The notes under the pieces are model-generated. The model was not told the DNA's origin. It searched no databases and saw only the letters and a program-made list of their open reading frames with translations. The translations under genes were made by a program, and so were the position numbers. A stretch of DNA of 64,000 nt, taken from contig JAENZE010000004.1 in the NCBI GenBank assembly GCA_016841425.1, positions 92,821-156,820 on the forward strand, given 5' to 3'. The DNA comes from Syntrophomonas sp. (lineage in GTDB: Bacteria > Bacillota > Syntrophomonadia > Syntrophomonadales > Syntrophomonadaceae). This document shows positions 1 through 64,000 of this stretch, piece by piece (the first letter of the stretch is position 1; the number at the start of each line of letters is the position of its first letter).

Positions 1-266
1 CCTTCGGGGACCACAATTTATGTTCGCAAAGCTCCAGAGATTAAGGAAGCCCCCTCCGGGGACCACAATGTGTGTTCGCAAAGCTCAAAAGATTAAGGAA
101 GCCCCCTTCGGGGACCACAATTTATGTTCGCAAAGCTCCAGAGATTAAGGAAGCCCCCTTCAGGGACCACAATTTGTGTTCGCAAAGCTCCAGAGATTAA
201 GGAAGCCCCCTCCGGGGACCACAATTTATGCTCGCAGAGCTCAAAAGATTAAGGAAGCCCTTACAG
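1..266. repeat. 52-bp tandem repeat array (truncated by window edge)
   Basis: The tetranucleotide GACC of the segment GGGGACCACAAT recurs at 9, 61, 113, 165 and 217, an exact 52-bp period; the last unit is 50 bp and degenerates into the neighbouring dispersed repeat. Each unit reads roughly GACCACAATTTATGTTCGCA followed by AAGCTCCAGAGATTAAGGAA and then GCCCCCTTCGGG. The C-run, short loop and G-run (CCCC-TTC-GGGG in some copies) could form a small hairpin. Unit-to-unit differences are only a few bases. The array continues beyond base 1. Function unknown; the whole unit is conserved, so it is not a repeat-spacer array. Confidence 0.93.
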
Positions 267-406
267 CACCTAGCCACTGAAGCTGGACTACTGATGTGCC
301 TGCATTTCATTACAGTACAATTATGGCTGCATTTACAGCACAACAATATATATTCGCAATGCTCACGGATGATTAAGGGTGCAATTTGGGTTCGCTCTGG
401 CTCAAG
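254..406. repeat. Dispersed intergenic repeat A, long form
   Basis: This stretch directly follows the 52-bp array. It shares long, nearly identical blocks with 14826-14972, for example CTGATGTRCCTKCATTTCAT, the segment ACAGCACAACAATA and the segment TTCGCAATGCTCACGGATGA. Weaker relatives lie at 7613-7720, 19450-19545 and possibly 21265-21345. It has no convincing coding capacity. From 407 to 555 I see no further feature except the ribosome binding site of the next gene. Confidence 0.85.
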
Positions 407-555
407 GTAAAGAGGAAGGTCGATTAATAACACCAGCAGCATTGCTAAGGTCACATACACATAGGGGCTATATACCTATAGATATTTGCGCAAGAGTAAT
501 ATACAATGATAACATAAGACTAAAGTAGTATTTTGCATTAATGGGAGGTACAATT

Positions 556-2175
556 ATGGATGATGGTCTTGCTCCCCATAATGAAGATAAATTACGTGCG
601 CTGAGAAACAATCTGGAAAAACTGTCGCTTCAATCGGATTTCCGAAAAAAAGTAATTGGCGGTTTGAGCGAGGAAGATGTAATAAAATATATTGACGGTT
701 TACGACAGCAATCCCAGATGGTTGAGGATGAACTAACCCATCATATTGAAGAGCTGCAATATGCTAAAGAAAAGCTGCTGAAGGAATATGAGCATTTCAG
801 AAAGGAAAGCCAGGAAGAGAAAGCCAGATTACAAGAAATAGTTGACAAGGCAGCTACTGACTCAGCCACGTATATGCAGGAATGTCAGGATCAGGCTGCG
901 CTATATAATATGGAACTTGATAAGGCAGTGAGCGAAAACCATCGGCTGGATAACGAGTGCAAACAGTTAGCACTAAGAGTTCCACGGTTGGAAGAGGAAT
1001 TAGAACGCCTAAAAAACGAGTATGATAACGAGAGAAATACCTATATTGAGAAAATTGAAGCTTTAGAGCAGCAAATAATATCGAATCAGGACCAATTAGT
1101 TGAGCGAATTAAGCTGGCAGAGGATTTAGAACGTAATTACGAGTTTGAAAAAACTCGTACTGCTTCAGCAGCAAAAGATATTATCTCCCTCAGGGAGAAG
1201 ATCAGCAGCCTTGAGGTGGCTCAAAAAGAAAACCAGGCTAAGATTGAACAAGAATTGAAGAAAAGCCAGGAATTAGAAGAAGAGCTAGAGCTGGAAAGAA
1301 GCAGGCTGATCAATAGTGAAGAGATTATAAGTAATAAGACCTTAAATATTAAGGAACTGGAAGAACAATTATATGATAACATTCAAACCAGCGAAGAATA
1401 TCTTAGAAGAATCCAGGAATTAGAGCAAGAGTTGGAATTGGAAAGAAGCAGCGTGAACAGTAGTAAAGAGACTATTAATACTCAGGTTCTGAATATTAAG
1501 GAACTGGAAGAACAATTATATGAAAGCATAAAAACCAGTGAAGAATACCTTGGAAAAACCCTGGAATTAGAACAGAAGTTGGAGTTGGAAAGAAATAGAC
1601 TGAACAGTGATCAAGAAACTATTAACCTTCAGGCCTTAAGAATCGAAGAACTTGAAGAAAAATTAATTGAAAACAGCCATATGGTGGAGGAATATCTTGA
1701 AGCAAATCAGAAGTTAGAACAGGAACTGAAGAATGCGAGAGAGAATTTAGGGGCTGATTCAAGACTTTCGAATTTTAAGGGAGAAGTTGACGTGATATAC
1801 AAACAACTGGACAATATAAAAGTGCAGATCGATATCAATGACAAACTGCAACAGCAGCTGGACTATGAACGTTCCCGTGCTGAAAGAGTTGAAAAAGACA
1901 TGTCCCAGATCAGTGAATGGGCATACAATCTCAAAGAGAAATTTCAGCAGAACCAGCGGCAGTTGGAAGCCCAATTCAGCAAAATTGAAGAGAAACATAA
2001 ATCAATGCAATCTGAAATCAATGGATTGCGCAGCAATCTGGAAACGTTTAGTGTAGGAACGGGTACCGAAATTGATAATCTGTGTGCCACCGTAGATAAT
2101 TCAAACCAATTAATTGATAGCAAATGTGTGAAAATTGATCAATGGCGTGAAAAGACGGGTACTACTGGCAGATAG
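556..2175 (+). CDS. Coiled-coil protein with DivIVA-like N-terminus and 49-residue repeats
   Basis: I do not recognise a named family. The ATG at 556 is chosen over the one at 541 because GGGAGGT at 542-548 lies a normal distance before it; this gives 539 residues. Near the N-terminus FRKKVIGGLSEEDVIKYIDG resembles the DivIVA/GpsB membrane-binding start (FRK...GY...EV..Y). Nearly all the rest is predicted coiled coil, rich in Glu, Lys and Leu. It includes three tandem 49-residue repeats with markers LELERS, ELEEQLY and SEEYL. There is no signal peptide or transmembrane segment. The C-terminus ends in a short polar tail. A cytosolic scaffold for cell division, polarity or spore morphogenesis is a reasonable guess but only inference. 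It lies alone between a repeat array and a zinc-ribbon gene. Confidence 0.75.
   Translation: MDDGLAPHNEDKLRALRNNLEKLSLQSDFRKKVIGGLSEEDVIKYIDGLRQQSQMVEDELTHHIEELQYAKEKLLKEYEHFRKESQEEKARLQEIVDKAATDSATYMQECQDQAALYNMELDKAVSENHRLDNECKQLALRVPRLEEELERLKNEYDNERNTYIEKIEALEQQIISNQDQLVERIKLAEDLERNYEFEKTRTASAAKDIISLREKISSLEVAQKENQAKIEQELKKSQELEEELELERSRLINSEEIISNKTLNIKELEEQLYDNIQTSEEYLRRIQELEQELELERSSVNSSKETINTQVLNIKELEEQLYESIKTSEEYLGKTLELEQKLELERNRLNSDQETINLQALRIEELEEKLIENSHMVEEYLEANQKLEQELKNARENLGADSRLSNFKGEVDVIYKQLDNIKVQIDINDKLQQQLDYERSRAERVEKDMSQISEWAYNLKEKFQQNQRQLEAQFSKIEEKHKSMQSEINGLRSNLETFSVGTGTEIDNLCATVDNSNQLIDSKCVKIDQWREKTGTTGR
1285..1725 (+). repeat. Three tandem 147-bp (49-residue) coding repeats
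   Basis: Within the coiled-coil gene, units begin at 1285, 1432 and 1579, each starting with the codons for LELER and running exactly 49 codons. Shared landmarks are ELEEQLY/ELEEKLI around unit position 24-30 and EEYL near 37-40. Forty-nine residues equals seven heptads, so duplication preserves coiled-coil register. Confidence 0.9.
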
Positions 2176-2434
2176 TTTTTTCAGGACCTAAAATAATTGA
2201 TTATGCCATCGAAAAACCCGGCTGACTTGTATAAAATTGCAGTTTTTATAGCTTGATTAAAAATATTATCAGTGTATATTCTTAGAATAAATTGGGAACC
2301 ATTTAAGCTGTATCGACTTGACATTAAGACGGTTCTGAATTATATTTAACATGCCTTAACACAATCAATTCTCCTTTATGGGAGATGTGAGTGAGTCAAG
2401 GGTTACATTTCCAGAAAGGGGATAATAAAAGAAT

Positions 2435-2743
2435 ATGGAAGACAAATATCTAGTTTGTAAAGACTGCGGAGAAGAATTTCTGTTTTCTGCATCAGAGCAG
2501 GAGTTTTATGCAGAAAAAGGTTTTGAGAATGAACCTGGCAGATGCAGAAACTGCAGAAGAGCTCGTAAGCAGTCGCGTGGTAACAGTGGAGGCGGAGGCG
2601 GACAAAGGTTCAGAGAGGACCGTCCGATGTTTAAGGCAGTTTGCGCCGAGTGCGGTGAGGAGACCACAGTCCCCTTTGAACCGAGTGGAGATAGGCCTAT
2701 TTACTGCCGGGACTGTTTCCGCAACAGGAGAAACAGATACTAA
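2435..2743 (+). CDS. Small zinc-ribbon protein with two CxxC pairs per half
   Basis: The 102-residue product has two treble-clef or zinc-ribbon-like halves. The N-terminal half has CKDCGEEF with a second pair CRNC about 27 residues on. The C-terminal half has CAECGEE with CRDC near the end. They are joined by a basic Gly-rich linker (RKQSRGNSGGGGGQRFRED). This matches a common clostridial family of 'zinc-ribbon / CxxC-x17-CxxC' proteins of unknown role, sometimes proposed to bind nucleic acid. A purine-rich AGGGGAT stretch precedes the ATG, and a terminator follows within 25 bases, so it looks monocistronic. Both Cys pairs in each half are intact. Function is not known. Confidence 0.85.
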   Translation: MEDKYLVCKDCGEEFLFSASEQEFYAEKGFENEPGRCRNCRRARKQSRGNSGGGGGQRFREDRPMFKAVCAECGEETTVPFEPSGDRPIYCRDCFRNRRNRY

Positions 2744-2765
2744 AGAAACGAAATTGATATTACAA

Positions 2766-2793
2766 AGAGGTCTGAAAGCAGGCCTCTTTTTAT
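2766..2793 (+). terminator. Rho-independent terminator of the zinc-ribbon gene
   Basis: AGAGGTCTG at 2766-2774 pairs (one G-T wobble) with CAGGCCTCT at 2779-2787 around the loop AAAG and is followed by TTTTATTT. Confidence 0.85.
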
Positions 2794-2890
2794 TTGCCTA
2801 TCCAAAAAACATGAATTACAGAATGCTCTTTTGCTAGCTTATTAATAGCGATATAATAGCAGGGTGTATCTCGATCAAAGATGGAAATGA

Positions 2891-2932
2891 GGCAACATAT
2901 TAACATAATTAATATTATGTCAATATGTTGCC
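2891..2932. other. Long A/T-rich hairpin upstream of miaB
   Basis: Two 19-base arms, 2891-2909 and 2914-2932, are inverted repeats with a single mismatch (GGCAACATATT... and ...AATATGTTGCC) around a 4-base loop. No T-run follows. It lies about 140 bases before miaB, and a TATAAT occurs at 2852-2857 just before it. Role unknown: it could be an operator or a leader hairpin. Confidence 0.6.
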
Positions 2933-3069
2933 TATGCTCATTCAGTAATCTTTGTTGTATGGGGATAAACTAGTCTAAACGTTATTTATTTGCTAAAATG
3001 ATGACTGTAATTCTGGTTCAATCCCGTTTTACCAAAAGACGAATTAATAGAAAATGAAAGGGCAAGGCT

Positions 3070-4407
3070 ATGGATTTAAACTCCGATTATGCCGGCAGGT
3101 ATCATTTGCTTACCTACGGCTGTCAAATGAATGTCCGTGATTCCGAGATAATAGCCGGTATTCTTGAGGGAATGGGTTATGTCATTACTTCTAATTTAAA
3201 GGAAGCGGATTTAGTCGTTTTTAATACCTGCAGTGTTCGTCATTCAGCAGAGAACAAGGTGTATGGCAAATTGGGAGAAGTAGGGCTTTTAAAAAGGCAT
3301 AACCCCGATTTGCTGATTGCGGTAGGTGGGTGCATGGCGCAGTTGGAAAACGTAAGGACCAGATTGAAAAAACAAAAAGTTGATATTGTCTTTGGCACCC
3401 ATAACCTTCATGAGTTACCTCATTTGATTAATCGGGCAAAAACTATTGCTGGACCGGTGGTACAGGTATATGACCGGGAAGGGGATATTGTTGAACATCT
3501 TCCCTCCCAACGGGATGGAAGTCTGAGTGCTTTTGTAAATATTATGTATGGATGCAATAATTTTTGCAGTTATTGTATAGTTCCCTTTACCAGAGGCCGA
3601 GAAAGAAGCAGAATGCCCGGCGATATCATCTCTGAAATTCAAAAGCTAGCTGAACAGGGTTTTAAGGAAGTTACATTGCTAGGTCAGAATGTTAATTCCT
3701 ATGGGCGAGGACTAGAGGAACGATGTGATTTTGCAGACCTACTGAACTTAGTAAACCAAATAGAAGGCATTCAAAGAATTCGTTTTACCACCTCCCACCC
3801 TCGAGATATAACTGATAAGTTGATTGATGCCGTTGCCGCCCATTCAAAGGTCTGTGAGCATATTCATGTGGCTATGCAATCTGGCAGCAACCATATACTA
3901 GAGCGTATGAATCGAGGTTATACCCGCGAACATTACCTGGAAAGAACCCAAAGAATAAGGAAAATGGTTCCAGGTGCGTCTATAACAACTGACATAATCG
4001 TAGGCTTTCCAGGAGAGAGTGAGTCGGACTTTCAAGATACCATGGACATGGTCAATAAGGTACGGTTTGATGCCGCTTTTACGTTCATGTATTCGGTTCG
4101 TACTGGTACTGCTGCTGCTACTCTGGATAATCAGATCCCATTGGACATACGCCGGGAGCGGCTTATTAGACTTAATAACCTGCAGTATTCGATAGCTCGA
4201 GAAATAAACGAATCACTGGAAGGAACCGTACAGGAAGTACTGGTTGAAGGTTTAAGCAAAACCGATAAAGAAAAGCTTACTTCACGCACTCGTACCAATC
4301 GTATTGTAATATTTTCTGGTCCAAAAGACTTAATAGGAAGACTGATAAGTGTTAGAATAACAGAAGCGAAAACTTTTTCTTTATTTGGAAAAATAGTGGA
4401 ATTATGA
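3070..4407 (+). CDS. miaB: tRNA-2-methylthio-N6-dimethylallyladenosine synthase MiaB
   Basis: Radical SAM methylthiotransferase that adds a methylthio group to i6A37 of tRNAs. The 445 residues are the normal length. The N-terminal methylthiotransferase domain has the three auxiliary-cluster cysteines at about C18 (TYGCQMN), C54 (FNTCSV) and C88 (GGCMAQ). The radical SAM triad is GCNNFCSYC at about 162-169, followed by the family-typical VPFTRGRE. The C-terminal end is a TRAM-like RNA-binding domain. Its partner gene miaA, which makes the i6A substrate, is about 9 kb downstream. The stop overlaps the next gene start (ATGA), indicating translational coupling with the YlbF-family gene. That adjacency is also known from the ymcB-ymcA pair of Bacillus subtilis. 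Confidence 0.96.
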   Translation: MDLNSDYAGRYHLLTYGCQMNVRDSEIIAGILEGMGYVITSNLKEADLVVFNTCSVRHSAENKVYGKLGEVGLLKRHNPDLLIAVGGCMAQLENVRTRLKKQKVDIVFGTHNLHELPHLINRAKTIAGPVVQVYDREGDIVEHLPSQRDGSLSAFVNIMYGCNNFCSYCIVPFTRGRERSRMPGDIISEIQKLAEQGFKEVTLLGQNVNSYGRGLEERCDFADLLNLVNQIEGIQRIRFTTSHPRDITDKLIDAVAAHSKVCEHIHVAMQSGSNHILERMNRGYTREHYLERTQRIRKMVPGASITTDIIVGFPGESESDFQDTMDMVNKVRFDAAFTFMYSVRTGTAAATLDNQIPLDIRRERLIRLNNLQYSIAREINESLEGTVQEVLVEGLSKTDKEKLTSRTRTNRIVIFSGPKDLIGRLISVRITEAKTFSLFGKIVEL

Positions 4408-4811
4408 TGGTAGAAATTAAGGGGGATAAAGCTTTGTCAAAAGAAGATATTATTAAATTAGCGTTTGATCTGGGAACCTCTATAGGCGATTCAGATGAAA
4501 TCATCCTGTTAAAAGAATTACAGAGTAAATTGAATGAGGATTTTGAGGCATCTAACCTTATAATTAAATACAAAGATGCTAAAATGAAACTCGAGCATAA
4601 AATGAATGATGGTCTTATGATAACTAAAGGTGAAGAAGATCATATTGATATACTCGAACAGCAGCTGAGCAGCAATGCTTTACTGCAAGAAATGATGACT
4701 GCCCAGGAGAAGTTTGACAACCTGATGCAGGCCGTTTATTTTGCTATGAATCAGGCTATTACCGGCAGCTGTGGCGGTTCCTGCTCTTCCTGCGATAGTG
4801 GTTGCTCATAA
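4404..4811 (+). CDS. YlbF/YmcA family protein with cysteine-rich tail
   Basis: The 135-residue, mainly helical protein belongs to the Com_YlbF family. In Bacillus YlbF, YmcA and YaaT form a complex that carries iron-sulfur clusters, influences RNase Y maturation of RNAs and is needed for sporulation, competence and biofilms. Adjacency to miaB matches the Bacillus ymcB-ymcA order, so YmcA (RicA) is the closer guess. The C-terminus, GSCGGSCSSCDSGCS, has four cysteines in 12 residues and looks able to bind a metal or Fe-S cluster. The start ATG overlaps the miaB stop. A terminator follows, so miaB and this gene likely form one transcript. The exact paralogue is uncertain. Confidence 0.85.
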   Translation: MMVEIKGDKALSKEDIIKLAFDLGTSIGDSDEIILLKELQSKLNEDFEASNLIIKYKDAKMKLEHKMNDGLMITKGEEDHIDILEQQLSSNALLQEMMTAQEKFDNLMQAVYFAMNQAITGSCGGSCSSCDSGCS

Positions 4812-4839
4812 GAGTTACCTAGCTGCATACGTTTGGCAC

Positions 4840-4870
4840 AAAGACCTGGGGGCACCGGGTCTTTCTCTTT
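4840..4870 (+). terminator. Terminator after the YlbF-family gene
   Basis: AAAGACCTGG at 4840-4849 pairs (one wobble) with CCGGGTCTTT at 4855-4864; a pyrimidine-rich CTCTTTG follows. It separates the miaB unit from mutS. Confidence 0.75.
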
Positions 4871-4973
4871 GCTGCTGATATTTTACCGCAAATGATTTCT
4901 CAACTTGCGTACTGGACTCAGAGCGAGTATTGCTCACTGAAAGTTGAATTACTTATTCTAGGGGGTTCTTAAA

Positions 4974-7553
4974 CTGGATGCCAAATATACACCAATGATA
5001 CAACAATACCTGCAGGTAAAAGCACAACACCAAGATTGTATACTATTCTTTCGCCTCGGAGATTTCTACGAGATGTTTTTTGATGATGCCCGGGTTGCCT
5101 CCAAGGAGCTTGATATAGTGCTAACTGGAAGAGATGGGGGACAGGAAAGCAAAATCCCCATGTGCGGTATTCCTTATCATTCTGCCAATAACTACATAGC
5201 CAAACTGATTAATAGTGGTTATCGCATAGCTGTTTGCGAACAAGTAGAGGATCCGAAATCTGCTAAAGGTATCGTAAAAAGAGAGGTTATCAGAATAATA
5301 ACTCCCGGAACGGTTATGGACGACAATATTTTAGAGGAAAGCCAGAACAACTATCTGGCAGGTGTAGTATGTGACGCTGCTTCTATAGGATTTGCCTACA
5401 TAGACATCACTACTGGCGATTTCCGGGTGACCGAGTTCAGCGGAGAAGAAAGAGAACTGCAGCTGCAAAGCGAACTGCTTCGCCTGGCGCCGGCAGAGGT
5501 ATTGATTAATATTGAATCAAGCCTGGAGCTCGAATGGCAAAGGCCAGCTTTTATATCCGATAATATTGCGGTCAGTAATGTACCTGAAGGTGTTCTAATC
5601 TATGACCGGGCCAGGGATATACTGACCCGTCATTTTGCGGTCAGCAGCCTGGAAAGCTTCGGGCTGAGAGAATATGAGTCAGCCGTTAAAGCTGCTGCAG
5701 CCATCATAGAATTCCTGAATAATACACAGAAAAGAAGTCTGAGACAGGTGCAAAGCATAAGGCTATATAATATAGGATCCTATCTGGAAATGGATTATTA
5801 TACCCGTCGCAATTTAGAATTGACTGTAACCATGCGAGATGGAAAAAGGGAAGGTTCTTTGCTGTCAATATTGGATGGATGCCGGACTTCCATGGGTAAA
5901 CGTATGCTTAGAAAATGGATAGAGCAGCCCTTAAAGAAGAAACAGAACATAGAACCAAGGTTAGACGGGGTTGAGGAGTTAAAAGATAATCTGGTTTTAC
6001 GAGCTGATTTAAAATCAATACTTGATAATATATATGACCTGGAGAGGATTGCTGGTAAAATAGGCAGCGAGGTAGCAAATCCACGAGATATCCTGGCATT
6101 GAGAAATTCGTTGTTCTCACTGCAGGAAATACCAGCTGTATTAAATAGTGTTAATAGTACACTGCTTCGCAGTATTTCGGCAATGGATAGAATGCAGGAC
6201 CTGTTGGATCTGGTCAATATCAGTATTGATGATGATGCACCCCTGACCTTGAAAGAAGGAAATATTATTAAAATTGGGTACAAGAGTGAAATTGATGAGC
6301 TCAAGCGTCTTTCAGAACAGGGGTCGGTCTGGTTGATGGATTTTGAAGCTAAGGAAAAAGAGCGAACTGGCATTAAATTCCTAAAAGTAGGTTTTAATAA
6401 GGTTTTTGGTTATTATATAGAGGTAAGCAAGTCGAATCTTAATCGGGTTCCGGTTAATTATGTTCGCAAACAGACCCTGGTAAATACTGAAAGGTTCATA
6501 TGCGAAGAACTTAAGAATTATGAAGATAGAATTCTAGGTTCAAGAGAAAGGCTCTACGCAATTGAATATGAAGAATTCATCAAAATACGAAGCCAATTAG
6601 CTGATCATATTAGAAGATTGTTAGAAACCGCAGAAAAAGTTGCTGTCCTTGACGTTTTATTCAGCTTAGCCGAAACAGCTTATAATAATGATTATGTACG
6701 GCCTTCGATAAGCAACAGTGAGACAATCGAAATAAATTCCGGCCGCCATCCGGTGGTGGAAAGAAATTTGACCGAAACCCGTTTTGTGCCCAATGATACT
6801 CGTATAGGGGTGAATGATAAGGCTTTTGCTATCATAACCGGACCTAATATGGGAGGTAAGAGCACCTATATGAGACAAATTGCTCTGCTGGTCCTAATGG
6901 CTCAGATGGGCAGCTTCATACCAGCTGCATCAGCCAGCATTGGGATAGTTGACAAGATATTTACCCGGGTTGGAGCATCGGACGACCTGGCTGCCGGTCA
7001 TAGTACTTTTATGGTGGAAATGGTTGAAGTATCTAACATCCTGCATAACGCGACCAGGAAGAGTCTCATTATTTTAGACGAGATTGGACGAGGTACCAGT
7101 ACCTATGATGGAATGAGTATTGCCCGGGCTGTTAGTGAATATATTCTCGACAAAATCAAAGCCAGAACTTTATTTGCTACTCATTATCATGAAATAACTG
7201 ATATGGCAGACAAGTATCTTCCGGTAATTAATTTGTCGGTTTCGGTTCATGAGACTGAAGAATCGGTAGTTTTTCTAAAAAAAGTGCTGCCGGGGAAAGC
7301 TGATAAAAGTTATGGTATACAGGTAGCCAGGTTGGCAGGGCTTCCTATGCCTGTAATAGAAAGGGCTCAGGAGGTGCTTTGGGGGCTGGAGAAGGACCGA
7401 GGCCTGGTTACCACTATAGATAGGGTCTCCCAGCCGTCTTTGTTTGCGCCCCAGAATCCAGTTTTATGTGAACTGGAAGAACTTGATATAAATGAGCTTA
7501 CTCCAATTGAAGCTATTAACATATTATTTAAATGGAAACAGCTGTTAACTTAA
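4974..7553 (+). CDS. mutS: DNA mismatch repair protein MutS
   Basis: Mismatch-recognition ATPase. The family N-terminus KYTPMMxQY is present as KYTPMIQQY only if translation begins upstream of ATG 4995. The CTG at 4974 has GGGGGT at 4961-4966 in good position and an in-frame TAG at 4959 blocks longer versions. CTG 4974 (859 residues) is therefore preferred; ATG 4995 has no Shine-Dalgarno nearby. Domain I has the mismatch-wedge FYEMF motif (GDFYEMFFDDA). Walker A is GPNMGGKSTYMRQ and Walker B is ILDEIGRGTSTYDG. The signature stretch DDLAAGHSTFMVEM and the ATHYHE switch follow. The C-terminal helix-turn-helix dimerisation tail is present. mutL lies two genes downstream, separated by two genes not normally involved in repair. 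Confidence 0.95.
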   Translation: MDAKYTPMIQQYLQVKAQHQDCILFFRLGDFYEMFFDDARVASKELDIVLTGRDGGQESKIPMCGIPYHSANNYIAKLINSGYRIAVCEQVEDPKSAKGIVKREVIRIITPGTVMDDNILEESQNNYLAGVVCDAASIGFAYIDITTGDFRVTEFSGEERELQLQSELLRLAPAEVLINIESSLELEWQRPAFISDNIAVSNVPEGVLIYDRARDILTRHFAVSSLESFGLREYESAVKAAAAIIEFLNNTQKRSLRQVQSIRLYNIGSYLEMDYYTRRNLELTVTMRDGKREGSLLSILDGCRTSMGKRMLRKWIEQPLKKKQNIEPRLDGVEELKDNLVLRADLKSILDNIYDLERIAGKIGSEVANPRDILALRNSLFSLQEIPAVLNSVNSTLLRSISAMDRMQDLLDLVNISIDDDAPLTLKEGNIIKIGYKSEIDELKRLSEQGSVWLMDFEAKEKERTGIKFLKVGFNKVFGYYIEVSKSNLNRVPVNYVRKQTLVNTERFICEELKNYEDRILGSRERLYAIEYEEFIKIRSQLADHIRRLLETAEKVAVLDVLFSLAETAYNNDYVRPSISNSETIEINSGRHPVVERNLTETRFVPNDTRIGVNDKAFAIITGPNMGGKSTYMRQIALLVLMAQMGSFIPAASASIGIVDKIFTRVGASDDLAAGHSTFMVEMVEVSNILHNATRKSLIILDEIGRGTSTYDGMSIARAVSEYILDKIKARTLFATHYHEITDMADKYLPVINLSVSVHETEESVVFLKKVLPGKADKSYGIQVARLAGLPMPVIERAQEVLWGLEKDRGLVTTIDRVSQPSLFAPQNPVLCELEELDINELTPIEAINILFKWKQLLT

Positions 7554-7906
7554 ACAACTTTCGAGGTTTGGGATAGGGCGAACTTTATGCTTTGACACGC
7601 CGTCACCCTCCACCCTGCGGGTACTACCCCGAAGCGGGACAACTGATGTGCATTCACTTTGTTACTGCACTAATAAGGTTGCTGATGTTCCCGCTGGTCA
7701 CTATTAAGGTTGCGGCCGGTCTTATTTTAGAACAAGGAAGAAAATTTGTCCATTATAAGCGATGCTGGCTAGTCCAGTCATGCTTGTACTGTCTATCGCC
7801 TTTCCCTCCTTGCTCAGACAAAACATAAAGCTCGCCAGGCAGCTGCGAGCACAACTACGAAAGTTGCAATTGGCGTTAAATTATAATCAACAGGAGGTGG
7901 CAATCA
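7554..7906. repeat. Intergenic region with a degenerate copy of repeat A
   Basis: The part 7613-7720 resembles repeat A, with GAAGCGGGACAACTGATGTG followed by CATTCACTTTGTTACTGCAC. It also carries two AAGGTTGC segments. The rest up to the Shine-Dalgarno AGGAGG at 7892-7897 shows nothing I can name. The reading frame at 7592-7828 runs across this repeat and is not considered a gene. Confidence 0.6.
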
Positions 7907-9577
7907 TTGTTAATTGGTATTGATGTAGGAGGTACCTTTACTGACGGCGTACTATTCAATGATGGCGAGATAGTAACATCGGTAAAAAAGCCTACCGAAG
8001 AAGGAAACTTGAAGAACAGCCTGCTGCAGGTATTAGATGAACTAATGGTTAAAGATGATGCAGCAAACATTAAAAGGATTGTTCTTAGTACAACCCTGGT
8101 TACCAATTTGCTGGCAACCGGGAGGGGCGAAAAGACTGCTCTGGTATTGCTGCCGGGTTACGGACTGCCGCACGATTCCTACGATATAACCGAGGATATC
8201 TATTTCCTTAAAGGGGCGGTTGACTTCCGGGGACGGGAAATCGAACGTCCCGATAATAAAGAAATCGATTTACTTCTGGATTGGATTAAATCATCAGGCA
8301 GCAACAGGATTGCGGTGGCAGCGAAATTTTCCAATCGTAATAACGTTCATGAAAAATTAATAAAAAATAGAATTCTGGAAGAATGTGATGGAGTACATGT
8401 ATCCATTAGTTCAGAAATATCGGCCAAGCTGAATTTTCCGAGAAGAGCCGCCACAACTTATTATACTGCAATGACTATAAGCCCTTGGAACCGCTTTGTA
8501 GATGAAATTGAAGCAGCCCTCAATGATAGAGGTATTGAAGCTGAGGTACAAGTTTTGAAAGCTGATGGAGGCACCATACCTCTGCAGGCATCCAGGAGCA
8601 AACCATGTGAAACAGTTTTTTCAGGTCCTGCTGCCAGTACCATGGGAGGCTTAGCCTTAACATTAGATGATTTAAATTCCGTGGTGGTTGATGTGGGTGG
8701 TACTACTACTGACTTGTCTCTGATTATTGCCGGGGAGCCCTTATACGCTTCCCGAGGAGCAGTTATAGACAAGAAGCTTACTCATGTGAATTCCTTTGCT
8801 GTGAGCTCCATTCCCCTGGGCGGGGATAGTGTTATAACCACCAAGGGGGTTCAGCCTTATCGGATAGGCCCTGCAGCCTGTTTCGGCGGTGAAAAACCTA
8901 CTGTCACCGATGCTTTTAACATTCATCTCAATCTTAACCTGGGGGATGTATCAAAGTCAGAAATAAGTATGGAAGAAATAGCAGCCCATAAGAAAATGGA
9001 TATGGGCCAACTCTGTTCTCAGATAGTGGCGGATGTAACCAAGAGACTCTTCAGCGCTATAAAAGAGATGTTTCTGCAGTGGGAAAACGAACCAGCCTAT
9101 AAAGTATGGGAAGTAATCAACCAGCGTAAGTTTACCCCGGATCGAGTTATAGGTATCGGAGCTGCAGCTCCAGCAATGATACCGGCCCTGGCCGAGTTAA
9201 TGCAGGTGGAGTATTTTATCCATACCTATTCACCGGTCGCCAACGCCCTGGGAGCTTCGGTAGTACGGCCGACCCTCACAGTAGTCCTTCATGCTGATAC
9301 CCAGAGTAAAAAATATACTCTTGATCCAGGCGGCAAAACTGGAGAACTGGAAAAGCCTAAAAGTTATCAGCTCAACCACGCTAAGGATATGGCACTACAA
9401 CATCTGCTCACAGTAGGGCAGGAATTGGGTATGGAAGACTACACCGCTGATTGCGAATTCTTTTTAGAAGAACAGTTTAACATGATTCGCGGCTGGGATC
9501 GGGTAGGCAAACTATTCGAAGTAGGCATCCAAGTTGCTCCTGGTTTTATTAAAGAATTCAAGGGGGTTAAGATATGA
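7907..9577 (+). CDS. Hydantoinase/oxoprolinase (HyuA)-like ASKHA ATPase
   Basis: The 556-residue protein starts at TTG 7907, nine bases after AGGAGG. It has the N-terminal Hydant_A_N phosphate-binding loop IGIDVGGTFTDG at residues 3-14. The second nucleotide loop is VVDVGGTTTDLSL near residue 260, and IGIGAAAPAMI near 415 forms the rest of the ATPase fold. Family members hydrolyse ATP to open cyclic amides (5-oxoproline, hydantoins) or, as acetone/acetophenone carboxylase subunits, activate substrates. The partner HyuB subunit is absent, so the substrate cannot be assigned. The last bases overlap the HDAC-like gene (ATGA), implying co-translation. The location between mutS and mutL is unusual. 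Confidence 0.85.
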   Translation: MLIGIDVGGTFTDGVLFNDGEIVTSVKKPTEEGNLKNSLLQVLDELMVKDDAANIKRIVLSTTLVTNLLATGRGEKTALVLLPGYGLPHDSYDITEDIYFLKGAVDFRGREIERPDNKEIDLLLDWIKSSGSNRIAVAAKFSNRNNVHEKLIKNRILEECDGVHVSISSEISAKLNFPRRAATTYYTAMTISPWNRFVDEIEAALNDRGIEAEVQVLKADGGTIPLQASRSKPCETVFSGPAASTMGGLALTLDDLNSVVVDVGGTTTDLSLIIAGEPLYASRGAVIDKKLTHVNSFAVSSIPLGGDSVITTKGVQPYRIGPAACFGGEKPTVTDAFNIHLNLNLGDVSKSEISMEEIAAHKKMDMGQLCSQIVADVTKRLFSAIKEMFLQWENEPAYKVWEVINQRKFTPDRVIGIGAAAPAMIPALAELMQVEYFIHTYSPVANALGASVVRPTLTVVLHADTQSKKYTLDPGGKTGELEKPKSYQLNHAKDMALQHLLTVGQELGMEDYTADCEFFLEEQFNMIRGWDRVGKLFEVGIQVAPGFIKEFKGVKI

Positions 9578-10917
9578 AACCAACTGGTATATTGTTCTTC
9601 CCGGCGTTTGACTGGGCTATATCTCCCACCCATCCTGAAAGGGAAGAAAGGTTGTTGTATACACGAGACCAGATATTTGAAGAAGGTATCATGGATCTTC
9701 CCCAGATTAAAGAATATAAGCCTGGCCTGGCCAGTTTAAAGGATATAGCCAGGGTACATTTCTGTGTGCCTGATGTAGAAGCACAAATCACCGAAGCCCA
9801 CCTGGTATCTGCAGGTTCCGCCCTGGTAATGGCTGATGCCGTAATGAAGGCTGAGGTGAAAAATGGTTTTGCTATCATAAGACCACCTGGACATCATGCT
9901 ATGACCGTAGCTCACGGGAACCGGGGTTTCTGCAACATTAACAACGAAGCCATCATGGTGGAATATCTGCGACAGAAGTATGGCCTTAAACGCATTGCTA
10001 TAGTTGATACCGACGTGCACCACGGAGACGGAACCCAGGAAATATTCTACCATGATCCGGATGTACTTTTTATTTCATTTCACCAGGATGGCAGAACTCT
10101 CTATCCAGGCTCTGGGTTCACGGAAGAGGCCGGAGGTCCTTTGGCTTATGGTACTACTATAAACATACCTCTGCTCCCTCGTACTACTGATACCGGTATC
10201 CATTATGTTCTGGACCATCTGGTTATGCCGATTCTGGATGAATTTAAACCGGATATAATAGTTAACTCTGCAGGACAGGATAACCACTACAGTGATCCTC
10301 TGGCAAATATGGCTTTTTCGGCTCAAGGATATGCCAGGCTAAATGAAACCCTGGCTCCGGATATAGCAGTGCTGGAGGGAGGTTATTCAGTAGAATCAGC
10401 CTTGCCTTATATAAACATGGGAATTATTATGGCTATGGCCGGGATTGACTATTCCAATTTAAAGGAACCCGATTATAATCCAAGCCGATTGAAGGAACCG
10501 GGTGGCAATATGGAGAGAATTTACAAGATTGTTGACACCCAGCTGAAGACTTTCCGCAACCGGGAGGAGGTTATTGAAAAAAACCGCAGGAGTGGTGAAC
10601 TTTTTAAGAGCTCACGTGAACATATCTTCTATGATACCGATTATATCAATGAAGACCAGCGTAATGAACTTAGATTATGTCCGGAATGTGGTGGTTTTCG
10701 AGTAATAATCTCAACTGCCCAGCATCCTAATGGCAAGAGATATCATATAGCTTGTGTTCAATTGCCCATATTTGCCTGCAAGAGCTGTCAGGAGCAGGCT
10801 CGGGATGCCTATAAGACATTCAACAACAGTACTTATGACATGGTATATCTTCAGGATCGGGTTAAAGATCAATATAAATCTATTATAACCAGGACGGGCG
10901 AGGAAAGGGTCCTTTAA
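9574..10917 (+). CDS. Histone-deacetylase-family amidohydrolase with C-terminal zinc-ribbon-like extension
   Basis: Arginase/deacetylase-fold enzyme (AcuC/acetylpolyamine amidohydrolase/HDAC superfamily), 447 residues. Visible active-site landmarks are RPPGHHA (tandem His near 107-108), DTDVHHGDGTQ (zinc-binding Asp and His near 147-149), SAGQDNHYSDPL (third zinc ligand) and EGGY. All catalytic residues therefore seem present. After about residue 320 an extra 125-residue region contains CPECGG and CKSCQEQ pairs with an additional Cys, resembling a zinc ribbon. Family enzymes remove acetyl groups from lysines or polyamines; the substrate here is unknown. It overlaps the hydantoinase-like gene by four bases and mutL starts two bases after its stop, so all are probably cotranscribed. 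Confidence 0.88.
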   Translation: MKPTGILFFPAFDWAISPTHPEREERLLYTRDQIFEEGIMDLPQIKEYKPGLASLKDIARVHFCVPDVEAQITEAHLVSAGSALVMADAVMKAEVKNGFAIIRPPGHHAMTVAHGNRGFCNINNEAIMVEYLRQKYGLKRIAIVDTDVHHGDGTQEIFYHDPDVLFISFHQDGRTLYPGSGFTEEAGGPLAYGTTINIPLLPRTTDTGIHYVLDHLVMPILDEFKPDIIVNSAGQDNHYSDPLANMAFSAQGYARLNETLAPDIAVLEGGYSVESALPYINMGIIMAMAGIDYSNLKEPDYNPSRLKEPGGNMERIYKIVDTQLKTFRNREEVIEKNRRSGELFKSSREHIFYDTDYINEDQRNELRLCPECGGFRVIISTAQHPNGKRYHIACVQLPIFACKSCQEQARDAYKTFNNSTYDMVYLQDRVKDQYKSIITRTGEERVL

Positions 10918-10918
10918 A

Positions 10919-12682
10919 ATGACTATCAGGTTATTAGATGATGATTTAATCAATAAGATTGCCGCTGGTGAAGTAATTGAGCGCCCAGCATCAATAGTCA
11001 AAGAGCTTATCGAAAATTCTATTGACTCGGGAGCTGCAAAAATAAAAGTTAGAGTAACCGGGGGTGGCTGTGAAAAAATAGAGGTAGATGACGATGGTAA
11101 GGGATTAGGCCTGGCAGAAGTTCCTCTAGCATTACTGCGGCATGCTACCAGTAAAATTAACCACGAAGAAGATCTGCAGCACATTATAACAATGGGATTC
11201 AGAGGAGAGGCTTTACCCAGCATAGCTTCGGTCTCACGTATGGATATATACAGTAAGACTATCAATGAACCTGGGGTTTACGCGTATCAGGAGGGTGGAC
11301 AACTGTTGGTTCATCAGGTTAATTCATCTCCCCCGGGGACGAGAATTGCCGTTAAGGATCTATTTTTTAACACTCCGGCTCGCAAGAAATTTCTAAAAAC
11401 TGCAGTTACGGAAAGCAATCATATCCACGAACTGATGTGCAAATATGCACTGGCCAGACCAGACATATCTTTTTCCTACAGTAGTGAAAAAAAGTCTTAC
11501 TTTAAAACTCCCGGCAATGGACACTTGCTTGATGCAGTAGCAGCTGTATATGGAAGGGATTTTACCGAACACTTGATGGAAGTTGACTACTCAGGAAATG
11601 CCTATCAGCTTAATGGGTTGATCTCCAAACCAGAGATCAAAAGATCTAATCGAAAAAACCAGTTATTCTTTATAAACCGTCGACCCATAAGAAGCCCTAT
11701 ACTTTTTCGGGCGATAGACCGGGCTTACCAAGGACGGCTGCTGTCTCGAGAGCATCCAGTTGTAATTCTTTCTGTAAACCTTGATCCTTCTACGGTTGAC
11801 GTTAATGTCCATCCTCAGAAAAGCGAAATAAGGTTCAGAGATGAACAGGGAATATTTCGAGTAGTACTTGATGTCTTGAGAGAAAGATTAGAGAAGAGCA
11901 GTTGGAGTGTAAATATCGATTATTTCAGCAGCCGGGACCAGCAAAATGTATCACCCCAGCATTCGGTGAGCAAGAACCATAAGACTGTGAAGCAGGAGCC
12001 GATATTTGATAGCATTACTGCCGCAGGATCAAGGGAGCATATTGATTATATAAGCCAGGCAGACCTGCCCAGCATCGCAGATAACCTTGTATCCGAGCAA
12101 GGGGATATTGAGAGTGGGGAAGGTTTAACAATTATCGGTCAAGTATTCAACTCCTATATTCTTATTCAAAAGGACGACTCCCTGTGGATAGCTGACCAGC
12201 ATGCTGCCCATGAAAAGGTGCTGTTCGCCAGTTTGCTGGATGATATAAAGGAGGATCGGGACAGCGTCCAAGATCTCATTTTCCCGTTAACCCTGGAATT
12301 ATCATCTAAACAGATGGACATATTAGAGCAAAATATGGCTGCCCTGAATTCTCTGGGATTTGTCATCGAGGAAATAGGACTTAATTCTATCGCCATTCGA
12401 TCCGTGCCCCTAGCAGCATCTGGTCGGGAAAGGGAAGTACTGAACGAAATATTGGATGAAATACTTAAGGACAGCGACCTGCCCGACTTGAACAAAAAGG
12501 TGATCACAATTATGTCCTGCCAAAAAGCAGTAAAAGCAGGAAGCCGTTTAACAAAGGATGAAATGGAAAGAATTATTAAGAACCTATTTGCATTGGAAGA
12601 TTATCAGCATTGTCCCCATGGTAGACCAACCATAATAAGGCTAAGTTACGAGGATTTGGAACGAATGTTCAAGAGGCGGTAA
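10919..12682 (+). CDS. mutL: DNA mismatch repair protein MutL
   Basis: GHKL ATPase that couples MutS mismatch recognition to strand incision. The N-terminal ATPase motifs are NKIAAGEVIERP, ELIENSIDSGA, DDDGKGL and TMGFRGEALPSI. The C-terminal dimerisation/endonuclease domain shows DQHAAHE near residue 425, CPHGRPT near 565 and a terminal FKR. The usual DQHA-x2-E-x4-E motif has Ala in place of the last Glu, and the expected (A/S)C(R/K) reads SCQ. The nuclease site is therefore partly non-standard. The 587-residue length is ordinary. It lies two bases after the HDAC-like gene and one base before the RsmJ-like gene, in a tight operon. Confidence 0.95.
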   Translation: MTIRLLDDDLINKIAAGEVIERPASIVKELIENSIDSGAAKIKVRVTGGGCEKIEVDDDGKGLGLAEVPLALLRHATSKINHEEDLQHIITMGFRGEALPSIASVSRMDIYSKTINEPGVYAYQEGGQLLVHQVNSSPPGTRIAVKDLFFNTPARKKFLKTAVTESNHIHELMCKYALARPDISFSYSSEKKSYFKTPGNGHLLDAVAAVYGRDFTEHLMEVDYSGNAYQLNGLISKPEIKRSNRKNQLFFINRRPIRSPILFRAIDRAYQGRLLSREHPVVILSVNLDPSTVDVNVHPQKSEIRFRDEQGIFRVVLDVLRERLEKSSWSVNIDYFSSRDQQNVSPQHSVSKNHKTVKQEPIFDSITAAGSREHIDYISQADLPSIADNLVSEQGDIESGEGLTIIGQVFNSYILIQKDDSLWIADQHAAHEKVLFASLLDDIKEDRDSVQDLIFPLTLELSSKQMDILEQNMAALNSLGFVIEEIGLNSIAIRSVPLAASGREREVLNEILDEILKDSDLPDLNKKVITIMSCQKAVKAGSRLTKDEMERIIKNLFALEDYQHCPHGRPTIIRLSYEDLERMFKRR

Positions 12683-12683
12683 A

Positions 12684-13463
12684 ATGAAAATCATTGCGAC
12701 TACTACCCAATCAATCGATGATATAGCAGTTGATTTCAGTGTGTTTCTAGAGGAAAGTCAGATAACTTATGTACCCAGACAGAAGAAAAGCCTGGATAGG
12801 ATTAGGGTCGAAAATCAGGCTTCCGCGGTAATAGTATGGGAAACAACTGGACCAGTATTGTATATAAATGAAAGAAAATTCTTTTTTCATCCCAGCATGG
12901 CTAAAGTTAGGATTTCTGCTTTTAGAAAGAATAACACGCTAGATCCCTTGATTCAGGCCTGCGACCTGAAAGAGGATGACTACTTCCTGGACTGCACCCT
13001 GGGTTTAGGAGCAGATGCCATTGTAGCATCATATTTTTTACCCCGGGGAAAGGTGGTTGGTGTTGAATCATCAACTGCAGTCTGTTACATAGTAAAATGG
13101 GGTATGCAGCTTTATAAGTCGAATATGCCCTGGCTGCAGGAGGCCATTCAAAAAATCCAGGTTATTAATCAGGATCATACGCAATATTTAAAAAGTTTGG
13201 AAGATAATACTTTTGATATAGTATATTTTGATCCTATGTTTAGAATACCCTTGATGAAAAGTCAGGCTATATCGCCTTTAAGAGAAGCGGCCAATCCCAA
13301 TCCGCTCAGCGAAGAAGCTATAGCGCAAGCCTGCCGGGTAGCCAGAAGAAAAGTAGTTGTTAAAGAAAGAAAAGGCAGCAGTGAATTCAAAAGATTGAAC
13401 TGCACCCATATGAGCGGAAGTAGTAATAATAATGTAACCTATGGGATAATCAATATAGACTAA
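12684..13463 (+). CDS. RsmJ-like class I SAM-dependent methyltransferase
   Basis: The 259-residue protein resembles the RsmJ/DUF548 group, which methylates guanine 1516 of 16S rRNA in proteobacteria. Landmarks are the SAM-binding DCTLGLGADAI near residue 109 and VVGVESS at the second strand. The family-characteristic substrate loop is YFDPMFRIPLMKSQA near 178-192. Firmicute members are not well characterised, so rRNA as substrate is a family-based expectation. The start ATG comes one base after the mutL stop and its ribosome site GAGGCGG lies within the end of mutL. A perfect hairpin overlaps the end of its stop codon. Confidence 0.75.
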   Translation: MKIIATTTQSIDDIAVDFSVFLEESQITYVPRQKKSLDRIRVENQASAVIVWETTGPVLYINERKFFFHPSMAKVRISAFRKNNTLDPLIQACDLKEDDYFLDCTLGLGADAIVASYFLPRGKVVGVESSTAVCYIVKWGMQLYKSNMPWLQEAIQKIQVINQDHTQYLKSLEDNTFDIVYFDPMFRIPLMKSQAISPLREAANPNPLSEEAIAQACRVARRKVVVKERKGSSEFKRLNCTHMSGSSNNNVTYGIINID

Positions 13464-13492
13464 GCAAGTGTTTATGCAACTAAACACTTGCT
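13463..13492. other. Perfect 12-bp hairpin between the methyltransferase gene and miaA
   Basis: AGCAAGTGTTTA at 13463-13474 and TAAACACTTGCT at 13481-13492 are exact inverted repeats around TGCAAC. No T-run follows, and the miaA ribosome site GGGAAGGA begins within four bases. A processing site, an intercistronic stabiliser or a translational control hairpin is possible. Confidence 0.75.
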
Positions 13493-13504
13493 GGGAAGGA
13501 TCAG

Positions 13505-14443
13505 ATGATGCTAAAATTAGCCGCTGTTGTAGGGCCTACTGCATCAGGCAAAACCGATCTGGCTATTAAACTAGCCCAGAAGTTGGGTGGAGAAATCGTA
13601 AGCTGTGATTCAATGCAAGTTTATAAAGGTATGGATATTGGAACAGCTAAAGCTAAAAAAAAGGAACGATCTGCAGTTCCCCATCACCTGATTGATATTG
13701 TAGATATTGACCAGGACTTCAGCGTAGCACAATACCAGCGATTAGCCAAGCAGACTATAGCCGAGATTAACTACCGGGATAATATTCCGATACTTGTTGG
13801 AGGTACAGGGTTATATTATCAGGCGGTAGTAGATAACTATCAATTTTTCCCTCTGCAGTCCAAACAACCCGTGAGAAAGAAATGGGAGCATTTTATAGAT
13901 GAATCCGGCCTGGATTCTGCTTATCTGATATTGCAAAAAGTGGATAAGACATATAGCGAAATTGTCAGCAGTACCGATCGTAAAAGGATTGTTCGGGCAC
14001 TGGAAGTATATGAACTGACTGGAAAACCGTTTTCAACCTTTCAAAAAAGGGATCAGACCACCTATACCTTGGCTGTAGCAGGTTTATACCAGGAACGGGA
14101 GGAACTATACCGAAGAATAGATCAGCGGGTGGACCAGATGATAGAGGAAGGCCTTATAGACGAAGTATCTGCGTTAAGGCAGACAAAGAATTACCATGAT
14201 GATCTGAATTCCATGCAGGCTCTAGGATATAAACAGATAATAGCTTACCTGAATGGTTTTATTGACCGGGAGAGTATGATAAACGAAATAAAGCGAGAGA
14301 CCCGCAGGTTTGCCAAGCGCCAGTTTACCTGGTTCAAAAGAGATAAGCGTATATTCTGGATCGAGACTGGTAAAAACATAAAGGAAGAAATAATATTAGA
14401 AAAAATGTGTACTCATATTGAAGGACACCTGAACACAGTGTAA
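13505..14443 (+). CDS. miaA: tRNA dimethylallyltransferase MiaA
   Basis: Transfers a dimethylallyl group to N6 of A37 in tRNAs reading U-starting codons, producing the substrate of MiaB. The P-loop is [11 protein letters not shown] near residue 10, followed by the [16 protein letters not shown] segment. Other conserved pieces are [23 protein letters not shown] and QALGYKQII. The C-terminal zinc-free tail [14 protein letters not shown] is typical. Length (312) is normal. ATG at 13505 is followed by a second ATG; either is compatible with the upstream GGGAAGGA. hfq follows, the same order as in many bacteria. Confidence 0.96.
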
Positions 14444-14487
14444 AATCTAATATTAGATATAGAAATATGAATGGAGGTCTGGAATTT

Positions 14488-14733
14488 ATGAACAAAAGCC
14501 AGATTAACCTACAGGATGCATTCCTTAACTTGGTAAGAAAGGAGAAAACCCCGGTTACTATTTTTCTTATTAATGGATTTCAAATAAAGGGACTCGTTAA
14601 AGGATTTGATAATTTTACTGTTATCGTAGAAATAGATGGCAAACAACAGCTTGTTTATAAGCATGCTATTTCCACAGTAGCACCTGTGAGACCTATCGGC
14701 ATGATTAATATTGATCCAAAGGGCGAAGAATAG
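14488..14733 (+). CDS. hfq: RNA chaperone Hfq
   Basis: Sm-like hexameric RNA-binding protein. ATG 14488 is chosen because GGAGGT at 14471-14476 lies properly upstream, giving 81 residues; the frame is open back to 14467. Sm1 is recognisable in [20 protein letters not shown] and [16 protein letters not shown]. Sm2 is the diagnostic YKHAISTV. The C-terminal tail is short, as usual in Gram-positives. It lies directly after miaA. Confidence 0.96.
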
Positions 14734-14819
14734 CAGTATAGAGAGAACTGTTGTTTATTAACAGTACCGATACTTATCAAACGCTAACCCAAGCACCTAA
14801 GGGAGTCACCCTTTACCGG

Positions 14820-15092
14820 AGCAACTGATGTACTGGACCTCCCCGCTGGAGCGGGACTACTGATGTACCTTCATTTCATTGCGGTACAATTACGGTTGCA
14901 CTTACAGCACAACAATAAATGTTCGCAATGCTCACGGATGATTAGGGATGCAATTTGGGCTCGCTGCGCTCGGAAAATAATGAAGCCCTTACAGGACCAC
15001 AATATAGTTCGCCTATGGCTCAGAAATAATAGGAAGCCCTTACAGGACCACAATTTGGGCTCGCTGCGCTCGGAAAATAATGAAGCCCGCGA
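14820..15092. repeat. Repeat A, long form plus three ~50-bp short units
   Basis: The part 14826-14972 is the best match to the copy at 254-406. It is followed by degenerate units beginning GAAGCCC at 14982, 15033 and 15082 (spacings 51 and 49), related to the 52-bp array at the window start. Two copies of TTTGGGCTCGCTGCGCTCGG occur, near 14953 and 15053. Bases 14734-14819 and 15133-15284 show nothing else I can name. Short frames here are not believed to be genes. Confidence 0.85.
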
Positions 15093-15134
15093 TTGAGGCG
15101 TACCTGAGTACGTTGATCGAGCGGGCCTCTTTAT
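15083..15134 (+). terminator. Terminator-like stem-loop closing repeat A region
   Basis: GCCCGC at 15086-15091 pairs with GCGGGC near 15120-15125, with an inner CGTAC/GTACG helix. CTCTTTATAAT follows. It could end the miaA-hfq transcript or be part of the repeat element. Confidence 0.6.
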
Positions 15135-15284
15135 AATTAGAGAGCAATTTAAGCAACCATCAAAGCCCCGTTAAAGAGAGGGGGCGGGCGGGGACGATGC
15201 TTCTATCCGATATTCTATGAAAAATATCACCACTATTAATAATTTATCATATAATATTTCAGAACACTTGAGAGTGGTGGTTAA

Positions 15285-16181
15285 ATGCAGATATCGATGA
15301 AGTTTTCAGAGTCTGGAAGCATATCCTCTAATGGCAGCAAAGAGTTGCTTCTCCCCAAGAATCTTAATGAAAGTGCTTCATTCAAAGAACTGGAGAGTTT
15401 AATCGGTTTAGAGGAAGTTAAAAGGACCCTGGCGGAATTAACTGCATTTTCGCTGGTACAAAAAAGGAGAGAAGAGCAGCAGTTAAAAACATGTCCTATC
15501 GTTATGCATATGGTTTTTAAAGGCAACCCTGGGACTGGCAAAACTACTGTTGCCAGGTTATTGGGTAAAGTATTGAACGATATGGGCATACTCAGCAAAG
15601 GACATCTTCTAGAAGTAGAAAGAGCGGACCTGGTAGGAGAATATATTGGTCATACTGCTCAAAAGACCCGGGAAATGATTAAACAATCTCTGGGAGGTAT
15701 TATGTTTGTAGATGAAGCTTATACCCTTTCTCAGGGTGGTGAGAAGGATTTTGGCAGGGAAGCAGTGGCAACCATAGTTAAATCTATGGAGGATCACCGC
15801 AATAATCTACTGGTGATACTGGCTGGTTATTCTTCTGAAATGAACCGTTTTATATCATCCAATCCTGGTCTAAAATCGCGATTTCCCATTCATATTGAAT
15901 TTCCTGATTATAATGATGATGAATTATTTCAAATTGCTGTTCATATGTACGAGGAAAGAGATTATCAAATGAACAACCGCTGCAGATGGAAGATTAAACA
16001 GCATCTGGCAGATTTCACCAGATGCAGGCATCCTCATAGTGGGAATGCCCGTTATGTAAGAAACCTGGTAGAAAAATCTATCCGGCTGCATGCCTTGAGA
16101 GTGGTTAATAGGGAATACCTGACCCGAAAAGACCTGTTATTAATAGACGATACCGACCTTCCAGATATAGGAACATTATAG
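15285..16181 (+). CDS. spoVK: Stage V sporulation protein K-like AAA+ ATPase
   Basis: CbbX/SpoVK-type AAA+ ATPase of 298 residues. Walker A is FKGNPGTGKTTVARLLG near residue 85, Walker B is GGIMFVDEAYTL near 140, and the arginine-finger region is NPGLKSRFP. In Bacillus SpoVK is made in the mother cell and is needed for spore maturation; its target is not established. Its place after hfq and before a ynbB-like gene matches the B. subtilis hfq...spoVK-ynbA-ynbB-glnR-glnA order. The ATG at 15285 follows a GTGGTGG stretch rather than a classical AGGAGG. Confidence 0.88.
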   Translation: MQISMKFSESGSISSNGSKELLLPKNLNESASFKELESLIGLEEVKRTLAELTAFSLVQKRREEQQLKTCPIVMHMVFKGNPGTGKTTVARLLGKVLNDMGILSKGHLLEVERADLVGEYIGHTAQKTREMIKQSLGGIMFVDEAYTLSQGGEKDFGREAVATIVKSMEDHRNNLLVILAGYSSEMNRFISSNPGLKSRFPIHIEFPDYNDDELFQIAVHMYEERDYQMNNRCRWKIKQHLADFTRCRHPHSGNARYVRNLVEKSIRLHALRVVNREYLTRKDLLLIDDTDLPDIGTL

Positions 16182-16208
16182 GACTATTTACAGGAGAGTG
16201 GCTGGATC

Positions 16209-17438
16209 TTGAAAGCGTTACAGATAATACGTGCGGCAGAAAAAGTCTTGACTGATAAGTTTTTAGAATTAGAGGATACAGCTTATGTTAATCAGCTTAA
16301 AGTTTTAGAAGCTTTTCAAAATCACAGGGTGAGAGAATACCATTTTTATACTTCGTCCGGTTACGGTTATGACGATGCTGGCAGAGCTGCACTGGAAGAC
16401 ATTTATGCCCAGGTGTTTTCAGCAGAGGATTCTATAGTCAGACCACAGATAGTATCTGGTACCCATGCAATAGCCGCTTGTTTATTTGGCCTGCTAAAAC
16501 CCGGTGACGAATTACTATCTTTGACCGGTCGTCCGTACGACACCTTATCAGGAATAATTAATGATTTACCAGGTTCACTTGTCAGCAAAAAAATACGATA
16601 TAAAGAAATAGAGCTGGATGCAGACGGTAAGCCTGATTCTGAACAAATTAAAAACAGCATTTCCAGCTCCACCAGCATGGTGTTTATCCAGAGGTCTCGA
16701 GGATATAGTGCGCGTCCAGCGTTGACCGTAGAGGAAATTGAGAACTTAAGCCAAACGGTCAAGGGAGTTAATTCGAATATTATTATATTTGTAGACAACT
16801 GCTATGGAGAGTTTGTCCAGGAAAGGGAACCGCTGAAAGCAGGTGCTGACCTTATAGCAGGGTCATTAATAAAAAACCCTGGTGGAGGTCTGGCTCCGGC
16901 AGGCGGGTACATATGTGGTACTCGGGATCTGGTAGAGCAGATATCATGGTATTTGACTGCTCCCGGATTGGGCAAAAAATTGGGAGCCAGTCTAAGCGAT
17001 AAGCGCTGGTTTTACCAGGGCCTATTTATGGCTCCCCATACCGTTTTACAGGCTTTAAAAGGAGCGGTGCTCCTGGCTTACCTTCTGGAACAGTATGGAT
17101 ATAAAGTGTCTCCCCTTTGGAACGAAAAGCGGGGAGATATTGTACAAGCAGTAAAATTTGCCGATGCCGGGCAGGTGCTTAAATTCTGTCAAATAGTGCA
17201 GCAATCATCCCCGGTTGACTCTGACGTTAAACTTGAATATGGTGATTTACCAGGTTATACGGATAAAATTGCCATGGCGGCTGGCACCTTTGTTCAGGGA
17301 TCTTCTATCGAGCTTTCATGTGATGCACCTATGCGCAGGCCATATTGCGCATATCTGCAGGGTGGTCTTACCTACGAACACATCAGGTATGTTGCAGAAC
17401 AAGTATTGAGATGCATTATTGATAATAATCAATTATAA
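16209..17438 (+). CDS. YnbB-like PLP-dependent 'methionine gamma-lyase/aluminium resistance' family protein
   Basis: Fold-type I PLP enzyme, 409 residues, starting at TTG 16209 after AGGAG at about 16192. The family N-terminus with FYTSSGYGYDDAGR is clear. The cofactor lysine is expected in AGSLIKNPGGGLAP near residue 225, and FVDNCYGEF supplies the ring-stacking/Asp region. Members are annotated variously as methionine gamma-lyase-like or aluminium resistance proteins; the reaction in vivo is not established. The gene follows spoVK closely and precedes a DUF456 gene, as part of the conserved spoVK-ynbB-glnA neighbourhood. Confidence 0.85.
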   Translation: MKALQIIRAAEKVLTDKFLELEDTAYVNQLKVLEAFQNHRVREYHFYTSSGYGYDDAGRAALEDIYAQVFSAEDSIVRPQIVSGTHAIAACLFGLLKPGDELLSLTGRPYDTLSGIINDLPGSLVSKKIRYKEIELDADGKPDSEQIKNSISSSTSMVFIQRSRGYSARPALTVEEIENLSQTVKGVNSNIIIFVDNCYGEFVQEREPLKAGADLIAGSLIKNPGGGLAPAGGYICGTRDLVEQISWYLTAPGLGKKLGASLSDKRWFYQGLFMAPHTVLQALKGAVLLAYLLEQYGYKVSPLWNEKRGDIVQAVKFADAGQVLKFCQIVQQSSPVDSDVKLEYGDLPGYTDKIAMAAGTFVQGSSIELSCDAPMRRPYCAYLQGGLTYEHIRYVAEQVLRCIIDNNQL

Positions 17439-17454
17439 GACAGGAGGTTGATGT

Positions 17455-17940
17455 ATGACTTCAAGCGTTTTCTTACTAATAGTAGTATTCTTATTGATAC
17501 TGGTAGGTATAGCAGGGACGATAGTTCCGCTGATTCCAGGCATTCCCTTAATATTCATTTCTATTGCTGCCTATGGGTGGTACGAAGGATTCCAACAGAT
17601 AACTCCCAGGTATTTAGTTATCATAGGCTCCATAACCGTGCTGTCAGTTATTATTGACTATTTATCTACCTCAATTGGTGCTAAATACGCTGGCTCGAGC
17701 AGAAAGGGAATATGGGGAGCATTTATAGGTACTTTTGTGGGGGCCATATTTTTTCCTCCCCTGGGTATACTGCTGGGGCCATGGTTAGGGGCATTCATCG
17801 GGGAGTATATTGAACTGCAGGATGTCAAGGCTGCCGCAAAAACCGGCTTGGGAACGGTATTAGGTCTATTCTCCGGGATAATATTTAATCTTATATTAGC
17901 TTTAATAATCTTAATTTCGTTTATTATTGTGTTAATCTAA
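17455..17940 (+). CDS. DUF456 small membrane protein
   Basis: The 161-residue integral membrane protein matches the DUF456 pattern. It has an N-terminal helix, a PLIPGIPLIF turn, a second helix, then a Gly-rich stretch (GAFIGTFVGAIFFPPLGILL) and paired C-terminal helices. DUF456 has no established function. The start follows AGGAGGTTG and the gene is 16 bases after the ynbB-like gene. It occupies the position where glnR sits in Bacillus. Confidence 0.8.
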   Translation: MTSSVFLLIVVFLLILVGIAGTIVPLIPGIPLIFISIAAYGWYEGFQQITPRYLVIIGSITVLSVIIDYLSTSIGAKYAGSSRKGIWGAFIGTFVGAIFFPPLGILLGPWLGAFIGEYIELQDVKAAAKTGLGTVLGLFSGIIFNLILALIILISFIIVLI

Positions 17941-18041
17941 TTATCTGATTTGGATTGTGTATACTTTTGCTATAAATTGATATGAAAAGATAATTATGTT
18001 AATCTAGGTTAGTTGAAATGCTTCAAAGTGGAGGTATAAAA

Positions 18042-19370
18042 ATGAATAGGGAAACGATATACAGAATTGTAAAAGAAAACAACGTTAAATTTATCAGACT
18101 TCAATTCACTGATATCCTCGGGGTAATGAAAAGCGTCTCTATTACCAGCGAACAATTGGATAAGGCTTTAGATGGGGATCTAATGTTTGATGGTTCCTCC
18201 ATCGAGGGATTTGTCCGTATTGAAGAATCAGACATGTACTTGAAACCTGACCTGGATACCTTTTTAGTGCTGCCCTGGATAAGTCCTACTTCTGATGGCA
18301 GAACAGCCAGATTGATCTGTAATATCTATGATTCCAATGAACAGCCTTTTGTAGGTTCTCCACGCTATATACTGCAAAAAGCTCTGGCTGAAGCTGCTGA
18401 ATTAGGTTATTCTATGATGGTCGGGCCTGAACCAGAATTTTTTATGTTCCATTTGGATGAAAATGGTCAGCCCACCTTGGATACCAATGATAAAGCCAGC
18501 TATTTTGACCTGCCACCGGTAGATATGGGTGAAGATGCCCGCCGCGATATGGTTGAAACCCTTTCCAGCATGGGATTTGAGATTGAGGCTGCCCATCACG
18601 AAGTAGCTCCTGGTCAGCATGAAATCGATTTTAAATACCAGGATGCTCTCACTACTGCTGATAGCATTGTTACTTTCCGTATTGTAGTAAGAACTGTAGC
18701 ACAGAAACATGGACTGCATGCTACTTTTATGCCCAAGCCGATATTCGGTATCAATGGCAGCGGTATGCACCTGCACATCTCTTTGTTCAAAGACGGTGAA
18801 AATGCATTCTATGACTCATCTCAGGAAGATGGACTAAGTAAAATATGCCGGCAGTTTATAGCCGGAGTCATGAAGCACGCTAAAGCCATATGTGCTATTA
18901 CCAGCCCTACTGTTAATTCCTATAAACGTCTGGTTCCAGGATATGAAGCTCCAGTCCATATAGCCTGGTCCTATCGGAACAGGAGTCCTTTGATAAGAAT
19001 ACCAGCTAGACGAGGTATAGGTACCAGAATAGAATTAAGAAGTCCTGATCCAACCTGTAATCCTTACCTGGGTCTGGCCGTTATTCTTAAAGCTGGATTG
19101 GACGGTATAAAAAATGAGATGGCAGCAGCAGATCCAGTAGAACAGAACATCTATGAAATGGGACTGGCGGAGAGAAAACAAAGCCATATTGATGCTCTGC
19201 CTGAGAACCTTTATGAAGCGATAAATGAACTAGGTAAGGATGCGGTAATACAAGAAGCACTGGGAGATCATATCTGTTCTCTATTCTGCAGAGCCAAGAT
19301 CAGGGAGTGGGAAACTTATAGTTCAAGGGTTTATGATTGGGAAATAGCCGAGTACCTGGAGAAATTTTAG
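18042..19370 (+). CDS. glnA: Glutamine synthetase type I (GSI-alpha-like)
   Basis: Catalyses glutamate + NH3 + ATP to glutamine. ATG 18042 is chosen because GTGGAGGT lies just upstream; the earlier ATG 18018 has none. The 442 residues fit GSI-alpha. Visible motifs are FDGSSIEGF, GPEPEFFMF, NGSGMHLHISLF, NSYKRLVPGYEAP and RSPLIRIPARRG, covering the metal and ATP sites. The adenylylation-site sequence of GSI-beta enzymes is not obvious, consistent with feedback/regulator control. No glnR is next to it. The nitrogen partners amtB and glnK lie about 43 kb away. Confidence 0.97.
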   Translation: MNRETIYRIVKENNVKFIRLQFTDILGVMKSVSITSEQLDKALDGDLMFDGSSIEGFVRIEESDMYLKPDLDTFLVLPWISPTSDGRTARLICNIYDSNEQPFVGSPRYILQKALAEAAELGYSMMVGPEPEFFMFHLDENGQPTLDTNDKASYFDLPPVDMGEDARRDMVETLSSMGFEIEAAHHEVAPGQHEIDFKYQDALTTADSIVTFRIVVRTVAQKHGLHATFMPKPIFGINGSGMHLHISLFKDGENAFYDSSQEDGLSKICRQFIAGVMKHAKAICAITSPTVNSYKRLVPGYEAPVHIAWSYRNRSPLIRIPARRGIGTRIELRSPDPTCNPYLGLAVILKAGLDGIKNEMAAADPVEQNIYEMGLAERKQSHIDALPENLYEAINELGKDAVIQEALGDHICSLFCRAKIREWETYSSRVYDWEIAEYLEKF

Positions 19371-19383
19371 CTCATAAATAAAA

Positions 19384-19407
19384 GGCTGGCAAAAATATTT
19401 GCCAGCC
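19384..19407 (+). terminator. Hairpin after glnA
   Basis: GGCTGGCAAA (19384-19393) and TTTGCCAGCC (19398-19407) form a perfect 10-bp stem with loop AATA. No T-run follows, so it may act as a terminator or as a 3'-end stabiliser. Confidence 0.65.
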
Positions 19408-19449
19408 CCAGATTGTCAAAAAAGGCTAATAGCTGCGTTAACATGGAAA

Positions 19450-19600
19450 GCCCACAGGACCTCCCCGCTGAAGCGGGACTGCTGATGTACTGCATTTTAT
19501 TTGCGGTACAATTAAGGGTGCAAATTAATGTTCGCGTAAGCTCACAAATTATAAGAAGTCCGTTCAATCGATGTACTTGTTACGGGTACATTTCTCTTTG
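19450..19600. repeat. Repeat A relative between glnA and lexA
   Basis: GGACCTCCCCGCTGAAGCGG, CTGATGTACTGCATTTTATT and GCGGTACAATTAAGGGTGCA recall the copy at 14826-14972. The frames crossing this region are not credible genes. The rest, 19600-19710, contains a GGCTCGCTCTGGCAGG segment also seen near the first copy (GGGTTCGCTCTGGCTCAAGG) and nothing else I can name. Confidence 0.7.
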
Positions 19601-19710
19601 AGGTGTGTCCCCACACCTTACTCGCCTCAATTACGGGCTTTCAAGTTGCCTTGCTCTTAACCTTTTTGGCTCGCTCTGGCAGGGTATGATTGAGCCTGTA
19701 TTTTTTAATA

Positions 19711-20328
19711 TTAGAATCGTCGTAATAACCCTGATACTCTTCCAGCAATCTGGGCATTTGTTACAAATATCGAAGCCATTGAGGCATTTTCCGGTCTCAA
19801 TTCAATACCCGAGTCTCTCTTGTAAAAACGCTTAACAGTAGCTTCATCTTCGATCAATGCTACCACAATTTCTCCGTTATTGGCTGCCGGCTGCTGCCTT
19901 ACTATTAAGTAATCACCATCAAATATGCCGGCTTCAATCATACTATCACCTTTTACACGTAAGATGAAATGACTGCCAGAACCAACGAAATCCACAGGTA
20001 CGGGAAGATATTCTTCAATATTCTGTTCTGCTAATATAGGTGTACCGGCAGCTACACTGCCAACTACCGGTAGAGGAATAGTATCGCTTACAGCTATATC
20101 TCCTTCAGAATCAACGGGAATGATTGCTCTTGGTTTAGTAGGGTCCTTTTTTAAAAACCCTTTTTCCTCCAGTTGTACCAGGTGGTTATGTACAGTAGAA
20201 CTGGAGCGGAGACCTACCGCCTGTCCAATTTCTCTCACAGAAGGTGGATATCCTGAACTGCGTATTTTCTCTCTGATATAATGGAGTATCTGCCTTTGTC
20301 TTTCTGTCAGAGTGGTGTCATGCTGCAT
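19711..20328 (-). CDS. lexA: SOS-response repressor LexA
   Basis: The 205-residue repressor starts at ATG 20328, preceded on the minus strand by GGAGG near 20340; a longer frame to 20388 is less likely. The N-terminal winged helix contains [14 protein letters not shown] and [14 protein letters not shown]. The self-cleavage site is in [10 protein letters not shown] (Ala-Gly bond). The serine/lysine dyad lies in [12 protein letters not shown] and [12 protein letters not shown] RecA-stimulated autoproteolysis mechanism follows from the family. A LexA-box-like site overlaps its promoter, suggesting autoregulation. Confidence 0.96.
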
Positions 20329-20358
20329 AATTATGAACCTCCACTTTATTTGACTAAA

Positions 20359-20395
20359 ATTATACCACAATTCAGGAATTAAAAACACATGTTCG
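20359..20395 (-). promoter_or_regulatory. lexA promoter with overlapping LexA-box-like site
   Basis: On the minus strand an extended -10, TGGTATAAT, has its TATAAT at 20359-20364. The sequence at 20382-20395 reads CGAACATGTGTTTT on the minus strand. It is close to the Gram-positive LexA box CGAAC-N4-GTTCG, with a good first half and a poor second half, and sits at the -35 position. Confidence 0.6.
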
Positions 20396-20409
20396 ATGGA
20401 AATATTTGT

Positions 20410-21144
20410 TTAGTGTTTTTCCTGCTGCCAAAAACATTCTTTGTTAACATTTTCAATACTGCCCAGCAGCTTCTGCCTGGCTCCAGGGAATTTCTGTTCT
20501 ATTTCAGCTAAAAGGCTGCTTACTTCATCCCTTTTCGTATAACCATCAGCCGGACAAGATTTATCCATAACTGGAATATCGAGTGATTCGCTCAAGCGTT
20601 TAATATCCAACTCACTTACATATATCATAGGCCGAATAACCGTTAATCCTATCCGATCCAGATAAGTCCGGGGCTTAAATACATTGAAATGACCTTCAAA
20701 AAGCATTGAGATAAACAGAGTATTAACCACATCATCAGCATGGTGTCCAAGAGCCAGTTTATTGCAGCCTAAATTTTTAGCGGTCCTGTTTAATGCCCCT
20801 CGCCTTAGATGTGAACAGAGGGCGCAGGGATTTTTCTCCTGCCTATAACTGAATACTACCTCGCTGATATTGGTCCTCTCAATATGCAGTGTAGTGCTTT
20901 GGGTATGACAATAATCTCTTATCATATTTGTATCAATATCCCATCCCAGATCCAATAGAATAGGATGAAGAGTAAAGTTCAGCGGCGTATATTTTTTCAG
21001 AAGCTGCAGGAGGTACAGCATTACCAGACTATCTTTGCCGCCAGAAATCCCTACTGCTATTCGATCGTCATTTTCGATTAAATTATAATTTAAGCTAGCA
21101 TTCCTGATCTGTTTAAACACGAATTTCGTACGTCTGCTGTGCAT
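20410..21144 (-). CDS. TtcA/TilS-family tRNA-thiolation-like PP-loop ATPase
   Basis: The 244-residue adenine-nucleotide alpha hydrolase has the PP-loop GISGGKDSLVML near residue 33. A Fe-S-type pair CALC follows near 105, with GHHADD near 133. This is the TtcA pattern, in which enzymes make 2-thiocytidine at tRNA position 32 using a Fe-S cluster; a third cysteine, KSCPADGY, matches the expected late ligand. Substrate identity in Firmicutes is less certain because several TtcA-like groups exist. GGGAG lies before the ATG. It is upstream of lexA on the same strand, but lexA has its own promoter. Confidence 0.8.
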   Translation of the reverse strand: MHSRRTKFVFKQIRNASLNYNLIENDDRIAVGISGGKDSLVMLYLLQLLKKYTPLNFTLHPILLDLGWDIDTNMIRDYCHTQSTTLHIERTNISEVVFSYRQEKNPCALCSHLRRGALNRTAKNLGCNKLALGHHADDVVNTLFISMLFEGHFNVFKPRTYLDRIGLTVIRPMIYVSELDIKRLSESLDIPVMDKSCPADGYTKRDEVSSLLAEIEQKFPGARQKLLGSIENVNKECFWQQEKH

Positions 21145-21503
21145 AATGAACTAATCTCCCATCAATTGAGTTTCTTTACTGCATTATACCAATAGAATAA
21201 TTAAATACATAACTCTTTGAAAGTAGAAATCTATTCAAGGCTCGGAGCTCACAGTGTTATGGAAGACCTCTGTAGAGTCCGCCCCGGTGCCGAGACAACT
21301 AATGAACATACAATAAGGGTGCAATTTGATTGGCGCTGTTCACAGGGTTATGGAGGCATAATGGCAGATTGATATTGCCATATTTATAGGCAGTAATGTA
21401 CAATTATGTAGGTTGTGAGTCATAACAAGGCCTACAATTGAACATGTAAACTAACTTCATGGGACTCCATAGTTTTGAACAGATCTAAATAGGAGTTGAA
21501 TCG
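21145..21503. repeat. Intergenic region with possible degenerate repeat A
   Basis: Bases 21265-21345 contain GAGACAACTAATGAACATAC followed by AATAAGGGTGCAATTTG, weakly matching repeat A copies. The remainder shows only the AGGAG before dacF-like gene at 21504. Confidence 0.4.
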
Positions 21504-22802
21504 ATGCAGTCACTAGGAAGAAAACCTGTTATAGTATGTTTACTTATTATAGTAATAAACCTCATAAGTATTCTGCCTGCTAAACAACTAACACTAAGCG
21601 CCGCTTTAGCAACCTGTCCTGAACCCCAGGGAAAATCTGCGGTGTTGATGGATTTCAGCTCAGGACGCATTCTATATGATAAAAATAGCCATGAGCGTGT
21701 ACCGCCCGCTAGCGTAACCAAAATTATGACTGCTTTACTGGTAATTGAAGACGGTAATCTAGATCAATTAGTAGAGGTTAGTGAGATAGCTGCCGGTACT
21801 CGCGAATGTACTGTATATCTTCAAGAAGGTGAACAAATTACTCGACGGGATCTTCTTTATGCATGTATGCTTCCTTCTGCAAATGATGCCGCAGTGGCCC
21901 TGGCGGAAAGTGTTGCATTCAATCTAGATGCTTTCGTGGAGCTCATGAATCAGCGTGCTATGGAACTGGGGATGGACGACACTCACTTCTGCAATCCGCA
22001 TGGTCTGCATGAAGATGGACATTACTCCTCAGCCCATGATCTGGCTCTTTTGAGTCGTGAGGCGATGAAGCACAGTACCTTTCGAGACCTGGTCAGCACC
22101 CACAATACTATAATCCCAGGTGCTCCCGGAGGCGAGGAGCGCAGCTTATGGAACCAGAATCGTTTATTATATCGCTATGAAGGAACATTAGGAATAAAAA
22201 CTGGTTATACTAAACAAGCTGGAAACTGCCTGGTTGGAGCAGCAAAAAAGGGCGAGATGCAGCTAATTGCAGTTAGCCTTAATTCACCTGCGGTCTACGA
22301 TGATGTTATAAGTATGATGGACTATGGTTTTACCAATTATCAGGTGTTGGAACTGGAAGGAAAGGAAGAACCCATACTGGTTAAGGTTAATGGGGGAGAA
22401 CAGAAAAGCGTAATTGCTCGACCAGTTACAGAATTGTTGGTAGCCGCCAGCGAAGAAGAAAGGTCCTTCATTAGTTGCAGTATTATGCCCTATGGCGAGG
22501 TGCCAGCCCCGGTTGAAAAAGGCGACATATTGGGAGTCTGTAAACTCTACAAACAAGACGAAGCGATTGCTAGCATCGATCTGGTAGCGGCTGAATCTGT
22601 ATCTATAAAACAGCCCTGGACCGTCTCTGTAAAATCCTGGACCTTAATTCTGCTTAAGTGGTTTATTTCAATATTTCTGGTGATAATAATATCCAAAAAT
22701 GAAAAAGCTCAGCAAATATTCAAGAGTTGCCTCCGGTATGTCATATTAAAAATTATCAAAAAGCGTTCACCTCGCAGCAGATCGGTACGTAATTGGCGTT
22801 AA
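21504..22802 (+). CDS. D-alanyl-D-alanine carboxypeptidase (DacF/PBP5-like, peptidase S11)
   Basis: Secreted, membrane-anchored penicillin-binding protein that trims stem peptides of peptidoglycan. An N-terminal hydrophobic signal (residues 8-24) precedes the mature part. Active-site motifs are SVTK at 70-73, SAN in MLPSANDAA and KTG in GIKTGYTK. A DacF/PBP5 C-terminal beta domain follows. The end has a transmembrane helix and a basic cytosolic tail (KKRSPRSRSVRNWR). DacF-type enzymes in spore formers act on forespore or cortex peptidoglycan, but a vegetative role cannot be excluded. ATG at 21504 follows AGGAG. Confidence 0.9.
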   Translation: MQSLGRKPVIVCLLIIVINLISILPAKQLTLSAALATCPEPQGKSAVLMDFSSGRILYDKNSHERVPPASVTKIMTALLVIEDGNLDQLVEVSEIAAGTRECTVYLQEGEQITRRDLLYACMLPSANDAAVALAESVAFNLDAFVELMNQRAMELGMDDTHFCNPHGLHEDGHYSSAHDLALLSREAMKHSTFRDLVSTHNTIIPGAPGGEERSLWNQNRLLYRYEGTLGIKTGYTKQAGNCLVGAAKKGEMQLIAVSLNSPAVYDDVISMMDYGFTNYQVLELEGKEEPILVKVNGGEQKSVIARPVTELLVAASEEERSFISCSIMPYGEVPAPVEKGDILGVCKLYKQDEAIASIDLVAAESVSIKQPWTVSVKSWTLILLKWFISIFLVIIISKNEKAQQIFKSCLRYVILKIIKKRSPRSRSVRNWR

Positions 22803-22876
22803 GTAAAATGGGGACAGGTTCTTTATTGCTATCGTTAGTCAGGTAGCAGTACACAAGGAACCTGTCCCCATTTTAC
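22803..22876. repeat. REP-like inverted repeat with 19-bp perfect arms
   Basis: GTAAAATGGGGACAGGTTC (22803-22821) and its exact complement (22858-22876) flank a 36-base centre that itself contains GCTA/TAGC. The GGGGACAGGTTC-type palindrome is a widely scattered repeat in other genomes, often linked to REP-associated transposases. No transposase is nearby. The interval 22877-23211 is A/T-rich and otherwise unremarkable. Confidence 0.8.
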
Positions 22877-23211
22877 CGTCCTATCGTTACTCACCTAATT
22901 AATTAAAAGACGCTCATGCAATGTCCATAACTTATCGATAAAAACTAATAAAGTAAAAATATAAAATATATTTAATTTTCTGCCAATATAGGGTATTATT
23001 ATGCTAATATGTGTTTTAAACCAGGACCTTATATCTATTTAATATTATTAATTGTGATTAGAGGACTAAATATACTTATATATGGTGAAGAAAGGGGATG
23101 TGCGATGGAGATTTTTGGCCAGTAAATTCTTATTTAATTAGGGGTTTTCTCAAGTAAATTTATTTACTGATGTTTGATAGTTACGGGAGTCATTCTCAGT
23201 ATGGGAGATTA

Positions 23212-24384
23212 ATGAAGGGGGAAATAGTGGTGATTTCTACACAAGCTATAGATGCCTGCAAAGAAATGTCCGAAATATTGGTAAAGATGATACCTGGTGG
23301 GGTATTATTTGTGGTAGTCGAAGGCAATCAAGTTGTATGGATGAAACAATCGGATTCATTTACTATCGAATTATTTAAGATTGGGCATAAGTTAGATGAA
23401 TCTACTACCAGCATGAAGTCAATTCGTGCGAAAAAGGTACTAAATGAAAATGTTCCTCGTTCAGTATATGGAATGAGATTGGAGATATCATCAATACCAA
23501 TAGTTAATGATGAAGGGGAAGCGGTAGGTGCATTCTCTATTGTAGTACCCAAATTGCATCCTGTTGCAGCAGCTTTTGGTGATTTTGCACCTATATTGGT
23601 AGAGATGTTTAACGAAGGGTCAATAATATATATGACAGATTTACAGAAAGTAGCATATAGACAGGAATCTAAAAACTGGTCTGTTACAATAGAGCCTACC
23701 CATCTGGGTCACGAATTAAGACCAGAAGATGTTGCTTATAAAGCATTAAAAGCTAAACAACCTATCACGGTGGAAATTGATGCTTCTAGATATGGTATTC
23801 CTGTAAATGTAGTAAGCTACCCGCTCCTGGATGACAAAAAAGAAAACCTGGTTGCTACTCTGGGAATAGTTACCCCAAAACAAACAGCTGTTGCTCTCCG
23901 TGATATGGCCAATAATCTTGGACATGGTCTGGGCAGCATTGGTGCTGCTATTCAGCAGCTGGCAGAATCTGCTTCGGACATACATACTAATGAACAGTCA
24001 CTAAATGCAAGCATTAAGGAAATTATTGACTATGCAGAACAGATTAACGAAGTTTCAGTATTCATAAAAGAAATAGCGGAGGAAACAAAGATGCTAGGTC
24101 TTAATGCGGCTATAGAAGCGGCCCGGGCTGGTGAAGCAGGCCGTGGTTTTGGCGTGGTTGCTGAAGAAATCAGGCATCTATCAGAACAATCCAAGGGTAC
24201 CGTACCAAAGATAGCACAATTAACTAATACTATAAAAGACATAACCAGGGAAGCAAATGAAAAAAGCAAGCTTTCTCTGTCCTCCGTTCAGGAACAGGCA
24301 GCAGCAACGGAGGAAATCACAGCCAGTATCCAAGAAATAACCGCCATGTCCGAAGAGTTAAATAATATTTCAAAGAAATTATAA
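23212..24384 (+). CDS. Soluble methyl-accepting chemotaxis-like protein with tandem sensor domain
   Basis: Cytosolic chemoreceptor-like protein with no transmembrane segment. The start is uncertain: ATG 23212 follows GGGAG and GTG 23230 follows GGGGG; the ATG 23170 is less likely. The N-terminal half holds two similar modules of about 105 residues, each with a hydrophobic strand, a YG-containing segment (SVYGMRL; SRYGIPV) and an ending like GAFSIVVPK or ATLGIVTPK. The C-terminal half is the MCP hairpin with the tip [20 protein letters not shown]. The ligand is unknown. No cheA, cheW or flagellar genes are in the window. A strong terminator follows. Confidence 0.82.
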
Positions 24385-24401
24385 TAGTTATAATACGGAG
24401 C

Positions 24402-24435
24402 GGGACACGAAGACTTTTCGTGTCCCACTTTTTTT
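24402..24435 (+). terminator. Rho-independent terminator after the soluble MCP gene
   Basis: GGGACACGAA (24402-24411) pairs perfectly with TTCGTGTCCC (24417-24426), followed by AC and seven T residues. Confidence 0.93.
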
Positions 24436-24477
24436 GCCAGATACTGGGTTCAGGTAGCAACTTGTTAACTCAAAACT

Positions 24478-24665
24478 CGCAGGGGGATAAAGGCGATTCG
24501 TTTAGCGGGAACATAACTTGTTTCAGCCCATCAATCTAAAGCATCAGCAGCTAACTTATATGGAGAAAGTAAGACCGGACCCAAGCGGTCTTAAGCATTC
24601 ATCCGTACAATTTTCGTTTGCACTTGTGTCATTATGTTTGGTAGAGTTAATCATTAGTGCCTGGC
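24478..24665. repeat. Dispersed intergenic repeat B
   Basis: From 24478 this matches two other places. Its first 66 bases (AGGGGGATAAAGGCGATTCG onward) are nearly identical, in inverted orientation, to 38821-38886. The part 24512-24655 closely matches 60788-60930, for example TCAATCTAAAGCATCA and GAAAGTAAGACCGGACCCAA. No coding or transposase sequence is evident. Convergent genes flank it. Confidence 0.85.
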
Positions 24666-24674
24666 ACCGATGTT

Positions 24675-25952
24675 TTAACTCTGGTAATAACGACTTAGAA
24701 GTTCCACCGGATGGAGTACTTGTACATCCCAATTATGTCGCTTGCAACCATAGCTTAATTGCATTATACAACTAGGACAACAGGTGGTCAGTATTTTGGC
24801 ACCGGTCTCCATAGCGTTATCCATCTTCTTATCCAAAATTTTCATCGACATTTCATAGTGTGTGGTACTGTATGTTCCTGAACCACCACAGCAGGTGTTA
24901 GGAGCTTTCATCTCCGCCAGCTGGATGCCGGGAATCCTTCTCAGCAGCTCTCGCGGGTGATCTTTAATCAACTGGGCATTAGCCAAATGACATGGGTCAT
25001 GATAGGTAACCCTTATTTTCTCTGCAGTCTTCTTTTGCGGCAACCGTATATCGAGTACATCAATTAAAAATACGGTAAGGTCCAGAACCTTTTCTGACAG
25101 GGCCAGGGCCGCATCTTCAATTTTTAACCCGGCAAAAAGAAACTCCATATTCTTTCTGGATAATGCAGAAGAACAAGAAGCACAATCGGTAACTATATAA
25201 TCAAAATCATAAGCGTTAAGTACTTTTATATTATGTGCGGCCAGCTTTTGGGCAGTCTCAATTTTTCCGTTGGCAATATGAGGGAGACCGCAGCACTTCA
25301 TATCCTTTGGAATAATCACTTCACATCCATTGCGGGTTAACACGTCTACTGCAGCTACGGCAACATTGGGACTAAACAGATCAGTACCGCATCCCAGAAA
25401 ATACCCTACTGTATACTTCTTTTCTTCTCTAGCCAGGTTTATCTCCGACAGTCTGCTTCGAGCTGATTTAGACGGTATATTATCCATCATTTGTTCAGCT
25501 TCCTTTAAATCACCGGGCAATATTTTGGTAAGTCCGGTTTTCCTGGCCAGAGACTGCAAGCCCAGCTTTTGCGCTGCACTCATCACCCGAGCTGATGAAC
25601 GCAGCATTGCGGGTTTAGTCCACAGGGTCTCAAATAATAGCTCTTTGCCCACGCTGGGATTATTATCGTATATATATGATCTGGCTGCAGCGTTCAATTC
25701 ATGCACATCGATACCTGATGGGCAGTTGATTGAACAAGTTTCACATAACAGGCATTGGCCTAGTCTTTCGTATACTTCATTAGTAGGTTCCACCTTACCA
25801 TCCCGCAGCATCTGTACCATAAACACATGACCACGGGGAGCAGTAGTCTCAATTCCTACTTCAGCAAACACAGGACAGACACTGCGGCACTTGCCGCAGC
25901 GCACACACTTCATCAGCTGTTCCTGGACAGGCGGTAATTTTTTAAAATCCAT
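24675..25952 (-). CDS. Glycolate/D-lactate oxidase iron-sulfur subunit (GlcF-like)
   Basis: The 425-residue electron-transfer subunit has two [4Fe-4S] motifs (CVRCGKCRSVCPVF near residue 16 and CLLCETCSINCP near 68) and two CCG domains (CCGLPH with DCASC, and CCGGSG with CCPSC). This is the GlcF/LutA-like heterodisulfide-reductase-type arrangement. It passes electrons from a flavin subunit to the membrane or another carrier. The flavin partner lies 19 bases upstream on the same strand and larA is divergent, favouring lactate or a related 2-hydroxyacid. The substrate is not proven. A GAGG element precedes the ATG. Confidence 0.88.
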   Translation of the reverse strand: MDFKKLPPVQEQLMKCVRCGKCRSVCPVFAEVGIETTAPRGHVFMVQMLRDGKVEPTNEVYERLGQCLLCETCSINCPSGIDVHELNAAARSYIYDNNPSVGKELLFETLWTKPAMLRSSARVMSAAQKLGLQSLARKTGLTKILPGDLKEAEQMMDNIPSKSARSRLSEINLAREEKKYTVGYFLGCGTDLFSPNVAVAAVDVLTRNGCEVIIPKDMKCCGLPHIANGKIETAQKLAAHNIKVLNAYDFDYIVTDCASCSSALSRKNMEFLFAGLKIEDAALALSEKVLDLTVFLIDVLDIRLPQKKTAEKIRVTYHDPCHLANAQLIKDHPRELLRRIPGIQLAEMKAPNTCCGGSGTYSTTHYEMSMKILDKKMDNAMETGAKILTTCCPSCIMQLSYGCKRHNWDVQVLHPVELLSRYYQS

Positions 25953-25971
25953 AACTTAACCTCACTACTCC

Positions 25972-27372
25972 CTAGAACACTTTTCCGGGATTCATTATTC
26001 CTGCTGGATCAAATGATTCTTTGATTTTACGCATATATTCAACTGCTTTACCGTGTTCAAGTTCTGCATAAGCTCGTCTCACTGCTCCCACACCGTGTTC
26101 ACCGGTAGTTGATCCATTCATTTCGATGGCCAGAAGATGTACTTCATCAACAAATTTAATAACTTTCTCGACCTCTTGAGGTATCTCCGGGTTGATGACG
26201 GGAGCGGTATGTACATTCCCATCTCCTATGTGACCATAGTTTACTATCTGTATCCCGTGTTGGTCGGCTAGATCACGCAAAGCTCTCAAGGTGTCAGCGA
26301 CACGAGAAATTGGAACACTTATATCTTCACCGGCGAATATTCTGCTTCCATCAGGTCGCACCCTGGCTGAAGCAGCAGCGGTAACACTTCTTCCTTCCCA
26401 TAGCTCCGCCATGCGTTTAGGTTCTGTAGCCCACTCAACGGTGCGGGCCTTCCGACCTGCTACTTCTTGTATTACCTGTCCCTCATATTCCACGCTGGGG
26501 GGGTTACCATCTACTTCAAACAGAAGGATCGCTTCCGCATCTGGCAGTTTAATTTGGGGTTTAAAATCGTTTACTGCCTTAATGGCCGAACTATCAAGTA
26601 TTTCTATACCAGATGGCAGTATTCCAGCCTGGTAGACATCCATCACCACAGCAGGTGCATCATCCAGGTTATCAAATACTGCCATGGCTATACCCCGTGC
26701 CTTTGGTTTAGGAAAACACCTCAATCTTATCCTGGTAACGATTCCGAGAATTCCTTCCGATCCGACCATGAGCTTGGTGAGATTAATTCCTGATACATTT
26801 TTAATACACCTGGCCTTCATACCGCCAGTTATGATAACATCCCCATTGGGCATCACTACCTCCAGACCCAGTATATAAGGTTCAGTCGCCCAGTATTTAA
26901 CAGCCCGAAGACCTGAAGCATTATTAGCAACCATTCCACCAACTGTACACATCATACTGCTGCCCGGATCTGGTGGGAAAAAGAGATTATATTTAGCAAG
27001 CTCATTGTTCAATTCCGCATGAATTACTCCGGGGCTTACAATAACCTGCATATTTTTTACATCAATTTCAATAATCTCATTCCAGGTGGATAAATCCATT
27101 ACGATGCCGCCCTGTACTGCTATACATCCCCCCGTTTCACCTGTTCCAGCCCCTCGGGGGACAATGTTAATCCGATTTTGATAGGCAAATTCCACTACCT
27201 TCTGCACATCTTGCGTAGATTTCGGGAATACAACTGCATTAGGCGGGGCAGGCTCCAATTTGGTCAGAAATGAACTGTCGTATGAATAGTACATTAGATC
27301 CAGGTCCTGGGTTAAAACCTTATCCTTGCCAAGCAGTTGGACCAATTCCTGTTTTAACTGTGAAGTATCCAT
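25972..27372 (-). CDS. FAD-linked 2-hydroxyacid dehydrogenase (GlcD-like)
   Basis: The 466-residue FAD-binding oxidoreductase of the GlcD/VAO family oxidises D-lactate, glycolate or similar 2-hydroxyacids. The N-terminal FAD-binding region has PRGAGTGETGGCIAV near residue 93 and PGSSMMCTVGGMVANNASG near 135. GSEGILGIVT follows. The C-terminal cap and catalytic segment contain YGHIGDGNVHTAP and GEHGVGAVRRAY. GGGGGAG lies before ATG 27372. It is upstream of the GlcF-like gene in the same transcript and divergent from a LarA-type racemase gene. Confidence 0.9.
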   Translation of the reverse strand: MDTSQLKQELVQLLGKDKVLTQDLDLMYYSYDSSFLTKLEPAPPNAVVFPKSTQDVQKVVEFAYQNRINIVPRGAGTGETGGCIAVQGGIVMDLSTWNEIIEIDVKNMQVIVSPGVIHAELNNELAKYNLFFPPDPGSSMMCTVGGMVANNASGLRAVKYWATEPYILGLEVVMPNGDVIITGGMKARCIKNVSGINLTKLMVGSEGILGIVTRIRLRCFPKPKARGIAMAVFDNLDDAPAVVMDVYQAGILPSGIEILDSSAIKAVNDFKPQIKLPDAEAILLFEVDGNPPSVEYEGQVIQEVAGRKARTVEWATEPKRMAELWEGRSVTAAASARVRPDGSRIFAGEDISVPISRVADTLRALRDLADQHGIQIVNYGHIGDGNVHTAPVINPEIPQEVEKVIKFVDEVHLLAIEMNGSTTGEHGVGAVRRAYAELEHGKAVEYMRKIKESFDPAGIMNPGKVF

Positions 27373-27564
27373 ATTTTCTCCCCCTTATGGGCATTTAATA
27401 TTCCAATCAAATCAATGCTTATTATATCACAAAGGATATTAATATTTATCCTGTAAATTTCTAGTTGAACAAGATAACCACGTCTTCCAGGGTTGATTTT
27501 AGAGCAAATGAGCAATAAACTATAAACAATCCGCCAAATAATCAATTAATAGCAGGAGTTTACA

Positions 27565-28830
27565 ATGCAATATAAAATTTCGTATGGAAAAAAGCAAATT
27601 GAATTCAAACTATTAGACCACCAATCACTGCAGGTTGTGGAACCACCACCAACCAGTACTGCTCTCCAAAGCAGGGAAGTGTTGGATGAGGCTTTCGCGA
27701 ACCCGGTATCTACTAAAACTCTAAGCGAAATTATACATGGTAAACAGGCAGTTAACGCGGTTATCGTTGTTAATGATGTTACCCGTCCTACGCCCTACCA
27801 GTTAATCTTACCACCGCTGTTGAGTGAAATCGAAAACGCTGGCATAGCCGCAGAGAATATTACCCTGCTGCTAGCTCTTGGTATACATCGTCCTCATACA
27901 GAAGAAGAAAACCGCGTCATCTTTGGTGATGCCATTTGCAGTAAATACCGAATTGAGAATCATAACTGTGATGAAAACCTGAAATCATTGGGGTATTTAA
28001 GCAATGGAATGGAATTAATTCTCAACAGAACAGCAGCCAATGCAGATCTGCTAATAACCACTGGATTGGTAAATTTGCACTATTTTGCTGGTTATTCCGG
28101 AGGGAGAAAATCCATTCTTCCGGGGGTTGCAGGGAGGAAACTGATCGAGGCTAATCACAAAATGATGAGTGATGAACGTGCCTGTCTGGGCAACTACAGC
28201 AGCAACCCGGTAAGCGATATTATGGTAGAAGCAGCCCGGATGGCGGGAGTAGACTTTATTGTTAATGTAGTTACCGCTGGAAAAAATGAAATTTTATATG
28301 CTGCAACTGGAGACGTGTATGATGCGTGGCTTTCTTGTGTAAAATACTGTGAAAAACATAATGTAGTGTCTATCCAGCAGCCGGCCGATATAGTTATTGC
28401 AAGTTGTGGTGGATATCCCAAGGACATAAATATGTACCAATCTCAGAAGGCGTTGGATTCTGCTGCGTTGGCGGTTAAAGATGGGGGTACCATCATACTT
28501 GTAGCTGAATGCAGCGAAGGTCTGGGAGAAGAGACTTTTGAGGAGTGGATTAAACAGGCCTTTACAATCGAAGACATCATTAATCGTTTCCACAATAGTT
28601 TTGAGCTGGGCGGACATAAAGCCTATGCCATCTGCAGGACATTAAAAAAAGCAAATATCATTCTGGTAAGCAGTCTCAGCCAGAGTGTGGTGCTGGATAT
28701 GTTCCTGCAATATGCTGAGAATCTGGAAGATGCATTGAGAATAGCTTATAAGAATCATGGGGATAATCCCTCTATAATTATCATGCCAGAAGCCAGCAAG
28801 ACTGGAATTAAGGTCGCTGACCGAGAATAA
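27565..28830 (+). CDS. Lactate racemase LarA-like nickel-pincer enzyme
   Basis: The 421-residue protein of the LarA family interconverts L- and D-lactate, or related hydroxyacids, using a nickel-pincer nucleotide covalently held by Lys. Residues matching Lactobacillus LarA are visible: R74 (DVTRP), H108 (GIHRPH), H172 (NLHYFAG), K182 (GGRKSILPG) and H198 (EANHKMM). The active site is therefore intact. The cofactor-building genes larB, larC and larE are not in the window. The gene is divergent from the GlcD/GlcF-like pair, so it may supply the correct enantiomer. AGGAG precedes the ATG. Substrate breadth in this family is large, so lactate is likely but not certain. Confidence 0.85.
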   Translation: MQYKISYGKKQIEFKLLDHQSLQVVEPPPTSTALQSREVLDEAFANPVSTKTLSEIIHGKQAVNAVIVVNDVTRPTPYQLILPPLLSEIENAGIAAENITLLLALGIHRPHTEEENRVIFGDAICSKYRIENHNCDENLKSLGYLSNGMELILNRTAANADLLITTGLVNLHYFAGYSGGRKSILPGVAGRKLIEANHKMMSDERACLGNYSSNPVSDIMVEAARMAGVDFIVNVVTAGKNEILYAATGDVYDAWLSCVKYCEKHNVVSIQQPADIVIASCGGYPKDINMYQSQKALDSAALAVKDGGTIILVAECSEGLGEETFEEWIKQAFTIEDIINRFHNSFELGGHKAYAICRTLKKANIILVSSLSQSVVLDMFLQYAENLEDALRIAYKNHGDNPSIIIMPEASKTGIKVADRE

Positions 28831-28882
28831 ACTCCAGAATGCTTAAATAGAATAAGCATATATACAATAACAGGAGATTTTC

Positions 28883-29782
28883 ATGTATTCAAGACTTTGT
28901 GATATTTTATCTGTTGATCAGATCAAGCTCAATGAAGAAATGAAACATCATACTTCGTTTCATATCGGCGGCCCTGCAGATGCTTTAGTTATGCCTCGGA
29001 GTATTACTGATATCTGTAAGACCATCACTTTCTGCCGGAAGAATAACCTTGCTTTTATTTTTTTAGGACAGGGTAGCAATGTGCTGGTAAGGGACAAAGG
29101 GATTAGGGGAATAGTTATTAAAATTGGAAATGGCCTGAACCGGCTTTCTGTAGCAGGACAGGAAATATATGCTGAGGCGGGAATAACCTTATCAGATTTG
29201 GCAATAGAAGCCGCTGAACATAATTTGAGCGGCTTAGAGTTTGCTGAAGGAATACCAGGAAGTTTGGGTGGAGCAGTGGTTATGAATGCCGGAGCATATA
29301 ATGGAGAAATGAAGGACATTGTACAAGAAGTACTGGCTATAGATACTGCTGGTAATTTTAAAACTTTCACCCGGGAGCAGATGAAATTCGAATATCGAAG
29401 CAGTATATTTCAAGAGGGCAGTTATATAGTTCTGGCAGCCCGTCTGCATCTTGTTATGGGTAATAAAGAAGAGATACTGAAAACTATGCAGGAGTTTGCC
29501 CGCCGTCGAAGCGAAAAACAGCCGTTGGAACACCCCAGCGCGGGAAGCACCTTCAGGAGACCGGACGGTTTTTATGTTGGTCCCATTATTGAGGGTTTAG
29601 GCCTTAAAGGTTTCTCTATTGGTGGCGCAGAGGTTTCCAGCAAACATGCAGGTTTTATTATAAACAAAGGTAATGCTACCGCTGAAGATGTAATTAATCT
29701 GATAGCTTATATACAAAAAAAAGCCCGTGAAAAACATGGTGTTGAACTCATGCCGGAAATTAAAATATTAGGAGAGGAGTAG
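28883..29782 (+). CDS. murB: UDP-N-acetylenolpyruvoylglucosamine reductase MurB
   Basis: FAD-dependent enzyme that reduces UDP-GlcNAc-enolpyruvate to UDP-MurNAc in peptidoglycan synthesis. The 299 residues suit the type IIa MurB of Firmicutes. Visible motifs are GGPADALVMP, the GQGSNVLVRDKGIRG FAD loop, GIPGSLGGAVVMNAGAY near 128, and the active-site serine in PSAGSTFRRP. The C-terminal Glu lies in LMPEIKILGE. CAGGAG precedes the ATG. It follows larA by 52 bases and may share its transcript, though the functions are unrelated. Confidence 0.95.
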   Translation: MYSRLCDILSVDQIKLNEEMKHHTSFHIGGPADALVMPRSITDICKTITFCRKNNLAFIFLGQGSNVLVRDKGIRGIVIKIGNGLNRLSVAGQEIYAEAGITLSDLAIEAAEHNLSGLEFAEGIPGSLGGAVVMNAGAYNGEMKDIVQEVLAIDTAGNFKTFTREQMKFEYRSSIFQEGSYIVLAARLHLVMGNKEEILKTMQEFARRRSEKQPLEHPSAGSTFRRPDGFYVGPIIEGLGLKGFSIGGAEVSSKHAGFIINKGNATAEDVINLIAYIQKKAREKHGVELMPEIKILGEE

Positions 29783-29937
29783 GCCCATATTAAAGGAGAT
29801 AGTAGTAAGGAAGACCGCTTGACGGTCCACTCCAGATTATAAGCAAGCCACCTCACCGCCAGCGTCCAATGCAGGTTAACTTGGCAGCGCGCATTAAAAT
29901 TCTCTGCATCGGTTTGCTTTAGATATGGGCTATCAAT

Positions 29938-31686
29938 ATGAAAGTATTACTTACTACTTTAAATGCCCGGTATACCCATTCTTCTCTGGCACTTGCTTAT
30001 CTGCGGGAATCCTGTAAGGATGAAAAGTGGATATTAGAATGTCGCGAGTTTACCATCAATGATAGGCTGGCAAGTATCCTGGCAAACATTTATCGCATAC
30101 GTCCTGCGGTGCTATGCTTTTCATGTTATATCTGGAATATACAACAAGTTCTGGAGTTGTGCAACGATTACAAACAGGTTGATCCGGATTGTATAATCGT
30201 CCTGGGAGGACCCGAGGTCTCTTATGATAGCGAGAATATCATGACTGCCCATACCGCCATAGATATTATTATAAGTGGGGAAGGGGAGCATACTTTAAAG
30301 GTGCTCCTGCACCATTTATATTCAGGCCGCGATCATACTCGCATCAAGGGACTGACCTGTCGCTGCTGTGATAACATAACTCATAATGAACCAGCCGTGT
30401 TGATTGATGATTTATCCTGCATACCATCTCCCTACCAGGGAGACATGTCTTTTTATTACCACAAGATGGTATATTACGAAACTTCCCGGGGATGCCCATT
30501 CAACTGCAGTTATTGTATATCCTCAACTTTCAGGGGAGTAAGATATTTTCCGATGGACCGAGTTAAGCAGGATTTAAGAGCTCTAATTAAACATGGAATT
30601 AATAAAATAAAATTTGTCGATCGTACTTTTAATAGTAACGAGAAACGCTGTTTAGATTTGATGAAATTTATTCTTGACGAAATGGGCGAAAAAAGGGAAA
30701 CTTCCTTTCACTTTGAAGTATGTGTAGATCTGTTTTCAGATGAAACCTTGAATTTCCTGAAAGATATCCCAAAAGGGATTTTCGATTTCGAAATTGGTGT
30801 TCAATCGACCTGTCCAGCATCCTTGCAAGCCGTCAATCGCAGGATGAACTGGGACAAGCTGGTGATTAACACTCGAAAAATCCAATCGTACCGGAACATT
30901 CATCTTCATCTGGATCTGATTGCCGGGCTGCCATTTGAAGATTATAAGAGATTCGGGCAATCATTCGATGACGTGTATCGGCTGAATCCTGACGTTATCC
31001 AACTAGGTTTTCTAAAACTTTTAAAGGGTTCTGAGATATACATTCAAAGAGATAGACACAGGTATAGATACCAAACCCTGGCACCTTATGAGGTATTATC
31101 AAATGCATATCTGACCTACGATGATTTGATCATGCTTCACGATATTGAAGACCTGGTAGAGAAATATTACAATACCTGTCTCGTACAGCACACCTTTCAA
31201 TATATTGCAGACAATATCTATAATGGAAGCGCTTTTTCACTTCTGGAAGAATATGCTTTATTCTGGCGCAATCATGACCTGTATGATAAACCTCACCGGA
31301 GAGAAAACTTGTATATATCACTATCTCAATTCATCAAGCAAAATCACCAGGAATTTGGTGCTGCAGTAAATGAGTTGTTAAAATATGATTATCTGCTAAA
31401 CAATCGTGTTTATAAAGTTCCTGAGCAGCTTGAAAGTTATTATCCAGCAGAAGCGCAGGAATATCTGAATTCTATATTAAAGGACGATGATTTCTTAAGG
31501 GAATATGTTCCTGAAATGAGAGGCAAAAGTTTAAGGGAGATAAAGAAATATGCTTACCTGGAATATCTAAAAATCAATCCGTTGGATCCACGGGCGGGAC
31601 TGCATATCATACCAGTACTTTTCTTATATAATCAACAGGACCACAAGTGTTATCGGAATATTCTTCTTGATACTGGGGTTAAATAA
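29938..31686 (+). CDS. B12-binding-domain radical SAM protein (DUF4080)
   Basis: The 582-residue enzyme has an N-terminal cobalamin-binding-like Rossmann region (residues 1-125, with GGPEVSYDSENI). A radical SAM core with CPFNCSYC near residue 192 follows, and then a DUF4080 C-terminal part. Family members are uncharacterised; the architecture suggests methyl transfer or other carbon-centred chemistry on an unknown substrate. No peptide precursor or obvious partner is adjacent. A good Shine-Dalgarno sequence is not evident before ATG 29938. The 155 bases before it contain no clear promoter. Confidence 0.85.
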   Translation: MKVLLTTLNARYTHSSLALAYLRESCKDEKWILECREFTINDRLASILANIYRIRPAVLCFSCYIWNIQQVLELCNDYKQVDPDCIIVLGGPEVSYDSENIMTAHTAIDIIISGEGEHTLKVLLHHLYSGRDHTRIKGLTCRCCDNITHNEPAVLIDDLSCIPSPYQGDMSFYYHKMVYYETSRGCPFNCSYCISSTFRGVRYFPMDRVKQDLRALIKHGINKIKFVDRTFNSNEKRCLDLMKFILDEMGEKRETSFHFEVCVDLFSDETLNFLKDIPKGIFDFEIGVQSTCPASLQAVNRRMNWDKLVINTRKIQSYRNIHLHLDLIAGLPFEDYKRFGQSFDDVYRLNPDVIQLGFLKLLKGSEIYIQRDRHRYRYQTLAPYEVLSNAYLTYDDLIMLHDIEDLVEKYYNTCLVQHTFQYIADNIYNGSAFSLLEEYALFWRNHDLYDKPHRRENLYISLSQFIKQNHQEFGAAVNELLKYDYLLNNRVYKVPEQLESYYPAEAQEYLNSILKDDDFLREYVPEMRGKSLREIKKYAYLEYLKINPLDPRAGLHIIPVLFLYNQQDHKCYRNILLDTGVK

Positions 31687-31733
31687 CTTTCATCAATTCC
31701 ATAATCTCTGACAGATGGACAGAAGCTTGCTGG

Positions 31734-32699
31734 TTACTTCTTAAAGACCCGGTTGCGGCCTTTGTTCTTAGCTGTATAAAGGGCATCATCGGCCCGTTTT
31801 AAAACTGTTTCCCATTCCTTGTCCAGGCTCTTATAGGGTGAATAGTTAGCTACACCGGCACTAACCGTTACCTTTCCGTAATTCTCATTCCCTTCATGTT
31901 TAATATTAAGTTTTTCCACCGAAGTTATTATTCTTTTAGCGATAGTATAACTCGATTCCTCGTCCGTCTCCATCAGCAACACTACGATTTCTTCTCCTCC
32001 ATATCTAGCCACGAAATCTGTTTCCCGGCAGGCAGCCTTAATTGTCTGAGCTACCTTCATAAGAATAATATCGCCCTGCTGATGTCCATACATGTCATTA
32101 TAGGCTTTAAAATGATCGAGATCTATAATAATTAGGCTGTAATGCCTTAAATATCTTACCGAGTAGTTATGGGTGTTGTTCATCTGCTCATTAAAAGCTC
32201 TGCGGTTCCATATTTGAGTTAATTCGTCCATACGAGCCATTTCTTCCAACCTTGCATTTAGCTGCAGCAATAGATCAGAGTATTCCTCCAGCACCTGATT
32301 CTTTCTGGTTAATTCCTCCTCACATTCCTTTAAACGGAGATGTATTTTCATTCTAGCTATTACTTCGCGCAGATAAAACGGTTTGGTGATATAATCGACC
32401 GCACCTGCCTCAAGACCGATTACTCGTTCTTCACCATCTGCTTTGGCAGTTAGTAAAAGCACTGGGATTCCTGTTGTTCTGTGATCCTTACTTAAACGCT
32501 GCAGTACCTGATATCCATTGACATCCGGCATCATAATATCCAATAAAATCATATCTGGAGGCAGAATTACGGCTTTGTCAAATCCTTCTATTCCATCTGC
32601 CGCAGTTATTACATCATAACCTTCATTTGAAAGCGAAGATCTTAGCAGACTTCTAATACTCTCTTCATCATCAATTACCAGGATTCTCCGTTTACGCAT
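31734..32699 (-). CDS. Response regulator with GGDEF diguanylate cyclase domain
   Basis: PleD/WspR-type protein of 321 residues from ATG 32699 (GGGAG just upstream; the frame extends to 32723). The receiver has the acidic pair DDEE, the phospho-acceptor in LLDIMMPD and the Lys of ITKPF. A coiled linker leads to a GGDEF domain with the active loop YGGEEI and the inhibitory I-site RETD five residues before it. It should make cyclic di-GMP on phosphorylation, although Ile replaces the usual Phe. Its start overlaps the end of the hybrid kinase gene by eight bases, making that kinase the likely phosphodonor. Confidence 0.92.
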   Translation of the reverse strand: MRKRRILVIDDEESIRSLLRSSLSNEGYDVITAADGIEGFDKAVILPPDMILLDIMMPDVNGYQVLQRLSKDHRTTGIPVLLLTAKADGEERVIGLEAGAVDYITKPFYLREVIARMKIHLRLKECEEELTRKNQVLEEYSDLLLQLNARLEEMARMDELTQIWNRRAFNEQMNNTHNYSVRYLRHYSLIIIDLDHFKAYNDMYGHQQGDIILMKVAQTIKAACRETDFVARYGGEEIVVLLMETDEESSYTIAKRIITSVEKLNIKHEGNENYGKVTVSAGVANYSPYKSLDKEWETVLKRADDALYTAKNKGRNRVFKK

Positions 32700-35247
32700 T
32701 AATAGTATCACTCCCAAAATCATTTAGTATTAAACAATTATTTATTGCCGAAAGTAGTGATTGGGTAGTATAGGGCCTATTCAGGTAGATTTTGATCTTA
32801 TCATGGTACTGGAAATCGTTTTTCTTTAATCCAATTATTTTTAGATCTGAATGAATATTTAATATTTGACCAGGCCAGTCCAGGTTAGATTCCAAAATTT
32901 CCATATCCACTATCAGAATGCCAATGGATTCATCGTTAAGAAGGTTATCTGCATCAAATATAGTATTAACTGCATGAGCTTCGAAACCTGAGTTTTCCAG
33001 AGCGGTAGATAATAATTTTAAATTCAAAATATCGCTATCCAGAATAAGGATTGAATGTTTTAGGGTTTCATTTACTGAATCTTCCTTTTGCATGGCATCT
33101 AAAAGCAGGATAAATTTATGAGCTTCAAGTGCAGAACCTATTAAGCCGGTGCAACCATATCGATGAACTTCTGCTTCACTCATGCAATTAGAGTATACCA
33201 GTAAAAGGGTTTTGTCTATATCGACCAGGTTTTTAATTTCAAGAATACTGTTTTTTTGTACTTCATTCATATTATCGATATCAACTATAAGTGCCTGGGG
33301 TTGATAAAAATTAATAACGTTCTTAAGCTTTTTGTTATACCCAACGATTACCAGTAAGTATTCTGAACCAGACAGAATCCCATTAAACTGAGATATTAGT
33401 ACACTGTTTTCTGATACCAGCAAAATATTGCCCCTGGACATGTAGGCCTTATCCCTAAAATCTGTGATATCTTCACAATTATCAGCGTATTTCAAAGGCA
33501 ACATAACCTCGAATTTAGAGCCCTGACCAGGAACTGATTCCACAGATATCGAACCTTTCATTAATTCGACCAGACGCTTGCTTATAGCCAGACCCAGACC
33601 GGTACCTCCGTATTGTGTATTAGTTGAACTATCTACCTGGGTAAAGGGAATAAATATATCTGTGATTTTGTCAACTGGAATTCCTATACCGCTGTCTATG
33701 ACAATTATGGATAATGGTATCTCGTATTTATTACCATTTGGATTAAGGGTTTCTACCAGGATAGATATTTCTCCCTTGGTGGTAAACTTCACTGCATTGG
33801 ATAACAGATTATTAAACACCTGTCGTATTTTCACTCTATCTCCGCGAAGTTTATCAGGTACATTTTCCTCAATAACAATATTGACCATTAGATTCTTTTT
33901 CTTAATTATAGGTTCGAAAACTTTCAGGCTAGAATAAATAAGATCCTTAAGATCAAAAGATACTTCATCCAGAAGCATACTATTAGCTTCAATCTTCGAT
34001 AAATCGAGGAAATCGTTAATGAGATCCAATAACTGACTGGCATTTTGCTTGATGCCCCGTAAATATTTCATTTCTTTGCTGTCGAATTTGTTCTCGTCCA
34101 GCAGTTCTGCATAGCCAATAACACTGCTCATGGGGGTTCGTATTTCATGACTGATGTTGGCCATAAATTCACTCTTAAAACGCATTGCCTCTTCTGCCTT
34201 AAGGCGAGATTCTATAATTTCACTTATATCTGTAAACACGATTACTAAAAAATCAGGTTGCTCAGTTTCATCATATATGGTATTGATGGACATACGGACG
34301 TATTTTTTACCACCTTCAGATGTATGAACTCTTTTGATACCCTCCCACTGCCCGGGATCAATTTGCTGCATATTGTTAAAAAGATCTTCGAAATCTTCTT
34401 CAACCAAAAGAGCTGTATATGATTTCCCCAGCATTTCTTCAGCTTTCCAACCAAACATGCGTTCCGATCCCTGATTCCAATAAGTTATTCTACCCTGATA
34501 ATCGGCTCCTAGAATAGAATCATTAACTGCTTCTAACAATCGGGATTGATAAAATATTTTCTTTTCTGCAAGTTTTTCCAGGCTGATATCCCTGCTGAAG
34601 AAGGATATTCCTTTAATTTTTGCCTGTTCGTCCTTAATAGGAGAAATACTTAATTCTATATCCACCAGTATACCTTGTTTGGTCCAGGCGTAAGTTCTCT
34701 GTTTTGATACTGTTTGTCCATTTATTATTCTATTAAGCATCGAGAACCTGATGTCGGGCGGCATAATAATCGAAATATTTCTTCCAATCACATCCTCAGC
34801 TGTATATCCATAAACATCTGCTGCAGCATGATTCCAACTTACAATGGTACCTTCCAGGTCGGTTCCTATAATACATTGAGCAGAATCCTCAATTACGCTG
34901 TACATATAAGCTAGCTGTTTCTGAATACTGTCAGGACACGTATTTTCGATTATAATTGAGATCGACTCTGATTCAGTATTAACAAAAGTACTGGAACAGC
35001 AGGGGATTTTATCACCAGATTTGGCAATTAGAAAAATCTGTTCGCATTTACTGTTAATATTGGTTTGTTCATTAGATATATCATTATAAACAATATCATT
35101 AAATGTCAGTGTTTCCAATATGTGGCGTTCATAGGCCAGTAAATCAATCATACGTTGATTAACATAAATCAAGTGATTATTGTGATAAATCATAATACCA
35201 TGTGGTAAATTATCAATACAGGAATGAAGCAGCTGCTGGTTCAGCAA
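32692..35247 (-). CDS. Cytosolic hybrid sensor histidine kinase with PAS domains and two degenerate receivers
   Basis: The 851-residue kinase starts at TTG 35247, seven bases after GGAGG. No transmembrane segment is seen. Three PAS-like domains occupy about residues 1-355. HisKA has FMANISHEIRTPM near 375 and HATPase has DRVKIRQVFNNLLSNAVKF, DSGIGIP and GGTGLGLAISKRLVELM. Two receiver-like domains follow. The first keeps LIVDID but has ENS instead of the acidic pair and lacks the Lys. The second keeps DSD and LIVDME but has YLNRPY where Lys is expected. Both therefore look impaired. The next gene encodes a receiver-GGDEF protein, the probable output. Confidence 0.88.
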   Translation of the reverse strand: MLNQQLLHSCIDNLPHGIMIYHNNHLIYVNQRMIDLLAYERHILETLTFNDIVYNDISNEQTNINSKCEQIFLIAKSGDKIPCCSSTFVNTESESISIIIENTCPDSIQKQLAYMYSVIEDSAQCIIGTDLEGTIVSWNHAAADVYGYTAEDVIGRNISIIMPPDIRFSMLNRIINGQTVSKQRTYAWTKQGILVDIELSISPIKDEQAKIKGISFFSRDISLEKLAEKKIFYQSRLLEAVNDSILGADYQGRITYWNQGSERMFGWKAEEMLGKSYTALLVEEDFEDLFNNMQQIDPGQWEGIKRVHTSEGGKKYVRMSINTIYDETEQPDFLVIVFTDISEIIESRLKAEEAMRFKSEFMANISHEIRTPMSSVIGYAELLDENKFDSKEMKYLRGIKQNASQLLDLINDFLDLSKIEANSMLLDEVSFDLKDLIYSSLKVFEPIIKKKNLMVNIVIEENVPDKLRGDRVKIRQVFNNLLSNAVKFTTKGEISILVETLNPNGNKYEIPLSIIVIDSGIGIPVDKITDIFIPFTQVDSSTNTQYGGTGLGLAISKRLVELMKGSISVESVPGQGSKFEVMLPLKYADNCEDITDFRDKAYMSRGNILLVSENSVLISQFNGILSGSEYLLVIVGYNKKLKNVINFYQPQALIVDIDNMNEVQKNSILEIKNLVDIDKTLLLVYSNCMSEAEVHRYGCTGLIGSALEAHKFILLLDAMQKEDSVNETLKHSILILDSDILNLKLLSTALENSGFEAHAVNTIFDADNLLNDESIGILIVDMEILESNLDWPGQILNIHSDLKIIGLKKNDFQYHDKIKIYLNRPYTTQSLLSAINNCLILNDFGSDTINA

Positions 35248-35574
35248 AATTATTCCTCCCGGTCGGTTTGAAATAAAACATTGAAATTTTTACCTTTGTA
35301 TACTTAAGATTTCTGATCAACAATAGAAATATATGCATAATAAAATTATATCAGATTAGGACGGGAGTCATAATCCTAAAATCAATTTAGAGCATTCATT
35401 TCTATTATTTTTAATTACTTGCTTAAAATAGTTTACAAAATACAATGTTATATTTTAAGATATTTTGAGATATTATGATTAATGATGTTATACTATAAAG
35501 GAATATGGGATTATATGACGAATCATAAACCATTAAGCAGATATTAAAAGGTATATTCAAGGAAAGGTGACTAA
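35248..35574. other. A/T-rich divergent promoter region between two kinase genes
   Basis: A plausible plus-strand promoter is TTGAGA at 35465-35470 and TGTTATACT with TATACT at 35489-35494 (18-base spacer, extended -10). It would drive the MEDS kinase, whose AAAGGTGA ribosome site lies before 35575. A minus-strand promoter must serve the hybrid kinase, but I see no clear consensus. Confidence 0.5.
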
Positions 35575-38500
35575 ATGAATCAGCTCTGCAATTATTATTC
35601 AATAACTCGGGACTTAATTATGAATATAAAATCTGATGATTATGTCTGTCATGTTTATGAATCTTATGAAGAAGCACATTCGGTATCTGCTGGTTTGTTG
35701 GAATTATGTGTTAACCAGGGATATAAATGTATTTATCTTTCAAATCATTTGAGCTGCAAACGCTACAGAGATTATCTTGGATCACAAAATAATTATTCTG
35801 ATCTGAAGGAAACAAACGGGGCATTGCTTGTTTATGATATTAAGCTAAATAACATATATTCAGATATTAAAGATATTTTTGAAGATTTAGGCTACTCCCA
35901 AAATAGGTATCTTGAGAAACTGTATATAATCATCGACATTAATCAGAGTGATGAAAACATTATTAATATGCATTCCTTATTGGAAAACCTGGCCGCTGTC
36001 AATGGATATCTATTGGCAAATTTTAAAATTGGACTGCTGGCTCAATTCCATAAGAGCAACTTTGCCCCTATAAAACAGCAGATGATATTTGCCTTATATC
36101 CCATTTATATCTTAAATGAACAAATACACTATAATCGACTGTATAAAAAACCTTCGGAAAAAGATCTTAATAAAATAAGCAATAATATTAAGGAAAGAAA
36201 TAGTCATTTAAATATTATCAACCTTCCGATATACCAAAGCAATGAACGAGGAGAAATTCTATCATGTAATTCCGACTTTGCGGCGTTAACTGGGTATACA
36301 GCTAATGAACTATGTTTCAGAAACGTCAGTGATATAGTATCCGGAAGAAGAGATTTGTTTCCTGCGGTCAACAGCCATCAATTGATAACGCTTGATTCAC
36401 CTTTGTCTACATATCACTTCCAGACCGAATATATGAAAAAGGATGGAACATTTATCCTCTCTGATGAGATCATGTGCTCATTGCTTATAGAAGAGGGGAA
36501 TTACAGGAATTACCACTTAATAAGATATTATGATGGTGAACCGGACAATTACTATATGCACCATAATGATCATCAATACCAAAGACTTTTTAATACTTCC
36601 AATGGGGCTATGATTTTACTCGAACCCCTAAAAGATTCAGAAGGAAATGTTTATGATGCTCGAATTCTGGAAATAAGCCATTCATGTGAAAATATTATGA
36701 ATATTTCCAGCCAGCGGCTATATGAGCAGACTATCAGTGATTTGAACTGCAATAATTTTTATTTATGGTTGGAAGGTATTGGGGAGGTTTTAGATACAGA
36801 TCGACAGGTCTATTTTGAAGCATACGAACCGATCATTGAAAAATACCTGGACATCATAATATTTGCTCCCATATCTGGTAAATTGGCTGCAGTAATAGTT
36901 GATGTAACCCAGGTAAAGAAAATTGAACAACGCTTCCAGGAGCAAATTATATTCTTGGAAAATATACTTGATGGAATACCTACACCTGCTTTTTACCGAG
37001 ATACCTGTGGAAAATTTCAGTTTGCAAATAAAGCTTTTGAAATTGCACTCGGTTTGGCTCGAAAAGATATTTTAGGTCAGTCACTGTTTAAGGTGCTCCC
37101 GGAGGATCTAGCTTCAAAATATCGTGAAATGGATCTTGATTTGCTTTCTAATGCTGGTATTCAGACCTATGAATGGGAATTTCAAAATGCTGACGGCGAC
37201 CGGCATGATGTAATTTTTAATAAGGCACCGCTTTCAAATTCGGATCAAGAGTTTATTGGAGTAGTAGGCACCTTTATTGACATAACCCAACGAAAAAGAG
37301 CCCAGGAAGCATTGCGAATAAGTGAGGAAAAATTTAGGAGTGTATTCCACCAGTCTCCTATTGGTATTGCGGTTTATAACCCTAAAGGACAATTGTTGGA
37401 TGTGAATATGGCAATGACTGATATTCTCGGCATTGAAGGTATTGATGATGTAAAACATTTCAACATATTTGCAGACAAACATTTTCGGCCAGCAGACGAA
37501 GAAATATTGAATAACCTGGCTATATTGAGCTACGAAGAAGAATTGGATTTCGACAAAATAAGAACTTCCGGGGCCTTTAAAACGATGAAAACCGGCAAGT
37601 CATTTATTAAATATTATATAAGTCCGCTTAGATACCCCGACGGCAGTATTGAAGGGTTTCTGGTGCAGATACAAGATATTACCGAGCAGAAAAAAGCTGC
37701 AGAGGCTTTAAGGGATAGCGAAGCAAATTTACGACGTTTAACTGATAATATGATAGACATGATTGGGCAGGTGAACATAGTAGGAGATTATGAATATATT
37801 ACTCCTTCCTGTCATAGCATGCTGGGTTATGAAACTGATGAGATGTTAGGACGTTCATTCTATGAATTTGTTCATCCCCAGGATCTGGATAAAGCTAAGG
37901 AACATTTCATAAGTGCTTTTCGCTCCAGAACCTTTTCCAAATTTGATTATCGTTACCGCTGCAAAGATGGCAGCTACGTATACATGGAAACAGTTGTTAA
38001 TATTATTTATGACCAAAATGGAAGAATATATGGTGCAGTACTGGTAAGCCGTGACATATCAGACCGGAAGCGCATGGAAGGTGAGTTATCCCGGTTAGAC
38101 AGATTAAAAACAGTGGGGGAAATGGCTGCAGGACTGGGTCACGAGATAAGAAACCCTATGACTACAGTACGTGGTTTTCTTCAAATGCTTGGCGGTAATC
38201 TAGAGTTTAAAGATTATAAAGAAGTTTTCGACCTTATGATTGAAGAATTAGATGATGCTAACAGTATTATTTCAGAATTTCTATCTCTGGCTAAGGATAA
38301 ACCTTTATACTCTGAAAAAGAAAACCTCAATGACATACTCATGGCCATATACCCGTTAATATCAGCTGATGCTATAAAATCAGATAAACAGGTTAAAATG
38401 GATTTAAAAACTATACCTGATTTAATGCTTGATTCTAAAGAAATAAGACAACTGATATTCAACATGACCCGTAATGGATTAGAATCAATGTCGGCGGGTG

Positions 38501-38742
38501 AAGTGTTGACAATCAGGACTTATCAGGAGGACAATACAGTAGTTTTACAGATCCAGGACCAGGGTTGTGGCATCCAAGACGAGATACTGGATAATCTGGG
38601 TACTCCTTTTTATACCACCAAAGATATGGGGATAGGCTTAGGCCTTCCAATCTGTTTTAATATTGCCTCACGACATAACGCATTGATAGATGTAAATACA
38701 TCTCCTGAGGGTACCACTTTTTGGGTCAAGTTCAGATTATAG
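35575..38742 (+). CDS. MEDS-domain multi-PAS sensor histidine kinase
   Basis: The 1055-residue cytosolic kinase starts at ATG 35575. The N-terminal 200 residues, from SDDYVCHVYESYEEA, match a MEDS (DcmR-type sensory) domain. Several PAS domains follow, with linkers such as GTFIDITQRKRAQEALRISE and VLVSRDISDRKRMEGEL. HisKA contains AAGLGHEIRNPMTTVRGFLQ near 845 and HATPase ends with DQGCGIQDEI and GIGLGLPICF. No receiver is attached. The HisKA-HATPase pattern resembles Bacillus sporulation kinases feeding Spo0F/Spo0A; that partner is inferred. The gene is divergent from the hybrid kinase/GGDEF pair. Confidence 0.88.
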   Translation: MNQLCNYYSITRDLIMNIKSDDYVCHVYESYEEAHSVSAGLLELCVNQGYKCIYLSNHLSCKRYRDYLGSQNNYSDLKETNGALLVYDIKLNNIYSDIKDIFEDLGYSQNRYLEKLYIIIDINQSDENIINMHSLLENLAAVNGYLLANFKIGLLAQFHKSNFAPIKQQMIFALYPIYILNEQIHYNRLYKKPSEKDLNKISNNIKERNSHLNIINLPIYQSNERGEILSCNSDFAALTGYTANELCFRNVSDIVSGRRDLFPAVNSHQLITLDSPLSTYHFQTEYMKKDGTFILSDEIMCSLLIEEGNYRNYHLIRYYDGEPDNYYMHHNDHQYQRLFNTSNGAMILLEPLKDSEGNVYDARILEISHSCENIMNISSQRLYEQTISDLNCNNFYLWLEGIGEVLDTDRQVYFEAYEPIIEKYLDIIIFAPISGKLAAVIVDVTQVKKIEQRFQEQIIFLENILDGIPTPAFYRDTCGKFQFANKAFEIALGLARKDILGQSLFKVLPEDLASKYREMDLDLLSNAGIQTYEWEFQNADGDRHDVIFNKAPLSNSDQEFIGVVGTFIDITQRKRAQEALRISEEKFRSVFHQSPIGIAVYNPKGQLLDVNMAMTDILGIEGIDDVKHFNIFADKHFRPADEEILNNLAILSYEEELDFDKIRTSGAFKTMKTGKSFIKYYISPLRYPDGSIEGFLVQIQDITEQKKAAEALRDSEANLRRLTDNMIDMIGQVNIVGDYEYITPSCHSMLGYETDEMLGRSFYEFVHPQDLDKAKEHFISAFRSRTFSKFDYRYRCKDGSYVYMETVVNIIYDQNGRIYGAVLVSRDISDRKRMEGELSRLDRLKTVGEMAAGLGHEIRNPMTTVRGFLQMLGGNLEFKDYKEVFDLMIEELDDANSIISEFLSLAKDKPLYSEKENLNDILMAIYPLISADAIKSDKQVKMDLKTIPDLMLDSKEIRQLIFNMTRNGLESMSAGEVLTIRTYQEDNTVVLQIQDQGCGIQDEILDNLGTPFYTTKDMGIGLGLPICFNIASRHNALIDVNTSPEGTTFWVKFRL

Positions 38743-38789
38743 TCATAAATATAAATTAGGTGTTGTTAATTATCTGAGTGACCTTGCCG

Positions 38790-38935
38790 GGTGTCGCTAT
38801 TATCGGCTGCTTAGAGATAGTGATGCTTTAGATTGATGGGCTAAACCAGGTTATGTTCCCGCTAAACGAATCGCCTTTATCCCCCTGATCTAACCTTAAG
38901 TTTTCATTCCCAATAAGCTATTTCGTATTAACCGT
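38790..38935. repeat. Dispersed repeat B, inverted copy with second module
   Basis: Bases 38821-38886 are the reverse complement of 24480-24546 with only a few differences. Immediately after, 38889-38930 (TAACCTTAAGTTTTCATTCC then CAATAAGCTATTTCGTATTA) matches a second module at 48810-48852. The protease gene begins at 39035 after AAAGGAGAG. No transposase sequence is visible. Confidence 0.8.
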
Positions 38936-39034
38936 TTTAATTTATCTTACTATATAATGGGTTCGGGAAAATAGGACCTAGTCAGGTATAATGAAATAGA
39001 AGTTCTTTTAGTATAGAAAAGGAGAGTATTTCCT

Positions 39035-39808
39035 GTGAATTCACATGATAATGATATTCATATTGACGATGATCAATTAGAGGAAATGCAATATCATAAA
39101 AGACATCCTGCTTTTAAAATATTAGCAGGCATATTGCTGTTGGCGTTTATTTCCCTGGCTATTCCCCAAATATCATTATTGTTGAATAATAGGTTAGACT
39201 TTCTTCAAAGCAGGGCTGATCTTCAGGATAGTCCTGAGCTAAAGCAAGCAGCATCAGCTGTAGTATCTATAGAAGCATATAATGAAGAATTAAATAGTTA
39301 CAATTCCCGTCGGGGTACAGGATTTAACATATCTGACACCGGCCTGATAATAACCAACCGACATATCGTAGAAAATGCACGGAGCATCAAAATTGAATTT
39401 GAGAACGGTAAAATCCTATATAGTAAGGACATCCATTCTTTAGATAACGTTGATCTGGCTTTTCTTAAGCTGGATACTCAAGAAAATCTACCATTTACAT
39501 CTATACATACTGGTGCAATTCCAGAACCAGGAGATATAGTATCTGTCATAGGCAACCCTCTGGGACTAAAACAAATTATTTTGCAGGGGCCGGTTATAGG
39601 TTATTATAACCTTGAAAAAACTGCTATTCCTGTTATCCTGCTGGACATAGATTGTCAGCCAGGTAATAGTGGCAGTCCAGTTATTAACAAACAGGGGCAG
39701 GTTATTGGCATTGTCTATGCCGTAACTAACACAGAGCAGGATGAAAAAAAGACCAACCATACTCTGGCTTATCCTCTCTATTATTTTCAAGATTACTTAG
39801 GGAAATAA
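39035..39808 (+). CDS. Membrane-anchored trypsin-like (S1C/DegP-type) serine protease without PDZ domain
   Basis: The 257-residue protein starts at GTG 39035 after AAAGGAGAG. An acidic cytosolic N-terminus leads to one transmembrane helix (about residues 28-50). The extracytoplasmic protease domain has the triad: His in ITNRHIV, Asp in NVDLAFLKL and Ser in QPGNSGSPV. DegP/HtrA proteins usually carry one or two PDZ domains after this point, but the chain ends just after the domain. A surface quality-control or regulatory protease is likely; substrate unknown. It is flanked by intergenic regions and seems monocistronic. Confidence 0.88.
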   Translation: MNSHDNDIHIDDDQLEEMQYHKRHPAFKILAGILLLAFISLAIPQISLLLNNRLDFLQSRADLQDSPELKQAASAVVSIEAYNEELNSYNSRRGTGFNISDTGLIITNRHIVENARSIKIEFENGKILYSKDIHSLDNVDLAFLKLDTQENLPFTSIHTGAIPEPGDIVSVIGNPLGLKQIILQGPVIGYYNLEKTAIPVILLDIDCQPGNSGSPVINKQGQVIGIVYAVTNTEQDEKKTNHTLAYPLYYFQDYLGK

Positions 39809-40186
39809 TTTAACCCTAAGATTTGTCCATAACCACGATTATGTTAACTTTGTCATATTCAAATCATGCCGGGAAGGTGTGGCTGATGATACAGGTTTAA
39901 ATTAGGGAAATAATAGTGAAGGCTATCTATAGAATGCTTGTTTATGCTTCTGTAAAATTGCTCATGACTTAAGTTTAATTAACTCATAGATTATTTATGC
40001 TAACTTGATATAGGAGTAAAAAACCAGTAAAAGGAAAGAGTAAGATATCCTGCCAATCTTGAACCATATATAAAGCACATCTACTCGCACGCAGCATATG
40101 CTTATTTGTGCAGGGATAACCTTTGTTGTCGGAATGCAAGGCTAAACATATGCTTAGTCGTTAACTTTGGCTGAATTGCCGCGGAA
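39809..40186. other. Intergenic region without a recognised feature
   Basis: Downstream of the protease gene and of the TetR gene (convergent). It contains two CATATGCTTA occurrences, near 40097 and 40147, and no credible open frame, terminator or repeat match that I can identify. Confidence 0.6.
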
Positions 40187-40780
40187 TTATCGGCATATAT
40201 ATCTCATAATAATTTCTACATATTGAGTTCTTACCTCTTCATGAGAATAATCAAAATCCTTTAGAGCTATAGTCCGATTAGCAACCAGGACCGGGAAGGC
40301 TAGGGCTCCCATCATCTGCATTATCCGCATCTCAATAGCAGTGTTACTATCTTCCGGTCTAATCTGTTTAAGAGTATTTCTTATTAAATCAAATCCTTCT
40401 TCTTGAAAGAAAGCTTCATATTCACCACTGATCTGATATTCGGTTATAGACTGTAGGATAAAATTTTTAATAATATCTGGATACCTTACTATGGTTTCAG
40501 CATAATTATCCAGAAAGGCATTTAATCGTTCTTCGGGCTCAATTTCCTCACTGCGGAGAGCTGTAAAAGAACTCTTCAATTGTTCGGTAATATTTAGTAG
40601 AGCCTCATTTATTAGCTGATCTTTAGTACCAAAGTGATAATTAATAGCTGCCACATTTACACCTGCCAGGGAGGCGACTTTCCTGATGGTAACCTTATAG
40701 AAGCCCTCGGTTGATATTATTCTTAAGGCCGCTTCGATGATTTTTCTTTTAGTACTGCTATGCTCTTCCTTGCTATGCAT
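40187..40780 (-). CDS. TetR family transcriptional regulator
   Basis: The 197-residue regulator starts at ATG 40780, chosen because AAAAGGA lies just upstream on the minus strand. The N-terminal helix-turn-helix is clear: KIIEAALRIISTEGFYKVTI, RKVASLAGVNVAAINYHFG and TKDQLI. The C-terminal ligand/dimerisation domain resembles the CerR/DUF1956 type in outline, with no specific ligand clue. It is divergent from the giant CoA-enzyme activase gene. Two identical-pattern palindromes lie between them, the obvious candidate operators. Regulation of the activase and of itself is inferred. Confidence 0.92.
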   Translation of the reverse strand: MHSKEEHSSTKRKIIEAALRIISTEGFYKVTIRKVASLAGVNVAAINYHFGTKDQLINEALLNITEQLKSSFTALRSEEIEPEERLNAFLDNYAETIVRYPDIIKNFILQSITEYQISGEYEAFFQEEGFDLIRNTLKQIRPEDSNTAIEMRIMQMMGALAFPVLVANRTIALKDFDYSHEEVRTQYVEIIMRYICR

Positions 40781-40836
40781 AATTATGCATCCTTTTTTGT
40801 ATAAAAATATTCCGAAATGCATCCATTTAACCATGT

Positions 40837-40853
40837 TTTAAACACTGCTTAAA
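40837..40853. promoter_or_regulatory. Putative TetR operator 1
   Basis: TTTAAACACTGCTTAAA matches the palindrome TTYAAACASTGYTTAAA. It is embedded in a longer inverted repeat with 10-bp arms CATGTTTTAA/TTAAAACATG (40832-40858). It lies 57-73 bases upstream of the TetR start. Confidence 0.7.
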
Positions 40854-40938
40854 ACATGATATGCTATTATTCCTATTTGGTCAATATTGCACTGATAATT
40901 GACAAAGTATAAAATATAAAATACGATAGTAGCAGAAA

Positions 40939-40955
40939 TTCAAACAGTGTTTAAA
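40939..40955. promoter_or_regulatory. Putative TetR operator 2
   Basis: TTCAAACAGTGTTTAAA shares the pattern of operator 1, with centres 102 bases apart. It lies about 50 bases upstream of the activase start. Confidence 0.7.
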
Positions 40956-40973
40956 TATTTATCATACATAGAA

Positions 40974-41004
40974 GGAGGGAGCAGCTTTATAGCTGTGTAA
41001 TTAT
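40974..41004 (+). promoter_or_regulatory. Distant Shine-Dalgarno with intervening hairpin before the activase gene
   Basis: GGAGG at about 40974-40978 is 26 bases before ATG 41005, too far for usual initiation. CAGCT (40982-40986) and AGCTG (40991-40995) can pair around TTAT. Folding this hairpin would bring the two elements to a normal distance. Confidence 0.5.
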
Positions 41005-44000
41005 ATGGATAAATTGCTGCACCTCGGTTTAGATGTTGGCTCAACTACTGTAAAGATTATCATTTTAGACCATTCTAATTCTATCGTTTATAGTAAATAC
41101 CAGCGCCATTACTCAGACATTAAAGTTACCATAACCAGAATGATACAAGAAGCTCATTTGGAATTCCCTGGTAGGGATGTGACTTTAAATGTAACAGGTT
41201 CTGGCGGCTTATCTGCCTCTAAGTTTTTAGAGGCTAGTTTTATTCAGGAAGTTATTGCCTGTTCCCAGGCGGTTGAAAAATACCTGCCTCAAACCGATGT
41301 TGCAATAGAGCTGGGTGGGGAAGATGCCAAAATAACCTTCTATGACAGCGGAGGAAGCATCGATCAGAGAATGAACGGCACCTGTGCAGGAGGCACTGGC
41401 GCATTTATTGACCAGATGGCGGCCATGCTTAAGACCGATGCTGCCGGTTTAAATGAAATGGCTCGTGACTATCATACGATATATCCTATTGCAGCACGAT
41501 GCGGGGTATTTGCTAAAACCGATATTCAGCCTTTGTTAAATGAAGGGGCGTCTAAGGAGGATATTGCAGCGTCTATCTTTCAGTCGGTGGTTAATCAAAC
41601 CATCGGGGGCCTGGCCTGTGGCAAATCCATTCGTGGACATATAACATTTCTAGGTGGACCGTTATATTTTTTATCAGAACTCAGGAATAGATTTATTGAG
41701 ACTCTGAATTTGGACCAGGAGCATGCTATTTTCCCGGCTAATGCCCAGTATTACCCGGCTATTGGTGCCTCCCTGGCATCGCAGTCTGAAGAGGCTGTCA
41801 ATCTCGATACACTTTTGCTTAGGCTGCATAATTTAAGTGACATTCAAACGGAAGATGTACGGCGATTGGACCCATTATTCTGGAATCATGCTGAACTACT
41901 GGAATTTAAAGCCCGACACCAGACTCATATTCTGGAGCGCGCAAGTCTGGATAATTTCCAGGGGGACTGTTTCCTGGGAATAGATGCCGGCTCAACTACT
42001 ACAAAAGCTGCTTTGATAGATAGCAAAGGTAAACTTTTATATTCATATTATGCCAGCAACGAAGGCAGTCCTTTAACCAGCACCATGAATCTTCTGCGGG
42101 ATTTATATGATAGTTTGCCTGAAGGAGCTATCATTAGAAATTCTACTGTAACCGGTTATGGGGAAAGCTTGATAAAATCAGCTTTTTCTGTAGACCTGGG
42201 TGAAGTAGAAACTATGGCCCACTATCGTGCTGCGGAATATTTTCTGCCCGGAGTTGAATTTATTCTAGACATCGGTGGGCAGGATATGAAATGCCTTAAA
42301 ATAAAGAATGGGACTATTGACAGTATTATTTTGAACGAAGCTTGCTCCTCTGGATGCGGGTCTTTTATTGAGACCTTTGCTCAATCCTTAAATATGAGTG
42401 TTCAGGAATTTGCTGAAAATGCTCTGATGGCTGAACATCCAGTTGATCTCGGTACCAGATGTACAGTTTTTATGAATTCTATGGTTAAACAAGCACAAAA
42501 AGAGGGTGCTACCATAGGTGATATTTCGGCCGGTTTGTCTTATTCAGTAATTAAAAATGCTCTCTTTAAAGTCATCAAACTGAGAAACACTGATCAACTA
42601 GGCGATAAAATCGTAGTTCAAGGCGGGACTTTTCACAACGATGCAATTCTGAAAAGCTTTGAGAATATTGTGGGGCGAACAGTAATAAGACCTGATATAG
42701 CAGGTATAATGGGAGCTTTTGGAGCAGCATTGATTGCATGGGAGAAATATATTCCCGGTGAAGAAAGTAAGCTAATCAAGAGTTCTGCTCTGTATGATTT
42801 TAGCTATAGAAGTTCTATGGCTAGATGTGAGGGCTGTTTAAACAACTGCCTGCTAACCATTAATACCTTCAACGACGGCAGAGAATTTACCTCGGGAAAT
42901 CGCTGTGAAAAAGGGGCTGGTATTGATAAGAAAGAAAGTAAACTGCCAGACCTTTATGATTATAAGTTGAGGAGGCTGAACCGCTATGTACCTCTGAAGG
43001 CAAAAGAGGCATTACGTGGAACCATAGGTATTCCTATGGTACTCAATATGTATGAGAATTATCCATTCTGGTTCACCTTTTTTACCCGATTAGGTTTCCG
43101 GGTGGAAAGATCTCCTCGTTCATCAAAGAAAATCTTTGAACTAGGATTAGAGACCATACCATCAGAATCGGTCTGTTATCCAGGCAAGATGGTACATGGG
43201 CACATAATGGCTCTGGTCAATCGCGGTGTAAAAACCATATTTCACCCTTGTATAATATACGAAAAGAAGGAGATTTCAGATGCATCCAATCACTTCAATT
43301 GTCCTATAGTAATTTCATATCCGGAAGTCATTAAAAATAATATGGATATCTTGCGAGACAAGCATATTAAGTTTATGAACCCCTTTCTTCCCTATGAAAA
43401 CAAAAAGCGCTTGATCAAGAGACTTTATGAGGAAATGGAAGTTTATGGTATATCGAAACAGGAAATCGCCTCCGCTGTGCAAGCAGCCTGGGAAGAAGAA
43501 GAACAAGCCCGGAAGGACATAAGGCAAAAAGGAGAAGAAACTCTGCAGTACCTGAAAGATACTGCCCAAAAGGGTATTGTACTGGCTGGACGACCCTATC
43601 ACATTGATCCCGAGATTAATCATGGTATTCCCGGATTGATAAATTCAATGGGTTTTGCGGTTTTAACCGAAGACTCCATCTCTCACCTGGGTCAGGTTCA
43701 GCGACCCATTAGAGTGGTTGATCAATGGATGTATCATTCCAGACTGTATGCAGCAGCCAGTTATGTTGCAGCTAGAAATGATTTGGAACTGATACAGCTT
43801 AATTCCTTCGGATGTGGTTTAGACGCTGTTACCACCGATCAAGTGGAAGAGATCCTGGAATCGGCCGGGAAGATCTATACCTGCTTAAAAATTGATGAAG
43901 GAAGCAACCTGGGATCTGTAAAAATCAGAATTAGATCTCTTGTTGCCGCCATGGAAGATCGGCAAAAGTCTGGATTTAAACCGGATTTTGAACCAGCAGT

Positions 44001-45321
44001 TCAGAGCCGGCGTCCATTTACAGAAGCTATGCGCAGTCGGCATACCATAATATGCCCGCAGATGTCACCTATCCACTTCGAACTGGCCCAGAATCTTTTT
44101 GCATCAGAGGGATATAATATAGAGGTTTTGCCCTCAGTTGACAGTCATGCAGTTGATGAAGGTCTTAAATACGTTAATAATGACGCTTGCTATCCATCCA
44201 TTTTAGTAGTGGGGCAACTGATATCGGCTTTGAAATCTGGCCGATATGATTTGAATAATACCTCGGTTATAATATCCCAAACTGGAGGAGGTTGTAGAGC
44301 AACTAATTATATAGCCTTTTTACGCAAAGCTATGAAAGATGCTGGCATGGAAAACATCCCGGTTATTTCAGCTAATATTACCGGTCTCGAAGCCAACCCT
44401 GGATTTAAAATTACCCCAGCACTGTTTAAGAAGGTGACCATGGGAATAATCTACGGCGACTTGCTCATGAGAGTGCTTTATAGGGTCCGGCCCTATGAGA
44501 AAATACCCGGTTCGGCTAATCTTCTTTTCGAAAAATGGATTAATCTGTGTAAGCAACAGCTAATGATAGGGGATATGTACACCTTCCGTAAGTATATTAA
44601 ACAGATCGTTAGAGAATTTGATCAACTGGAGATTGGGGATGGGAGAAAACCCCGGGTAGGGATTGTAGGAGAAATACTGGTCAAATACCACCCTACTGCA
44701 AATAACAATGTTATTAATACTGTTGAAAGTGAAGGCGCAGAAGCCGTAGTACCAGATTTACTTGATTTCTTTACCTTCTGCGCATATGACCTTATTTACC
44801 GTCATCGTTATCTAGCTGGAACATTAAAGGGCAAGCTACTAGGTATGTGGTTTATAAAGTATTTCGATAATTGCCGCCGGGATATGAAAAAGGCCTTGCA
44901 TCGGAGCAAGAGATTCGATGCGCCTTGTTCAATTTATGACATGGCTAAAAACGCCTCCGGGGTAGTTTCCCTGGGTAACCATACCGGTGAAGGCTGGTTA
45001 TTAACTGCAGAAATGATAGAGCTAATAGAAATGGGCGTGCCCAATATTATTTGTATGCAGCCTTTTGCCTGTCTTCCTAACCATGTTACAGGAAAAGGTA
45101 TGATTAAAGAACTGAAGCGGCAGTACCCTGAAGCCAACATAGCAGCGATAGACTATGATCCGGGAGCCAGTGAAGTAAACCAGTTGAATCGAATCAAACT
45201 AATGCTGTCAGTTGCTTTTAAGAATATGAATACCCCGTATGAAAAGTGCGATACTCCTCAAGAAAGCAAGTGTACCACAGTCCCAGAGGGGACTGGTATT
45301 ATCAAGCAAAAAACCAGTTAA
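41005..45321 (+). CDS. Giant 2-hydroxyacyl-CoA dehydratase activase-type protein (two BadF/BcrA ATPase domains plus DUF2229 and HgdB-like part)
   Basis: The 1438-residue fusion belongs to the CoA-enzyme activase family. Two ASKHA ATPase domains are present: the first with [16 protein letters not shown] near residue 7 and [12 protein letters not shown] near 130, the second with [15 protein letters not shown] near 325 and [12 protein letters not shown] near 448. A Cys-rich link CEGCLNNC...NRCEKG follows near 610. A DUF2229 region begins [18 protein letters not shown] near 672. The C-terminal part near 1055 holds NNDACYPS, typical of the HgdB-like part. Activators use ATP to push an electron at low potential into dehydratases or benzoyl-CoA reductases; no dehydratase subunit is adjacent. 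The target is unknown. Confidence 0.9.
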
Positions 45322-45323
45322 AC

Positions 45324-45368
45324 ACAAATTAATAAGATAGGTACCAGGTACCTATCTTATTAATTTGT
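45324..45368. repeat. Perfect 21-bp inverted repeat between convergent genes
   Basis: ACAAATTAATAAGATAGGTAC at 45324-45344 (arm of 21 bases) and its exact complement at 45348-45368 flank CAG. It could be a bidirectional terminator, as the activase and MCP fusion genes converge here. It could also be a REP-type palindrome: a half-match ATAGGTACC lies near 51876. Confidence 0.85.
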
Positions 45369-45384
45369 CATTTCTAAATCACTT

Positions 45385-46242
45385 TTAAGCAAGATCTGCC
45401 AGATTATGAGCCAGTGCCGTTAGTTCCTGCGCCATGGCTTCAACCTGTTGTATGCTGGAGGAAACCGCCTGAGTTTGTTCCGCCTGTTTTCTGATGGTTT
45501 TACCCGCATCATTTACTCCACCAGCTATGATCTTGACTGAATCTTCAATGTTTTTTAATATATCAGATATTTTACCTACTGATACTGTACTTTCTTCAGC
45601 TAGTTTTCTTACCTCATCAGCAACCACTGCAAAACCTTTCCCGTGTTCACCACTCCGAGCCGCTTCAATAGCAGCATTAAAGCCCAGTAATTTAGTTTGA
45701 GTGGCAGTGAAATTAATAATATTTAATACCTCGCCGGTTTCATTTAAACGATCCACAGCCTGATTGGCGTTGTCCACCAGGTCATCACCTTGCCTGGAGA
45801 CTTCATTAGCATAAGCGGAAACTTCCTCCATAGCACGGGTTACTGTCTGCATGGTTGCGGAAAGATCGTTGGACATATCAGAAAGTTTTACCGCTTCGTT
45901 GTGCAGTTTTACCATCATCAATTCCCGGCTTTCCAATAAGGTCATCATCAAATTAGCCCCATGAGAATCTACCACAGCGGTATGGTCCTTTTTGCTGGCG
46001 GTTATTATTTCTTGAACCTTGCTGCTTCCAGTTGCTTCGATAATCAAATCACAGTTAGCCAGAGAAAAGACATCATTCAGGTCGGTATAAATTTTTACAC
46101 CGATTTCTTTTGCCAGCATCATACCGGGCGCTGATGGATTGGCATCACAGATTCCCATTACCTTGATGCCTTCAATGCCCTGCAGTGCTTTTAGAATAGA
46201 ACTGCCACCCTGTCCAGCACCCACAATAATAATATTAGTCAT
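45385..46242 (-). CDS. Rossmann (NAD-binding) domain fused to a methyl-accepting chemotaxis signalling domain
   Basis: The 285-residue protein starts at ATG 46242 after GGGAGGGG; a TTG one codon earlier is too close. Residues 1-105 are a dinucleotide-binding fold like the NAD-binding part of homoserine or aspartate dehydrogenases: [26 protein letters not shown], then [13 protein letters not shown]. No catalytic domain follows. From about 110 to the end is a chemoreceptor coiled coil with [20 protein letters not shown] near 190. No transmembrane segment is present. A soluble receptor that reads NAD(P)H or its bound ligand and signals to CheA/CheW is the natural inference. No che genes are in the window. 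Confidence 0.85.
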
Positions 46243-46496
46243 CAATTACCCCTCCCGTTCCTAAACCTAGCTTATCCATTCTACAAATATCTATATTTTC
46301 CTGCTATTATGTGAAAATATTCCTTATTTATTATATATTTTTTAACTAAACCAGCCCACAAAAGAATATTGGATACTTACACTAATTAATTAGGGACTTT
46401 AATCACAATATTAATATGTGAATATTCAGAAAATAATATCTGTTCACTCCAAATATAAGTTAAAATGAAGTTAACATGGAAAAGGGGGAAATTAAT

Positions 46497-47480
46497 ATGG
46501 TTGATCAAATATTTCCCGGTCTATATAGATTAGAAATACCTTTACCAGGCAATCCATTAAAATCTGTAAATTCTTATCTTATTAAAGGAACTGATAAAAA
46601 CCTTTTAATAGATACCGGGATGAACCGTCCCGAATGTAAAAAAGCCTTTAATCAGATTTTTCAGGAACTGAATATTGATCTGCACCAGACCGATATATTA
46701 ATTACCCACCTGCATCCTGATCATGCAGGATTAGTACCATATCTGAAATCGCCTCATTCCAGAGTATATGGAAGCAGAGCAGATACTGAGATGCTGAGCA
46801 ATTTGAGCGATAGCAGCGGCAGCAGTCAGTATTGGAGTGACCTGGCCGACTTCGCAGTGCAAAATGGGTTTTTGGAGGGGAATCAGGCCATAAGCACTCA
46901 CCCATGTTTCAAGTTTAAACCCGAACATATAGAATACGATGTAATAGAGGATGGAACGAATATTGATATTAACGGAATATCGCTTAAATGCATATTGACT
47001 CCCGGACATAGCAGGGGACACGTATGTTTATACGATGAAGATAAGCAGATTTTATTCTCCGGGGGTCATATCCTGGCGGAGATTACGCCTAATATCGCTT
47101 TGTTTAGCAATGATTATAATCCTCTGCATGATTACCTGCAGAGCCTGGATAAGGTTTTTAATTTGGAGGTAAGAATGACCCTTCCGTCACATCGATCCAT
47201 TATTTTTGATCATCAGGAACGGATATCTGAACTGAAGAAACACCATCAGCTGCGCTGTGAAGACATTCTTAAAATACTAGAATATGGTCCGGCCAACGCA
47301 TACGATATTGCTTCCCGAATGACCTGGGATCTGAAGCATTACCAGTGGGAGGAATTTCCTTTGCCCCAGAAGTGGCTTGCAACTGGGGAGGTCATCGCCC
47401 ACTTAAAATATCTTTGTGAGAGCGGGAGAGTAGTTGAATATGATGGTGAGGGTGTTACCCTTTTTTCTTTACCCGTTTGA
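46497..47480 (+). CDS. Metallo-beta-lactamase-fold hydrolase
   Basis: The 327-residue protein starts at ATG 46497 behind AGGGGGA; an ATG at 46476 is less favoured. The MBL core has LLIDTGMN, the HLHPDHAG metal motif near residue 74, TPGHSRGHVCLY near 170, and a late SHRS histidine. The segment where the bridging Asp is expected (SGDH in relatives) reads SGGHIL, so one metal ligand is missing. A C-terminal winged-helix-like region (residues 250-327, from CEDILKILEYGP) matches the LACTB2/glyoxalase-like group. The substrate is unknown; relatives cleave thioesters, RNA or other esters. Confidence 0.85.
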   Translation: MVDQIFPGLYRLEIPLPGNPLKSVNSYLIKGTDKNLLIDTGMNRPECKKAFNQIFQELNIDLHQTDILITHLHPDHAGLVPYLKSPHSRVYGSRADTEMLSNLSDSSGSSQYWSDLADFAVQNGFLEGNQAISTHPCFKFKPEHIEYDVIEDGTNIDINGISLKCILTPGHSRGHVCLYDEDKQILFSGGHILAEITPNIALFSNDYNPLHDYLQSLDKVFNLEVRMTLPSHRSIIFDHQERISELKKHHQLRCEDILKILEYGPANAYDIASRMTWDLKHYQWEEFPLPQKWLATGEVIAHLKYLCESGRVVEYDGEGVTLFSLPV

Positions 47481-47837
47481 AGCTATCAGACCAAATGCTA
47501 TTGAATTCGGCTATGGTTGGCGAAGAAAGTCGAACCGGTTATCGATCACATCTTGGTTTCACCTCTAACACGTTTGTTGGCTCTGTACGCAGCAGTTAAT
47601 GAGCATAAGATTCTACTATAATTTTACAATTCATTTCCGGCACAAATACTATAGCTTGTGTTACAATATTTTCAAGTTTATTTTATTAATGGCTTAGAAT
47701 AGTCTTCGGACATCTCCGGTCTATGGACCTTTGATGGCTTAAGAGCTGAATGCCTCGGAAAATGACAGGAGGGGGACAGGGATTGTCTCTGTGAAAGGTT
47801 AATTGTATTTTGCATATTTTGCGAACAGGAGGAGAAT
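47481..47837. other. Intergenic region before the GerMN gene
   Basis: It contains an extended -10-like TGTTACAAT near 47659-47667 and GGAGGAG before 47838. No repeat, terminator or gene is recognised. Confidence 0.5.
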
Positions 47838-48755
47838 ATGTTGAAAAATCGTCTGGTGGGACTCCTTATAATTCTTATGGTTATAGGGATGTTTTCAGGC
47901 TGTTCCAATGGTGATACAACCCTATCCGATGAAACAATAACGGAAAAGGTTAAGTTGTATTATTCAGATTCAGGTAATGAACATTTTATGATTGAAGAAA
48001 GAGAAATCGTATTCTCTAAAGACCAGGATAAATATGCTATTGTACTGCAAGAATTAATTAATGGTCCAGTAAACCTTGATTTGCGCAGTAACATCGCGTC
48101 TAAAACCATAGTATACGGTACTATGAAACAAAGTAATGATTTGATTGTCAATCTAAGCAAAGATTTCTGTTGTTTTGGGGGAAGCATTGCTGAAATAATA
48201 GCAGTTGGTTCAGTGGTCAATACCTTAACCAGCTTTGATCAGGAAATTAACCGGGTTAAGATTCTGGTAGAAGGTGAGGAACTTATTGGGCTTAGCGGCA
48301 ATCCCCGGGGCTTCATGGAGCCCTTTGATAATAATATAACTCAACCAGAAGTTGGAAAAGAAGTTGCCCTATATTTCTGCAATCAAGATGCAACGGCACT
48401 GGAAACTGAGACCAGGACCATTTCAGTCCCTGCAGATATTTCTGTAACCGATTTAATGTTAAGAACCCTGGAAGAACTTATAAAAGGACCAACCAACAGT
48501 AATCTGCATAAAACCATCCCAGCTGAAGTCCAGGTAAATAAGGTGGAAATTGATAATAATATAGCCTATGTCGATTTTTCAATGGAGATGCACACCCAAC
48601 ATTGGGGTGGTTCAACTGGAGAAGGCATGACCATAAATTCTATTGTATACACATTGACTGAATTTCCTGGTGTAGAAAAGGTCAAAATGACCGTGGAAGG
48701 AGAGCCCATCTCAATAGAACACGGTCCTATTGAAGAGGCTGTAGGCAGACCTTGA
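47838..48755 (+). CDS. GerMN-domain lipoprotein (two repeats)
   Basis: The 305-residue secreted lipoprotein has a signal peptide of about 20 residues ending in the lipobox MFSGC, with GCSNGD after processing. Two GerMN domains follow: the first roughly 35-155 (VKLYYSDSG...INRVKILVEGEEL) and the second 170-300 (VALYFCNQD...VEKVKMTVEGEPI). GerM is a sporulation protein of Bacillus needed for spore germination and the SpoIIQ-SpoIIIAH channel; other GerMN proteins serve vegetative envelopes. The role here could be either. The start lies just after GGAGGAG. The ger operon is about 4 kb downstream. Confidence 0.88.
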   Translation: MLKNRLVGLLIILMVIGMFSGCSNGDTTLSDETITEKVKLYYSDSGNEHFMIEEREIVFSKDQDKYAIVLQELINGPVNLDLRSNIASKTIVYGTMKQSNDLIVNLSKDFCCFGGSIAEIIAVGSVVNTLTSFDQEINRVKILVEGEELIGLSGNPRGFMEPFDNNITQPEVGKEVALYFCNQDATALETETRTISVPADISVTDLMLRTLEELIKGPTNSNLHKTIPAEVQVNKVEIDNNIAYVDFSMEMHTQHWGGSTGEGMTINSIVYTLTEFPGVEKVKMTVEGEPISIEHGPIEEAVGRP

Positions 48756-48799
48756 AACCTTGATTAATAAAGCTTATATGTTTACCCAGGTTTATTATC

Positions 48800-48855
48800 C
48801 CACGGCGCTAACCTTAAGCTTTCATCCCCAAGAAGCTATTTTCATGCTAATAAAT
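48800..48855. repeat. Repeat B second-module copy
   Basis: GCTAACCTTAAGCTTTCATC then CCCAAGAAGCTATTTTCATG matches 38889-38930. It lies between the GerMN and EamA genes. Confidence 0.65.
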
Positions 48856-48895
48856 TAAAATTTTTTGCTGCTTTATATAGTATACCAGATAATTC

Positions 48896-48934
48896 GCCTC
48901 TGCTTATGACAGGTCTCCAGGCAACAGCAGAGGC
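48896..48934. other. 9-bp hairpin upstream of the EamA gene
   Basis: GCCTCTGCT (48896-48904) and AGCAGAGGC (48926-48934) are exact complements around a 21-base loop. It lies about 110 bases before the EamA start. I cannot match it to a known riboswitch, and no T-run follows. Confidence 0.55.
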
Positions 48935-49046
48935 ATGTATTTAATGGCCAATATCGAATAGCAAAATATTTGAAGACAGGAGATAAGCTAAATAATATAA
49001 TTAACTGAAGATGATGGCCAGCTTATCTAACTAAAGGAGTAGAATA

Positions 49047-49958
49047 ATGAATAAAAATTTGCTAACCTATGCTGCACTAATCGTAACCATGTTGTTCTGG
49101 GGCTTATCCTTTATTGGTACCAAGATAGCCTTGAGTAGTTTTACTCCCTTTGTATCCATATTTTTGCGTTTTAGTCTGGCTTCGGTTTTTTTCCTGATAG
49201 TCTTGTTTCGCAATGGCTTACCGAGACTCAGCTCCGAACAGCACCGTAAGCTTCTGCTTACTGCTCTGTTTCAGCCCGGCCTTTATTTTGCATTCGAGAC
49301 CATTGGCCTGACTCATACAACAGCGTCCAATGCCTCTATAATACTAGCTCTGGTTCCCATTGCTGTATTAGTATTAGCTCACTTCATATTAGAAGAAGAA
49401 ATAAGCACCCGCAACTTGCTGGGCATAATACTGTCAGTCATCGGCATAATCATACTGGTCTTAGGAGGTGTCGGCGGAAAACTATCTTTCGAAGGATCTT
49501 TATTAGGCGATTTACTAATACTGGGGGCAGTTTTTTCAGCTGCTATATATATGGTTTTAGCCCGGGATCTGGGTAAGACTCTATCCTCCATGCAGATTAC
49601 TGGCTTCCAGGTTTTATATGGGACTATTATTTTCGCACCATTCTTTTTATACAATTTACCCGAAGTTAAATGGGCAGAGGCAAGCCTGGAATCTTATGCA
49701 GCATTAGCTTTCCTGGCCTTATTTTGTACCATAACTGCATTTCTAGCCTATAATTTCGCTCTGACTAAAATAGAGGCGTCTCGGGCATCGGTCTTTATTA
49801 ATGGTATTCCCGTGGTTACAGCTGTGGGTGCCTGGTTTATACTGGGGGAGAAATTAACCTGGGTACAAATAGCCGGGGGGGCACTGGTGCTGCTGGCAGT
49901 TTTTATTACCAGTATCAGAAGCAAGACCAGCGACCTTAGCAGTGAAGGGCTTGCCTGA
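49047..49958 (+). CDS. EamA/DMT-family exporter
   Basis: The 303-residue protein has ten predicted transmembrane helices in two EamA halves. The first begins LTYAALIVTMLFWGLSFIGT; the second begins near ILGAVFSAAIYMVLARDLG. Such drug/metabolite transporters usually export small molecules such as amino acids or toxins. The substrate cannot be inferred. AAAGGAG precedes the ATG. It stands between the GerMN and DEAD-box genes with separate spacing to each, so probably monocistronic. Confidence 0.88.
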   Translation: MNKNLLTYAALIVTMLFWGLSFIGTKIALSSFTPFVSIFLRFSLASVFFLIVLFRNGLPRLSSEQHRKLLLTALFQPGLYFAFETIGLTHTTASNASIILALVPIAVLVLAHFILEEEISTRNLLGIILSVIGIIILVLGGVGGKLSFEGSLLGDLLILGAVFSAAIYMVLARDLGKTLSSMQITGFQVLYGTIIFAPFFLYNLPEVKWAEASLESYAALAFLALFCTITAFLAYNFALTKIEASRASVFINGIPVVTAVGAWFILGEKLTWVQIAGGALVLLAVFITSIRSKTSDLSSEGLA

Positions 49959-50218
49959 TCAGATATTAATCACTATACACCGGCAGCGTATTAAATGCAT
50001 TGATGAGTTCTGCATTTTACTTTTTACCCCTTATATGAGAATATTATATGGTTAATTTATAGTACTGGGCACAAATGTGATATCTAACATCTTCACCTGA
50101 CCAAATCCCATGCGTATATTCAGACATTCGTTGTATAATCGTAGAAAACTGGCAATAAAAAACCGAATATCTGGTAAATATAACAAAAGAACTAAAGAGA
50201 AAAGGAGATCTACTCATA

Positions 50219-51646
50219 TTGAGAACTTTCAACGAATTGGCATTGGCACCGCCTATTATTCAAGCCATTAAAAGTATGGGTTTTGAAGAGACAACTCCCA
50301 TTCAAGAAAAAACTATTCCTATCGCCTTGATGGGAAGAGATTTGATCGGGAGGGCTCAGACCGGAACTGGTAAAACCGCAGCTTATGGCATACCTATGGT
50401 GGACAGGTGTGATGTTGATCTGGAACAAATCCAGGGTGTGGTTATAACACCTACCCGGGAACTTGCCATTCAGGTAGCCGAAGAGCTTAATAGAATTGGC
50501 CATTATAAAAACGTAAAATCGCTGCCTATCTATGGGGGGCAGGAGATTGACAGGCAAATAAAAGCCTTGCGTAAGAGACCTGGTATAATTGTCGGAACTC
50601 CGGGCCGATTAATGGATCACATGAGAAGAAAGACCATCCGACTTCAGCAGGTTAAGATGGTGGTACTAGATGAAGCTGACGAGATGTTAAATATGGGTTT
50701 TATTGAGGATATCGAGACCATTCTGCAGGAAATGCCGAAAGAAAGGCAAAACCTTCTTTTTTCTGCTACTATCCCACTGCATATTCAGACCCTGGCCCGA
50801 AAGTTTATGAAGAACCCGGAAATTATTCATATTGCTCCCCGTGAGGTTACAGTAGCTAATATTCAGCAGGAATACATTGAAACCCCGGAAAAACAAAAGC
50901 TGGATATATTATGCCGTTTACTGGACATCCAAAGTCCCGAACTGGCTATTGTATTTGGACGTACCCGGCGCCGGGTTGATGAAATAGCGGAAGCTTTAAG
51001 TGAGCGCGGATATTCAGCCGAAGGTATTCACGGTGAATTGGGCCAAAACCGCCGAGACACCATTATGCGAAAATTCAGGACGGGGGAAGTAGAAGTTCTG
51101 GTGGCAACCGATGTAGCAGCAAGAGGCCTGGACATAAGCGGAGTAACCAATATATATAACTTTGATATACCCCAGGACCCAGAAAGCTATGTACACCGCA
51201 TAGGGAGAACTGGTCGAATGGGGGAAGCAGGATTAGCTACAACTTTTGTTACTCCGCGTGAAATAGATCATCTGAGAACTATTGAACAGCTTACCAAACA
51301 CCGGATACTAAGAAGGCCAATCCCTACTGTAAATGAGGCTTTTGCGGGTCTGCAGCATATAGCGGTTGAGAACCTGCTCCAGGCAGTGGAAAAAGAAAAT
51401 ATCCAAACCTATAAAAGCCTGGCAGAGAGCTTATTGGATGAATACGATTCTGTTACTCTTTTAGCCGCCGCTTTAAAGATGTTAACCAGAGAGCCTGAAA
51501 AACCTGCATTTAAAGAACTATCTGAAGTTCCTCCTATCAGGTTCAAGAAAACACAGAAGAGCCATGATAATAGAAACAGTTTGGGCAGAAAGTCAGGTAT
51601 CCAGAGGAATTCTAAAAAACCGAACCGACCTAAACCCAGAGATTGA
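50219..51646 (+). CDS. DEAD-box RNA helicase (CshA/DeaD-like)
   Basis: ATP-dependent RNA helicase, 475 residues, from TTG 50219 with AAAGGAGA at 50201-50208. Motifs: Q motif [13 protein letters not shown], Walker [21 protein letters not shown], Walker [12 protein letters not shown], and the C-terminal ARGLD and HRIGRTGR. The basic tail (residues 445-475, many Lys, Arg, Asn) resembles RNA-anchoring tails. Roles in mRNA decay, ribosome assembly or cold adaptation are family expectations. Short intergenic gaps suggest its own transcript. Confidence 0.95.
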
Positions 51647-51974
51647 TAAGTTTCAGAACAGAATCCAATGAGGGCTCTTGCCCCAGTGTTTAAGAGGCTT
51701 TTAGACAGCTAAGGCTGCTAAAAAATTAAATGACCCATCCTGCCCTTGACTGTTCAAATAACGTCAACCAGGTGGACAAAATTACAGACCGATGATAGAA
51801 GCCCCCTGGAGGGATTACAATGTGAACATTGCGAACCCTGTTAGGGGTTTTTATTATCGGGCTGAGCAAGTGTATAGGTACCCATATCTAAGTTGTTTGG
51901 CAGCCAAAATACGAACAGACCATTTTAACACCTTTCTTTGTTATAATATAAACAAATATCAATAGGAGATTAGA
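51647..51974. repeat. Intergenic region with repeat A-like unit and terminator-like end
   Basis: GAAGCCCCCTGGAGGGATTA then CAATGTGAACATTGCGAACC (51801-51840) resembles the 52-bp unit. It ends AACCCTGTTAGGGGTTTTTA, a stem-loop with T-run near 51835-51852. An extended -10, TGTTATAAT at 51939-51947, lies before the next small gene. Confidence 0.6.
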
Positions 51975-52148
51975 ATGATGAATCCACTATTTCAATATTC
52001 GGTTATTAATTCCCGAATGGCTCGTAAAGGTGAATGTCCTAAATGCGGAAATAAATTTTACCTGAAAGAATTTCACCTCAAACCTGTTATTTATTGTAAA
52101 AAATGCCGGGAGCCTATCAGCAGAGAGGAGTATTATAAGAATAAATAG
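51975..52148 (+). CDS. Small zinc-ribbon protein
   Basis: The 57-residue product is coded by ATG 51975 or ATG 51978, with AGGAG about 10 bases upstream and an extended -10 promoter nearby. The body contains CPKCGNKF and CKKCREPI, separated by about 16 residues, a classic four-Cys zinc ribbon. There is no wider match I recognise. Flanking genes differ in direction and topic. Likely a nucleic-acid- or protein-binding accessory, but function is unknown. Confidence 0.75.
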   Translation: MMNPLFQYSVINSRMARKGECPKCGNKFYLKEFHLKPVIYCKKCREPISREEYYKNK

Positions 52149-52236
52149 TACAGATTCTGTTCAAACCTTCTGTGTTACTTTTTGTTTTCATATTCTCTGG
52201 ATAAGTAAGATAAAATCTTCAGCACTACTCCGAACA

Positions 52237-52650
52237 TTACCGGCTGCCTCTTTTATATTTTTTCCTGCGCGGTATTCTTAATTTGCTAGCTTTATTAGCT
52301 GATATTGGGTACTCCTTTAATTCGGTATGAACAAAGCGCTGGGCCGCTATAAGATTGGCCTCTGAATCCAGGCCCCACACTGAAATTAAAGCCCCTTCAT
52401 CTATGTCTACCTCAATTTGAATTTCATATTCTTTCAATGAATCGACTTGATTAGTTGTGAAATCAGAACTTAAAGCAGGCACCGCCAGGGTAACGCTGGA
52501 TATCTGTTCCTTAACTCCCTCCAGATTATAAAGGACTATCCGGGCATTCAAGGTATCAGCGGTACGGTTGTTAAGAACTTTAACCAGTACAGTCAGGGCT
52601 GGATTGCTAACACCATTTTCTACCGGGCCAGTCGTGAATAACTTGCTCAT
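52237..52650 (-). CDS. Unrecognised small protein with basic C-terminus
   Basis: The 137-residue product has no signal peptide or transmembrane segment. It begins MSKLFTTGPVENGVSNPALT. The middle alternates hydrophobic residues as expected for a beta-sandwich (VLVKVLNNRTADTL, ARIVLYNLEG, SVTLAVPAL). The end is strongly basic (RIPRRKKYKRGS). I do not recognise a family; short beta-rich proteins of this sort appear in spore formers, but that is only suggestive. It runs opposite to the neighbouring genes; an AAGG-type sequence (minus strand, from CACCTTTCC) precedes the ATG at 52650. Confidence 0.65.
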   Translation of the reverse strand: MSKLFTTGPVENGVSNPALTVLVKVLNNRTADTLNARIVLYNLEGVKEQISSVTLAVPALSSDFTTNQVDSLKEYEIQIEVDIDEGALISVWGLDSEANLIAAQRFVHTELKEYPISANKASKLRIPRRKKYKRGSR

Positions 52651-52932
52651 AACAGTCCACCTTTCCGTTAATATAATTCTATTTATTCACCCTGGTAAGA
52701 ATATATTACTGATAATGTATAATGCAATCGCGGGCAGCTTATCCCCGCAATATTGTCGGATCCCATAGTCAGTTTCCTGCTTTAATAAAGCAGAAGTATT
52801 AAGAAGACCCAGTCTGCAAAGGAATATATTATCCTGAAACTCAACATCAGGTCACTCAATCCATTTTTAGAATTTATTTCACTATTGTGGTTAAAATAAC
52901 TAACGAGTACTTTTGTTCCAAGGAGTGACAGG

Positions 52933-54516
52933 ATGCGCAAATTAAGTCGTAAAACTCAGACTTCGGAAATGGATGTGGATCTAAACAGTTATCAGCTGGA
53001 AAACAAGCCAATATCCGCCAGTTTAAAGGAAAACATAGCTATCGTACAAAATATCTTTAACCCCTGTGATGATTTACACCTCCGAGAATTTGTCATCGGC
53101 CAGGAGCATCCGGTTTCAGCAGCTATATTTTTTATTGATCCAGCTACAAACTACGATATCCTTCAACGTGATGTTATGGAGCCTTTACTCAGCATAATGG
53201 ACTTTCCTCCGGAAGGCATTACCATTAATTGGTTGATGAAAGAAAAACTTCCCATGGGAAAAGTTTTGGCAGGACAGCAGTGGTCAGACGTCATTAAGAA
53301 TATTTCTTCAGGTTTGGCCGGGCTGTTCATAGATGGATTGAACACCATGGTTTTAATTAGCGTGTTTGAAAACAACAGTCGGTCTATACCTGAACCTTCC
53401 TCAGAAACTGTAACCCGCGGCCCGCAGGATGGTTTTACCGAGGACATCAGGAGAAATACTGCCTTGCTGCGCAAAAGGCTTCATACTCCCCGTCTGGCTA
53501 TAAAGCAGCTAGAAGTGGGGGAAATAACCAGAACTCGGGTTAATCTGGTCTATCTTAAGGGAATTATCAACGAGAACCTGGTGACAGAAATTGAAGAGAG
53601 AATTAATAGAATCAAAATAGATGGAATCGTCTCCGACGGACAGCTGGAAGAATTCCTGAGAGATTCCCCCTGGTCTTTAATCAGCACCGTAAATAGTACA
53701 GAACGTCCTGATGTATTAGCTGCCGCGCTGCTGGAAGGCAGAGCTGGACTGATTTTTGACAATACTCCTTTTTGTTTGATCATACCCGTTACCATGGTTA
53801 ACCTATTACAGAGTCCGGAAGATTATTATGATAATTACTGGTTTAGTTCGTTCATCCGCCTGCTCCGCTGGTCAGCCTTTTTTACTTCACTCCTGGCACC
53901 CGCCCTTTATATTGCCGTAACTACTTTTCACCAGGAACTGCTTCCGACCCAGCTCTTGTTATCGATAATTATATCCCGGGAGAAGGTTCCTTTTCCCGGG
54001 CTGGTTGAAGCACTGGTAATGGAGATGAGTTTTGAAATACTTCGGGAGGCCGGAGTCCGACTGCCCCGCGCTTTCGGACAAACTATCAGTATTGTGGGAG
54101 CGATTGTAATAGGACAGGCAGCTGTCAGCGCTGGTTTGGTATCACCAGCTATGGTAGTAGTTGTTTCCCTGACCGCCATATCTTCTTTTTCCACTCCTTC
54201 TCTATCGCTGGCTAACAGTGTCCGTATTTTGCGTTTTATATTCATGCTGTTAGCGGCAAGCCTGGGTTTGTTCGGTATAATGGTTCTATTGTCTGTTTTG
54301 GTTTTCTACCTGTGTTCGGTCAGGTCTTTTGGTATACCTTACCTATCACCCCTGGCTCCCGTTAGTTTTTCAGATCTCAAGGATGTCTTTATCCGGGTGC
54401 CGGTCTGGATGATGGATAAACGTCCTCGTCTAATGGGCAGAAATGACCTGCTGCGGCAGGCAAGTGGACAAAAACCTGGACCTCCTCCACCTGAGGAGAG
54501 AGGGGAGGAGAAATGA
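52933..54516 (+). CDS. gerKA: Spore germination receptor subunit A (GerA/GerKA family)
   Basis: The 527-residue GerA-family subunit is a component of germinant receptors in the spore inner membrane. The N-terminal ~300 residues are soluble, with the family block DVMEPLLSIMDFPPEG. After about residue 305 there are several membrane segments (WSAFFTSLLAPALYIAVTTF; VIGQAAVSAGLVSPAMVVVV; FIFMLLAASLGLFGIMVLLS). The tail is cytosolic and Pro-rich (PGPPPPEERGEEK). AAGGAGTG precedes ATG 52933. The stop overlaps the next start (ATGA), so A, B and C subunits are co-translated. The receptor class (GerA, GerB or GerK) is not certain. Confidence 0.93.
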   Translation: MRKLSRKTQTSEMDVDLNSYQLENKPISASLKENIAIVQNIFNPCDDLHLREFVIGQEHPVSAAIFFIDPATNYDILQRDVMEPLLSIMDFPPEGITINWLMKEKLPMGKVLAGQQWSDVIKNISSGLAGLFIDGLNTMVLISVFENNSRSIPEPSSETVTRGPQDGFTEDIRRNTALLRKRLHTPRLAIKQLEVGEITRTRVNLVYLKGIINENLVTEIEERINRIKIDGIVSDGQLEEFLRDSPWSLISTVNSTERPDVLAAALLEGRAGLIFDNTPFCLIIPVTMVNLLQSPEDYYDNYWFSSFIRLLRWSAFFTSLLAPALYIAVTTFHQELLPTQLLLSIIISREKVPFPGLVEALVMEMSFEILREAGVRLPRAFGQTISIVGAIVIGQAAVSAGLVSPAMVVVVSLTAISSFSTPSLSLANSVRILRFIFMLLAASLGLFGIMVLLSVLVFYLCSVRSFGIPYLSPLAPVSFSDLKDVFIRVPVWMMDKRPRLMGRNDLLRQASGQKPGPPPPEERGEEK

Positions 54517-55619
54517 TGCTGGATAAGGGCCGTATTAACAGCATCCAACTGCTGCTGCTCCTTGTAATGGCGGAACTCGCTACTTCTTTATTTACAGTTC
54601 CATCCCGAGCGATCATGGCAGCCGGGCCTGATTCCTGGATCTCACTGCTGGTTGTAACCGGTCTATACGGGTTGCTGGTAGCCTGGGTAACCTTAACGCT
54701 GAGCCAGCGTTTCCCAACCCGGGTGTTTACCGAATATCTCCCCGATATCGTAGGCCGGGTTCCCGGGAAAATCCTGACCGCTATTTTTGCAATTCTGCTA
54801 ATGCACATAAGTGGAGGTATACTAAGTCAAGGTTCAGCATTTGTCCATATTGCTTTTTTGAGGGAAACTCCGTCTCTGCTGCTGGATATGGTATTCATGG
54901 GGGCAGCCTTTTATGGTGCTTACCTGGGAATCGAAGTAATAGCCCGGCATACTGTACTATTATTTGCCTTCTTTACTGTCTCGGTACTGGTTGTTGTGCT
55001 GCTAGTATTGCCCGACGTAAATATAGATAATTTCCTGCCGGTACTGGAAAATGGTTATATGCCTGTTATACTGGGTGCGAAAGACGCATCCGCATGGAGG
55101 GGAGAAGTATTTTTGATTCTAATGTTTTATCCTTATCTTAATCTAAAGCAGGAGGCCTCCAAAGCAGCGTACGGAACAATCATTATTGCTGTTGTTTTTT
55201 CCACCCTGATAACTATGACAGTCATCGGAGTGTTCGGCAGCGAAGTAGCGAGCACTCAATTATACACTGTTTTTAAACTGGCCCGCTATATTTCTATAGC
55301 ACAGTTTATTGAACGTATAGACATACTTATCGTGATAATCTGGATAGCCGGAGTCATACTTAAATTAGCGATTTTCCAGCACGCTGCGGGTATTGCTGCT
55401 GCTACTACCCTGGGTGTAAAGAATTACCGCTGGCCCCTGCTGGGTTCAGCAATCATAAGTACTGCCATGGCCTTAATATTTTTTGGGAACCAGGCCCAGT
55501 TTGACTATTTCTTTGACAAGATTTGGCCCCTATATGCTTACTCTATCGAACTCTTCTTTCCCGCCCTCATTCTAATCCTGGCTCTATTATTAAATAAAAA
55601 GGGGGTTAACGAATCATGA
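54513..55619 (+). CDS. gerKB: Spore germination receptor subunit B (GerKB, spore permease-like)
   Basis: The 368-residue APC-type transporter-like protein has ten predicted membrane helices, beginning INSIQLLLLLVMAELATSLF. GerB subunits recognise the germinant and carry it or its signal. The start (ATGATG at 54513) overlaps the A subunit stop and its end overlaps the C subunit start. The specific germinant, commonly an amino acid or sugar, is not determinable from sequence alone. Confidence 0.93.
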   Translation: MMLDKGRINSIQLLLLLVMAELATSLFTVPSRAIMAAGPDSWISLLVVTGLYGLLVAWVTLTLSQRFPTRVFTEYLPDIVGRVPGKILTAIFAILLMHISGGILSQGSAFVHIAFLRETPSLLLDMVFMGAAFYGAYLGIEVIARHTVLLFAFFTVSVLVVVLLVLPDVNIDNFLPVLENGYMPVILGAKDASAWRGEVFLILMFYPYLNLKQEASKAAYGTIIIAVVFSTLITMTVIGVFGSEVASTQLYTVFKLARYISIAQFIERIDILIVIIWIAGVILKLAIFQHAAGIAAATTLGVKNYRWPLLGSAIISTAMALIFFGNQAQFDYFFDKIWPLYAYSIELFFPALILILALLLNKKGVNES

Positions 55620-56833
55620 GGAACAGGCCGCTTATACTGATATTATTGTTATTATTTGTTTTTATGAATATGACCTTATCGGGCTGCTGGAACCGGCGTG
55701 AAGTTCAGCAGATAATCATAGGCACCGGATTAGGTATCGATATTGTACATCTGGATGGTAAAGTACAGTATCGTTTATCAGTACTAGTACTGCAGACTGC
55801 ACAGGCTACAACCACAGGTGATACAACTCAGATGGGTGGCCAAGCATCGGTAGGCACGGCCCGGGTAATAAGTTCCCAGGGAGACACGCTTTATGATGCG
55901 GTACGAAATTGGAACCTGCGTTCTTCCAGGCAGCTCTTTCTGGGTCATACCCTGATAATTGTATTGGGAGACAGTATCACCCCGGAAGAGTTTGGGCAGG
56001 TGCTTGATTTTATCAACAGGCATAAGGATATTCGGTTCCGAACGCTGGTGGTTGCATATAATGGTAAGGCCGAAGAAGCCTTGCAGGCCCACCCAGAATT
56101 CGAGAGTTTAGCTTCAATGGAAATCCAGCAGTTAATATTGCAGAATGGCCCCCGGGTATCTAAGATTGGAGCAGTAAACGTATTCCAGATGACTTATGAC
56201 CTGCTCACACCCGGCAGACAACTGGTACTTCCGCGTCTGCAGTTAGTTACTCCTCCTGAAAGCCTCAGCCAGTCTCTAAGTTCAGAGGATAAATCAGATG
56301 ATATAGGCCCACAAAACAAAGTGGTTCAAGTTGATGGTTCAAGTTTATTCAAGGGTTACCAGCAGGTGGGCTGGATGAACGATTACGAAACGCAGGGAAT
56401 GCTGTTTATAAAGAATCAGTTCCGAGGAGGCATAATACCTGTGAGCCTTTTGGGACAGAATTATTCCATACTCTTAAGCAAAGCCAGCAGTGAGATAAAA
56501 CCAGAATATAATGGGGATAGGCTGGTTATAAACGTGAAGGTAAAAGCAACCGGAGCTATACAGGAAGGCGGCTCTGAAATAAATGAGATAACTCCTCAGA
56601 ACATAAGACAATTTGAGCAAGCTCTTAATCAGGAAGTTACTCATCGCTGTAATGCAGCAATATCGAAAAGCCATAAATTAGATACGGATGTCTTTGGATT
56701 CGGTGATAAAATTCACCGGGTTGAACCAGAAATGTGGAAAAACATCAGCGAACAGTGGGATGAAATTTATTCAGGAGTTGAGGTTAGGATATCAAGTGAT
56801 TGTCATATAGAGCATTATGGGCTGGTTAAGTGA
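55616..56833 (+). CDS. gerKC: Spore germination receptor subunit C lipoprotein (GerKC)
   Basis: The 405-residue lipoprotein of the receptor: signal peptide LILILLLLFVFMNMTLSGC with the conserved lipobox Cys, followed by WNRREV, a family hallmark. The body continues GTGLGIDIV and ends in a C-terminal domain typical of Ger(x)C. It anchors to the outer face of the spore inner membrane. ATG 55616 overlaps the B stop. No terminator is obvious after it; 56834-57069 carries nothing I can name. Confidence 0.93.
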   Translation: MRNRPLILILLLLFVFMNMTLSGCWNRREVQQIIIGTGLGIDIVHLDGKVQYRLSVLVLQTAQATTTGDTTQMGGQASVGTARVISSQGDTLYDAVRNWNLRSSRQLFLGHTLIIVLGDSITPEEFGQVLDFINRHKDIRFRTLVVAYNGKAEEALQAHPEFESLASMEIQQLILQNGPRVSKIGAVNVFQMTYDLLTPGRQLVLPRLQLVTPPESLSQSLSSEDKSDDIGPQNKVVQVDGSSLFKGYQQVGWMNDYETQGMLFIKNQFRGGIIPVSLLGQNYSILLSKASSEIKPEYNGDRLVINVKVKATGAIQEGGSEINEITPQNIRQFEQALNQEVTHRCNAAISKSHKLDTDVFGFGDKIHRVEPEMWKNISEQWDEIYSGVEVRISSDCHIEHYGLVK

Positions 56834-57069
56834 AGAATTCATTAAACATAATGATTATTAGTTTAAAATATCATTGCCTTTTCGATCAGCGGCCAGAGAA
56901 CCTCCATAGATATTCAAATCACCAAGAAATTTATTCCAACCTATCAGAATCAATACGCGCTCAACCTGCCCCGGCAAATCAAGGTAATCGATTAAATATA
57001 GTAAGTTGTTAAAACACTTAATAAAGTTGTTCCTAATATGTAGTAGATGCGGGCAAGAGTTCCTTCGCG

Positions 57070-57129
57070 TAAAGCATGCTTGACATATGATTAGCACCAG
57101 ACTATAATATATGTAAAGCATGCTTTACA
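57070..57129 (+). promoter_or_regulatory. Consensus sigma-A promoter flanked by two copies of a 16-bp palindromic operator
   Basis: TTGACA (57081-57086) and TATAAT (57104-57109) are both exact consensus with a 17-base spacer. GTAAAGCATGCTTTAC, a perfect palindrome, is at 57114-57129, covering the expected start of transcription. A one-mismatch copy GTAAAGCATGCTTGAC at 57070-57085 overlaps the -35. The XRE gene begins at 57159, making its product the likely binder. Confidence 0.9.
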
Positions 57130-57158
57130 GTGCATTATAACTTATAGGAGGAAAGCTT

Positions 57159-57362
57159 ATGCAAAACCAGCTGATTAAACTGCGAGCCATTAATAATATG
57201 ACTCAGGAAGATCTGGCTATCAAAGCTGGTGTCTCACGGCAAACTATAATTTCCCTGGAGAAGGGTAAATATAATCCTTCTTTGCAGCTGGCACATAAAT
57301 TGGCCAAAATATTTCATATGCATATTGAAGAAATCTTTATCTTTGAGGAGAGTGATGATTGA
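57159..57362 (+). CDS. XRE-family (YgzD-like) helix-turn-helix regulator
   Basis: The 67-residue Cro/CI-type protein is nothing but a five-helix HTH: IKLRAINNMTQEDLAIKAGV, SRQTIISLEKGKYNPSLQLA. It ends soon after. AGGAGG lies before the ATG. Such small regulators normally bind palindromes as dimers; the palindromes at 57070-57085 and 57114-57129 are the obvious sites, implying autorepression. It is coupled by TGATG overlap with the next membrane protein gene. The trigger is unknown. Confidence 0.92.
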   Translation: MQNQLIKLRAINNMTQEDLAIKAGVSRQTIISLEKGKYNPSLQLAHKLAKIFHMHIEEIFIFEESDD

Positions 57363-57760
57363 TGAATATAAAAACTAACAGACTAGCTTTTTATCTGACT
57401 ATAATACTTCTCCTGGCCCTGGGTGTTTACATGATCAGCACAGGGGATTCCGGGATGGGAGCAGGGTTAATCGCAGGTGCATTAGGCGTATTTTCGATGA
57501 AATCAATCCAGCATAAGAGACAGGCAAAACTCGAAGCACAAGGAAAAGTGGCCTATGATGAACGATCTTTATACTTGAGTACCAAGGCTGCCCACGCTGC
57601 GGTCAGGATTTACATTCTGATACTGGCAGGCCTGGTACTGGCAGGCAGCGTATTCGATCCGGTCTGGCCCTTTACCCCCTGGGACCTTATAGGTTTTCTG
57701 CTGGCACTCCTGGTTTTTCTCTGGATTGGTTTCTATTATTATCTCAACCAGGTGGAATAA
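57362..57760 (+). CDS. DUF2178-like small membrane protein
   Basis: The 132-residue protein has four predicted membrane helices (residues 9-25, 30-45, 78-98, 107-127). Between helix 2 and 3 a cytosolic loop contains YDERSLYLSTKAAHA, the pattern of DUF2178 proteins (DER(S/T)...KA). The ATG at 57362 overlaps the stop of the XRE gene; a TTG one codon earlier is possible. Pairing with a small XRE regulator is common for this family, suggesting the membrane protein is its partner or target. No function is established. Confidence 0.8.
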   Translation: MNIKTNRLAFYLTIILLLALGVYMISTGDSGMGAGLIAGALGVFSMKSIQHKRQAKLEAQGKVAYDERSLYLSTKAAHAAVRIYILILAGLVLAGSVFDPVWPFTPWDLIGFLLALLVFLWIGFYYYLNQVE

Positions 57761-57884
57761 TATTTCATAAATAGCAGATGAGGTATATAATGATAATATA
57801 GTAATTTATGGTAATTGTAACTGTTTAATCCCAAACGCGAATCAATCTTAATCAGCTGTTAAGGAATAAATGGGAGGTAGGATT

Positions 57885-58454
57885 ATGGAATTTTTTGATG
57901 TTATATATGGGAGGCGTGCCGTTCGTAAATTTAAGTCTGATCAAGTAAGCAGGCAAGATATTATGAAGATTCTTGATGCTGCTAACTATGCTCCTTCGGG
58001 AATGAACCATCAACAGTGGGAATTCTTGGTGGTTTCAGGCGAAAAGAAGAATCAGCTGGGAGATAGTTATGCGCAGATTGCTGATGGGTACACTGCTGGC
58101 TGGGAACAGAAAGAACGAGAGCAATTTATGAATTATGCCCGTACCTACGGAGGAGCTCCGTATATTATCGTTGTATTAACGGATGCCAGTAAGAATGAGG
58201 GGATCAGGAAAATGAACCTGGAAAGTGCCAGCGCAGCTATGGAAAACCTGCTTCTGGCAGCCAGAGCACTTGGTCTCGGTACCTGCTGGATGACGGGACC
58301 GCTGAATGATGAAGCAGGTGTACGTAAAATACTAAATATTCCTGACAGCAAAGAAATTGTTGCGCTTACCCCGCTGGGATATCCAGAAAAGTTTCCGCAA
58401 GCCCTGCCTCGTGTAGATCCCGAGCTGAAGGATAAGGTTCGCTGGTTGGAATAA
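57885..58454 (+). CDS. Nitroreductase-family flavoprotein
   Basis: The 189-residue FMN oxidoreductase starts at ATG 57885 with GGGAGGT just before; an ATG at 57870 is less likely. The N-terminal IYGRRAVRKFKSDQVSRQDI and PSGMNHQQWEFLVV are typical, with GLGTCWMTG and GYPEKFP later. Enzymes reduce nitro compounds, quinones or other acceptors with NAD(P)H; the substrate is unspecified. Roles in redox balance are plausible in an anaerobe. A promoter for the following gene is separate. Confidence 0.92.
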   Translation: MEFFDVIYGRRAVRKFKSDQVSRQDIMKILDAANYAPSGMNHQQWEFLVVSGEKKNQLGDSYAQIADGYTAGWEQKEREQFMNYARTYGGAPYIIVVLTDASKNEGIRKMNLESASAAMENLLLAARALGLGTCWMTGPLNDEAGVRKILNIPDSKEIVALTPLGYPEKFPQALPRVDPELKDKVRWLE

Positions 58455-58494
58455 CCGGTTTCACTCTGATGCTGAACTCTTTCAGGCGGCCATA

Positions 58495-58503
58495 TGATAT
58501 AAT
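58495..58503 (+). promoter_or_regulatory. Extended -10 promoter before topB
   Basis: TGATATAAT (58495-58503) has the TGn extension and a perfect TATAAT, about 49 bases before ATG 58552. No good -35 element is visible. Confidence 0.55.
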
Positions 58504-58551
58504 AAATAGGTATATTGTTACCCCCACAAAGTATGTAAGCGAGGTATATCA

Positions 58552-60630
58552 ATGAAGTCGCTGGTAATAGCAGAAAAACCTAGTGTGGCCCGGGAAATAG
58601 CCCGGGTCTTAAACTGTAATAATAAAAATAAGGGGTTTATTGAGGGTCCCCATTATGTGGTAACCTGGGCTCTGGGTCATCTGGTCAGCCTGGCTGAACC
58701 CGAAGATTATGACCAGAAGTTGAAGCTGTGGCGTATGGAAGATCTGCCAATGATGCCAGATAAAATGAAGCTAAAAGTTATACGCCAGAGTTCTCACCAG
58801 TACCAGATAGTAAAAAAGCTTTTGCACCGGGGAGATATTAAGGAACTGGTGATTGCTACAGACGCAGGACGGGAAGGGGAATTGGTAGCCCGCTGGATTA
58901 TAGCCCAGGCTAAATGCAATAAACCCTTTAAGCGCCTGTGGATTTCTTCGCAGACTGATACTGCTATCCGGGAAGGCTTCAAACATCTTAAACCAGGTAA
59001 AGACTATGATAACCTCTACGATGCTGCCGTATGCAGGGCAGAGGCCGATTGGCTGGTAGGTCTAAATGTTACCCGGGCCTTATCATGCAAGTATAATGCC
59101 CAATTAAATGCTGGTCGGGTGCAGACCCCAACTCTGGCCATGGTAGTTCAGCGGGAAAAAGAGATACAGGAGTTTAAGCCACAGCCCTACTGGACGGTTC
59201 GGGCTGATTTCGGAGACTACTATGGGGACTGGCGGGACGCCAAAGGTCAGAGCCGCATTTTTGACCAGGAAAGAGCGGTCCTGATAACTGCCCGGATTGA
59301 TGGCCATGAGGCTATAATAGAGGAGATTCGCAGAGAAAGAAAAAGCGAGGCTCCTCCACTGCTATATGATTTGACCGAACTGCAGCGGGATGCCAATCGC
59401 AGGCTGAACTTCTCTGCCCAGAAGACCCTGTCGGTCTTACAGAAGTTATATGAGCAGCATAAGATTGTCACCTATCCCAGAACTGACTCACGTCATATTA
59501 CCACAGATATAGTACCAACTCTGGGCCAGAGGTTACGGGGAATTTCTACTGGACCATACCAGGCCATGGTAAAATCGCTTGTATCTCAAAAACTAAATCC
59601 TGCTAAACGTTTTGTGGATAACAGTAAGGTCAGCGACCATCATGCTATTATACCTACCGGTGAAGCAGTCGATTTATCTGTTCTGCTCAATGATGAGAAG
59701 AGGCTTTTTGATCTGATTGCACGAAGGTTTATTGCTATGTTCTATCCTCCTTATACTTATGAAAAAACTACCATCTGCACATTAATAAATGGGGAACGCT
59801 TCTACTCGCGGGGTAAGGTGGTTAAACAACAGGGGTGGAGATCCGTCACATCCAAATTTGAGGAGGAAGATAAGAAACAGAGTGAGGCACTGCCCGAACA
59901 AACCCTCAATCGCCAGGAAGAGGGGAGCAAAAAACAGTTGAAAAACTGCAAGATAAACCGGGCCATGACTACGCCACCTGCACGCTATACCGAGGCATCA
60001 CTGCTGACCGCCATGGAAAACCCGGGCAAGTTCATAGATGATAAAAAGCTGCGAGAATCATTAACCGGCAGCGGCCTGGGTACACCAGCCACCCGAGCAG
60101 AAATTATCGAGAAACTGATCAGCAGCTTTTATGTAGAAAGAAATGGTAAACAGTTGGTCCCCACTTCCAAGGCCAGGCAGTTAATAGAACTGGCTCCCGA
60201 GGAACTCCGCTCACCTGTTTTGACTGCTCAATGGGAAGAAGAGCTGAACCATATCGCCAGAGGTAAAGGCAGCAGAAAAGCATTTATTGAAAGCATAAGA
60301 AGGGGAACCCGGGATATGGTAGGTGATATTCAACAGGCTAGTTTAGAATACCAACCGGATAATGTTACAAAAAGCAAATGCCCGGTTTGCGGCAAAAATA
60401 TGCTCCTGGTACAGGGTAAAAAGGGTAAGATGCTGGTCTGTCCTGATAGAACCTGTGGTCATCGGCAGCCGGAAAAAGCAGACAATGATGATATCTTCAA
60501 AAAGAGCCGTCATAGTGATCGTATCAATAAGAAATTGATCAAGCAGTACAGCGACAATGAACAAATTGGCACCAGCCTGGGCGACAAATTAAAAGCAGCC
60601 ATGCAAGAAAAGGAAAAGAAAAAGGATTGA
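58552..60630 (+). CDS. topB: DNA topoisomerase III
   Basis: Type IA topoisomerase of 692 residues that relaxes or decatenates DNA. The TOPRIM domain begins MKSLVIAEKPSVAREIARVL and holds ATDAGREGELVARWI. NAGRVQTPTLAMVV follows, and the active-site Tyr lies in VTYPRTDSRHI near residue 305. The C-terminal part has a zinc ribbon CPVCGKNM...CPDRTCGH near 607-635 and a charged tail. The start follows GCGAGGT. The gene is isolated by a repeat-containing gap downstream. The usual length (about 650-730) is kept. Confidence 0.95.
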   Translation: MKSLVIAEKPSVAREIARVLNCNNKNKGFIEGPHYVVTWALGHLVSLAEPEDYDQKLKLWRMEDLPMMPDKMKLKVIRQSSHQYQIVKKLLHRGDIKELVIATDAGREGELVARWIIAQAKCNKPFKRLWISSQTDTAIREGFKHLKPGKDYDNLYDAAVCRAEADWLVGLNVTRALSCKYNAQLNAGRVQTPTLAMVVQREKEIQEFKPQPYWTVRADFGDYYGDWRDAKGQSRIFDQERAVLITARIDGHEAIIEEIRRERKSEAPPLLYDLTELQRDANRRLNFSAQKTLSVLQKLYEQHKIVTYPRTDSRHITTDIVPTLGQRLRGISTGPYQAMVKSLVSQKLNPAKRFVDNSKVSDHHAIIPTGEAVDLSVLLNDEKRLFDLIARRFIAMFYPPYTYEKTTICTLINGERFYSRGKVVKQQGWRSVTSKFEEEDKKQSEALPEQTLNRQEEGSKKQLKNCKINRAMTTPPARYTEASLLTAMENPGKFIDDKKLRESLTGSGLGTPATRAEIIEKLISSFYVERNGKQLVPTSKARQLIELAPEELRSPVLTAQWEEELNHIARGKGSRKAFIESIRRGTRDMVGDIQQASLEYQPDNVTKSKCPVCGKNMLLVQGKKGKMLVCPDRTCGHRQPEKADNDDIFKKSRHSDRINKKLIKQYSDNEQIGTSLGDKLKAAMQEKEKKKD

Positions 60631-61135
60631 GCAGCAGTCATAAAATTTGGTCACTTTCCAGACACGGGAGAAGCAAATTCTTTTTAATAATTATTGCAGT
60701 ATTTATTAACAAGGGGAGGTATCCTATAAATGCAGAAGTTAGAGCACCTGCTCAAACCTTTACAAATAAAATCGGTAGAGTTTAAACATAACTTGTTTTA
60801 TCGCATCAATCTAAAGCATCACTAGCTAACTTATTTGGAGAAAGTAAGACCGGACCCAAGCGCTCATAAGCTTTCATCCGTATAATTTTCGTCTGCACTT
60901 GTGTCAATAGACATGTTTGGTTGAGTAAATAATTGGTATGGAAATAATCAATGCACAACAGGGATTGTCTATCAGGGTGTGATATAATAGAGCAAGCGGA
61001 GAGTTTAGGTATCTCTAAGCTGAAGAAAAGAGCACGCCAGTAACTTCCTTTAATGTTGTATAAACATGCTTTCTATAGGCACACAGGCACAACCAATCAT
61101 TCATCATACAGGAGATTAATAAGGGGGCTATTTCA
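60631..61135. repeat. Intergenic region with repeat B copy
   Basis: 60788-60930 closely matches 24512-24655 (TCAATCTAAAGCATCAC; GAAAGTAAGACCGGACCCAA; ACTTGTGTCA). A GGGGAGGT ribosome-site-like segment with ATG at 60730 opens only a short frame into this repeat, so 60719-60780 could be the start of a gene disrupted by the repeat; this is a guess. A promoter-like TGATATAAT is at 60980-60988. The rest is A/T-rich. Confidence 0.7.
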
Positions 61136-61486
61136 ATGACAGGATTTGTATATTATACAATTCTTCGACGTATGATCAAAAACTACAATTCTAACGGTTA
61201 CGAGATAGTAACCGGCAAACATCCAGATTATCCAGATGATATTGATAACATCCTACATGGGTATCGCCCTGACGTCGTTGCTCACAGGAATGGCTCATAT
61301 ATAATCTGTGATGTAGAGACTGACGAGACTATAGATCTCCATGACACCATCAAGCATTGGGGTATGCTTTCCAAAAGCAATTACTCTCTGCATGTAGCAG
61401 TACCCGATAGCTGCTATGATCATGCCAGATCGCTGGCCGACCTGCATAATATCAAAGTATTGCGATGGTGGACAGCAGCTGTTTAA
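61136..61486 (+). CDS. Small protein with PD-(D/E)XK-nuclease-like core
   Basis: The 116-residue product starts at ATG 61136 after GGGGGC. The core HGYRPDVVAHRNGSYIICDV then ETDETI resembles the PD...(D/E)xK restriction-like fold in which an Asp strand is followed by a hairpin carrying a second acidic pair. The expected Lys is Thr (DVET), so catalysis is doubtful, although related non-Lys proteins exist. A C-terminal strand LHVAVPDSC and IKVLRWW follows. No methyltransferase or toxin partner is nearby. Function unknown. Confidence 0.65.
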   Translation: MTGFVYYTILRRMIKNYNSNGYEIVTGKHPDYPDDIDNILHGYRPDVVAHRNGSYIICDVETDETIDLHDTIKHWGMLSKSNYSLHVAVPDSCYDHARSLADLHNIKVLRWWTAAV

Positions 61487-61714
61487 ATCTCGAATATATC
61501 GGATATTATTAATGCTAATAATCCTCCTTCTGCTAATAGACGTCAGCCCATTAGGTAAATTATTGCGGATAGGTGATTTCGATGAAAATACGGCCCCGGG
61601 GAAAGCTTACCTCCGCTATATACCTTCCATCTGCCGGACCAAAGTATTATTAAAGCACCGTATACCATTTTAGTCCTAAACCCCTGGGTAAACTCCGGTG
61701 TTCATTTTTTTCTC

Positions 61715-61743
61715 TTGCCAGAAAATATTTATGGGTTTATTAT
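61715..61743 (+). promoter_or_regulatory. Likely amtB promoter
   Basis: TTGCCA (61715-61720), 17-base spacer and TATTAT (61738-61743). The interval 61487-61714 holds no credible gene; a short hydrophobic frame at 61512-61673 has no ribosome site. Confidence 0.6.
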
Positions 61744-61809
61744 AGAATGTGGCACGAACGATAACATAATAATGCTATATAAACATATTGTAGCAAGAAC
61801 GGAATAAAT

Positions 61810-61892
61810 CAGGATATTTCCTGTTGGGCGAAGGCGCTCTTTGATGAGGCTAGATCACACATCTAAGGTCTCTTACAAAGGACGCTTTTTTT
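61810..61892 (+). promoter_or_regulatory. Terminator-like attenuator in the amtB leader
   Basis: A small hairpin CAGGA/TCCTG (61810-61823) precedes a larger one. GCGCTCTTTG family arm at 61834-61843 pairs (one mismatch, one wobble) with CAAAGGACGC at 61876-61885, with inner TAGAT/ATCTA pairing. It is followed by seven T residues ending at 61892. It lies only about 32 bases upstream of amtB, within the leader, so read-through must be controlled. The class of regulator is not determined. Confidence 0.75.
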
Positions 61893-61924
61893 ATTATTAA
61901 TTTTAAGAAGGAGAGGTTGCGATA

Positions 61925-63175
61925 ATGGAAGTGTTTACCCCACAGGAGCTTGCTTCGGCCATAGACACGGTATGGGTGCTGCTCTGCGCGGCGCTGGTAT
62001 TTATTATGGAGGGTGGATTTGCCTTCCTGGAAGCGGGATTCATTAGTGCCAAGAACTCTTTAAACATCGTTATGAAAGTATTCATGGATTGCACGGTTGG
62101 AATGCTGAGTTATTGGGCAGTAGGATTCGCTATTATGTATGGCGCAGATAAGGCTGGGTTGTTCGGAAGCACCGGTTTTTTCATCGGTGGAGACTTGAGT
62201 CACATTAAACTGCGAATTCCAATTTATGCTTATTGGTTATTCCAGGCTGCATTTGCAATGGCTATGGCTTCCATCGTGTCTGGGGCAGTTGCTGAACGTA
62301 TGAAGTTCGGGCCATATATCATATATACAGCCCTGGCAGCGGCTATTATATACCCCGTGGCCGGACATTGGGTATGGGGGGTGGGTGGATGGTTAGGGAA
62401 CCTGGGCATGCTTGATTTTGCCGGTTCAGCAGTAGTTCATTCGGTTGGGGGATGGAGTGCTCTTGCTGCAGTAATAGTATTGGGCTCTCGTTCAGGGCGC
62501 TATAATAACGATGGGTCTATTAATTTTTTGCCTCCTCACAACCTGCATCTGGCATTTTTGGGCACCTTCATATTGTGGTTCGGTTGGTTTGGGTTTAATG
62601 CCGGCAGTTCATTATCTGGACTTGATCTAAATATTGCCAGAATTGCTTTAACCACTAATCTGGCAGCAGCAGCAGGCGGTACAGTAGCAGCACTGTTTAC
62701 CATGTTCAAGTATGGCAAGGCTGACCCCAGTATGACCATGAATGGTTCACTGGCCGGCCTGGCAGCAATCACTGCTGGGACAGCCTTTGTTGGCCCTGGC
62801 AGTGCAGTAATTATAGGTGCAGTCTCCGGAGTGCTGGTAGTTTTAGCAGTTAATTTCTTTGACCGTATGAAAGCAGATGACCCAGTGGGAGCGATTGCTG
62901 TCCACGGAGTAAACGGCGGATGGGGAGTAATAGCAGTAGGACTATTTGCTCAGCAGGGCGGTCTTTTCTACGGTGGGGGAGTGAAACTGCTGCTGGTACA
63001 GTTTTTGGGTGCAGCCACAGTTTCAATCTGGGCCTTTGCCGCTACTTATCTAATATTTACGGTTCTTAAAAAAACCATGGGCATTCGGGTATCAGCTGAA
63101 GAGGAAATACAAGGGCTTGACCTATCTGAACATGACATTTCAGCTTATTCTTTTTTCAGCGAGAGAAGCAGTTGA
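61925..63175 (+). CDS. amtB: Ammonium transporter AmtB
   Basis: The 416-residue ammonium channel has 11 predicted transmembrane helices. Family landmarks are FLEAGFISAKNSLNI, GGDLSHIK, GHWVWGVGGW, DFAGSAVVHSVGGWSALAA and AVHGVNGGWGVIAVGLF. No N-terminal signal is obvious; the first helix starts soon after the Met. AAGGAGAGG lies at 61909-61917. The P-II gene follows, which blocks AmtB when nitrogen is plentiful. The leader carries an apparent attenuator. Confidence 0.96.
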   Translation: MEVFTPQELASAIDTVWVLLCAALVFIMEGGFAFLEAGFISAKNSLNIVMKVFMDCTVGMLSYWAVGFAIMYGADKAGLFGSTGFFIGGDLSHIKLRIPIYAYWLFQAAFAMAMASIVSGAVAERMKFGPYIIYTALAAAIIYPVAGHWVWGVGGWLGNLGMLDFAGSAVVHSVGGWSALAAVIVLGSRSGRYNNDGSINFLPPHNLHLAFLGTFILWFGWFGFNAGSSLSGLDLNIARIALTTNLAAAAGGTVAALFTMFKYGKADPSMTMNGSLAGLAAITAGTAFVGPGSAVIIGAVSGVLVVLAVNFFDRMKADDPVGAIAVHGVNGGWGVIAVGLFAQQGGLFYGGGVKLLLVQFLGAATVSIWAFAATYLIFTVLKKTMGIRVSAEEEIQGLDLSEHDISAYSFFSERSS

Positions 63176-63360
63176 TCTATTCGCGACTAATTAAAGCAGT
63201 CGGAAGCAAACAATATAAGGTCTATTTTTTTATTCTAGAATACATATTTTTCTGATATACTCTCTAATAACCGTATATAGCGAAGTTTCTTGTTATCTGG
63301 CCAGGTATGTTATTAATCATAAATAATATCAATTCATTACATCAATGGGGAGGTAATAAT

Positions 63361-63699
63361 TTGAAGAAAATCGAGGCTATTATAAGACCATCCAAACTGG
63401 AAGAATTAAAAACAGCCCTGACTGCAATAAACGTAAGGGGAATGACGGTATATGAAGTCCTGGGCCGAGGTTTACAGAAGGAACTAAAACAGTATTACCG
63501 GGGTAAAGAACATGTTGTAGACTTGTTTCAGAAGGTAAAAGTCGAGATAGTGTGCATAGACGATTCAGTTAATGAAATTGTTTCTATAATACAGACAGTT
63601 TGCCAAACCGGGCAAGTAGGGGATGGAAAAATATTTATTATCCCGGTAGAAAGATCGATAAGAATTAGCTCGGGAGAAGAAGGAGAGGAAGCCTTATAA
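63361..63699 (+). CDS. glnK: Nitrogen regulatory protein P-II (GlnK-like)
   Basis: The trimeric P-II signal protein is read from TTG 63361 after GGGGAGGT, giving 112 residues. KKIEAIIRPSKLEELKTAL is the family start. The T-loop is GRGLQKELKQYYRGKEHVVD, with a Tyr near the uridylylation position. The B-loop TGQVGDGKIFIIPV is intact. It senses ATP/ADP and 2-oxoglutarate and docks on AmtB. Its place directly after amtB is the standard arrangement. Confidence 0.95.
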   Translation: MKKIEAIIRPSKLEELKTALTAINVRGMTVYEVLGRGLQKELKQYYRGKEHVVDLFQKVKVEIVCIDDSVNEIVSIIQTVCQTGQVGDGKIFIIPVERSIRISSGEEGEEAL

Positions 63700-63731
63700 G
63701 TTTCATCCAGCACCCTTCTGCAGATTACAGC

Positions 63732-63830
63732 AAGCCCGGAGGGCGTATGGCTTTTTCACCTGTACTCATAAATAGTTTTAGTATTATATATATGATAAGC
63801 TAATAATTGCCCCGGTTAAGCTCCCGGGGT
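63732..63830 (+). terminator. Two terminator-like hairpins after glnK
   Basis: AAGCC (63732-63736) pairs with GGCTT (63749-63753) followed by TTTC. Further on CCCCGG (63810-63815) and CCGGGG (63824-63829) form a stronger stem followed by TATTTGC. Confidence 0.5.
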
Positions 63831-63969
63831 ATTTGCTTGCATATATTTAATCCTGACTTCAAGTAAGCATTTCCAATCCTGGCAACAGCTGTCATAATAG
63901 TAATTAGAACAGCTGAATGCATCTGGGGGATTATACTTAAGCCCTTCAATAATAAAAGGAGGTTTTTAC

Positions 63970-64000
63970 ATGAAAGCAGGACAGGCATCCAACCACTCTG
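63970..64000 (+). CDS. Start of an unidentified gene, cut by the window end
   Basis: ATG 63970 lies nine bases after AAAGGAGG. The visible product begins MKAGQASNHS. Too short to identify; its place after amtB-glnK suggests but does not show a nitrogen role. Confidence 0.6.
   Translation, partial: MKAGQASNHS

Follow-up and report, generated by a model that had tools for sequence, protein, structure and literature searches.

A soluble chemoreceptor of Syntrophomonas with a Rossmann module as its candidate NAD(H) sensor

Closest described systems

Cytosolic chemoreceptors are common, and the signals of most of them have not been established. Receptors of the Aer type, which couple intracellular redox sensing to CheA, carry FAD in a PAS domain and are membrane-anchored. 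YfmS of Bacillus subtilis, a cytosolic protein of 286 aa for which there is an integrative model with CheW (9a72), has been termed a soluble chemoreceptor (PMC7542364). Chemoreceptors (MCPs) are divided into classes defined by heptad number (PMC6943060).

The window analysed here, a stretch of 64,000 nucleotides of Syntrophomonas sp. DNA, includes a gene for a 285-aa protein in which a Rossmann module leads directly into an MCP signalling hairpin. YfmS was the top match of the full-length model, and the two hairpins, 34% identical in sequence, agree to 0.8 A over 167 columns. However, YfmS is not among the 50 best Foldseek matches of the model of the Rossmann part alone, which suggests that its sensor half is of another kind. 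The closest fold and the best profile match of the module are both found in the acylating acetaldehyde dehydrogenases (DmpF/PheF), but the Rossmann-MCP protein lacks their catalytic/dimerisation domain and has the signalling hairpin after beta5 instead. The NAD-binding domains of Gfo/Idh/MocA enzymes and homoserine dehydrogenases (PF01408 and PF03447) share the GxGxxG loop and the Asp after beta2 with the module, which differs from them in having no second enzyme domain, an APG motif of its own and signalling outputs. The NADH sensor Rex, which was also reached by the profile search (a weak match, E 0.0023), likewise uses a Rossmann domain as a sensor. In contrast to Rex, the 285-aa protein begins with beta1 of the Rossmann fold, has no winged-helix DNA-binding domain and no DNA binding, and has an MCP hairpin as its output; membership of the Rex family was rejected because the N-terminal winged helix is absent. 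Membership of the Aer group was rejected because Pfam finds no PAS domain in the 285 aa, and the likeness to Aer in coupling redox sensing to CheA holds only if the redox signal proposed below is correct. A search of the open-access literature yielded no description of a Rossmann-MCP fusion or of the Rossmann module, though this is weak evidence.

Our main reading, to which we assign a probability of roughly 0.6, is that the gene encodes a soluble chemoreceptor of 24H size with a stand-alone, predicted NAD(H)-binding Rossmann module as its sensor.

Architecture of the protein

The features of the gene and its product are as follows.

45388..46242, minus strand: whole coding sequence, Rossmann module plus MCP signalling hairpin (ORF, Pfam, orthologue alignment)
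45967..46242, minus strand: Rossmann module, residues 1-92, beta1 to beta5 and the intervening helices (Pfam, AlphaFold, Foldseek)
45646..45966, minus strand: descending helix of the MCP hairpin, residues 93-199 (AlphaFold)
45625..45702, minus strand: hairpin tip, residues 181-206, where the trimer and CheA/CheW contacts lie (most positions invariant in 19 orthologues)
45388..45645, minus strand: ascending helix, residues 200-285, 86 residues or about 12 heptads, 24H size (AlphaFold)

Two Pfam families describe the N-terminal part (residues 3-98), NAD_binding_3 (PF03447) with E 3.6e-6 and GFO_IDH_MocA (PF01408) with E 6.2e-6, both above their curated cut-offs. MCPsignal (PF00015) covers residues 143-282 with E 3.5e-26 and 92.5 bits against a cut-off of 34.6. 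The full-length AlphaFold model, built on a 31-sequence alignment, has a mean pLDDT of 90 and a pTM of only 0.51, and hence the placing of the module relative to the hairpin is uncertain. In this model, strands at residues 2-7, 26-32, 66-69 and 89-91 with helices between them are followed by a single helix, continuous with the Rossmann module, that runs unbroken from residue 93 to 284.

An earlier note, made from the sequence alone, had described a Rossmann fold of about 105 residues with no catalytic domain. The second part is correct: Pfam finds no catalytic or substrate domain of a dehydrogenase, and helix 93-284 comes directly after beta5. The length was overestimated, as the core ends at about residue 92, where the helix of the AlphaFold model takes over. 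An active dehydrogenase was rejected because both Pfam and AlphaFold show the catalytic domain to be missing. The maximum Kyte-Doolittle hydropathy over a 19-residue window is 0.99 and the protein therefore has no transmembrane segment, as the note had also proposed.

The note had called the hairpin tip complete, and this agrees with the MCPsignal match far above its cut-off and with tip residues N189, E193, R196, G198, G201, F204 and V206, which are invariant in 19 orthologues. By residue count, the C-terminal arm (86 residues or 12.3 heptads) fits the 24H size, which has about 12 heptads per arm. The alignment shows two pairs of residues reminiscent of CheR/CheB methylation sites, EE at E139-E140 and QQ in the C-terminal arm, although they match the standard consensus incompletely.

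The predicted nucleotide cleft

The motifs of the module are listed below.

46204..46221, minus strand: GxGxxG phosphate loop GAGQGG, residues 8-13 (96-99% conserved in 73 modules)
46144..46146, minus strand: acidic residue of NAD type (Asp33) where beta2 ends (96% conserved)
46123..46131, minus strand: module-specific APG motif, residues 38-40 (A 86%, P 86%, G 82% with A in 15%)
46027..46038, minus strand: EATG motif after beta4, residues 69-72 (T71 97%, G72 93%)
45952..45969, minus strand: DSHGAN motif at residues 92-97, where beta5 ends and the signalling helix makes its first turn (orthologue alignment, AlphaFold)

Modelled alone (24 sequences), the module has a pLDDT of 95.6 and a pTM of 0.88. 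Its neighbours in Foldseek are the acylating acetaldehyde dehydrogenases 1nvm, 4lrt and 7z3s together with enzymes of the Gfo/Idh/MocA type, a number of which have structures with bound NAD; the closest superpose at an rmsd of 1.8-2.5 A over about 95 residues. The best reading of these matches is that the module derives from a dehydrogenase lineage and has been cut off before the catalytic part.

The C-terminal ends of Rossmann strands form the rim where dinucleotides are held, and an Asp after strand 2 is the usual determinant of NAD over NADP. When 73 modules from proteins of all output types were aligned, nearly all of the strongly conserved residues lay at the C-terminal ends of beta1, beta2, beta4 and beta5 of the AlphaFold model (G8 99%, G10 96%, G13 99%, D33 96%, T71 97%, G72 93% and A96 84%), and G8, G10, G13, D33, T71 and G72 are invariant in the orthologues. 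A nucleotide pocket in a structural model had been suggested as a check on the earlier claims; the fold is modelled with confidence, and the conservation pattern supports a cleft that is preserved rather than degenerate.

The Rossmann part might instead be a scaffold for dimerisation or array building with a remnant pocket, the protein then being a constitutive component of the array. We regard this as very improbable. Between species the Rossmann core does evolve faster than the hairpin (dN/dS of 0.08-0.13 compared to 0.04-0.07), but it too is under strong constraint, which acts on the ligand cleft in at least five output types and in two independent phylum samples.

Proposed ligand and signal

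NAD(H) as the ligand, redox as the signal, dimerisation, and motility as the output are what we infer from this architecture. In the proposed mechanism, a dimer would hold a dinucleotide in a cleft lined by the GxGxxG loop, Asp33, EATG and DSHGAN. A change of ligand (NADH versus NAD+, or bound versus empty) would shift the signalling helix and hence the four-helix hairpin, and do so directly because the helix begins at DSHGAN, the last motif, on the rim of the cleft. The shift of the hairpin would then alter CheA activity via CheW, and thereby swimming. That the NADH/NAD+ ratio as such is sensed is perhaps the case, and we hold this part of the proposal only tentatively.

The module may bind another nucleotide, such as a CoA thioester, NADP(H), ADP-ribose or other adenine nucleotide, and the receptor would then report that metabolite; in a fatty-acid oxidiser this could be the acyl-CoA load. 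Acylating aldehyde dehydrogenases, the closest folds, use both NAD and CoA, similar Rossmann cores are able to take up NADP, CoA and further adenine nucleotides, and the Pfam model CoA_binding (PF02629) is above its cut-off in one long-form relative (L029). However, 96% of the modules have the Asp33 seen in NAD-preferring domains, where it binds the adenosine ribose, and the GxGxxG loop has the dinucleotide form and is not the CoA-ligase motif. We consider a ligand other than NAD(H) unlikely.

A less likely arrangement again is that the nucleotide stays bound as a structural cofactor, while a small metabolite beside it, at the EATG/DSHGAN end of the cleft, acts as the true signal. Consistent with this, the residues at the ends of beta4 and beta5 (E69-G72, D92 and A96) are conserved, like the dinucleotide motifs, and dehydrogenase relatives hold their substrate near these ends. 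Yet no substrate-binding domain is left in the 285-aa protein, and conservation at the end of beta5, which varies by output type, has a second explanation in the coupling to the helix.

Orthologues and distribution of the module

Orthologues with 90-92% amino-acid identity and the same local gene order are present in two other Syntrophomonas sp. metagenome-assembled genomes. The distribution was determined with whole-genome profile searches, as a single-sequence contig scan reached only the closest relatives. Among 63 genomes of the class, 29 have strong module matches; this count leaves out weak matches (E over 1e-4) in G034, G045 and G057, and the G057 match (L038), when inspected, was DapB-like. 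About 19 of the class genomes have the short form, nearly always 285 aa; in the long form (about 493 aa), approximately 220 residues of another input domain separate the module from the MCP part.

In the phylum search, 111 of 398 genomes have a module match at E 1e-8 or better. This number includes at least one false positive, as the match in G404 (L081, E 8.9e-9) belongs to an ordinary enzyme resembling Gfo/Idh/MocA. In a second phylum sample (299 genomes, drawn via a Betaproteobacteria-titled record) 97 had a match. The one match in the plasmid collection is in a 2.6 Mb replicon of Acetoanaerobium noterae, where it is unannotated. The host genome has a single copy of the Rossmann module. In a Syntrophomonas relative (G021/G446 C27:184262-184598), a copy of the module is broken up into separate frames of 69 and 101 aa and is probably a decayed paralogue.

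Apart from the assembly being a draft of 27 contigs, nothing speaks for a fusion produced by chance or by assembly, and the near-fixed length of 285 aa and the domain order recur in dozens of independent genomes, which makes this explanation negligible. A chimera or assembly artefact was rejected on the orthologues, the near-fixed length and the low dN/dS in both parts.

Output domains that follow the module

Forty loci from the phylum search were fetched and representatives were scanned for domains. The same N-terminal module precedes MCPs of three sizes, sigma-54 activators (with one or two PAS domains, AAA and a Fis-type HTH), a GAF-PAS-HD-GYP protein and a PAS-HTH protein. In the second phylum sample, inspection of the best 10 of 97 matches showed signalling proteins only, namely GGDEF proteins, GAF-HisKA-HATPase kinases and mini-MCPs of 210 aa; matches beyond these 10 may include enzymes. 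Taken together, no fewer than five kinds of signalling protein carry the module. The module tree, based on 112 columns, has poor resolution and served only to show that the outputs cluster, with about 9 output changes compared to 25.7 when shuffled. Conservation at the end of beta5 differs between the output types.

In the mini-MCPs of 210-225 aa (L078, L079, L080, L119, L121 and L122) the module is followed by a very short hairpin that retains the tip, and these may be a separate output type. The C-terminal part of the sigma-54 activators with the module (L071, L072 and relatives) resembles PrdR, the proline reductase regulator (NF041552), below the model cut-off.

The earlier note had held that such a sensor would matter in a syntroph close to its energetic limits. 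The spread of the module over the phylum sample, a second phylum and other outputs shows that it is no speciality of syntrophs, and the energetic-limits argument thus describes only one possible use.

The gene and its surroundings

The coding sequence (285 aa) is followed by a stop codon at 45385-45387, giving an ORF span of 45385-46242 on the minus strand. It is a single gene with its own ribosome-binding site.

46249..46256, minus strand: ribosome-binding site GGGAGGGG, read from the sequence, 6 bases before the ATG at 46242

Purine-rich sites of a similar kind are found upstream of the orthologues. To the left lies a large gene (41005-45321, plus strand) resembling 2-hydroxyacyl-CoA dehydratase activators and to the right a divergent gene (46476-47480, plus strand) for a metallo-beta-lactamase-fold protein, both identities being read from the sequence. 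Between the convergent ends of the left neighbour and the Rossmann-MCP gene, an inverted repeat around AATAAGATAGGTACC/GGTACCTATCTTATT (45322-45365, found by eye) is a likely bidirectional terminator. No sigma-D-type (motility) promoter of the pattern TAAA-N12-17-CCGATA was found before the gene or its orthologues in 29 upstream regions.

The gene order is kept within Syntrophomonas only; no neighbours are consistently shared with the window in eleven loci from other genera, and no che or redox genes are linked to the gene. The context thus gives no hint of the signal.

Chemotaxis partners and other soluble receptors

The host genome (G000), a 3.58 Mb draft of the Syntrophomonas group that is 100% complete and has the window on its contig 7, encodes one CheA (on C15), CheW domains, CheR and two flagellins, in line with the earlier proposal that the MCP domain could feed a CheA pathway. 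Eight places in it have an MCP domain above the cut-off. In the phylum sample, CheW is present in 110 of the 111 module genomes and in 227 of the 287 genomes that lack the module (337 of 398 overall; Fisher p 1.3e-8), and in the class sample in 28/29 and 23/34, respectively (p 0.004), both tests treating genomes without correction for shared ancestry. The phylum exception (G226) carries the sigma-54 type, and the class exception (G013), an 80% complete genome, has a long-form MCP.

The window encodes one further soluble receptor.

23170..24384, plus strand: second soluble MCP of the window, 404 aa (domain scan; comparison by eye)

Its input domain of approximately 230 residues has no Pfam match and no Rossmann module. 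By eye, it resembles the insert of the 493-aa Rossmann-MCPs, with motifs like VxGTYGVFxPxLHPVAKAFD and GTFGITTPR, and it looks like an undescribed cytosolic sensor domain of its own. Elsewhere in the host genome, L008 (104-985 and 1048-1872, on C27) includes a 274-aa soluble MCP with a different input domain; the gene some 60 bases upstream of this MCP has the NAD-kinase-like motif GGDGTLLEAF. L003 (1525-2355, on C17) encodes a small soluble MCP of 276 aa with yet another form of cytosolic input domain. The genome is rich in membrane-free receptors.

Implications

Conservation of the module in more than 100 sampled genomes and in front of at least five kinds of signalling protein indicates that it is probably a widespread, undescribed sensor, and we infer that what it senses is the NAD(H) state of the cell. 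Curated libraries recognise this type of sensor only as a piece of an enzyme. More broadly, the module could be a general pyridine-nucleotide sensor, unnamed as such in Pfam and NCBIfam, that, in two or more phyla, passes the NAD(H) state directly to the main signalling outputs of bacteria, namely chemotaxis arrays, histidine kinases, sigma-54 transcription and the synthesis and degradation of c-di-GMP, though we give this somewhat less than even odds.

A dinucleotide pocket built straight onto a signalling helix points to a ligand that can be tested. If the reading is correct, bacteria could let their internal redox state guide their swimming with neither a membrane sensor nor a flavin sensor. 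As the GGDEF, histidine-kinase, HD-GYP and sigma-54 outputs share the module, a single binding result would help to annotate many signalling proteins.
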